DNA of 37,302 nt from positions 1 to 37,302 of the forward strand of contig JAJUFM010000015.1 of NCBI GenBank assembly GCA_029265995.1, in the 5' to 3' direction. Source of the DNA: Rhodospirillaceae bacterium (GTDB lineage Bacteria > Pseudomonadota > Alphaproteobacteria > Kiloniellales > DSM-21159). A model generated the notes under the pieces. It did no database searches. It was not told where the DNA came from and was given only the letters and a program-made list of their open reading frames with translations. Of this stretch, positions 1 through 37,302 are shown piece by piece. The position numbers were made by a program, and so were the translations under genes. Every line of letters starts with the position of its first letter. The stretch's first letter is position 1.

Positions 1-22
1 CAAAACTTTTGCCCGGGGTTTT

Positions 23-51
23 GCCCCTCTTACCCTTCGAGGGGCTTTTTT
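23..51 (+). terminator. Rho-independent terminator of an upstream gene
   Basis: A perfect 7-bp stem (GCCCCTC at 23-29, GAGGGGC at 39-45) with a 9-base loop is followed by six T residues (46-51). This is the classic intrinsic terminator pattern on the plus strand. The gene it ends lies before the window. Confidence 0.8.
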
Positions 52-178
52 CATGTCGCGCTCATGCGACATGCGCCTTAGGCAAGTCTCCAGCGAATTC
101 ATGCTTTAAAATCGGAAGATGGTTTAGAACAGGAAGAGGCGGGCTAGCCTTTTTCTGCCCGCGGTATATAACCGGTGG

Positions 179-580
179 ATGCGCGGCGCATTCTACTGGT
201 CAAAACGCCTCCCCTGGGCAAACTACCTGATCGTCGTCTTTGGTGTTCTGGCATTTCTTGCCAATGCTTCACCCGCGGCGCCGCACAAGCTTGCCGCATT
301 TTCCATCAATGGTGATTTTGTCTATGACGTCGATCCTGGCGGCTATACCGTAGCGCCGCGCGTCGACCGAGACCAGCGGCAGCGAAATCACTCGCTTCTT
401 CCTCCGCCCCTTGAACCTGCGGCCGTGGCGTTTTCTGCGGCGTTTGCCGATCTCGGTACGGCCTTGCCCCATCGGGGCAAGATACCGGTAGATGAGCTCC
501 GTCTATCTTCCCATCTCGAGCAGCGAACAGATCCCTCCAGAGCTCCCCCCTTCTCCTGTGATTCCTCACCGCTCCTTTGA
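179..580 (+). CDS. small secreted/anchored protein of unknown family, copy 1
   Basis: A 133-residue protein with a basic N-terminus and one hydrophobic segment (about residues 17-32) ending in ANA, which resembles a signal peptide or a single anchor. The rest is Pro/Arg-rich with no recognised domain. It is clearly paralogous to the protein at 1045-1443. Shared blocks are LAFLANA at the end of the hydrophobic segment, PH-x-LA, D-[FL]-VY-[DE]-V, and a C-terminal H-L-[ED]-QRT-x-PSRAPP. The conserved ends around a divergent middle argue for real coding. No good Shine-Dalgarno site precedes the ATG, so the exact start is uncertain. Function unknown. Confidence 0.6.
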   Translation: MRGAFYWSKRLPWANYLIVVFGVLAFLANASPAAPHKLAAFSINGDFVYDVDPGGYTVAPRVDRDQRQRNHSLLPPPLEPAAVAFSAAFADLGTALPHRGKIPVDELRLSSHLEQRTDPSRAPPFSCDSSPLL

Positions 581-660
581 GCGGAGCCTGTCCATTCCTC
601 TTTGGGCGCGCGGTCCTGCCTTTGGGTAGGCGCGTCTTTTGATGTGCGGGAGGTGGTATG

Positions 661-858
661 ATGGAAATTCTTGGGGGGCTGGTTTTATTGATCGTCGCCG
701 TGGTTCTTGTGCGCCTTGGTCGTTCGAGATCGGAAGGGGGGATCGCTGCAGGAATTCGCAAATGGCGGGCTCAGGGTGCAGTTGCGGTTCTAGCGACAAC
801 TTGTGTTGGGCTGGGACTGGCGCTGGTCGTAAAGGGCGCGGCCAGCATTTTCTTCTGA
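661..858 (+). CDS. small two-helix membrane protein, unknown
   Basis: A 65-residue protein with two hydrophobic segments (about residues 3-17 and 40-60) around a short basic stretch (RLGRSRSEGG...RKWRAQ). GGGAGGTGG at 648-656 is a strong ribosome binding site. It lies better placed for the ATG at 661 than for the adjoining ATG at 658, so 661 is chosen. No family recognised. It sits between the two paralogous small secreted proteins in the same orientation. The topology suggests a hairpin in the inner membrane, which is inference. Confidence 0.6.
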   Translation: MEILGGLVLLIVAVVLVRLGRSRSEGGIAAGIRKWRAQGAVAVLATTCVGLGLALVVKGAASIFF

Positions 859-873
859 TCTGCCTGACAGAGG

Positions 874-919
874 GGCCTGGAGCGTGGCTCTACTCTAGAT
901 GCGAGAGCTGCTCCAGGCC
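874..919. other. long stem-loop after the small membrane gene
   Basis: GGCCTGGAGC (874-883) pairs perfectly with GCTCCAGGCC (910-919). Inside it GCTCT (887-891) pairs with AGAGC (904-908), giving about 15 paired positions. No T-run follows, so it is not a standard intrinsic terminator. It could be an RNA 3'-end stabiliser or a protein site between 661-858 and 1045-1443. Confidence 0.5.
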
Positions 920-1044
920 GCCCTTCGTGAGGAAATGGAAAGGCAGTGTTGCCGGTCATCGAGGCCGAGCCGTACCGGAGAACAATCTGTCCTGAATAGC
1001 ATCCTCAAGCTGGTGTTTCTGGCTATTACGGCTAATCTGCATCT

Positions 1045-1443
1045 ATGTCTTTCGCGAGCGCCAGGAAAACTAGCCTTTTGTCGATGAAATTCGTTTTCAT
1101 CCTGTTTGGCATCCTGGCTTTTCTTGCCAATGCACATCCGGGTAAACCGCACGCGCTAGCTACTTCGCTTGGCGATGTAGATCTCGTTTACGAGGTTACA
1201 GGAAATGCGGTTGCGGTTATTCCCGAGTTGGAACGCGACACCCGCGCTCGCCCCCATCCGGCGGATTCATCGCCGGATGGGAAGCTCCCGACAGCGCTTG
1301 TTCCAAGGGTGGGAGAGAAGCCTGCAGCCAGGGCCTTTCCGCTGCTGGCGAGCGCCCCGCCTCGCTTTTATCATCTGGATCAGCGTACCTCGCCCTCAAG
1401 AGCCCCTCCCAGCGGCGACCATTCCGGACGGCGTTCAAGCTGA
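1045..1443 (+). CDS. small secreted/anchored protein of unknown family, copy 2
   Basis: A 132-residue paralogue of the 179-580 product. It has a basic N-terminus (RK near residue 7), a hydrophobic segment (about residues 15-30) ending LAFLANA, a conserved PH-x-LA and D-L-VY-E-V block, and a C-terminal HLDQRT-x-PSRAPP motif. An internal ATG at 1084 could also be the start, giving a shorter lysine-first leader. The 1045 start gives an N-terminal length closest to copy 1. Neither has a clear ribosome binding site. Family and function unknown; export is inferred from the leader. Confidence 0.6.
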   Translation: MSFASARKTSLLSMKFVFILFGILAFLANAHPGKPHALATSLGDVDLVYEVTGNAVAVIPELERDTRARPHPADSSPDGKLPTALVPRVGEKPAARAFPLLASAPPRFYHLDQRTSPSRAPPSGDHSGRRSS

Positions 1444-1539
1444 ACTCTTCAAGGGTTCGGTAAACGCGTTAGTCCGGTGTGTCCTCTATGGAGAAGAGCC
1501 GACCCTCCAGGCCTAGGCGTTTTGCAGGAACTGAAGAGG

Positions 1540-1660
1540 CTGCGCACTTCCCATGAAAGCAGAGGGAACCCTTCACGAGGGGCGATAACCGCCCAAGCGG
1601 AGAGGGACTTCCCTTCTATTCATCCACCTGAAGCAGAGGGACGCTGACGCTCGTCAGCTC
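1540..1660. other. non-coding stretch with small hairpins and a short direct repeat
   Basis: No convincing gene lies between 1444 and 1667. The stretch holds a GGGCG/CGCCC hairpin (1580-1594), an AGGGA/TCCCT palindrome (1603-1614), a GCTGACG/CGTCAGC palindrome (1643-1658) and a repeated AAGCAGAGGGA near 1557 and 1631. It may be the leader of the 1668 gene or a small RNA; neither can be shown from sequence. Confidence 0.3.
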
Positions 1661-1667
1661 GTGGCCT

Positions 1668-2051
1668 ATGTTGTTGGAAGCTAATTCTTTGGATACCCGC
1701 GGATTGCGGGAACCGCTGCCCTCGAGCAAGGCAGCTGTTCCCTTGGACGCAAAGCTCGCTGCCGTAATGGCAGCCCTCGTGATGTTTCAATCGGTATTGG
1801 CGCTGGGCGTCGGGTTCAGCTGGTCGCTGGTCGGCTTGTTGAGCCTGCAGAACTCCCTGGCCTGGACAGGCGCAGGTCTGGCGCTTCTTCTCGCGTCCGT
1901 CTCAGGAGCCTGGCTGTTACGCCGTGCGCTGACGGCCGAGAGGGACGCGGTCGAGCCCAGGAACAGCGGGCTTGTAGCGGAAGAGCCCGAAGCTGCCGCC
2001 ATCCCTGAAGAACCTCTGTCGCACCAGCGGTATGGCTTACCCGGAACCTGA
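1668..2051 (+). CDS. hypothetical two-helix membrane protein
   Basis: A 127-residue protein with a polar N-terminus, two hydrophobic segments (about residues 30-55 and 63-83) and a charged Glu/Pro-rich tail. No known domain recognised. The start ATG lacks a visible Shine-Dalgarno sequence. The regular hydrophobic-basic-acidic layout supports coding, but the call rests only on topology. A perfect 13-bp hairpin follows the stop codon. Confidence 0.5.
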   Translation: MLLEANSLDTRGLREPLPSSKAAVPLDAKLAAVMAALVMFQSVLALGVGFSWSLVGLLSLQNSLAWTGAGLALLLASVSGAWLLRRALTAERDAVEPRNSGLVAEEPEAAAIPEEPLSHQRYGLPGT

Positions 2052-2065
2052 TAGCTGTGCGAGTG

Positions 2066-2097
2066 GCGCTCCGCCAGAAACCGGTCTGGCGGAGCGC
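2066..2097. terminator. perfect 13-bp hairpin between convergent genes
   Basis: GCGCTCCGCCAGA (2066-2078) and TCTGGCGGAGCGC (2085-2097) are perfect complements around a 6-base loop. The hairpin lies between the plus-strand gene ending at 2051 and the minus-strand DUF1127 gene ending at 2228. There is no T-run on either side. It probably serves as a shared transcript end or RNA stabiliser rather than a textbook terminator. Confidence 0.5.
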
Positions 2098-2227
2098 AAG
2101 GGGGGATAAGGAAAAGATAGCGAGGGGGTTCTCGTCGTGCAGCAAGGCGTGGGATCGGCATCGCTTCCAGGGATGCTGATCGATTCTGTAGGTCTCGCCG
2201 CTCAGACAGCTCGACGCCTTCCCGAAC

Positions 2228-2458
2228 TCATCCCCGTTGTCGCCGGCTGCCGTCCCTGTCGCCTTCGCGTACGACGAAGGGGATCTCTGAGCGGCTCAAG
2301 CCAATATCGGAGAGCAGGTAGTCGGGCATTTCTCTCAGCTCTCGGATCGCCCGCTCCATTTGGAGCTGCCGGTAGTATTCCTTGCCAACCTCGCCCAGAA
2401 AGTCGCCCAGGCGCGACAACAACGACCTTCGTCGGTTCAGAACAAGCTCAGTTCTCAT
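2228..2458 (-). CDS. DUF1127 family protein
   Basis: A 76-residue basic protein. The C-terminal half (about residues 37-66) fits the DUF1127 (YjiS-like) pattern: RELREMPDYLLSDIGLSRSE, then a short hydrophobic end. In this family the Leu-x-D-IGLSR-x-[DE]-I core is the hallmark. Small DUF1127 proteins in alphaproteobacteria have been tied to RNA turnover, phosphate and carbon metabolism and stress. Here the role is only inferred from the family. A GGAGAG ribosome binding site lies 9 bases upstream of the ATG. It is divergent from the SARP-like regulator, with a 203-bp gap at 2459-2661. Confidence 0.85.
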   Translation of the reverse strand: MRTELVLNRRRSLLSRLGDFLGEVGKEYYRQLQMERAIRELREMPDYLLSDIGLSRSEIPFVVREGDRDGSRRQRG

Positions 2459-2661
2459 GATGTAAAGCTCTCCACTGTTTTGATTTAGGGCAGCCTTAGC
2501 GGCCGCCCGGTGAGTGGTTGTTGTGAGGCCTGGGCATGTGAACGGCCGTGGGAGAGCGCGTAGAAAGGAACAGAGGAGGGAGAAACTAGGCGCAGAAAAA
2601 TTATGGTATTTGCCTAATGGTTGCAGTAAAGTGACTGCCTCTCACCAACAGGCCGACATAA

Positions 2662-5600
2662 ATGGCTATGTCAGGCGCCGGTATTACACTGCGCCTTCTT
2701 GGAGAGATGGAAGTATTGCGCGGGCAGAATCGCGTTGATCTTCCACCTTCGCGAAAGTCGCGCGCTCTTCTCGCCTATCTTGCTGCGACTGCCCGGCCGC
2801 AGCGGCGTGAGCGGCTGTGTGCCTTGCTCTGGGACGTACCAGACGATCCCAAGGGCTCCTTGCGCTGGAGTCTGAGCCGGCTTCGTGCCGTCCTGGACGA
2901 TGGGGAAACCAGCTGCATCGTCGCCAATCGCGAGACCGTCGCTCTCGATACCTCCCGCTGCTCCATAGATCTTTTGTCGGTGCGCGCTTTAGGTGGAGGT
3001 AGCTCGAAGGGGCTGGAGGGCCAACCCACGGAACAGTTGCTGACGGCGGCGGGCGCCTTTCGCGGCGAGTTCATGGAAGGGTTGGATCTGCCCAACAGTC
3101 ACGAATTCCAGTCGTGGTGCCTCGCGGAGCGTGAAGAGCTGCGACGTCTCAACATCGAGCTGCTGGCCGAGCTGCGGCGCCGACATGATGCGGAACCGGA
3201 AGCTGCGCTCGGTTTCGCCCGCCGGCTCGTCCACATCGATCCCTTCGACGAGGCGGCAAGGATCGATCTCCTGCGCCTTCTGCTCCTGACCAAGCGCCGG
3301 CGCGAGGCGACGGGACAGTTTGCGACAGCCGAGCGCCTCTTCCAGGAACTGGGGGAGGGGAGTGCCGAGCGGCTGACGCGGGCCTGGCGGTTGGTTCTTC
3401 GGGAAGCGGAACAGGCAGCGACGGCCGCAGCGCAAGGCGCGGACACATCGCCTCCCAGCTCTCCTTCACGTCAGGCCCCGGCCCAGCGGGCGGCCACGCG
3501 TCGCGCAGCGCAAGCTCCCGCATCCGCGCAATCGGCGAAGCCGGCCATGACAGCTACCACGGCGCCCTTTGTCGGCAGAAGCTGGATGCTAAACCATCTG
3601 GCCAGCCTGATGGACATCGTGGCGACACGCAGGACGGCGCAGATCGTGCTGCTCAATGGTGAGCCTGGCTTAGGGAAGAGCCGCCTGCTGGCGGAACTGG
3701 CGGCGCGTGCCCAGGCCCAGCAGATCCGCGTTTTCGTAGGACATTGCTACGACGCGCGCTCCGGCGTGAGCTACGCGCCTTGGGAAGAGGCTTTGGGCGA
3801 ACTGCCGCCGCTGGACGAAGAGGGGGAAGCGGATCTGCGTCGCCGGCGCCTCTTCCAGGCCGTAGCTCGGACTGTGACCGATGGGCAGGGCCTGACCCTC
3901 CTGGCCTTGGAAGATGTCCATTGGATGGACGAGGCCTCCTGTGACCTGCTGCGTTTCGTTGTTCGCACTGCGCGCGAGGAGCCGCTGCTGGTGCTGCTCA
4001 CCGCCCGGGAAGGGGAGGTGACAGACAATCCGGCAATTGCGGAAGTGCTGCGTGATTTCAGGCTGAAGTACAGCTTCGAGGGGCTGCACCTGCTGCCTCT
4101 TGGGGAGGAGGAGGTGCGACAGCTGGCCGAAGCCAGCGGCCGCGAGGATGCTGCGGCTAGGATCGCAACCCTCAGTCGCGGCAACCCGCTCTATGCCGTA
4201 GAGTTGGCGCGCGGACTCACAGACAAGCAGGAAGCCTTGCCCGGCAGCTTGAAGGAGCTGATCCGCGATCGCCTTGCTCAGCTTGCGCCGGAAGCTGCCG
4301 AGGTCCTCCGCTGGGCAAGCCTCTTCAGTACGGGCGCCTGCTCTCAGCTGTTGCAGGATCTGAGCGAGCTTCAGGACGGCCCCTACCTGCACGCCCTGGA
4401 GTTGCTGGATCGGCACCGGCTGCTGGTCCAGGAGGCGGGCAGCGATCATTGTACCTTCGGCCACGAGCTGGTACGGCAAGCCGTCTACACCAGCCTTTCC
4501 GAGCCGCGGCGTCGTCTGATGCATCGGAAGGTGGCGCGGTTCATGTGGCAGAACGGCTACCAACCCAAGTTTGACCCCTTCGACATCGTGCATCACGCGG
4601 CCGCCGGCAGCGATGATGTCCTGGCAGCACAGGCTTGCGTACATGCTGGGCAACGCGCGCGCCGCCTGCTTGCCAATGCAGAGGCGCTGATGCTCGTGCG
4701 GCGCGGGCAGCATTACGCCCAGGCCCTGCCGGAACCGCTTCGCAGTGAGCGACTGATCGAACTAATGGAAATCGAATTGGCGGCTCGTCCAATTGAAGCC
4801 GGCGAAAAGATTGCGCAAGGCCTTGAGCAGCTCGCGGGCACGGCCCTGGATCATGACCGGCCGGATCTGGCCTGGCGCTGCTATAAAATGATGGCCGACA
4901 TCCGCTGGGCACAGGGCTCTTGGTCTGATGCGCGCATGGACAGCCTTCACGCCGAACTGATCAGCCGCAGCGCCAGCGAAGAAGAAAGAGTTTCGGCCCT
5001 GGGCGAAGCTGCCCGCTGCCTGACCATGCTTGAGCGGGATCTGGAGGTTGCCCAGGCGCTGGTACTTGAAGGCCAGGCTTTGTCCCACCGTCTGGGGATG
5101 GATTCTGATGCCATCGCCGATGCCCGCGGGCTGTTGGCCGCCTATCGCGGCGACCATGAGGAGGCGCGGGAAAGCTTCGTGCAGGCACGGCTGCTAGCGC
5201 GCCGCAGCGGCCATCGCCTGGAGGAGTTCTTGGCGCTTTCTCACCTGGTTATTCTCGAGCTTGAGCAGGAGAATTGGGAAGGGGTCTCCCGCCATTGCGA
5301 GGAGATGTCGACCCTGGCTGAACGCATCCGGCCGGGAAGCGAGCAGCCCTTCGCGGCAGCCGTTCGGGAGCTTTGCCGCTATATCAGCGGGCGCAGCAAC
5401 TCGCTCGAGGCGCTTGAAAGTGCCTTGCAGGCGCTACGCTTTGCAGATTCCAAGCATCACATCAGTATCGTCTGCTTGAGCGCGGCGGGCCTGTTCCTGC
5501 AGCGCGGCGATCTGGCCCGGGCCCGGCAGCTTGCAGCCGAGGCGCTGGACGTTGCTGGCCAGCTCAACCGACGCCGCACCGAGGCAGCTGCGCTCAACCT

Positions 5601-5718
5601 GCTGATAGAAATTGCTGATGCCGCCGGCGATGACAAAAGCCTCTGGATCACCCGTCTGACCGCACTGGCGCCGATCTGGACAAGCGGCCGACCTCAGACC
5701 GAGGCGACGGCAGGGTAG
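2662..5718 (+). CDS. SARP/BTAD-type transcriptional regulator with AAA ATPase and helical repeats
   Basis: A 1018-residue multidomain regulator. Residues about 8-95 form an OmpR/SARP-like winged helix (LRLLGEMEV, then SRKSRALLAYLA). About 100-250 is the bacterial transcriptional activator (BTAD) helical domain. An Ala/Pro/Ser-rich linker follows (252-300). A STAND/AAA-like ATPase comes next, with Walker A GEPGLGKS at 333-340 and a Walker B-like LTLLALED ending at D418. The last ~400 residues are TPR-like helices. Related proteins are one-component activators in which the ATPase and repeats sense a signal; the ligand is unknown here. ATG at 2662 or 2668 is possible, and neither has a strong ribosome site. 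The DUF4242 gene follows after 23 bases, so they are probably co-transcribed. Confidence 0.9.
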   Translation: MAMSGAGITLRLLGEMEVLRGQNRVDLPPSRKSRALLAYLAATARPQRRERLCALLWDVPDDPKGSLRWSLSRLRAVLDDGETSCIVANRETVALDTSRCSIDLLSVRALGGGSSKGLEGQPTEQLLTAAGAFRGEFMEGLDLPNSHEFQSWCLAEREELRRLNIELLAELRRRHDAEPEAALGFARRLVHIDPFDEAARIDLLRLLLLTKRRREATGQFATAERLFQELGEGSAERLTRAWRLVLREAEQAATAAAQGADTSPPSSPSRQAPAQRAATRRAAQAPASAQSAKPAMTATTAPFVGRSWMLNHLASLMDIVATRRTAQIVLLNGEPGLGKSRLLAELAARAQAQQIRVFVGHCYDARSGVSYAPWEEALGELPPLDEEGEADLRRRRLFQAVARTVTDGQGLTLLALEDVHWMDEASCDLLRFVVRTAREEPLLVLLTAREGEVTDNPAIAEVLRDFRLKYSFEGLHLLPLGEEEVRQLAEASGREDAAARIATLSRGNPLYAVELARGLTDKQEALPGSLKELIRDRLAQLAPEAAEVLRWASLFSTGACSQLLQDLSELQDGPYLHALELLDRHRLLVQEAGSDHCTFGHELVRQAVYTSLSEPRRRLMHRKVARFMWQNGYQPKFDPFDIVHHAAAGSDDVLAAQACVHAGQRARRLLANAEALMLVRRGQHYAQALPEPLRSERLIELMEIELAARPIEAGEKIAQGLEQLAGTALDHDRPDLAWRCYKMMADIRWAQGSWSDARMDSLHAELISRSASEEERVSALGEAARCLTMLERDLEVAQALVLEGQALSHRLGMDSDAIADARGLLAAYRGDHEEARESFVQARLLARRSGHRLEEFLALSHLVILELEQENWEGVSRHCEEMSTLAERIRPGSEQPFAAAVRELCRYISGRSNSLEALESALQALRFADSKHHISIVCLSAAGLFLQRGDLARARQLAAEALDVAGQLNRRRTEAAALNLLIEIADAAGDDKSLWITRLTALAPIWTSGRPQTEATAG

Positions 5719-5741
5719 AAACGGACAGGGAGAGCTAGCCG

Positions 5742-6263
5742 ATGGTTCCCGTCATCTTCGACAGCGACTACGAAGAGCCGCTGACATTTGCGGATATGCT
5801 GGAGGCGGAGCGGTCAGACCGTTGGTGTATGGAACTGCATGAATGCAGCGGCCTGATCCACAGCCTCTCGACAGACGCGCGCCGCGCCCTGTGCCTCTAC
5901 GAAGCGCCCGATGCGGAAGCCGTGCGACGCGCTGTGGACAGCTTTGGCAATCCCTCGTCCCTCCGGGCCTGGACGGCCATCGGGACCTACTACAATGGCT
6001 TCCAACGCAACAGCTGGCCGTGGGGGAAGGGGACCTTTGCGATCACCTTTCACGATCTCACGACCGATGAGCTTCGCCAGTCGTTCGAGAGAGGGGTGCC
6101 ACGGGAACCATCCGGCGACGTACGTGTCATAGGGGACTTCCTCTCGCTGGACCGGCAGCGCGCCATTCGCCTTTACGAGACGCCGGATCTTGAAGCGGTC
6201 CGGCGTCTCGCTGGGCCAATTGCGCGACGCGATCTCTTCACGGCGGTCGCCCACGAGGATTGA
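5742..6263 (+). CDS. DUF4242 (nickel-binding-like) protein
   Basis: A 173-residue protein of the DUF4242 type. That family includes small ferredoxin-like proteins, one of which (Streptomyces SCO4226) is described as nickel-binding. Two similar segments are visible: residues 42-65 (LSTDARRALCLYEAPDAEAV) and 135-157 (LSLDRQRAIRLYETPDLEAV). Each contains the family's R-A-x-x-LYE-x-PD-x-EAVRR signature, suggesting an internal duplication. A GGGAGAG ribosome site precedes the ATG. It follows the SARP-like regulator by 23 bases and is a likely operon partner. A signalling or metal role is inference only. Confidence 0.75.
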   Translation: MVPVIFDSDYEEPLTFADMLEAERSDRWCMELHECSGLIHSLSTDARRALCLYEAPDAEAVRRAVDSFGNPSSLRAWTAIGTYYNGFQRNSWPWGKGTFAITFHDLTTDELRQSFERGVPREPSGDVRVIGDFLSLDRQRAIRLYETPDLEAVRRLAGPIARRDLFTAVAHED

Positions 6264-6315
6264 ACAAGGTGATCTCACATCGCGGACGGCAGAGCGACCG
6301 AGCGTTGCATGAAGA

Positions 6316-7266
6316 TCAGGCAGCGGTCGCTGCTGCTGAGCAGGCGCCGCCGATCTGCTCGATATGGCGGTGGTCCGTCCCGCAGCATCCGCCGAGCACG
6401 TTCAGGTGGGGCAGGCGTCGCCGCAAGTCGCGATACTGCAGTCCCAGTTCGACGGGGTCGCCCGCATCGAGCTCGGTCGCTTGATCGAGTTCCGCATGGC
6501 TGAGCCGGGAGGCGTTGCAGCGCAGGCCCCTCAGCCGTCTGGTCCAGCTTCCCTTCAGCATAGCGTCGAAGTGGCTGGGATGGGCGCAGTTCAGCATGTA
6601 ATAGGCGGGGGGAACCTCCGTTGCGGCATCCACTGCCTCGACAGCGGCTTCCAGGGTATCGCCCGCCGGTAGCTGTCCGTCCGTCTCCACCGTGAAGGAA
6701 ATGGCAACGGGCAGGCCTGCGTCAGCGGCGGCCCGTGTGACACCGATGGCCTCGGCAATGTTCGTCATGGTGATGGCGGTGATCATATCGGCGCCGGCGT
6801 CCACAAAGGTCCGCGCCTGGAAGGCGTGGTAATCCTGTGCTTCGCTTTCGCTCATGATCTCACCTGGATCGTAGCCGTCGCCCCGGGGCCCGACGCAGCC
6901 TGAGATAACCATGGGGCTGACCTCCGTCTCGAACTCCTGGCGCAACTCCTGAAGCAGCTCGATTGCCTTTCGATTTAGCGCTTCCAGTTCCTGCCGCGTG
7001 TAGCCGAGGCGTTCCGCCCAGTCGGGACTGGCGCGCCAGGTGGGGCTTTCCAGTATGAAGCCCAGTCCTCTTCGGCGGGCGATCTCCGCATGCTTTCGAT
7101 AGTAGGCGCGAAGGGTTTCTTGCCCGCGCTTCTCTCCTAACAGACCAAAAGCTGCGAAGTAGGGAAGCTCCACACCTTCCAGGAAGATAAGTGTCGTCTC
7201 GATGCCGCCGTCGGTGAGGAAGAGTCCCCCGTTCAGCTGCGGTAAGGCGCTTCTGTATTTGGCCAT
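6316..7266 (-). CDS. homocysteine S-methyltransferase family protein
   Basis: A 316-residue TIM-barrel methyltransferase of the Pfam S-methyl_trans family (MmuM, BHMT, MetH N-terminal domain). It opens with LTDGGIETTL and carries the zinc-binding cysteines C227 (NCAHP) and C294/C295 (GGCCGTD). These fit transfer of a methyl group to homocysteine to give methionine. The start at 7266 (MAKYRS) is preferred over a frame extended to 7383, because GGTGGA lies just upstream and the family begins here. It is the last gene of the minus-strand amine cluster, 153 bp after EutH. The methyl donor is unknown; a betaine or S-methylmethionine-like donor is inferred from the neighbours. Confidence 0.88.
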   Translation of the reverse strand: MAKYRSALPQLNGGLFLTDGGIETTLIFLEGVELPYFAAFGLLGEKRGQETLRAYYRKHAEIARRRGLGFILESPTWRASPDWAERLGYTRQELEALNRKAIELLQELRQEFETEVSPMVISGCVGPRGDGYDPGEIMSESEAQDYHAFQARTFVDAGADMITAITMTNIAEAIGVTRAAADAGLPVAISFTVETDGQLPAGDTLEAAVEAVDAATEVPPAYYMLNCAHPSHFDAMLKGSWTRRLRGLRCNASRLSHAELDQATELDAGDPVELGLQYRDLRRRLPHLNVLGGCCGTDHRHIEQIGGACSAAATAA

Positions 7267-7419
7267 TGTGTCCACCGTTGTTGCACGAGCACAGGGCGTG
7301 CCCGAATGCGGTGGGTTTAGGAGGCCAGCATGTGAATGGCCGGGTGCATGGCCATGGAAAGGCATCGCGCCTCGTCTCGACACACCCCAGGAATGGAGAG
7401 CTCCAAGAACGGACAGCCC

Positions 7420-8652
7420 CTATTCCGCTGGGGCCGGCTCTGTGATGTTGGGCACCGGCGCTTCCGCTGCGGCCAGCTGTTCCGCCTTCGGCACCGAGAG
7501 CCAGACGGCCAGGAGGAAGCCACAGCTGCCGCCGAGAAGCTTGCCCAGTAGAAGAGGTAGAATGATCGTCGGCTGGAAATTCGCGGCGAAGGCCAGGTGG
7601 TCGCCGAAGGCGAAGGCGGCGCAGACGGCGAAGGCGATGGCCAGGACCTTGTCGCGCGGGCGCATACGGCCGATAAGCCGATACATGGCGATGATGTTGG
7701 CAATGGCCGCAAGCAGGCCCGCGGCTCCTTCCGGAGAAACGCCGATACGCGAGCCGATGGCCTCCATGGGCTTGGCCAGGTAGCGGGTCAGCAAGTAAAC
7801 CATTGGGAAGGCGCCAGCGAGCATGATTCCGATGTAGCCCGCTATTTCCAACGCCCGAAACTGGTCTTCGGCATCTGCAATGATCGGATCGAAGCCCCAG
7901 CTTCCGAAGAGGCTGGAAAAGAAGCCCGTGAAGTATTCCACGATGGAAAAGGCGAGGACGATGGTGATCCCGCCGTACATGACGCGGCCGAACCAGAGGA
8001 AGCCCTTGATCATGGCATCGGGAATGAAGCGCAGGCCAAGGGCAATGGCGACGCAGAAGACGATGAGGGGGAGGAGATTGCGCAGGATCTCGCCAATACT
8101 CATGGTGAACTGATGGGTTGCAGCGCCAGTCGTATCGATCTCTGGGCGTACTGCGAGGCCGGCGAAAGCCATCAGCGCGCAGGCGATGAAAACCCCGATG
8201 GGAACGCTGAGAATCCCGGACATGATCCCAAGCGCCATGTACTTGTGATCCGCCTTATCGAGCATGGCGAGGCCGACGGGGATCGAAAAAATGATGGTGG
8301 CGCCGGCCATATAGCCCACGATGGTGGCCATCAACCAGGCATCACGCGTGCCAGCGAGGGTGTCCGCCAGCTGATAGCCGCCCATGTCCACCGCGATCAG
8401 TGTGGTTGCGGCGATTGCAGGATCCGCCCCGATCCCGGCGAAAAGCGGGCTCGCGACGATGCGAATGAACTCCGACAGATAGGGGATCGAAGCCATGATA
8501 CCTGCGACCGGGATGAAGATGGGGCCGATCGCGTAAAGCCCTTCCACAAACTCCTTTCCCAGGCCGCTTTCCGGGTCTCGGACAGAAGCGATGGCTCCAG
8601 CCACGGCACAGGCCATAATGATGTAGATGACGATTGTCCCGATCTGTTCCAT
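7420..8652 (-). CDS. eutH: EutH-type ethanolamine permease
   Basis: A 410-residue inner-membrane protein with about 10-11 hydrophobic segments. It is collinear with EutH ethanolamine transporters (IGPIFIPVAGIMASIPYLSEF near the N-terminus, DMGGYQLA near residue 90, and the FGDHLAFAANFQPT block near residue 345). EutH allows ethanolamine uptake at low pH or low concentration in enteric bacteria. GGGAGAG precedes the ATG. It follows the flavoprotein by 43 bases, so it is probably in the same operon. No eutBC lyase or microcompartment genes are in the window, so the true substrate may be a methylated ethanolamine. The family call is firm; the substrate is inference. Confidence 0.9.
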   Translation of the reverse strand: MEQIGTIVIYIIMACAVAGAIASVRDPESGLGKEFVEGLYAIGPIFIPVAGIMASIPYLSEFIRIVASPLFAGIGADPAIAATTLIAVDMGGYQLADTLAGTRDAWLMATIVGYMAGATIIFSIPVGLAMLDKADHKYMALGIMSGILSVPIGVFIACALMAFAGLAVRPEIDTTGAATHQFTMSIGEILRNLLPLIVFCVAIALGLRFIPDAMIKGFLWFGRVMYGGITIVLAFSIVEYFTGFFSSLFGSWGFDPIIADAEDQFRALEIAGYIGIMLAGAFPMVYLLTRYLAKPMEAIGSRIGVSPEGAAGLLAAIANIIAMYRLIGRMRPRDKVLAIAFAVCAAFAFGDHLAFAANFQPTIILPLLLGKLLGGSCGFLLAVWLSVPKAEQLAAAEAPVPNITEPAPAE

Positions 8653-8695
8653 TTCGCTCTCCCTGGAAATGAGCGGAGCCTGCGGTTGCGTCAGG

Positions 8696-11155
8696 TCAAG
8701 ACTTCACCCTCTTCAACTCAGGATCATAGAGCACCCTTGTGTGCAGCTTGGCGGGAACTGGCTCATTGGCCACCACCAGTTCGTAGCGCCCGCTTTCAAT
8801 GAATTCCTGATCGATCCCTGCGTCGTTGCGCAGATAGCCGTAGCCGATAGGGCGATTCAGCGTGTATCCGAAACCGCCGCTGGTCAGATAGCCAACTGTC
8901 TCTCCGTTGCGCAGGATGGTCTCCCGCCCGAGAAGAACAGTATCGGGCGCCTCGGCGGTGAAGCAGAGAAGGCGGCGTTTCAGAGGCTGGCGCGCCAAGC
9001 GCTCGCAAGCCTCGCGGCCAAGGAAGGGACGCTGGCTAGACAGCTTTACCGCCCAGGCGAGGCCGGCTTCGAAGGGCGTGTCATTAGGTGTGATGTCGGA
9101 TCCCCACGCGCGATAACCCTTCTCCAAGCGCAGGGAATCCAGTGCGCGATAGCCGACTGGCCTGAGGTCGTGACCTTCCCCCGCTGCCATGAGCGCATCG
9201 TAAACCGCTGCGATCTTGTCGATGGGGACATGCAGCTCCCAGCCGAGTTCGCCCACATAGGTGACCCGCAGGGCCCGGAGAGGCACCCCGGCGATGCGGA
9301 TCGAACGTACATGCCCAAAGGGAAAGGCGTCGTTGCTGACGTCATCCTCCGTCACCGCGGCGAGGACAGATCGTGCATTCGGTCCCATCAGGGACAGCGT
9401 TCCCCAGGCTTCCGTCACATCCATAAGCTGAACCTCGGCATCATGTGGGAGATGCTCGCGGATCCAGGCGAAATCGTGGGTTCGGAAGCCCGTGCCGGTG
9501 ACGATGTAGAAGTGCTCCTCGCTCAAGCGGGCGACGGTCACATCACCCTCGATCCCACCGCGGCTGGTCAGCATCTGTGTATAGGTGAGGCGCCCTGGCG
9601 GGCGGAGCAGGTTGTTGGCACAGATCCAGTCCAAGGCTGTGGCCGCATCGCGCCCCTTCACTTCGAACTTGGCAAAGGACGACTGGTCGAAGAGGCCGAC
9701 CTTTTCTCGCACGTGTCGATGCTCTTCGCCGACCGCTTCGAACCAGTTCTGCCTGCCCATGGAGGGTTCATCCCGGACGGGAATGCCAGGAGCTGCGAAC
9801 CAGTTGGGGCGTTCCCATCCCAGCTTTGAGCCGAAAACCGCGCCTTTGGCCTTCAGCCGCTGATAAAGCGGCGACGTGATGTAGGGGCGCCCGCTTTCGG
9901 GCTCTTCAAAGGGGTAGGCCACCGCATAATGCTTGCCATAGGCCTCCAGGGTGCGCTCACGCACCCAGGCCCGATCCTGATGGAGGCGAGAGAAACGTCG
10001 GATGTCCACAGCCCAAAGGTCGAGCGGCGCTTCTTCGCGCATGATCCATTCGGCCAGAGCCCAGCCGGCACCTCCGCCAGCGGCAATGCCAAAGGCATTG
10101 AAGCCTGCGCCCACGTACATGTTGGAGCATTCCGGAGCCTTGCCGAGAATGAAGTTGCCATCGGGCGTGAAGCTTTCTGGCCCGTTGATCATCTGCTTCA
10201 CGCCTGCGCTGTTCAGCGCTGGGATGCGCTCGAGCGCCTGAGCCATGTGCTGCTCAAAGTGATCGTAGTCGTCCTCAAAAAGCTGGAAGGCCCATTTCTC
10301 CGGAACGTCACCTCCTGGAAGGCCGCTGTCCCAAGCTTGCGGATTGGGCTCATAGCCTCCCAGGGCCAGGCCCCCTACCTCCTCCTTGAAGTAGATCCGC
10401 CGGTCGGGATCGCGCACTGTGGGCATTCCTGGCGTCACGCCCTCGATGGGCTCTGTCACGATGTATTGATGCTTCACGGATTGGAGCGGCACGAGAACGC
10501 CCGCGAGGGCGCCCACTTGCCTTGCCCATTGCCCCGCGCAGTTGACCACCAGATCACAGGTGATGGCGCCGGCGTTCGTCTCGACAGATGTGATCCTCTC
10601 GCCTTCTAGAGTGAAGCCGGTGACCGTCACCCCTTCGAAGATCTGCGCGCCTGCCTGGCGCGCGCCCTTGGCGAGGGAGTTCGTGATGTCCGACGGGCTC
10701 GCTTGGCCGTCTGAGGGGAGCCAGGAAGCACCGACAAGGTCACCCACCTCCAGCAGTGGACAGAGCTCCTGCGCCTCTCTCGGCGAAAGGAGGTGCATCT
10801 CCATGCCGAAGCTCTTGGCCGTTGTCGCGAGACGCAGATACTCGGTCCAGCGGTCCTGGTTGGTCGCAAGCCGCAGACAACCGGTCATCTTCCAGCCGGT
10901 TTCGAGCCCTGTTTCCTCGTGCAGCCGCTTGTAGAGCTCGACCGAGTACTTGAGCAAACGGGTAATCGACGCGGAGGAGCGGAGCTGTCCCACAAGACCG
11001 GCGGCATGCCACGTCGACCCCGAGGTCAGTTGACCTTGCTCCACCAGAACGACGTCGGCCTTGTGGTCCCGGGCTAGGTGGTAGGCTGTCGAACAGCCGA
11101 TGATACCGCCGCCGATGACGACTATCTGCGCATGAGGGGGGAGCCGGTGCTTCAT
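8696..11155 (-). CDS. dimethylglycine/sarcosine dehydrogenase-like flavoprotein (DAO + GcvT)
   Basis: An 819-residue FAD-dependent oxidoreductase. The layout is a DAO domain (about 9-370), an FAO_M linker (370-425), and a GcvT folate-binding domain with its C-terminal barrel (430-815). The FAD motif GGGIIG is at 15-20. The STWHAAG segment holds H50, matching the histidine that carries covalent FAD in mammalian dimethylglycine and sarcosine dehydrogenases. Such enzymes oxidise N-methyl groups and pass the one-carbon unit to tetrahydrofolate. The start overlaps the kinase stop as ATGA (11152-11155), so the two are translationally coupled. Substrate not proven: dimethylglycine, sarcosine or an N-methylated amino alcohol are options. 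Confidence 0.88.
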   Translation of the reverse strand: MKHRLPPHAQIVVIGGGIIGCSTAYHLARDHKADVVLVEQGQLTSGSTWHAAGLVGQLRSSASITRLLKYSVELYKRLHEETGLETGWKMTGCLRLATNQDRWTEYLRLATTAKSFGMEMHLLSPREAQELCPLLEVGDLVGASWLPSDGQASPSDITNSLAKGARQAGAQIFEGVTVTGFTLEGERITSVETNAGAITCDLVVNCAGQWARQVGALAGVLVPLQSVKHQYIVTEPIEGVTPGMPTVRDPDRRIYFKEEVGGLALGGYEPNPQAWDSGLPGGDVPEKWAFQLFEDDYDHFEQHMAQALERIPALNSAGVKQMINGPESFTPDGNFILGKAPECSNMYVGAGFNAFGIAAGGGAGWALAEWIMREEAPLDLWAVDIRRFSRLHQDRAWVRERTLEAYGKHYAVAYPFEEPESGRPYITSPLYQRLKAKGAVFGSKLGWERPNWFAAPGIPVRDEPSMGRQNWFEAVGEEHRHVREKVGLFDQSSFAKFEVKGRDAATALDWICANNLLRPPGRLTYTQMLTSRGGIEGDVTVARLSEEHFYIVTGTGFRTHDFAWIREHLPHDAEVQLMDVTEAWGTLSLMGPNARSVLAAVTEDDVSNDAFPFGHVRSIRIAGVPLRALRVTYVGELGWELHVPIDKIAAVYDALMAAGEGHDLRPVGYRALDSLRLEKGYRAWGSDITPNDTPFEAGLAWAVKLSSQRPFLGREACERLARQPLKRRLLCFTAEAPDTVLLGRETILRNGETVGYLTSGGFGYTLNRPIGYGYLRNDAGIDQEFIESGRYELVVANEPVPAKLHTRVLYDPELKRVKS

Positions 11156-12051
11156 GTGCCGGATCTTTCAAAGCGGCTGCGGTAGGCTTCTAGAGCCCCC
11201 TCCAGGCGCTCGATGTTTTCCTGGGTGTAGGCGACGTAATCGGTGCCGGGCGCGTCGAGGTAGAGCTCGGAAACCATGCTCCACATGGCCTCTCGCAGCA
11301 GGGATGCGCACTGCATGGCCGCCAAGGAGCGACGAAGGGGAAGATCAGGCTCTCTTCCGAAAAAAAGACGGAGAAGCTCGTCCGATTCCTCCACGGAAAA
11401 GCCCGCGTTCGACGAGAGTCCGGCCAGGTCGAACATGGCCGTCGAGAAACCCGCATACTCGAAGTCGATCAGCCACAGTCGCGCGCCATCATCCAGAAGA
11501 TTGGCGGGCAGCAAATCGTTGTGGCCGAAAACGATCGGAAGCGGGATTTGCGCGGCTTCCAGTTCTTCCGCCAGTTGCACGTAGCCGTCTAGCTGGCTGC
11601 TCATGCGGCTGTTGGCTTGGCGCAGCGTCCGCGCGTAATCGCGAATGACGTGGAAAGGCCAGAAAAGAAAGCCGGGACCATGAACATGGCGCGGCATGTC
11701 GCTATGAAAGCCCTTAAGCAAAGGAACGATTCTCGCGACGTTTGCGCGGACGTCCTCCGCCTCGTAGGTGCGCGCGCCCTCGATGTAGCGCGCGACCATG
11801 ACGCCGGGCTCCCCATACTCCAGCTTGGGCGCAAAGCCGCCGAGCTCGGCCGCCTGTGCCGTCATCAGCTCGCGTTCGCGAAAGACATGGTGAAAGGGAT
11901 AGTCCTCGCCCAGCCGGACCACGTGGCGGCCGCTGGCGTCGGTAATGAGCCAGCATTCATTGCTTATGCCGCCGAGCAGGGGCTCGATGGCGATCTCCCC
12001 CTGCCAAAGAGGTAGAGCGCGAATACGGCTATGGCTGTCGAAGCGCGACAA
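11152..12051 (-). CDS. choline/ethanolamine kinase-like phosphotransferase
   Basis: A 299-residue protein of the choline kinase/APH superfamily. It has a glycine-rich loop (LLGGISNECW, 25-34), the catalytic FGHNDLLPANLL (H177, N178, D179) and the metal-binding LIDFEYAG (D196). The start is TTG; GGGAGG lies three bases upstream and no ATG is available before residue 63. It heads the minus-strand operon, overlaps the flavoprotein by four bases, and is divergent from the DeoR gene. Phosphorylation of choline, ethanolamine or a methylated relative is the family expectation. Another amino-alcohol kinase role is possible. Confidence 0.8.
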   Translation of the reverse strand: MSRFDSHSRIRALPLWQGEIAIEPLLGGISNECWLITDASGRHVVRLGEDYPFHHVFRERELMTAQAAELGGFAPKLEYGEPGVMVARYIEGARTYEAEDVRANVARIVPLLKGFHSDMPRHVHGPGFLFWPFHVIRDYARTLRQANSRMSSQLDGYVQLAEELEAAQIPLPIVFGHNDLLPANLLDDGARLWLIDFEYAGFSTAMFDLAGLSSNAGFSVEESDELLRLFFGREPDLPLRRSLAAMQCASLLREAMWSMVSELYLDAPGTDYVAYTQENIERLEGALEAYRSRFERSGT

Positions 12052-12212
12052 ATTCCTCCCTTTCTCGCGTTGTGCCTCTTTCTCTTATGGAGAGCATTGC
12101 CCCTGTTCGAGGGCGCTGTCAAAACCTAATGTTGCGCTTACGTGGCTATCTCGCGAGTCTAGCAGAGCGAAAGCGGCATAAACGGGCACACTTCCACATC
12201 AGCGGCATCTCG
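12052..12212. promoter_or_regulatory. divergent promoter region of amine cluster and DeoR gene
   Basis: The 161 bases between the kinase start and the DeoR start must hold both promoters. DeoR family repressors usually bind the intergenic region next to their own gene. No unambiguous -35/-10 pair or operator could be picked by eye, so this is a positional call only. Confidence 0.5.
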
Positions 12213-12974
12213 ATGAAGCACTCTCTCCGCCACGGGCAGCTACTCTCGCTTTTGGAGCGAGAGGGGACGATCAGTATCGGAGATCTCGCAGATCACTTCG
12301 GAGTCTCGCAGGAAACGGTCAGAAGGGATGTAAAGCTCTTGGCGGCTCGTGGGGCTTTGGTCCGCATGCACGGCGCTGTCGCGCTGCCATCGGTCGTGGG
12401 AGAAGCACCCTTCGAGAAGCGTATGAATCGCAACCGGGATGCCAAGGAGGCGATCGCCCGTCTTGCCGCATCAACGATCGCAAATGGGCAGTCGATCATG
12501 GTGGATACGGGCACCACCACCAGCTATCTCGCCAGGGCGCTGCTGGAGCACCGCAGGCTTACGGTCGTCACTAACTCATCGGACATGGCACGCACCCTGG
12601 CGACGGTAAACGGCAACAAGGTCTACATGGCCGGCGGCGAGCTTCGTAGCGACAATGGAGCTGCCTTTGGCGTTTCCGCGATAGAGTTCATTAGCCGCTT
12701 TCGGGTGGATCACGCCATCATCTCAGCAGGTGCAATCCACGCCGATATGGGCGTGATGGACTATGAGCTCGAGGAAGCGCAGTTTGCCGGGGCCGTGCTT
12801 CGGCAAGGGGCGCGGCGCCTGGTCATTACAGATGCGTCCAAGTTCGAACAGAAGGCGCTGGTTCAAGTCTGCCCGCTGGCGGGCATTGACGAGCTGATCG
12901 TCGATAGGCCGCCAGCAGAGCCGCTGGCCGAGCAGCTTCTAGCCGCAGAAGTCACAGTGCGCCTTGCGGCTTGA
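12213..12974 (+). CDS. DeoR/GlpR-family transcriptional regulator
   Basis: A 253-residue regulator, the usual DeoR family length. The N-terminal helix-turn-helix (about 6-57) includes ISIGDLADHFGVSQETVRRDV. The C-terminal sugar-phosphate-isomerase-like sensor domain (about 75-230) has VDTGTTTSYLARAL and a conserved TDASKF segment. The frame is open upstream to 12072, but MKHSLRHGQLLSLL at 12213 matches normal DeoR N-termini, so that start is used. It is divergent from the kinase-flavoprotein-EutH-methyltransferase genes and probably represses them. DeoR effectors are often phosphorylated metabolites, which would suit the neighbouring kinase; that link is inference. Confidence 0.9.
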   Translation: MKHSLRHGQLLSLLEREGTISIGDLADHFGVSQETVRRDVKLLAARGALVRMHGAVALPSVVGEAPFEKRMNRNRDAKEAIARLAASTIANGQSIMVDTGTTTSYLARALLEHRRLTVVTNSSDMARTLATVNGNKVYMAGGELRSDNGAAFGVSAIEFISRFRVDHAIISAGAIHADMGVMDYELEEAQFAGAVLRQGARRLVITDASKFEQKALVQVCPLAGIDELIVDRPPAEPLAEQLLAAEVTVRLAA

Positions 12975-13307
12975 TGTTCAGCGCAAATCTAGTCGGAATA
13001 GCTCTGAACCGCTGAGCTCTTGAAATTCAGAGCATCATCACCATCTACATCTACGTGCCCCTGCGACTGTCCGGTCGCCAGGCCTGGGAATAGGGTTTCG
13101 CGCAGGGGTGCTTCGCCAAACGTCTGAACAGGCGCTCGCCAGCAGGCAGTGTGCGCCCCTTTTGGGGTTGCGCACCTGCACTGGGCTGAGCGCCGGGCCG
13201 GCTGCCCTCAGAGCGATCTTCCTCGATCCTTGGTCGCACCGCGATCGAGATCGACCAGGAGGTCGCTCGGGGCAGCCGGCCCTCAAACTATGGGAGGAGA
13301 AGGAGGC
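12975..13307. other. highly structured non-coding region upstream of the zinc-ribbon/mscS pair
   Basis: No gene is seen in these 333 bases. Four strong hairpins follow one another. Stem 1: GCTCTGAA (13001-13008) with TTCAGAGC (13026-13033). Stem 2: CCCCTGCG (13058-13065) with CGCAGGGG (13101-13108). Stem 3: GTGCGC (13151-13156) with GCGCAC (13170-13175), plus inner and outer pairs. Stem 4: the 13-bp perfect GGGCCGGCTGCCC (13195-13207) with GGGCAGCCGGCCC (13270-13282), with GAGCGA/TCGCTC and TGGTCG/CGACCA nested inside. The first may end the DeoR transcript. The rest lie directly before the GTG at 13308 and could be a regulatory RNA leader. Confidence 0.5.
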
Positions 13308-13577
13308 GTGATCCGGCACCACGCGCAGCTCTTGTCTTGTCAAAAATGTCACTCGCGGCTGCCACGGGCGGCCCATCGTTGCCCCTGGTGCCATGCGCCG
13401 CTGCATGTGGCCAGGGCGGTACCTTCATCCAATACCCGAGCGCACCCAAGAAGGCCGGGTGGGATCTCGGAATCCGAAGGGTTCTATCGCTCCTCCTTTG
13501 CCCAGCGACCGCCGGCAGCGACAAGACATGGGACGGCTGGTTCTCCTCGAGAAGGAAAGGAGTACGAGCCTGCATGA
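13308..13577 (+). CDS. small zinc-ribbon protein coupled to mscS
   Basis: An 89-residue protein. A GTG start is preceded by a very strong ribosome site (GGAGGAGAAGGAG just upstream). Near the N-terminus (about residues 11-28) is CQKCHSRLPRAAHRCPWC, a C-x2-C-x10-C-x2-C zinc ribbon. The C-terminal two thirds are Arg/Pro/Ser-rich and likely disordered. Its stop codon overlaps the MscS start as ATGA (13574-13577). That overlap, the ribosome site and the cysteine spacing support a real gene. Role unknown; a protein- or RNA-binding partner tied to the channel is inference. The low-complexity tail lowers certainty. Confidence 0.6.
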   Translation: MIRHHAQLLSCQKCHSRLPRAAHRCPWCHAPLHVARAVPSSNTRAHPRRPGGISESEGFYRSSFAQRPPAATRHGTAGSPREGKEYEPA

Positions 13578-14554
13578 CGAGTTCTAGACCAGCATCACAA
13601 TCAACAAGACGAAACACCGGTGTGTGGCACCGCTTCGCCTGGCCAGCCCTCGCAACCCTGGCCAGTATCATCATGTTCTTTACCTACGAGGCTGTTGCCC
13701 GGGAACTGGCGCTGGATGTGGAGACCTTGCGGCGTGCCGCGGGTGGTTTTTCCTATTTCGCCTGGGCCTGGTTGGCCGGTCGCATCGTCGGGGTCGCGCT
13801 GGAACGTTCTGCCACCTCGCGTAAACGCGTGCCGAGATTGCTGAAGGAACTGGTCAGTGCGGTTTTCTTCATCGCCGCCCTGATCGCCACCATCATGCTG
13901 TTCCTGGGCCAGTCCATGAGTGGCGCGCTCGCCAGTTCCGGTTTGGTCCTTGCGGTGATCGGTTTTGCCATCCGTAACGTGGTTGCCGACGCTATCTCGG
14001 GCATAGCGCTTGGGTTGGACGCGCCCTACCGGATCGGCGATTGGGTGGACATTGATGGCGCCACGCGCGGTCGAATCATTGAGATCGGCTGGCGGACGAC
14101 CCGCCTGCAGACCCAGGATTCGACCTACATGATCCTTCCCAACAGCCAGATCGCTCGGCAGCGACTCACCAACTACAGCGCCCCGCGTCGCAGCTATCGG
14201 GCGCAACTTCAGATTCTTCTGCCGCATGACGTGCCCATAGAGCAGGCCCGCAGCTTGCTGGCGGAGGCAGCCGGCCGCTCCGAACTGGTACTCGAGGATC
14301 CCAAGCCCGACGCCCGCGCGGTCTCCTATGATCGCCACGGGATCCGCTATAGCGTGCGCTACTGGGTTCCCAGCTTTGCTGAAGAAGTAGAATGTCGAGA
14401 CTGCGTCCTCGGTCATATTGATGAGGCTCTGCGAAAAGCTGAGGTGCCGCCTGCCTACAGATCCCCGGACGATCTGAAGGATCAAAAGGAAGCAGGCGAT
14501 GTGGAAAGCCTGCGGGGGCTCGCCCTCGTGACTCCGCTGCAGAGTGTGGCTTGA
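13574..14554 (+). CDS. MscS-family mechanosensitive channel
   Basis: A 326-residue small-conductance channel. Hydrophobic segments lie at about residues 20-37, 50-66, 92-112 and 117-137. The last leads into the pore-lining helix and beta domain: GLVLAVIGFAIRNVVADAIS, then RIGDWVDIDGATRGRIIEIGWRTT and MILPNSQI, all MscS hallmarks. Such channels release solutes on hypo-osmotic shock. The frame extends upstream to 13337, but the ATG at 13574, overlapping the zinc-ribbon stop and following an AGGAG, is a better start. About 60 residues after the beta domain form the usual C-terminal alpha/beta part. Specific substrate or gating signal cannot be read. Confidence 0.9.
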   Translation: MTSSRPASQSTRRNTGVWHRFAWPALATLASIIMFFTYEAVARELALDVETLRRAAGGFSYFAWAWLAGRIVGVALERSATSRKRVPRLLKELVSAVFFIAALIATIMLFLGQSMSGALASSGLVLAVIGFAIRNVVADAISGIALGLDAPYRIGDWVDIDGATRGRIIEIGWRTTRLQTQDSTYMILPNSQIARQRLTNYSAPRRSYRAQLQILLPHDVPIEQARSLLAEAAGRSELVLEDPKPDARAVSYDRHGIRYSVRYWVPSFAEEVECRDCVLGHIDEALRKAEVPPAYRSPDDLKDQKEAGDVESLRGLALVTPLQSVA

Positions 14555-14645
14555 CCGGCTTCTGGCGGCTGCTTGAAGCACGGCCTCGATTTACCTTACG
14601 CTTCAGCCTTCAACCTGGATGATCAAAGCGAGCACAGGAGACGAT

Positions 14646-15461
14646 ATGGACCCGCAGGCGGCTCTGGAAGGGGTGGTCGCCGCTTCCCCGGAAGTCGCGT
14701 GGTCAATCGCTGTTCTGGATGTGGCCAGTCAGCAAACCTTGGCTGCCTCCTCCCCATTGCGGGTGCTCAAGACGGCAAGCCTCGCGAAAGTCTTCCTGCT
14801 TCTGGAGGTGGCGGCGCGCTTTGAGGCGGGGTCGCTGGATAGGCGGGAGCTTCTTGATCGCCGTGCCGTAGCGCGGGTCGAAGATTCTGGCTTGTGGCAA
14901 CATCTGCACGTGGACCAACTGCCGCTGGTGGATGCCGCTATCCTGGTCGCGGCCGTCAGCGACAATTGGGCCACCAATGCGCTGTTGGAGCGGGTAGGAC
15001 TGGATGCCGTTCAGGCGCGCAGCCGGGCCCTGGGCTATCTGGAAAGCCGCCTCGAAGACTGCATTCGCGATGTCCGCGGACCCGATGTGCCGGCAACAGT
15101 GAGCTTGGGCCGCGCTGCTGATTGGGCGGAGATCTTTGCCAGACTGCAGCGGCGGGGGCTGGTGTCTTCAGCCGTCGACACTCAGGTGGCGGCGTGGCTG
15201 GAGACCAGCATGGATCACTCCATGGTTGCCTCTGCCTTCCACCTCGATCCTTTGGTCGGGGGCGCTGCCTCCGGCAGATTCCGCTTTTACAACAAGACGG
15301 GCACCGATGCAGGAGTGCGTGCCGATGCGGGGCTGCTTGTCGGCAGGCGAAGCCTGGCCTACTGCGCCATCGCCAATTGGGCGCCGGATGACGATCGGGT
15401 TGAGCAGGTCATGGACGGGATGCATGCCATCGGCCAGCTTATCCGAAGCTGGGCATCCTGA
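14646..15461 (+). CDS. class A beta-lactamase-fold serine hydrolase
   Basis: A 271-residue protein with the three class A motifs in order: S45-L-A-K48, S105-D-N107 and K217-T-G-T220. These fit a serine acylation centre. The ATG at 14646 follows AGGAG six bases away and is chosen over 14619. There is no signal peptide from either start, which is odd for a secreted beta-lactamase. Identity to known resistance enzymes is not apparent. It could be a cytoplasmic amidase/esterase of the same fold or a leaderless enzyme, so resistance should not be assumed. It is convergent with lnt, nine bases apart. Confidence 0.85.
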   Translation: MDPQAALEGVVAASPEVAWSIAVLDVASQQTLAASSPLRVLKTASLAKVFLLLEVAARFEAGSLDRRELLDRRAVARVEDSGLWQHLHVDQLPLVDAAILVAAVSDNWATNALLERVGLDAVQARSRALGYLESRLEDCIRDVRGPDVPATVSLGRAADWAEIFARLQRRGLVSSAVDTQVAAWLETSMDHSMVASAFHLDPLVGGAASGRFRFYNKTGTDAGVRADAGLLVGRRSLAYCAIANWAPDDDRVEQVMDGMHAIGQLIRSWAS

Positions 15462-15470
15462 CGGCGCGTG

Positions 15471-17099
15471 TCACCCTGAGGATACCGAAGTCTTGCGCAG
15501 AAGAAAGGCGCTTCCTGCGAGAAGGAGCAGGAGAAGTGGCATCCAGAGGCGACCTAGCTTCGCGTAGGGTGTTGCCGCCAGCGCCAGCGGAAGTGGGCTA
15601 TCTACCACCGCGATCTCGTCTTGCTCGAGCTGTACCAGGGCTCTGCCGTAGGGGTCGATCACGGCGCTGATGCCATTGTTGGCAGCGCGGACCAGCGGCA
15701 GCCCTTCTTCGATGGCTCGTAGCCGAGCACTGGCGAAATGCTGATACGGTCCGGAGGAGCGCCCGAACCAGGCGTCATTCGTGAGGTTGAGGAGCCATTC
15801 CGGCCGCCCGTCTTCCGCCGCCGTGACCTTGCCGGAGAAGATCACTTCATAGCAGACCAGAGGGCTTGTGGGCGGCAGCCCGGGCACAGAGGCCGTCACG
15901 GCGCCCTGACCGCGGGAAAAATCGAGGCTGCCCTCCGTTACCTTCTCAAAGCCGATGGCACCGAGGAACTCCCGGAAGGGAAGGAATTCACCGAAGGGTA
16001 CGAGGTGATACTTGTCGTACCGCAACGCCGTACTCCCGTCCGCGTCCAGCACATAGATGGAGTTGTAGATGTGCGGCCCGTCAGCCGCGTCGGCTTCGAA
16101 CGCAGGTGCACCGACGATCAATGCGCCGCCCTCCGGAACCAGGGACGCCAGGGCTTCTGTCAGCTGCGTTTCGCGGTTCAGGTACCAGGGAATCGCCGTT
16201 TCAGGCCAAATTATGTGGGTTACCGCTTCGCTCGCCGGACTCAGCGATAGCTCTACGTGCCGCTGAAAGTGCTCTTCCTGGAACTGTCCCTGCCATTTCT
16301 CGTGCTGAGGAATCGATGGCTGTACAAGGCGCAGCCGTACGTCTTCTTGCACGTCTGCCCCCACGGGCGGTGCTATCGCCAGCCGAAGAGCACCGCCGCC
16401 GCCTGCCAGCAAGAGCAGCACCCAAACGCAGATCACAAAGCGACGGCCGGCCTTCTTGGCGGTGGCATTCGAGCCTGTCAGGGCCGCTGGCGCTGCCGCA
16501 GCCAGTACTGTGAGCGTGGTCAGGCCCCAAATGCCAAAGAGCGCGGCGGCCTGCAAAGGCAGGGGATGAAACGCCCAAACGCTCCCCAGGAGGTTCCAGG
16601 GAAAGCCGGTGAGGAGGACCGAGCGGCCGAATTCTGCCAGCAGCCAGGCGGCAGCCAGGAGCAGCACCCGCGATCCGCCCTTCAGGCCGCTTTCCCAGAC
16701 CAGCCAGACGGCCGCACCGACAAAAAGCGATAAGCCGGCGGAAAGGCCAATAACCGACACCGGCATGAACCAGCCAAAGCGGGCCAGATCCACGGTCATC
16801 GCTATGCCGACCCAGTATAGGCCGGCAATGAAGAAGCCCATGCCGAAGTACCAGCCCAGGAAAAAGGCGTTTTGGCGTCGGCGCACTCCGTCTAGGAGCC
16901 ACAGAAGCCCGGTAAAAGCCGGGATGAGGAGCGGAACTAGATGAAGGGGCGGCAGGGCCGCCGCTGTAAGTAGGCCGAAGACCAGGGCGGCCGCAGCCTG
17001 GCGCCACCCCTTCAGCGCGGCAAGCCAGGCCGCACTTCTGGTCAAGAAGCCACTGTTGCCGGCTGCAGACTGCTGGGCCAGGCGCTCGGCCTGACTCAT
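15471..17099 (-). CDS. lnt: apolipoprotein N-acyltransferase
   Basis: A 542-residue inner-membrane enzyme that adds the third acyl chain to lipoproteins in the periplasm. Several hydrophobic segments fill residues 35-235, followed by a nitrilase-like catalytic domain (about 253-500). The Glu-Lys-Cys triad is visible: E300 in WPETAIPW, K363 in YDKYHLVPFGEFLPFR and C416 in CYEVIF. A final C-terminal helix (about 515-535) is present. The ATG overlaps the CorC stop (17096-17099), so translation is coupled. It closes the conserved miaB-phoH-ybeY-corC-lnt order of alphaproteobacteria. Confidence 0.97.
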   Translation of the reverse strand: MSQAERLAQQSAAGNSGFLTRSAAWLAALKGWRQAAAALVFGLLTAAALPPLHLVPLLIPAFTGLLWLLDGVRRRQNAFFLGWYFGMGFFIAGLYWVGIAMTVDLARFGWFMPVSVIGLSAGLSLFVGAAVWLVWESGLKGGSRVLLLAAAWLLAEFGRSVLLTGFPWNLLGSVWAFHPLPLQAAALFGIWGLTTLTVLAAAAPAALTGSNATAKKAGRRFVICVWVLLLLAGGGGALRLAIAPPVGADVQEDVRLRLVQPSIPQHEKWQGQFQEEHFQRHVELSLSPASEAVTHIIWPETAIPWYLNRETQLTEALASLVPEGGALIVGAPAFEADAADGPHIYNSIYVLDADGSTALRYDKYHLVPFGEFLPFREFLGAIGFEKVTEGSLDFSRGQGAVTASVPGLPPTSPLVCYEVIFSGKVTAAEDGRPEWLLNLTNDAWFGRSSGPYQHFASARLRAIEEGLPLVRAANNGISAVIDPYGRALVQLEQDEIAVVDSPLPLALAATPYAKLGRLWMPLLLLLLAGSAFLLRKTSVSSG

Positions 17100-18127
17100 T
17101 CTTCTGCCGCTTGTTCGGCTCGGGCGGGAAGGTCCCGGAGGCGCAGGCGCCGAACCCGTCGCGGGTCAGCCTGCAGCACCTCGAAGGTAATGCCTGAGGG
17201 TGGATGCTCGATCAGTTCGCCACGTGCCGGAACATGGCCGGACAGGTAGGTAACGAGCCCTCCCAGGGTATCTATGTCCTCCTCGCGCTCTTCCTCCGAA
17301 AGTACCGGCCCCAAAAGCTCCTCAAGCTCTTCGATGGGGGTTCGGGCATCAGCGAGAAGAGTGCCGTCGGGGCGCCAGGCCATGCGCGGCCCCTGGATGA
17401 CGTCGTGCTCGTCTTCAATTTCGCCGACAATCTCTTCAACCAGGTCTTCGACCGTGACAAGGCCGTCGACGCCACCGAACTCATCTACGACCAGCGCGAG
17501 GTGGCTGCGCTTCAAGCGCATTTCCAGCAGCAGGTCGAGCACGCGCATGGACGGCGCGATGAACTCTGCGGGGCGTAGGATGTTGGCGAGGCGGAAATTG
17601 GTTTGGCGGCTGGCAGCAAGCACGTCCTTGATGTGAACCACCCCGGCTACATCGTCGAGGGAACCGCGGAAGACGGGCAGTCGGCTGTGGCCGCGTTTAG
17701 CGATTGTCTCCAGCACCCGATCGAAGTCCGCATCCAGCGGCAAAGCAATGATGTCCGCGCGCGGAACCATCACGTCGTACGCAGTCAGATGCCGAAGCTT
17801 GAGAATGTTGCCGAGCAGCATTCTTTCGTGGCTGCTGATGGGGGCGGCATCCTCTTGGTTCGGATCTTCGATTTCGCCGATGATTTCTTCGAGTGTTTCG
17901 CGCAAGTGGTGGTCCCCGTTACGACCGCGCAGACGGTCCAGGATCCATTCCGCCGCGCGCTGTAAAGCGCCGGGCTCTTCCGTACGGTTCCCATTCGCCG
18001 CCGGCACGTAGTGACCGTTGCCATTTGGCTTCTGGCTCACCGGCGCATAGGTTCCCTTGGTACTCGGAGGTTCTTCCCCTTCGGCCTTGCTCACCTCAAT
18101 TCCTTCTCTTGCAAGCTGGTTAGTCAT
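17096..18127 (-). CDS. corC: CorC/TlyC-like CBS-domain protein
   Basis: A 343-residue protein without membrane helices. It has a polar, Asn/Gly-rich N-terminus (1-50), paired CBS domains (about 115-250; YDVMVPRADIIALP and SRLPVFRGSLDDVAGVVHIKDVL) and a CorC_HlyC domain (about 260-340). In E. coli such proteins take part in magnesium/cobalt handling and membrane homeostasis. The ATG at 18127 is used because GGGAGG lies just before it; an upstream extension to 18184 would overlap ybeY. It overlaps lnt by four bases. Confidence 0.93.
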   Translation of the reverse strand: MTNQLAREGIEVSKAEGEEPPSTKGTYAPVSQKPNGNGHYVPAANGNRTEEPGALQRAAEWILDRLRGRNGDHHLRETLEEIIGEIEDPNQEDAAPISSHERMLLGNILKLRHLTAYDVMVPRADIIALPLDADFDRVLETIAKRGHSRLPVFRGSLDDVAGVVHIKDVLAASRQTNFRLANILRPAEFIAPSMRVLDLLLEMRLKRSHLALVVDEFGGVDGLVTVEDLVEEIVGEIEDEHDVIQGPRMAWRPDGTLLADARTPIEELEELLGPVLSEEEREEDIDTLGGLVTYLSGHVPARGELIEHPPSGITFEVLQADPRRVRRLRLRDLPARAEQAAEE

Positions 18128-18177
18128 ATCCTCCCACCTTCTGCCCGATGTTTCAGAGCAGACCTCGTAAGTGCCAT

Positions 18178-18735
18178 TCAACACTCGATCCGTTCCACCC
18201 GATTGCCCCCGGCGATGTCCGCTTCGGCGTAGGGGTTGGCGATACCCATATCGGCCAGCAGGCGCACTTCCAGACCTTCCATGACAGCCGCCTCCTGCGC
18301 GTCTTCATGATCATGGCCCAGCAGGTGCAGGACCCCGTGGACCACCAGGTGCGCGGCGTGGTCGGCTAGACACTTGTTCTGTTCCCTGGCTTCGCGGCGG
18401 CAGGTTTCCAGGGCAAGCACCACGTCCCCCAGCACAAGCGTTCCATCCGGCAGCTCTGTCCCATCGGGAAAGGAGAGCACGTTTGTCGGCTTGTCCTGAC
18501 CGCGCCATTGCGCGTTCAGTTCCTGCTGCTGCGCATCATCGGTGAGAACCAAGCTGAGTTCGTAACCACCTGAGGGTGGGGTTTCTCCGCTGCCGATCAA
18601 AGTGCTTTGTGCCACCGACCGCAGAAAGCCGAGAGGTCTGGGAAAGGCACGGCGCCAAGCGGGCACCTCGCAGAGTACTGAAACCCGCGCGGGAGCGGCG
18701 CTAGCGGCAAGCGGGCCTGTAGAGCGCTCAGTCAT
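18178..18735 (-). CDS. ybeY: rRNA maturation endoribonuclease YbeY
   Basis: A 185-residue metalloprotein with the signature HGVLHLLGHDH; the zinc ligands are H133, H137 and H143. YbeY matures the 3' end of 16S rRNA and takes part in ribosome quality control. TNVLSFP (about 84-90) and GDVVLALE are also conserved. Its start overlaps the phoH stop (18732-18735, ATGA). The N-terminal extension of about 20 residues is slightly longer than usual. Confidence 0.96.
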   Translation of the reverse strand: MTERSTGPLAASAAPARVSVLCEVPAWRRAFPRPLGFLRSVAQSTLIGSGETPPSGGYELSLVLTDDAQQQELNAQWRGQDKPTNVLSFPDGTELPDGTLVLGDVVLALETCRREAREQNKCLADHAAHLVVHGVLHLLGHDHEDAQEAAVMEGLEVRLLADMGIANPYAEADIAGGNRVERIEC

Positions 18736-19727
18736 TGTCGCTCGAATAGGTCCGCTTCCTGAGCCAGGCTGGCGTCCCGCGCGGCATAAGCCTGGACGAT
18801 GCGCGTCACCAACTTGTGGCGGACGACGTCCGCGTCGGTGAACTGGACGAAGTCGACACTCTCGATGCCGGCCAGGAGGTCAGCCGCATCGCGTAGACCC
18901 GAGCGTTGGCCGCGGGGAAGGTCGACCTGACTGAGGTCGCCGGTGATAACCATGCGGCTGTTTTCACCCAGTCGGGTCAGAAACATCTTCATCTGCGTGG
19001 GCGTCGTATTCTGCGCCTCGTCGAGAATAATGAAGGCATTGGACAAGGTGCGCCCGCGCATGAAGGCCAGGGGCGCGATCTCGATTTCGCCGGTTTCTAG
19101 GCGGCGGTTCACCTGATCTCCCGGCAGAAGATCATGCAGGGCGTCATAGAGCGGCCTGAGGTAGGGGTCGACCTTCTCCTTCATGTCGCCGGGCAGGAAG
19201 CCCAGGCGCTCGCCGGCCTCGACCGCCGGACGCGAGAGGATCAGCCGGTCGACCCGGCCGCTTACCAGCCAGGTGACCGCCATGGCGACAGCCAGGTAGG
19301 TCTTGCCTGTGCCGGCAGGACCAAGCCCGAAAACCAGTTCGTTGTTGAAAAGCGCATTGAGGTAGGCGACCTGACCCGGAGAGCGCGGCGTGACGTGGCG
19401 CTTCTTGGTGATCAGCGCCAGTTCTTTACCGTGCATGGCCTGGGGTCCAGCCCCGCCGCCCATCTGGCTGAGGGCAAGGCGCGCGGCGGCATCTACCTCC
19501 GCATTTCCGACAGTCATTCCTTGTTTCAATCTTTCGTAGAGCGCACCCAGCGCTTCGCCTGCGGCCTGCTGTGATCCCTCTGGTCCGGTAACGGTAACCC
19601 TGTTCCCGAAAGAAGCGAGGCTCACCCCCAACTGCTGTTCCAGGCGTACCAGGTTCTCGTCATGTTGTCCGAACAGCAGCGGCAGCAAGGAGTTATCGTC
19701 AAACTGAAGCTGCAGCGGCTCGCTCAA
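18732..19727 (-). CDS. PhoH-family ATPase
   Basis: A 331-residue PhoH-like NTPase (YbeZ type). It has an N-terminal KH-like part (about 1-85) and a P-loop domain with Walker A GPAGTGKT at 136-143. A Walker B-like [10 protein letters not shown] (about 227-236) and GDLSQVDLP follow. In E. coli YbeZ works with YbeY in rRNA/RNA processing. It overlaps miaB upstream (19724-19727) and ybeY downstream by four bases each. Confidence 0.95.
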
Positions 19728-21187
19728 GCTATCGCCCTCGTTGCGGCTGGGGATGGCAATTCGTCCTGCTCCTCCGGAAGGGTCACGATACTTCCTGCCA
19801 AAGAGTTGGGGTGTGCATCGAGAATTTCGACCTCTACGAGCTGACCGAGCAGGCGTGGTGGGGCCGCCACGACCACAGACTGCATCCAGGGGCTCCGCCC
19901 GGCGAGTTGGCCCGGGCGCTTTGCGCGGCGTTCCAGGAGGACCGGCATGCGCTGGCCAAGGCTGTTGCGGTTGAAGGCTCTCTGCTGCTCGCTCAGAAGC
20001 TGCTGCAGCATGGCGAGGCGTTCACTCTTCACCGCCTCCGGTACCTGGTCGGCTGTACCGGCGGCTGGCGTGCCGGGCCTGGCCGAATACTTGAAGGAAT
20101 AGGCCTGAGCATAGCCCACCTGCGTCACCAGCCGCAGGGTTGCGGCAAAATCCTGATCGCTCTCCCCCGGAAAGCCGACGATGAAGTCGCTTGATAAGGC
20201 GAGGTTTGGCTGGGCGCTGCGCAACTTGTCGACGACACGATAGTAGAAATCGGCATCGTGCTTGCGGTTCATGGCGGCCAGGATGCGGTCGGAGCCGGAC
20301 TGCACCGGGAGGTGGAGATAAGGCATGAGCTTATCGAGATCCCGGTGCGCTTCGATCAGCTCGTCATCCACGTCGCGAGGGTGCGAGGTGGTGTAGCGCA
20401 GCCGCTTCACACCATCAATTTCCGCCAGGCGACGGAGAAGGCGGCCCAACCCCCACTCTCGTCCATCGGGGCCTTCCCCGTGGTAAGCATTCACATTCTG
20501 GCCGAGCAGGGTGATTTCGAGCGTGCCGCTGCGCACCAGGCGTTCAGTCTCGGCGACCAGGTCTGCCACAGGGCGAGAGACCTCCGCGCCACGGGTGTAG
20601 GGCACGACGCAGAAGCTACAGAACTTGTCGCAACCTTCCTGTACCGACAGAAAGGCTGCGGGGCCCGGCGACGCTGCTTCTTCGGGCAGGAAATCGAACT
20701 TGGACTCTGCTGGGAAATCGGTATCCACGAGGTTTCGGCCGCGCTCGCCGCCGAGAGCGCGATTCACCAGATCCGGTAGCCGGTGATAGGTCTGGGGGCC
20801 CACAACCAGGTCGACCTGAGGGGCGCGGCGGACGATTTCCTCGCCCTCGGCCTGGGCTACACATCCGGCGACCCCGATCAAGAGGCGTCGACCCTCTTCC
20901 GCCGCCGCTTCCTGCAGCAGCCGTAACCGCCCCAGCTCTGAAAAAACCTTCTCACTGGCTTTTTCACGGATATGGCAGGTGTTCAGCAGGATCAGATCCG
21001 CCTCTTCGGGCGATTCACTTTGACGGTAACCCAAGGGCGCCAGGGTATCCGCCATACGCTGGGAATCGTAGACGTTCATCTGGCAGCCGTAGGTTTTGAT
21101 GTAGAGCTTTTTTGCCGCCACACTCCGTCCTGTCGCCCCGGGATCGCTGTCCTCGGGCTGCTGCTGAAACCTGTCCAAGTTTACCAT
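19724..21187 (-). CDS. miaB: tRNA-2-methylthio-N6-dimethylallyladenosine synthase MiaB
   Basis: A 487-residue radical-SAM methylthiotransferase that modifies adenosine 37 of tRNAs reading UNN codons. The N-terminal UPF0004 domain has its three cluster cysteines (C35 in KTYGCQMN, C71, C109). The radical-SAM motif is C186-DKF-C190-SF-C193. A C-terminal TRAM domain (about 400-470) is present. An N-terminal extension of ~25 residues before KLYIKTYGC is common in alphaproteobacteria. It follows olsA by 15 bases and overlaps phoH. Confidence 0.97.
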
Positions 21188-21202
21188 AGTAATCCGTTCA
21201 CT

Positions 21203-22090
21203 TCATCCTGAAGCGCTGGTAGCGGCCGAGCTTGCCGTGGCACCTGCAGCCGCGCTTCCTGCCGGTCGCCTGATCCGCAGGCCGCGGGACCGTGGCAGCC
21301 CCACTTTGCCCCCTAAAGCATCGGCCACGCCACCGGCGACGACGCGATGGCAATGCTCCGCGAGGGCCTTGCGCGATCCATAGTCCTGAATCGTGACCGG
21401 CTCGTGAAACTGCACGACCACCGTGACAATCCCCAGGCCCAGCGCTTCCCAAGCATGGCCGGGCAGGGACATGTCGCCATACCAGGCATAGAAGGGTCGC
21501 AGGAACCGCCCCATGGGCATTCCATCCAGCCGCGTGTAGGTGATGGAGACGGGCTGGACCGTCAAGGGGCGACCCTCTACTTCTCGCTCCGCTACCGCAA
21601 AAAGCGCCGATTTGAACGGCAGAACGCGGTTCCCGTCGCCACTGGTCCCCTCCGCAAAAAGGACCAGATCGTCTTTGTCGGCGAGCCGCGCTGCAATTTC
21701 ATCTCTTTGCCCGCTGGTTTGCGAGCGCCGCCTGTCCACGAACACCGACCGCTGCAGCTTCGCGAGCCAGGAGAAGAAGGGCCAACTGGCGATCTCTGCC
21801 TTCGCGATGAAGGAGGCGCGAACCAGCGAGCCCAACACCGGGATATCGAAGTAGGAGGCGTGGTTGGCGACGTAGAGAACGGGGTGATCCTTCGCCGGTT
21901 CGCCAACCCGCACTACCTGAATGCCCAGAATTCGGCAGCCGCGGCGGTGGTAGCGAAAGGGCAGCTCCCTGGCCAGGCGCTTGTTGGTCAGGAGAAAGAA
22001 GGCCTGAACCGGCATCAAGGGGATGGTGAGGAAGAGATAAAGCAGGATCCGGCGCAGGGCCCTCAGCGGAGAGGAATAGCCGCCTTCCAT
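21203..22090 (-). CDS. olsA: lyso-ornithine lipid / 1-acylglycerol-phosphate O-acyltransferase (PlsC family)
   Basis: A 295-residue membrane acyltransferase. It has an N-terminal hydrophobic helix (about 13-34), the catalytic NHASYFD (H77, D82) and the EGTSGDG motif (E147-G148-T149). PlsC enzymes make phosphatidic acid; OlsA adds the second acyl chain of ornithine lipid. OlsA is favoured because the preceding gene is OlsB-like. The ATG at 22090 is five bases after the olsB stop; a GTG at 22138 would lengthen it by 16 residues. The Ala/Ser/Gly-rich tail (last 25 residues) is probably disordered. A general PlsC role cannot be excluded. Confidence 0.8.
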   Translation of the reverse strand: MEGGYSSPLRALRRILLYLFLTIPLMPVQAFFLLTNKRLARELPFRYHRRGCRILGIQVVRVGEPAKDHPVLYVANHASYFDIPVLGSLVRASFIAKAEIASWPFFSWLAKLQRSVFVDRRRSQTSGQRDEIAARLADKDDLVLFAEGTSGDGNRVLPFKSALFAVAEREVEGRPLTVQPVSITYTRLDGMPMGRFLRPFYAWYGDMSLPGHAWEALGLGIVTVVVQFHEPVTIQDYGSRKALAEHCHRVVAGGVADALGGKVGLPRSRGLRIRRPAGSAAAGATASSAATSASG

Positions 22091-22094
22091 GATC

Positions 22095-22949
22095 TCAGCC
22101 GCCCTCCGATCCCGAAGGGACGCTGCCAGCCTCACCACGAGTCAGGCTGCGGCGATATTTGTCGGTGACCGCATCAGTCTTCACCACCACGCAGACATCG
22201 GTGGTGCCAAACTCGTGATCCACGACAGCGCCGTCGCCGATGAAGCCGCCCAAGCGTAGGTAGCCCTTCACGAGCGGTGGCAGCGTGTGAAGCGCTGAGC
22301 GGGCATTGATCGCCTCCTTGGGGAGGAGGTTCATGTTCGTGTAACGCTCCGCAAGGGCTCGCGGCCGCAGCTCTTCCGGCGCCAGATGATAGTGGTGCAG
22401 GTAGGCTAAGGGCTGGGCGAGTTTCTCTACATCCGTGCCATGCAGGCTGCCGCAGCCGAACATCAGGGCGACCTCGTGGAACAGCACGTAGGCGGTGATG
22501 CCGCGCCAGAGAACCTGCATATTACCGCCGGTGCGGTAGTCGCGATCCACACAGGAGCGGCCCAACTCCATGATCTCTCCCGGATAATCCAGGAGCGGCC
22601 GAATGTCGTATTCGCTCTCTGTATAGAACTGCCCGGCGAGCTTGGCCTGCTCGCGCCGCATGAAGCGGTAGGTGCCGATCACGCGACCAGGCGCTTCTCC
22701 GGCAGTCGTGTCGAAGATCAGCAAATGGTCGCAGAAGGGGTCGAAGGCATCGAACTCACGCCGGGTGCTCGCCATCTCGTCGGAGGCCTGGGCCCCCATC
22801 TCTTCCACGAATACCCGGTACCGCAGTTCCTGCGCGGCTTCGATTTCCGCCTGTGTTTCTGCCAGCCGAATCCAGAGATGCCGGGCCCGTACGTCGACCG
22901 GGCGTAGCGGCGCTTCGTCGCGCACGGCATCTCCCTCTTCACGCGTCAT
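22095..22949 (-). CDS. olsB: ornithine N-alpha-acyltransferase (OlsB-like GNAT)
   Basis: A 284-residue acyltransferase of the OlsB/hemolysin-like (GNAT) type. Features are LRYRVFVEEMGA, FDPFCDHLLIFD, VIGTYRFMR, and EIMELGRSCVDRDYR, all conserved in OlsB. It acylates ornithine with a 3-hydroxyacyl-ACP, the first step to ornithine lipid, a phosphorus-free membrane lipid. A longer GTG-started frame to 23051 would overlap fur, so the ATG at 22949 is chosen; its ribosome site is weak. olsA follows at once, making an olsBA pair. Acyl-ACP partner not visible. Confidence 0.85.
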   Translation of the reverse strand: MTREEGDAVRDEAPLRPVDVRARHLWIRLAETQAEIEAAQELRYRVFVEEMGAQASDEMASTRREFDAFDPFCDHLLIFDTTAGEAPGRVIGTYRFMRREQAKLAGQFYTESEYDIRPLLDYPGEIMELGRSCVDRDYRTGGNMQVLWRGITAYVLFHEVALMFGCGSLHGTDVEKLAQPLAYLHHYHLAPEELRPRALAERYTNMNLLPKEAINARSALHTLPPLVKGYLRLGGFIGDGAVVDHEFGTTDVCVVVKTDAVTDKYRRSLTRGEAGSVPSGSEGG

Positions 22950-23025
22950 GGAAAAATCCCGACAGCCTGTGGCGCGGCTGTCCTCGTGCGGCTGCCAGCT
23001 GTCTCCTGTGTCCCTATGGGCATCC

Positions 23026-23484
23026 TCAGGGCCTGCCACTCCCTGAGCCACTGCGGCCGCTGCGCCGGCGTTCTGCCTCTTCCAGTTTCACGCCGTAGAG
23101 TTCCAGCCGATGATCGATCAGCTCGTAACCGAGCTTGCGCGCTATTTCTTCCTGCAGGCGCTCGATCTCCTCGTTCACGAATTCGATGACTTCGCCCGTC
23201 TGCGTGTCGATCAGGTGATCGTGATGCTCATCGCTCGCTGTTTCGTAGCGCGCGCGCCCGTCGCCAAACTCGTGGCGTTCCAGAATACCAGCTTCCTCGA
23301 AGAGTTTGACGGTGCGATAGACCGTGGCAATGGAGATTCGCGGATCGATATCGACAGCTCGCTGATAGAGCTGCTCTACATCCGGATGGTCTGTCGCCTC
23401 GGAGAGAACGCGCGCGATCACGCGCCGCTGTTCGGTCATCTTCAAGCCGCGCTCAACGCAGAGGGCTTCGATTCTGGCACTCAT
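23026..23484 (-). CDS. fur: Fur-family metal-responsive repressor
   Basis: A 152-residue regulator. The winged helix (about 10-80) has DVEQLYQRAVDIDPRISIATVYRT, and the dimerisation/metal region has HEFGDGRARYE and EHHDHLIDTQTGEVIEF (86-102). The CxxC structural zinc pair of E. coli Fur is missing: the position after HDHL reads I-D-T-Q. That is common among alphaproteobacterial Fur/Mur proteins. These sense iron or manganese; which one cannot be told here. The ATG at 23484 is used rather than 23568, giving the standard length. Placement between mucR and the olsBA-miaB genes is typical. Confidence 0.92.
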   Translation of the reverse strand: MSARIEALCVERGLKMTEQRRVIARVLSEATDHPDVEQLYQRAVDIDPRISIATVYRTVKLFEEAGILERHEFGDGRARYETASDEHHDHLIDTQTGEVIEFVNEEIERLQEEIARKLGYELIDHRLELYGVKLEEAERRRSGRSGSGSGRP

Positions 23485-23643
23485 AAACTTGATCCACACC
23501 CAAACCAGGGGTTTACGGGACGGCCCCGGCCGGGCAGGGCAACGCGCGCTCGCGTGGCTCTGACCCACAAACCCATAATGACAAGCTTGCCCCTCAGGGC
23601 AAAGTCATCCTAGCGCATTTGGCCCAAAATGCTAAGCCGACAC

Positions 23644-23672
23644 CCGCCGGGCCCTTCGGGCCGTGCCGGCGG
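23644..23672. other. GC-rich hairpin between mucR and fur
   Basis: CCGCCG (23644-23649) pairs with CGGCGG (23667-23672), and inside it GGCCC (23650-23654) pairs with GGGCC (23658-23662) around a TTC loop. There is no T-run downstream on either strand in the right place. It may attenuate or end the mucR message before fur. Confidence 0.4.
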
Positions 23673-23700
23673 CTGTCGCAGCAGACAATAAAAAAGGTGT

Positions 23701-24120
23701 TCAGCGTCCTTTGCGCGCTTGCCGGCCCAAGCCGATTTGCTTTGCCAGTTCACTGCGCTGGCGTGCGTAGTTGGGCGCTACCATGGGGTAGTCGGACGGC
23801 AATCCCCACTTTTCGCGATACTCTTCCGGTGTCATGCCATAGGCCGTCTTGAGGTGCCGCTTAAGCATTTTCAGCTTCTTGCCGTCTTCAAGACAAACGA
23901 GATAATCGGGCGTGATCGATTTCTTGATCGGCACAGCGGGTTCCGGCCGCTCTTCCTGCTTCGGTGCGGATCCCCCGACCTCTGCGAGAACTTCGTATAC
24001 TTCCCGGATCAGGGTCGGCACGTCACCCGGCGAAACGGCATTATTGGACACATGAGCCGACACAATATTGGTGGTTAGCGACAAGAGCTCGCTCGATTTC
24101 GGCGTTTCAGGCATTACCAT
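23701..24120 (-). CDS. mucR: MucR/Ros-family transcriptional regulator
   Basis: A 139-residue zinc-finger regulator. Family signatures are ITPDYLVCLEDGKKLKMLKRHL (69-90), TPEEYREKWGLPSDYPMVAPNYA (97-119) and a basic tail. MucR/Ros proteins bind AT-rich DNA and silence many genes, often including their own. The finger reads C76-x2-D79-x9-H89-x3-A93: the usual last ligand is Ala, so zinc binding may be reduced or absent, as in some rhizobial relatives. Start at 24120 or 24114 (both ATG). A longer frame to 24165 is less likely. Confidence 0.92.
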   Translation of the reverse strand: MVMPETPKSSELLSLTTNIVSAHVSNNAVSPGDVPTLIREVYEVLAEVGGSAPKQEERPEPAVPIKKSITPDYLVCLEDGKKLKMLKRHLKTAYGMTPEEYREKWGLPSDYPMVAPNYARQRSELAKQIGLGRQARKGR

Positions 24121-24301
24121 CTTTCCGCTACAACGAAAGCTAATCCGGGTATAGTTAGCTACCACTTCAAGTGCAATGGTAATTTCATAGTTGAAGTAGA
24201 TCAGTTATTCGTGAAAGGCCCCACGATTCCACAGGCAGGAAAATATTTGCGGGCTGCTTGCGGGGGACTTAATAGCGACGGGTATTATGCGTAGTTCTTG
24301 A
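24121..24301. promoter_or_regulatory. AT-rich promoter region of mucR
   Basis: This 181-base gap is clearly more AT-rich than its surroundings and has overlapping inverted repeats: TACCA/TGGTA about 24160-24180, CACTTCAAGTG near 24163-24173 and CTTCAA/TTGAAG. AT-rich, T-A-step-rich sites are the known MucR/Ros targets, so autoregulation is inferred. Confidence 0.45.
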
Positions 24302-24769
24302 TCAGAAAAGATCTCGAGCCATGAGAAAGGCGGAAACCGCCTTTCCCTGTAATCGGCGGTAGTAAGCGGGGCGCAAGCCGATCTGCGAGAAGCCGAAGTT
24401 TCGGTACAGCCGAAGGGCGGGCCGGTTGTCTTCGGCAACCTCGAGAAACAGGCGCTTGCCGCCGAGCGCCGCAAGGCCTTGAAGCGTAGCAGCAAGCAGC
24501 TCGCCCGCCACTCCCCGGCGGCGGTGGTCAGGTGCCACGCAGAGGGTCAAGATCTCCGCTTCATCGAAAAGCAGCCGCGCCAGCACAAAGCCCACGAGAT
24601 GGGGCCGCTGGCCGGCCGGAAAGATGCTCCAGCCGGCCACTCCAGGTGCTGCGTGCAAGCTGCGCAGGCTTTCTTCCGACCAGGGCTCATCCGGAAAGCA
24701 AAGAGCGTGCAAGGCAGCTGCCGCGCCAAGCTCCCAGGTTTCTAAAGGCGCGATTTCCAGAGGCTTCAC
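24302..24769 (-). CDS. rimI: ribosomal-protein-alanine N-acetyltransferase (RimI-like)
   Basis: A 155-residue GNAT protein. Conserved parts are the CFPDEPWSEESL region, an acetyl-CoA loop LCVAPDHRRRGVAGELL (about 73-89), and LEVAEDNRPALRLYRNFGF, typical of RimI. RimI acetylates the N-terminal Ala of S18. The start is the GTG overlapping the tsaB stop (24766-24769, GTGA). A longer frame to 24970 runs over tsaB and is rejected. tsaB-rimI pairing is a normal order. Confidence 0.92.
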   Translation of the reverse strand: MKPLEIAPLETWELGAAAALHALCFPDEPWSEESLRSLHAAPGVAGWSIFPAGQRPHLVGFVLARLLFDEAEILTLCVAPDHRRRGVAGELLAATLQGLAALGGKRLFLEVAEDNRPALRLYRNFGFSQIGLRPAYYRRLQGKAVSAFLMARDLF

Positions 24770-25476
24770 CGCTTTACCTTGGCGAGCGTGACGTCTGGAG
24801 GCCGCAGATAGAGCGGTGCCGGGGGAGGGGGGCGCTCCGACAGCGGCTGCTTCGCTGCCCAGCGCGCGAGAGTTCGGCTGTCCGCCACAGTGCACTCGCG
24901 GACGAGCTCGACTTCCATACCCGCCAGGTATGGCTCTACCTGAGCAGCACCATCCCCCGCGAGCAACCAACGACCTTGCGCGAGTTTCTCAGCGACAGCC
25001 TCCGGCAAGAGGGAGCAGGCCTCTTCGAGCGGTTGTCCGTGGGCATCGAAGGCCTGGACGAAGAGATCTGAGCGGCGCGCGTCGATCGCGACTAACAGCG
25101 GACGGCCTTGCTGCTCTTCAACGCTCATTCTTTCTCTGACCATGGCCGAATAGAGCGAAAAGCCGTCGAGAGCGAAGAGGGGACAGCCGCTGGCCAGAGC
25201 CAAAGCGCGCGCGGTTGCGAGCCCGATGCGGACACCGGTGAAACTGCCTGGCCCTCGCGTGACCGCCAGGCGGCGAACATCGCGCCAAGCCAGGCCGGCC
25301 GCAGCAAGCGTTTCTTCCAGTAACGGCAGTAGGCGCTCAGCCTGGCCGCGGCTTCGGTTCTCCCTCCTGTGGGCGAGCACCTCGGCCCCGGCCACAAGCG
25401 CGGCGGAACAGGCGCTGCCGGCACAGTCGAAGGCCAGAACCGGCTCGCGTTTCTCGGGGGATCTTTGAACGGTCAA
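24766..25476 (-). CDS. tsaB: tRNA threonylcarbamoyladenosine biosynthesis protein TsaB
   Basis: A 236-residue ASKHA-fold protein that partners TsaD in t6A37 synthesis of tRNAs reading ANN codons. It has the LAFDCAGSACSAALV opening (about 14-28), GQAERLLPLLEE, and the RGPGSFTGVRIGLATARALA signature (about 74-93). The only start available in the right place is TTG at 25476; no ATG lies near the domain start and the ribosome site is weak. A 17-codon reading frame with a strong ribosome site precedes it, in the same frame. It overlaps rimI. Confidence 0.92.
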   Translation of the reverse strand: MTVQRSPEKREPVLAFDCAGSACSAALVAGAEVLAHRRENRSRGQAERLLPLLEETLAAAGLAWRDVRRLAVTRGPGSFTGVRIGLATARALALASGCPLFALDGFSLYSAMVRERMSVEEQQGRPLLVAIDARRSDLFVQAFDAHGQPLEEACSLLPEAVAEKLAQGRWLLAGDGAAQVEPYLAGMEVELVRECTVADSRTLARWAAKQPLSERPPPPAPLYLRPPDVTLAKVKR

Positions 25477-25509
25477 GGTGTTGCTCAGTATGATGAAAGC
25501 TTTGCTCTT

Positions 25510-25563
25510 CTAGCTGCTGCGCCCTGTTTTCGCACGGGCGTTAGCTGTGTTGCTCTCGTTCAT
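25510..25563 (-). CDS. possible 17-residue leader peptide upstream of tsaB
   Basis: An ATG at 25563 follows GGAGGGAG (about 25567-25574) by a few bases and encodes MNESNTANARAKTGRSS before TAG. It is in the same frame as tsaB, whose TTG lies 33 bases further on. It could be a leader controlling tsaB-rimI, or a remnant of a longer tsaB start broken by the stop codon. Too short for confident calling. Confidence 0.3.
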   Translation of the reverse strand: MNESNTANARAKTGRSS

Positions 25564-25694
25564 TGTCTCCCTCCAGGAAGCAATATCTTTAGCAGGCGTC
25601 GCCTTGTCGCCACTTACCCCTGCCCCGACGTCATGGGGAACGGGCGGGGCCGCTTCTGGTTGTCCGAGCGAGAAGAAATTGTAGGAGCTTATTC

Positions 25695-26294
25695 ATGGCA
25701 AAGGTACTGGTGCTCTACTATTCCATGTATGGTCATATAGAGACGATGGCGAACGCCGTGGCCGAAGGTGCGCGCTCAGTGGAGGGTAGCGAAGTAGCTG
25801 TCAAGCGTGTGCCTGAGACCATGTCACGTGACGTGCTCGAGCAGATCGGCGCCAAGTTGGACCAGTCCGCTCCGGTTGCGACAGTTGAAGAGCTGCCTCA
25901 GTGGGACGCGATCATCCTTGGCGTGCCCACCCGTTTCGGTAACATGCCGGGTCAGATGCGGACTTTCTGGGATCAGACCGGCAAGCACTGGGCCGAGGGC
26001 GCACTGGTGGGCAAGGTCGGCAGCGTCTTTACCTCTACCGCGACAGGCGGTGGCAGCGAGACTACCATCACCACGACCTGGACCAACCTGGCCCACCACG
26101 GGATGGTCATTGTTGGCTTGCCCTACGCAGCCCAGGAACTGCTCGACATTTCGGAGGTCCGCGCAGGCAGCCCCTATGGCGCCGCCACAATGGCTGGGCC
26201 GGACGGCAGTCGCCAGCCGTCGGAGAAGGAACTGAGCCTGGCCCGCTTCCAGGGGAAGCATGTCGCGGAGATCGCCAAGAAGCTGCACGGCTGA
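25695..26294 (+). CDS. wrbA: NAD(P)H:quinone oxidoreductase WrbA
   Basis: A 199-residue flavodoxin-like enzyme. The FMN-binding loop is [10 protein letters not shown] (10-19). The WrbA-type [21 protein letters not shown] (about 76-96) and [11 protein letters not shown] (about 113-123) follow. WrbA reduces quinones by two electrons and protects against oxidative stress. A GGAG lies ahead of the ATG. It is followed by a pyridoxamine-oxidase-fold gene 106 bases on. Confidence 0.97.
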
Positions 26295-26341
26295 CGCCGG
26301 ATAGGGGTGAAATGCCGTCTCTCACCGCCAAGGTTTAAAGG

Positions 26342-26396
26342 AACTCCTGTGGCCGCCCCGGCATTGCTTGGGCAATTCTCCCCAACCACAGGAGTT
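26342..26396 (+). promoter_or_regulatory. hairpin that sequesters the ribosome binding site of the 26401 gene
   Basis: AACTCCTGTGG (26342-26352) and CCACAGGAGTT (26386-26396) are perfect complements. The right arm contains AGGAG, the Shine-Dalgarno site of the ATG at 26401. The 33-base loop has a second hairpin, ATTGC/GCAAT (26363-26367 with 26372-26376). If transcribed, the ribosome site would be buried, so translation could be controlled by temperature, a ligand or an RNA/protein. A DNA operator is the alternative. Confidence 0.55.
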
Positions 26397-26400
26397 ACTG

Positions 26401-26874
26401 ATGGCAGAGGATCGCGATCGCGCTTGGGACCTGATGGAGAGCATCGGCTTCTGCATGCTGTCATCTCTGGATGGCCAGGACATTCGTTCTCGACCGATGA
26501 TGGCCTATGCCGACAGGAGAGAGCATGCGATCTACTTCCTGACCGACGTTCACAGCCACAAGGACGACGAGATCGACCGTAACCCCCACGTCAATCTCGC
26601 GTTCGCCGACACCGGCGGCCAGAAGTACCTTTCCGTGACGGGGAGGGCAGTGGTCAGCGACGATCGCGAGAAGATCCGGGAACTCTGGGCAACCCCAGCG
26701 AAGGCCTGGTGGGACAATCCTGATGATCCTTCCATACGGGTCTTGAAGGTCGTGCCGCAGGATGCCCAATACTGGGAGGGCGCCGGCAGCCTTGCCAGCT
26801 ACATCAAGCTGATCGCCGCCGCCGTCTCCGACAGCCGTCCCGACATGGGCAAGAACGTGAAGGTGGAGCTCTAG
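26401..26874 (+). CDS. pyridoxamine 5'-phosphate oxidase-fold (general stress protein 26-like) protein
   Basis: A 157-residue protein of the split-barrel flavin-binding superfamily. Conserved parts are IGFCMLSSLDGQDIRSRPM (about 15-33), AIYFLTDVHSHKDDEIDRNPHVNLAF (43-68) and the C-terminal W-x-N-PDDPSIRVLKVVPQDAQYWE (about 104-128), as in GsiB/YdaG-like stress proteins. Cofactor (FMN, F420 or haem) cannot be told from sequence. The ATG at 26401 is used, following AGGAG six bases away; an upstream ATG at 26368 lies in the hairpin loop and lacks a site. The stop codon is the first TAG of a repeat element. Confidence 0.88.
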   Translation: MAEDRDRAWDLMESIGFCMLSSLDGQDIRSRPMMAYADRREHAIYFLTDVHSHKDDEIDRNPHVNLAFADTGGQKYLSVTGRAVVSDDREKIRELWATPAKAWWDNPDDPSIRVLKVVPQDAQYWEGAGSLASYIKLIAAAVSDSRPDMGKNVKVEL

Positions 26875-27004
26875 AGCAAATCGCACCAAATCAGGTTCAC
26901 GAGTGACCCGATTTGGTACGTGAATCTGTTCTATCTATTTGATGTAAACCGGATCGCGTTTGACTGAACCTCATAGTGGTTCAGATCAGACGCAATCCGG
27001 TCTA
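26872..27004 (+). repeat. two-hairpin dispersed repeat, copy 1
   Basis: A ~133-base element made of two imperfect palindromes. The first (about 26873-26933) has ACCAAATC (26885-26892) pairing with GATTTGGT (26910-26917). The second (26948-27001) has ACCGGAT/ATCCGGT and CTGAACC/GGTTCAG. They are joined by ATCTATTTGATGTA. It is the reverse complement of 35259-35393 with few differences. REP/MITE-like intergenic repeats of this kind are widespread in alphaproteobacteria. Confidence 0.9.
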
Positions 27005-27030
27005 GCCTTACCTGAGGCTTGAAGTGCGGA

Positions 27031-29019
<1,989 letters not shown>

Positions 29020-29045
29020 GAGGTGGCGGCTCCCTTTTCTGATCC

Positions 29046-29132
29046 GGTTAGCTGGTCCCGCTAACCCCGGCGGGCGCGGGGTGTGAAGACTATGGCCAAC
29101 TCCCCGCCGCACGCAAGGCAGGCTTGCGTGCG
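29046..29132. promoter_or_regulatory. two inverted repeats between aacS and the EamA genes
   Basis: GGTTAGC (29046-29052) faces GCTAACC (29060-29066), and CGCACGCAAG (29108-29117) faces CTTGCGTGCG (29123-29132) with a 5-base spacer. Both are perfect and lie in the divergent promoter region. They look like operator sites or hairpins; which regulator binds is unknown. Confidence 0.5.
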
Positions 29133-29176
29133 CAGACATGGCAGCGGATTCCGGCCGCGCCTATGCTATTGACCCC

Positions 29177-30127
29177 ATGGGGGTCCTTGACCGTTTCCGA
29201 TCCTATACTGCGCGTCCCAGCGCGCCCATCGCAGCCGCCCTTTACATGACGGCCGCCGCCTTCGGCTTTTCCTTGATGAACGTCGGGATACGTGAGGCGG
29301 CACAGGAGCTCTCACCGCTTCAGGTTGCCTTCCTCAGGAACTTCTTTGCCGCGATTACACTGATGCCCTGGCTTGCGGCAGGTGGGTTCTCAGCGCTGCG
29401 CACCACCCGCCTCAAGACCTATTTTTGGCGGTCGGCGGTGGGGCTGATCGCCATGATGCTGTGGTTTACATCGCTGGCCTATTTACCTCTGGCAGATGCC
29501 GTGGCCTTGAACTTCACCGTGCCCCTCTTTGCCACGGTGGGGGCGGCACTTTTCTTGAGCGAGATCGTAGGCATTCGCCGCTGGGGCGCCACGTTGGTGG
29601 GCTTCATCGGTGTCCTGATCATTCTTCGGCCGGGATTCGTCGAGCTCTCGCTGGTGATGCTGCTCCCCATCGCAGCAGCGCTGTTTCAGGCGATGGGCGC
29701 CTTGCTGGTCAAATCCCTCAGCCGCACAGAAGGGGCGGGAACTGTCGTCGCCTATATGAACCTGCTGCTTACTCCCATGTCGCTTGTGCCTGCGCTGTTC
29801 GTCTGGCAGTGGCCCAGCTGGTGGGTGTTGGGCATCTGCGCCTTTGTCGGCTTCACCGGGGCTATTGCCCACGTGGCCTTCACCCGTGCCTACGCTCTGG
29901 CCGATGCCAGCGCGGTTATGCCCTTCGACTATATGCGCCTGCCCTTTTCGGCCGCCCTTGCCTTCCTGCTTTACATGGAAATCCCCGACTTCTGGACCTG
30001 GGTCGGCGCTGGCGTGATTGCCGCCTCAGCCATCTACATCGGGCATCGCGAAGCCAAGCTCGTAAAGGCGGGCACGCGCCGAGCCTCGGGCGCGGCGTCG
30101 CGCGCTGCCTCGGCCCGGTCAAATTAG
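29177..30127 (+). CDS. EamA/DMT-family transporter, copy 1
   Basis: A 316-residue membrane protein with ten hydrophobic segments in two EamA repeats (about 15-140 and 150-285). The typical TLVGFIGVLIILRPGF end of the first repeat is visible, and the second repeat has VMPFDYMRLPFSAALAFLLYMEIPD. DMT proteins usually export metabolites or amino acids. The ATG at 29177 is used; 29138 is possible but sits six bases from a 10-bp inverted repeat. Neither has a good ribosome site. The second copy follows by 16 bases. Substrate unknown. Confidence 0.88.
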   Translation: MGVLDRFRSYTARPSAPIAAALYMTAAAFGFSLMNVGIREAAQELSPLQVAFLRNFFAAITLMPWLAAGGFSALRTTRLKTYFWRSAVGLIAMMLWFTSLAYLPLADAVALNFTVPLFATVGAALFLSEIVGIRRWGATLVGFIGVLIILRPGFVELSLVMLLPIAAALFQAMGALLVKSLSRTEGAGTVVAYMNLLLTPMSLVPALFVWQWPSWWVLGICAFVGFTGAIAHVAFTRAYALADASAVMPFDYMRLPFSAALAFLLYMEIPDFWTWVGAGVIAASAIYIGHREAKLVKAGTRRASGAASRAASARSN

Positions 30128-30143
30128 TTGTGATGCAGTTAAT

Positions 30144-31055
30144 GTGAGCACTGTCAAGCTATCCACCTGGTCCGGCCTTTCGGGTAATGAGCGAGGCGCA
30201 CTGTGGATGCTGGCGGCGGCGTTCGGCTTCACCTGCAACGCCACCTTCGTCAAGATGCTGGTGCAAGGAGGCATGCCGGTATTTCAGGTTGCCTTTGCCC
30301 GCGCCTTCTTTGCGCTGCTGCCCCTCTTGCCATTTCTGGTGGCGGGTGGATTTGGCGCCTTTCGCACAAGCCATCCGATCACCCATCTGCTCCGCGCTGC
30401 TTGCGGAGCGGGCGCCATGGTCTGCGGTTTCTACGCTCTCTCGACGCTGCCCCTCGCGACAGTGATGGTCCTGACCTTCACCGTGCCGCTCTTTGCCGTC
30501 GTGCTCTCGGTGCTCATACTCGGAGAATTCGTCGGCTGGCGGAGATGGACCGCCACCCTAGTGGGCTTCTTGGGCGTGCTGGTCATGATACTGCCGCGCC
30601 TGCTCGCCGAAGGTTTTGTGCTCGAGTGGCCGCTCCTGGCAGCGCTTGGTCAGGCTCTCGGCATCGCCACGGCCGTTATCCTGGTGAAGCGGTTTCCGGC
30701 GCGGGAGAGCCAGCCGGTAATGGTCTTCTGGTTCTGTTTTGCCTCGATCGTGATCACCGCACCACTGGCCCTGGCTCAGTGGCAATCACCGACCGCTTCC
30801 CAGTGGCTGCTCCTTGCCGCAGTGGGCTTTACCGGCTTCGCGTCCCAGTCGTTCATCATCAAGGCTTATCGCAGTGGAGAGGCTTCCTTTGTCGCTCCCT
30901 TCGACTACACCAAGCTCCCCATTGCCGTCCTGGCAGGCTGGCTTCTCTTCTCGGAATTGCCCGATTGGGCCACCTACGCCGGCGGCGCTATCGTGATCGC
31001 GGCCACCCTTTACATCCTCCGCCGCGATGCTGTGGTGAGGCGCGGCAGTCGCTAA
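30144..31055 (+). CDS. EamA/DMT-family transporter, copy 2
   Basis: A 303-residue paralogue of the gene before it, also with about ten membrane segments. Matching features are WMLAAAFGF, TFTVPLFA, RRW-x-ATLVGF-x-GVL and APFDYTKLP. The start is GTG at 30144 (an ATG two bases earlier is stopped at once), without a good ribosome site; coupling from the upstream gene is likely. A tandem duplication is inferred. Substrate unknown. Confidence 0.88.
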   Translation: MSTVKLSTWSGLSGNERGALWMLAAAFGFTCNATFVKMLVQGGMPVFQVAFARAFFALLPLLPFLVAGGFGAFRTSHPITHLLRAACGAGAMVCGFYALSTLPLATVMVLTFTVPLFAVVLSVLILGEFVGWRRWTATLVGFLGVLVMILPRLLAEGFVLEWPLLAALGQALGIATAVILVKRFPARESQPVMVFWFCFASIVITAPLALAQWQSPTASQWLLLAAVGFTGFASQSFIIKAYRSGEASFVAPFDYTKLPIAVLAGWLLFSELPDWATYAGGAIVIAATLYILRRDAVVRRGSR

Positions 31056-31185
31056 GCCAAGCCGCCCTGCCGCCAATGACCCCACAGATCTCAGTATGCC
31101 CCCTTCTTCTGGCTCCAACTTGGTGCTTTGATAGTGGGTATGAAATCTGAGGTATGACGGCCTCGACTGCAGGGAGGAGGAAGCC

Positions 31186-31908
31186 ATGGCCCGGCTAGCG
31201 TTGGTTACAGGTGGCACCCGCGGCATTGGAGAGGCAATCTGCCTCGCCCTTCGGAAGGAAGGCTATCGTGTAATTGCCAACTACGGTGGCAACGACGAAG
31301 CCGCCAAAGCTTTTTCCGACCGTACGGGCATAGAGACCCGTAAATTCGATGTTTCCAACTACGCTGAGGTCGAGCAGGGCATCGCGGCGATCGTCCAGGA
31401 ACACGGGCCGATCGACATCCTCGTCAACAATGCGGGCATCACGCGAGATACGACCATCCACAAGATGACCCCCGAACAGTGGCAGGCGGTGATCGACACC
31501 AACCTTACCTCCTGCTTCAACCTTTCCCGCTGCGTGATCAATACCATGCGGGAGCGTGGGTTTGGCCGGATCGTCAACATCGGTTCGATCAACGGGCAGG
31601 CAGGCCAGTATGGCCAGGTTAACTATGCCGCGGCCAAGTCGGGAATACACGGCTTCACCAAGGCTCTGGCCCAGGAAGGGGCGGCCAAGGGCATCACGGT
31701 AAACGCCATCGCGCCCGGCTATATCGCCACCGACATGGTACGTGCGGTGCCGGCGAATGTGCTCGAGAAGATCGTGGCGCGCATTCCGGTGGGCCGACTG
31801 GGAGAAGCGGAGGAGATTGCCCGGGGCGTCGTTTTCCTCGTCGCCGACGAGGCTGGCTTCATTACCGGCTCCACACTTTCGATCAACGGCGGCCAACATA
31901 TGTACTGA
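31186..31908 (+). CDS. phaB: acetoacetyl-CoA reductase
   Basis: A 240-residue short-chain dehydrogenase of the PhaB type. It has the NADPH loop GGTRGIG (9-15), NNAG (81-84), and the catalytic S134, Y147 and K151 (GSINGQAGQYGQVNYAAAK). GGLIING-like end is GGQHMY, matching PhaB C-termini. It reduces acetoacetyl-CoA to (R)-3-hydroxybutyryl-CoA, the precursor of polyhydroxybutyrate. A very strong site, GGGAGGAGG, precedes the ATG. phaA and phaC are not in the window. Confidence 0.95.
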   Translation: MARLALVTGGTRGIGEAICLALRKEGYRVIANYGGNDEAAKAFSDRTGIETRKFDVSNYAEVEQGIAAIVQEHGPIDILVNNAGITRDTTIHKMTPEQWQAVIDTNLTSCFNLSRCVINTMRERGFGRIVNIGSINGQAGQYGQVNYAAAKSGIHGFTKALAQEGAAKGITVNAIAPGYIATDMVRAVPANVLEKIVARIPVGRLGEAEEIARGVVFLVADEAGFITGSTLSINGGQHMY

Positions 31909-31955
31909 GCGCTCTGCTCAAACGGGTCGAGGCCGCGGTTAGCGCAAGGCGCGGA

Positions 31956-34466
31956 TCAGAACTGCCTCAATAGACGCTCGAAGTATTCCAGTTCGATCTC
32001 GGGTCGGTGCCGCTCGCCGCTGCGGCGACGTAGCTCGTTCAAGATCTCTCGCGCGCGCTGCAGGACCGCTTCGTCCGGGATCTCCACGCCGTCTCCTGAG
32101 TGCAGATAGCCGCCGCGGCCGCGCTGTCGGCCGAGCGGATCGCGCTCGCCTTCTCCGGCGGCCCCCAGACCCGGGCCTTCGCCTTCCTGTCCGCCAAGCT
32201 GTTGGGCAAAATCTTCCAGGAGGGCTTCCATGCCCTGTTGCAGGTGATCCAGGGCTTCACCCTGAGGCGCCAAGGCTTGGCCAGAGGATCCCTGCTCCAG
32301 TGCTTCACGCGCAGCGCGCATGGCCTGCTCCGCCTGGCCCAAGGGACGGGGGATGGAGCCGTTCATCTCGCCGGCCTGGCGCATCATTTCGCCCAGTGCC
32401 CGCCGCAGCGCTTCCTGTTCTGTGGCATCGCCCTGGGCAGAGCTCGGTGCTGGGTTGGGGGAGGCGCCTTCTTCTTCACCCTCCTGCGCCTCTGGCGCGC
32501 CAGGCATATCGCCTCTTTGGTTACGCTGAAAACTTCGGTCCAGCAGTTCCTGTTGCTGGCGCATCATCTCCTGCAGGTCTTGCATCAATTGGCGTGACTG
32601 CTGAAGCCGCTGGTTCATGTCCTCCGCTTGCTGCGGGTTTGCCTGCAAGTTTTCCAGCATGCGCTGCAATTCGGAAAGCAGCTGCTGCGCCTGCTCCCGG
32701 GCACCGCTCCGCGCCAACTCCCGCGCTTCTTCCAGCAGTTGCTGCAAGTCCTGGCTGGTCATCAACTCGGATTGCGTGGAGAGCTCCGGCATATCTTGAA
32801 GCCCTTCCATGGCTTCTTCCATCATCGATTGCAGGAACTCTTCCATCTTGGCCTGCAACTCGCTCATCAGGCGCTCGACCTCTTCCTGCGGCGCTTCATT
32901 CGCCAGAGCTTCCTGCAGTTGCTGCTGCAGCTCGCGCAACTCCCGCTCTACGATCGACTGCTCCCCCTCCTCGATGTGCAGTGCGAGATCCCACAGCAAG
33001 GCCTGCACGCTTGTCACCGACTGCCCAGTGCGGTCGCGAATCAGCCGCTGGCTGCTACTAACAATACCCAGCGTTACCACCAGATCGTTGAAGTAGTGGT
33101 CGGGACGGCGGGCGATCGCGTCCAGTTCCTGGGCTACCGGATGGCGCGCCTCAGGCGCTAGCGTCAGCTGGCGGCGGAGGTCGGCCAGACGGCGAGCGAC
33201 CGGATGATTGAAGACCCGCGCCGGGAGGATTGTTTCGAAGTCGTCGCTCCGCCCCGCCTGACCGGCAGCGTCCCGCACCTCCAGCGTGAGCGTTACCGGA
33301 ATGCCGGCCCAGGGATGGGGTGTCAGGTCCTGATAACTTCTGCCTTCAGCCTCTTTCGGTTGTCGCGACGGCAGAGTAAGCGGAAGCTCCATGGACGCCT
33401 CTTCCCCCGCAGCATCGCGACGGGTGATGATGACGATCAAGCTGTCGACCCCGTAGTCGTCGGCCACCTCGTACTCGAACTGCACCGCGCCGCGAGCGGT
33501 GCGCGCCGGGGCGGAGAGGTACTCCACCTCTGGAGGTAAATCGGGCAGCACTTCAAGGCTCCAGGCACCCAGCGTCGATCCGCGCTGCTCGATCCGCAAA
33601 TCTCCGCTTGCCTCAAGCAGGGTTTCTGTCCGGAAGACATTCTCGCTACTTGCTGAAAAAGGGGCGAGCAGGCTGCCGTCGAGCTCGACCGCCGGTTCGC
33701 CGACGCCTCCCTGCACCTGCGCGAGGAGACGACTACCTGCCGGCACCCGGAGCCCTTCTCCAGCGGTCGGATCGAGATAAAGCGGCGGCTGCCCAGTATA
33801 GGCAGGCGGGCTGATCCAGGCGTCCAGCCGTGGTGGCGGCACCTTCTCCATGGCGAGCGTGCCGGGAACCAGAGCCCGCAAAAGGCGGTCGTCCCAGTCG
33901 CTGCCGGCCACGACCAGCATGATGATAAGGGGCAGGGCCACCATGGCTCTCAGGCCGCGGCTGTCGATACGCGACCAGCCGGCTCTGGGAGGAGACACCC
34001 TTAGCTTGTCGAGCTGAGCCTGAAGCCGGCGGCGATGTAGCGCCCAGTAGGCCTGGATTGCAGGATCGTTCTCCCTACCCGGAGGGGAAGCGGGTTGGTC
34101 TTCAAGCGTGGCCAGCGGCCTGTGGCGCAGGCCGGAATCCTGCTCCAGCCGGCGGTAGACCGCCGCCTGATCGGGTAGCTTCACCCTGCGCAAGCCGCGG
34201 TAGAGGAAGCCGGCAATGGCGAGCAGAAAGGCCAGCACAAGCAGGACATGAAGCCAGGGCGGCATCAGGGGCAGCACGTCCAGTAGGGCCAGAATCAGGA
34301 AGATCCCGACCAGCAGGCCCGGCGCGAGCAAGGCCGGCCAGAGCTGCTCCCACAACAGGCTGGTCCAGGCGAGCAGCAGCTTGCGCCGCGGCAGCCTTGC
34401 CGGGTGCTGCCCTACTTCGCCAGACGGATATTGGCTGCTTTCCTCTTGGCCACCCATGGCGCTCAT
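31956..34466 (-). CDS. TIGR02302/DUF4175 family membrane protein
   Basis: An 836-residue protein of a family found in alphaproteobacteria. It has three hydrophobic segments (about 45-62, 72-92 and 172-190), then a mainly extracytoplasmic part. A beta-rich region (about 210-400) is followed by a long Gln/Glu-rich helical segment (about 500-690) with coiled-coil-like repeats and a Gly/Glu-rich linker. A conserved end, DGVEIPDEAVLQRAREILNE, is typical of the family. Function is unknown. GGGGAC sits just before the ATG at 34466. It is convergent with phaB and divergent from gpmA. Confidence 0.85.
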   Translation of the reverse strand: MSAMGGQEESSQYPSGEVGQHPARLPRRKLLLAWTSLLWEQLWPALLAPGLLVGIFLILALLDVLPLMPPWLHVLLVLAFLLAIAGFLYRGLRRVKLPDQAAVYRRLEQDSGLRHRPLATLEDQPASPPGRENDPAIQAYWALHRRRLQAQLDKLRVSPPRAGWSRIDSRGLRAMVALPLIIMLVVAGSDWDDRLLRALVPGTLAMEKVPPPRLDAWISPPAYTGQPPLYLDPTAGEGLRVPAGSRLLAQVQGGVGEPAVELDGSLLAPFSASSENVFRTETLLEASGDLRIEQRGSTLGAWSLEVLPDLPPEVEYLSAPARTARGAVQFEYEVADDYGVDSLIVIITRRDAAGEEASMELPLTLPSRQPKEAEGRSYQDLTPHPWAGIPVTLTLEVRDAAGQAGRSDDFETILPARVFNHPVARRLADLRRQLTLAPEARHPVAQELDAIARRPDHYFNDLVVTLGIVSSSQRLIRDRTGQSVTSVQALLWDLALHIEEGEQSIVERELRELQQQLQEALANEAPQEEVERLMSELQAKMEEFLQSMMEEAMEGLQDMPELSTQSELMTSQDLQQLLEEARELARSGAREQAQQLLSELQRMLENLQANPQQAEDMNQRLQQSRQLMQDLQEMMRQQQELLDRSFQRNQRGDMPGAPEAQEGEEEGASPNPAPSSAQGDATEQEALRRALGEMMRQAGEMNGSIPRPLGQAEQAMRAAREALEQGSSGQALAPQGEALDHLQQGMEALLEDFAQQLGGQEGEGPGLGAAGEGERDPLGRQRGRGGYLHSGDGVEIPDEAVLQRAREILNELRRRSGERHRPEIELEYFERLLRQF

Positions 34467-34567
34467 TCTGTCCCCGGATCATGGCAAGATCACGAACTTA
34501 CAGGACAAGGAACCAGAAATGCCTCGCCATGCTCCAGGCTAACAGGAAGCAGTGGCCGCCGCACCCT

Positions 34568-34600
34568 TCCCAAGTTGGGGCGCCAGGGTTACAAACCCTG
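34568..34600. promoter_or_regulatory. palindromes upstream of gpmA
   Basis: CCCAA-G-TTGGG (34569-34579) and CAGGGTT-ACA-AACCCTG (34584-34600) are adjoining perfect palindromes between the divergent TIGR02302 gene and gpmA. They may be operators or a 5' leader hairpin. The second resembles a T-arm, but no tRNA structure surrounds it. Confidence 0.4.
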
Positions 34601-34631
34601 CGGATCCACAACTGCCGGAGGCTTCCGCCCG

Positions 34632-35261
34632 ATGTCTCAGCTCGTCCTATTGCGCCACGGTCAAAGCGAATGGAACGCGGAAAACCGCTTCACAGGCTTC
34701 GTCGATGTCGGCTTGACCGATCTGGGCCGAGAGGAAGCACGCAAGGGAGGACGGGCGCTGGCCGGCATGCGCTTTGACCGGGCGTTTTCCTCCACCCTGC
34801 GCCGGGCGATCGAAACCACCGAAATTGCCTTGGCCGAAAGTGGAAGTAACGAACATCTTCGGCGGGATGGCGGCTGGAACATCACCTGCCATGACGATCT
34901 GCGAGAGCGCGATTACGGCGAGCTTGCGGGCCTGAACAAAGCGGAAACGGCGGAGAAGTTCGGGGCGGAGCAGGTGCACATCTGGCGGCGCAGCTACGAC
35001 GTCGCCCCGCCGGGAGGCGAGAGCCTGAAGGACGTGGTTTCGCGTGCCGGCCGCTACTACGAGGCAGAGATCGCCCCCTGTCTTGCTCAGGGGAAAGCGG
35101 TGCTCGTAGGTGCCCACGGCAATACGGTAAGGGCCTTGCTCGTCGCGCTGGGCTGCCATGATCCCGCCGAAATCCCGAACGTCGAGATCCCGACGGGCGT
35201 GCCCATGCTGTTCGAGGTCACTGACGGAAAGCCAGGAACTTACCGATTTCTGCAGGACTAG
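34632..35261 (+). CDS. gpmA: 2,3-bisphosphoglycerate-dependent phosphoglycerate mutase
   Basis: A 209-residue histidine phosphatase-fold enzyme. H9 in LLRHGQSEWN is the phosphorylated residue; H162 (GAHGNTVRAL) is the second catalytic histidine. RERDYGELAGLNK and PPGGESLKD are conserved. It interconverts 3- and 2-phosphoglycerate in glycolysis and gluconeogenesis. A GGAGG lies ten bases before the ATG; an upstream frame to 34404 has no such support. The length is somewhat shorter than E. coli GpmA (250), as usual in alphaproteobacteria. Its stop codon TAG is the first base triplet of repeat copy 2. Confidence 0.94.
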   Translation: MSQLVLLRHGQSEWNAENRFTGFVDVGLTDLGREEARKGGRALAGMRFDRAFSSTLRRAIETTEIALAESGSNEHLRRDGGWNITCHDDLRERDYGELAGLNKAETAEKFGAEQVHIWRRSYDVAPPGGESLKDVVSRAGRYYEAEIAPCLAQGKAVLVGAHGNTVRALLVALGCHDPAEIPNVEIPTGVPMLFEVTDGKPGTYRFLQD

Positions 35262-35393
35262 ACCGGATCGCGTTTGATTTGAACCACTTTGGGGTTCAGT
35301 CACACGCGTGAATCCGGTCTACATCAAATAGATAGAGCAGATTCACGCACCAAATCGGATCACTTCGTGAATCTGATTTGGCGCGATCTGCTC
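35259..35393 (-). repeat. two-hairpin dispersed repeat, copy 2 (inverted)
   Basis: The same ~135-base element as 26872-27004 in reverse orientation. Its ACCGGAT/ATCCGGT hairpin comes first, then the linker TACATCAAATAGAT, then the ACCAAATC/GATTTGGC hairpin. With copy 1 it flanks about 8.2 kb carrying aacS to gpmA. Confidence 0.9.
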
Positions 35394-35624
35394 AAAAAGG
35401 GGGCTCGTCCGACCAGCCTGCGCCGCGCAAGCGTCGGAGGCTGATCCGTTCTGGCAGATTCGTTCTGGCAGAGGAATTGTTTCTCCTCGGGAAATTGAGT
35501 GTCGGAGGAGGGTGGCGTTGCCGGGCCTTTCTCCCTCCCCATTTTTCAATAGAAGCGCGATGTGGTACCCATAATTAGAGGCTGCTGAGAGGCGGCGGGG
35601 GTTACCGGCGAGAAGGAGAAACAA
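35394..35624. promoter_or_regulatory. catalase upstream region with a 12-bp direct repeat
   Basis: No gene is seen here. CGTTCTGGCAGA occurs twice in tandem (35447-35458 and 35461-35472), 14 bases apart, which could be a paired site for a regulator. A strong ribosome site, GAAGGAG, lies just before the katalase ATG. No clear -35/-10 pair was assigned. Confidence 0.4.
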
Positions 35625-37130
35625 ATGTCAGATCAGCAGGACCCGCGAGACAAGGCAGTAGCCTCCACCACCGGCGCGGGGGCGCCGGCACCAAGCGACA
35701 GGAATTCACTGACCATCGGCCCGAACGGTCCGATCGTCTTGCACGACGTGCATTTTCTGGAGCAGATGGCGCACTTCAACCGCGAGAAGGTCCCCGAGCG
35801 CCAGCCCCATGCCAAGGGCGCCGGTGCCTTCGGCGTCTTCGAGACGACTGAGGATGTCTCTGCCTATACGAAGGCTGCACTTTTCCAGAAGGGCGCGAAG
35901 ACGGAGATGCTGGCCCGCTTCTCCACCGTCGCTGGGGAAATGGGGAGTCCCGACACCTGGCGCGACGTTCGCGGCTTCTCCCTGAAGTTCTATACCTCAG
36001 AAGGCAACTACGACCTGGTCGGTAACAACACGCCGATCTTCTTTGTCCGGGACCCGATGAAGTTCCCGCACTTCATCCGCAGCCAGAAGCGGCTGCCGGA
36101 TAGTGGGCTGCGCGACAATCACATGCAGTGGGACTTCTGGACCAACAACCCGGAATCTGCGCACCAGGTCACCTACCTGATGGGCGAGCGGGGGCTGCCG
36201 CGGACCTGGCGGCACATGAATGGCTATGGCTCCCACACCTTCATGTGGATCAACGGGCCTGGCGACAAGTTCTGGGTGAAGTACCACTTCCATACTGACC
36301 AGGGCATGCGGTTCTTCTCCAATGAAGAGGCTGCCGCCATGGCTGGATCGGATGCCGACTACCATCGCCGCGACCTCTTCGAGGCCATCGAGCGCGGTGA
36401 GCATCCCAGCTGGACCCTGTCGGTCCAGATCATGCCTTATGCGGATGCCAAGACCTATCGGATCAATCCCTTCGACCTGACCAAGACGTGGCCGCACGCG
36501 GACTATCCCCTGATCAAGGTCGGCAAGATGACGCTCAACCGGAACCCGGAGAATTTCTTTGCCCAGATCGAGCAGGCAGCCTTCTCTCCGGGCAACGTGG
36601 TGCCGGGCATTGGACTTTCGCCGGACAAGATGCTGCTGGGCCGCGCCTTTGCCTACAACGACGCGCAGCGCAACCGCATCGGCACGAACTTCCACCAGTT
36701 GCCGGTGAACCAGCCCAAGGTGCCGGTGAACAGCTACCTGTTCGACGGTCATATGACCTACCACCACAGCGGCAACGCGCCTGTCTATGCCCCCAACAGC
36801 GGCGGTCGTTCCTGGGCGGATGAAACTGGCCCCGTTGATGATGGCTGGGAGGCTGATGGTGAGATGGTGCGCAGTGCCTACACGCTGCGCCAGGATGATG
36901 ATGACTTCAGCCAGCCCGGAATCCTCGTGCGTGAGGTCTTCAACGAAGAGCAGCGGAGCAAGCTGGTCGATCAGGTCGCTGGAAGCCTGCTCGGCGGCGT
37001 GCGCGAGCCGGTCCTGGGCCGCGCCTTCGAGTACTGGAAGAACATCGATGCCGAGGTTGGCGCCAGGATCGAGGAAAAGGTTCGGCACGGCGAGGGCAGC
37101 AAACCCGCCGAAGGAATGGGTGAGGGCTGA
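35625..37130 (+). CDS. katA: monofunctional haem catalase
   Basis: A 501-residue catalase of the small-subunit type. The active-site histidine H62 is in [34 protein letters not shown] holds the distal Asn region. The proximal haem tyrosine is Y344 in [38 protein letters not shown] is typical. It splits hydrogen peroxide to water and oxygen. The ribosome site GAAGGAG is close to the ATG. A strong terminator follows. It may answer to OxyR or a Fur-like regulator, but no motif was proven. Confidence 0.96.
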
Positions 37131-37159
37131 ACCGCCGTCCCCAAGGAATCAGCCACAAC

Positions 37160-37190
37160 AAAAGCCGCCTGGAACTCCAGGCGGCTTTTT
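37160..37190. terminator. terminator of the catalase gene, bidirectional
   Basis: GCCGCCTGG (37164-37172) pairs with CCAGGCGGC (37177-37185) around an AACT loop and is followed by five T residues. The A-run before the stem would also serve a minus-strand transcript. Confidence 0.85.
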
Positions 37191-37230
37191 CTTGCTTTTC
37201 GCGCTCTCCAGAACGCAGTGGAGGATCTCG

Positions 37231-37302
37231 ATGTCGAAGCTGAGATCCAACACTGTGTTCGAGATTAGGTATTCCGCTTTTAGAGCAGATCGCGCCAAAT
37301 AA
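37231..37302 (+). CDS. possible 23-residue microprotein, partly repeat-encoded
   Basis: An ATG at 37231 follows GGAGG by five bases and opens a 23-codon frame ending in TAA at the window's last base. Its last seven codons lie in the start of repeat copy 3. It may be spurious. Confidence 0.2.
   Translation: MSKLRSNTVFEIRYSAFRADRAK
37282..37302 (+). repeat. start of a third copy of the two-hairpin repeat, cut by the window end
   Basis: AGAGCAGATCGCGCCAAAT matches the first bases of copy 1 and the reverse complement of the end of copy 2 (GAGCAGATCGCGCCAAATC). The rest lies beyond the window. Confidence 0.6.

Follow-up and report, generated by a model that had tools for sequence, protein, structure and literature searches.

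A predicted EcfG-type stress promoter overlapping the anti-Shine–Dalgarno arm of a PNPOx-like gene, and possible silencing of wrbA read-through RNA

In the 37,302-nucleotide stretch of DNA analysed here (the window), the Shine–Dalgarno (SD) sequence of a PNPOx-like flavin-fold gene lies in one arm of a perfect inverted repeat, and the other arm falls within a predicted EcfG-type stress promoter. The explanation that we favour, with moderate confidence, is that the -35 element and spacer of this promoter double as an anti-SD arm, which would silence RNA reading through from the upstream gene wrbA. The features on which this proposal is built are collected in Table 1.

Table 1. Positions of the features discussed in the text, numbered from the first letter of the window
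Feature	Position	Strand	Remarks
wrbA EcfG-type promoter-like site, GGAAC-N16-GGTT	25637..25661	+	58 nt before the wrbA ATG
wrbA, NAD(P)H:quinone oxidoreductase type IV	25695..26294	+	NF002999/TIGR01755 above cut-off; source of any read-through RNA
GGAAC, predicted -35 element	26340..26344	+	its last three bases are the first three of the left arm
Left arm (anti-SD), AACTCCTGTGG	26342..26352	+	within the -35/spacer of the predicted promoter
CATT, predicted -10 element	26362..26365	+	N17 after GGAAC
Expected transcription start region	26371..26374	+	inside the hairpin loop; derived from the usual ECF -10-to-start spacing
Right arm, CCACAGGAGTT, with SD AGGAG (26390-26394)	26386..26396	+
PNPOx-like flavin-fold gene (general stress protein 26 type), 157 aa	26401..26874	+	Pyrid_ox_like PF16242, E 2.2e-35; rhizobial homologs 58-67% identical

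A perfect inverted repeat covers the Shine–Dalgarno sequence

The inverted repeat covering the SD is real. Specifically, AACTCCTGTGG and CCACAGGAGTT are exact reverse complements over 11 bp, with 33 nt between them, and the AGGAG contained in the right arm is followed by six bases (TTACTG) and by the ATG at 26401-26403. Both the perfect hairpin and the distance of the SD from the start codon had been described in this way in the original prediction, together with a second hairpin in the loop, which RNA folding also returns as a small inner one. Folding of the region 26335-26420 gave a minimum free energy of -33.6 kcal/mol (z = -2.98); like all the structural statements made in this work, this is an energy-model prediction.

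The exact pattern was found in none of 100 shuffles of the whole window. Perfect 11-bp inverted repeats with a spacer of 3-60 nt were counted 10 times in the window versus 0.95 in shuffles (overlapping counts), so that the SD-hiding repeat is not unique in this respect. By keeping the right arm as given and shuffling the 85 nt upstream, an exact left partner emerged in 2 of 20,000 shuffles, about 1e-4 per gene, which extrapolates to a chance expectation of a few tenths of one case per genome of ~3000 genes. The occurrence of such an arrangement once per genome is not far from chance and could be meaningless.

This estimate speaks for chance complementarity, which is the main rival to the explanation proposed above: the promoter would be of the EcfG type, and its spacer would match the SD by accident and without consequence for regulation, for instance if wrbA transcripts hardly ever extend into the gene. 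We consider this quite possible, though less probable than the explanation proposed above. It has to account, however, for 11 perfect pairs centred on the SD, when perfect SD stems reach no more than 8 bp in 122 distinct stress-promoter leaders of 13 other genomes, and for the prediction that any read-through RNA would fold into the stem on energy grounds.

The downstream gene belongs to a stress-linked family and follows wrbA

The gene behind the hairpin had been proposed to have a flavin fold and to belong to a stress-linked family. Both assignments agree with its match to Pyrid_ox_like (PF16242, E 2e-35), a family annotated as general stress protein 26. Its best homologs are rhizobial, with up to 67% identity, and the plasmid collection, searched for closer ones, gave a best match of about 66% identity, again rhizobial. 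No close homolog was found in the relatives of the same genus, family and order, with no match at E 1e-30 in the order-level relatives. The gene is absent from the one same-genus genome examined, which has the same arrangement of tsaB and wrbA as the window but another gene behind wrbA.

Directly after the stop codon of the PNPOx-like gene starts one copy of an intergenic, dispersed repeat, about 135 nt long and rich in inverted repeats. The two copies in the window, at 26875-27015 and 35258-35392, are 87% identical and in opposite orientations, and a third copy is located on another contig (L084, 142-274).

On the other side, wrbA lies on the same strand, 106 bp upstream of the PNPOx-like gene, and no terminator-like or sigma-70-like site was found between wrbA and the hairpin. 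The presence of a stable stem 3' of wrbA would fit a transcription terminator or a 3' stabiliser of this gene. The stem, however, lacks a T-run, being followed by ACTGATGG, no terminator-like site was found, and the stem holds the SD of the next gene; we therefore regard this reading as extremely improbable. An intrinsic terminator in particular, as defined by a GC-rich stem plus a T-run, was rejected on the ACTGATGG that comes after the stem.

A predicted EcfG-type promoter overlaps the left arm

The sequence GGAAC-N17-CATT (26340-26365) begins 61 nt before the ATG of the PNPOx-like gene, and it combines a GGAAC -35 element, a spacing within the N16-17 range and an accepted -10 variant of EcfG-type promoters. 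When the whole window was searched for GGAAC-N16/17-(C/G)(A/G)TT, just two sites were retrieved, one before wrbA and the other before the PNPOx-like gene, and the distances from the end of the -10 element to the ATG are 33 and 35 nt, respectively. A similar site, GGAAC-N16-GATT, precedes by 55 nt the wrbA gene of the same-genus genome. The strict form GGAAC-N16/17-CGTT is not enriched genome-wide (29 hits versus 74 for the reversed control); most of the strict-consensus hits examined fall inside open frames, and just two precede a plausible start.

The -10 element predicted for the PNPOx-like gene is CATT, not CGTT. CATT is a natural EcfG -10 box, weaker than CGTT in vitro (PMC7083833), and examples of EcfG promoters carrying it have been described (PMC6599016). 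EcfG is the sigma factor of the general stress response in Alphaproteobacteria and belongs to the extracytoplasmic-function (ECF) class. Moreover, genes for a 'general stress protein' are EcfG targets in both Sphingomonas melonis (PMC6599016) and Sphingopyxis granuli (PMC7083833). Compared with the EcfG promoters of Alphaproteobacteria, the site shares the GGAAC -35 element, the 16-17 nt spacing, a -10 of the CGTT/CATT/GGTT type, the position close before the ATG and a general stress protein gene as target (PMC6599016, PMC7083833). It is set apart by its CATT -10, by a spacer with a long anti-SD and by a genome in which no NepR or PhyR was found.

The position of the motif is shared by homologous genes. 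Of the 60 homologs, 55 carry GGAAC 40-70 nt ahead of the ATG (versus 53 of 1434 control windows), and 52 carry the full GGAAC-N15/18-(C/G)GTT with its first base 48-65 nt ahead of the start codon, a range that includes the 61 nt of the window. Three class-level relatives (L105-L107, 52-54% identity) also have the stress-promoter motif in front of the gene. All together, these data indicate that the PNPOx-like gene is likely to have its own EcfG-type stress promoter, with the left arm in the -35/spacer. We infer from the sequence that the promoter is used in this organism, with the predicted start site and sigma dependence.

An EcfG-like sigma is encoded in this genome on contig C112 (L102:1803-2432). 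Among solved structures, its best relative is 5uxx (E 5.5e-38), Bartonella RpoE bound to NepR; with the specific NCBIfam sigma models that it matches best, its score does not reach the cut-off. The sequence GGAAC-N17-CGTC lies 42 nt before its own ATG. In searches of the genome, NepR gave no hit at E 0.01 and PhyR none above cut-off, so that this sigma is not part of a recognisable canonical circuit; it is possibly a stress sigma acting outside it. By eye, its gene is near predicted PRC-barrel-like, ExoD-like and DUF883-like genes. The same contig encodes a short sigma-like protein of 149 aa (L102:3822-4271) with weak matches to ECF models, which may represent either a sigma that has degenerated or a PhyR-like decoy lacking a receiver.

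The hairpin is absent from homologous leaders

The hairpin was found in none of the 60 homologous leaders, nor in the three class-level relatives. The original prediction had proposed paired (compensatory) changes in relatives as a check; the pairing is kept in no homolog, and covariation thus gives no evidence for selection on the hairpin. The same observation is in favour of a coincidental match between spacer and SD.

The comparison also bears on the idea, raised at the outset, of a DNA operator, in which a regulator would bind the two arms flanking the -10 element and the start of the promoter. The arms are indeed placed on either side of the predicted -10/start, 44 bp apart in register, that is about four helical turns. 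The 11-mer, however, is present just once elsewhere in the genome, within an open reading frame of L068, and no such repeat is seen in the homologs. With the arm neither repeated as an operator nor conserved, we judge this alternative very unlikely.

Predicted folding with and without the left arm

The energy model clearly separates the two RNAs that could carry the gene. At 37 °C, the predicted mean openness of the SD is 0.0002 in the wrbA read-through RNA and 0.56-0.58 in an RNA starting at 26371 or 26373; the latter values match those of other stress leaders (0.588 in 122). At ECF promoters, transcription usually starts a few bases past the -10 element. The start is thus expected inside the loop, and an mRNA made from this promoter would not include the left arm. 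The original prediction had instead placed this arm in the leader of the gene, and had named a transcription start beyond it as an observation that would speak against the switch; such a start is what we predict here, since the arm coincides with the -35/spacer.

These considerations weigh on a translational switch acting in cis within the leader of the gene's own mRNA, namely an RNA thermometer or a riboswitch, which would fit the classic SD-sequestering geometry and the stress-linked gene. Beyond the location of the left arm upstream of the predicted start, folding between 20 and 75 °C left the SD still closed at 75 °C (openness just 0.014-0.025, with 0.014 in the read-through RNA), no Rfam match was obtained at either gathering or permissive thresholds, and the pairing is not conserved, all of which makes such a switch highly improbable. 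Specifically, an RNA thermometer was rejected on the SD helix that remains closed at 75 °C in the model, and a riboswitch on the lack of a conserved aptamer or leader in relatives and of any Rfam match. Of the translational switch first proposed, the occlusion of the SD therefore stands, while the thermometer and the riboswitch do not; a translational role on read-through RNA is possible.

Shine–Dalgarno occlusion in other stress leaders

In 33 distinct rhizobial PNPOx-like leaders, folded as RNA from GGAAC, the SD is less open than in shuffled sequences (0.28 versus 0.43, p = 1e-4), its pairing partner being in most cases the -10/start region. No SD-hiding effect against shuffles was seen in 32 control genes. 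When 122 distinct EcfG-type leaders from 13 genomes were analysed, the effect was tiny (0.331 versus 0.363 shuffled, p = 0.03), with no excess of SD stems over shuffles, so that the trend of the orthologs is not general. The lack of a stem excess is a further point for a coincidence. What is seen in the orthologs may be incidental to a pyrimidine-rich -10/discriminator (start) region. It is unlikely that alphaproteobacterial PNPOx-like stress genes recurrently hide an anti-SD in EcfG promoter DNA, with only the stress-initiated RNA being translated; if true, general-stress genes located behind other genes would be locked twice, at the promoter and at translation.

Discussion

The arms, the promoter-like motif, its position with respect to homologs and the absence of a terminator-like site can all be read from the DNA itself, and they are compatible with the following mechanism. 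The gene's own stress promoter, GGAAC-N17-CATT, would start transcription at about 26371-26374. The left arm would be promoter DNA upstream of the start, and the gene's own mRNA, devoid of it, would have an open SD. Both arms would be present only in RNA entering from wrbA, in which the 11-bp stem would bury the SD, and translation of the gene would be confined to times when its own stress promoter is active. Silencing of read-through RNA by the stem is plausible on the folding predictions; that read-through occurs, and that the stem has been selected for silencing, we infer.

A similar architecture is known in phage T4, where a hairpin occludes the SD of genes e, soc, 49 and I-TevI (and of mobE and segB) in long transcripts initiated upstream, and in these alone; the late promoter of the gene itself is contained in the 5'-arm DNA, and the RNA made from it lacks the arm and is translated (PMC3014915, PMC2988022). 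In Bacillus subtilis, a large hairpin has been proposed to block translation of sigG from RNA reading through from the upstream operon, and it cannot form in the RNA started at the gene's own alternative-sigma promoter (PMC5942855). The hairpin described here shares with these T4 gene e and sigG type hairpins an SD predicted to be buried in upstream-initiated RNA (probability of being open 0.0002 at 37 °C) and, by the position of the motif, a promoter of its own in the 5' arm, whose RNA is predicted to be open (0.56-0.58). In contrast to the T4 leaders, it belongs to a gene on a bacterial chromosome, the ECF stress promoter of which is predicted from sequence; sigG differs in its stem of 20+ pairs, in being a sigma-factor gene and in belonging to Firmicute sporulation.

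In conclusion, the homologs indicate that one arm of the repeat is probably promoter DNA, and the case offers an example of how a striking SD hairpin can mislead. If the arrangement is used by this bacterium, the stress promoter would give a translatable mRNA, while the read-through RNA would stay silent.
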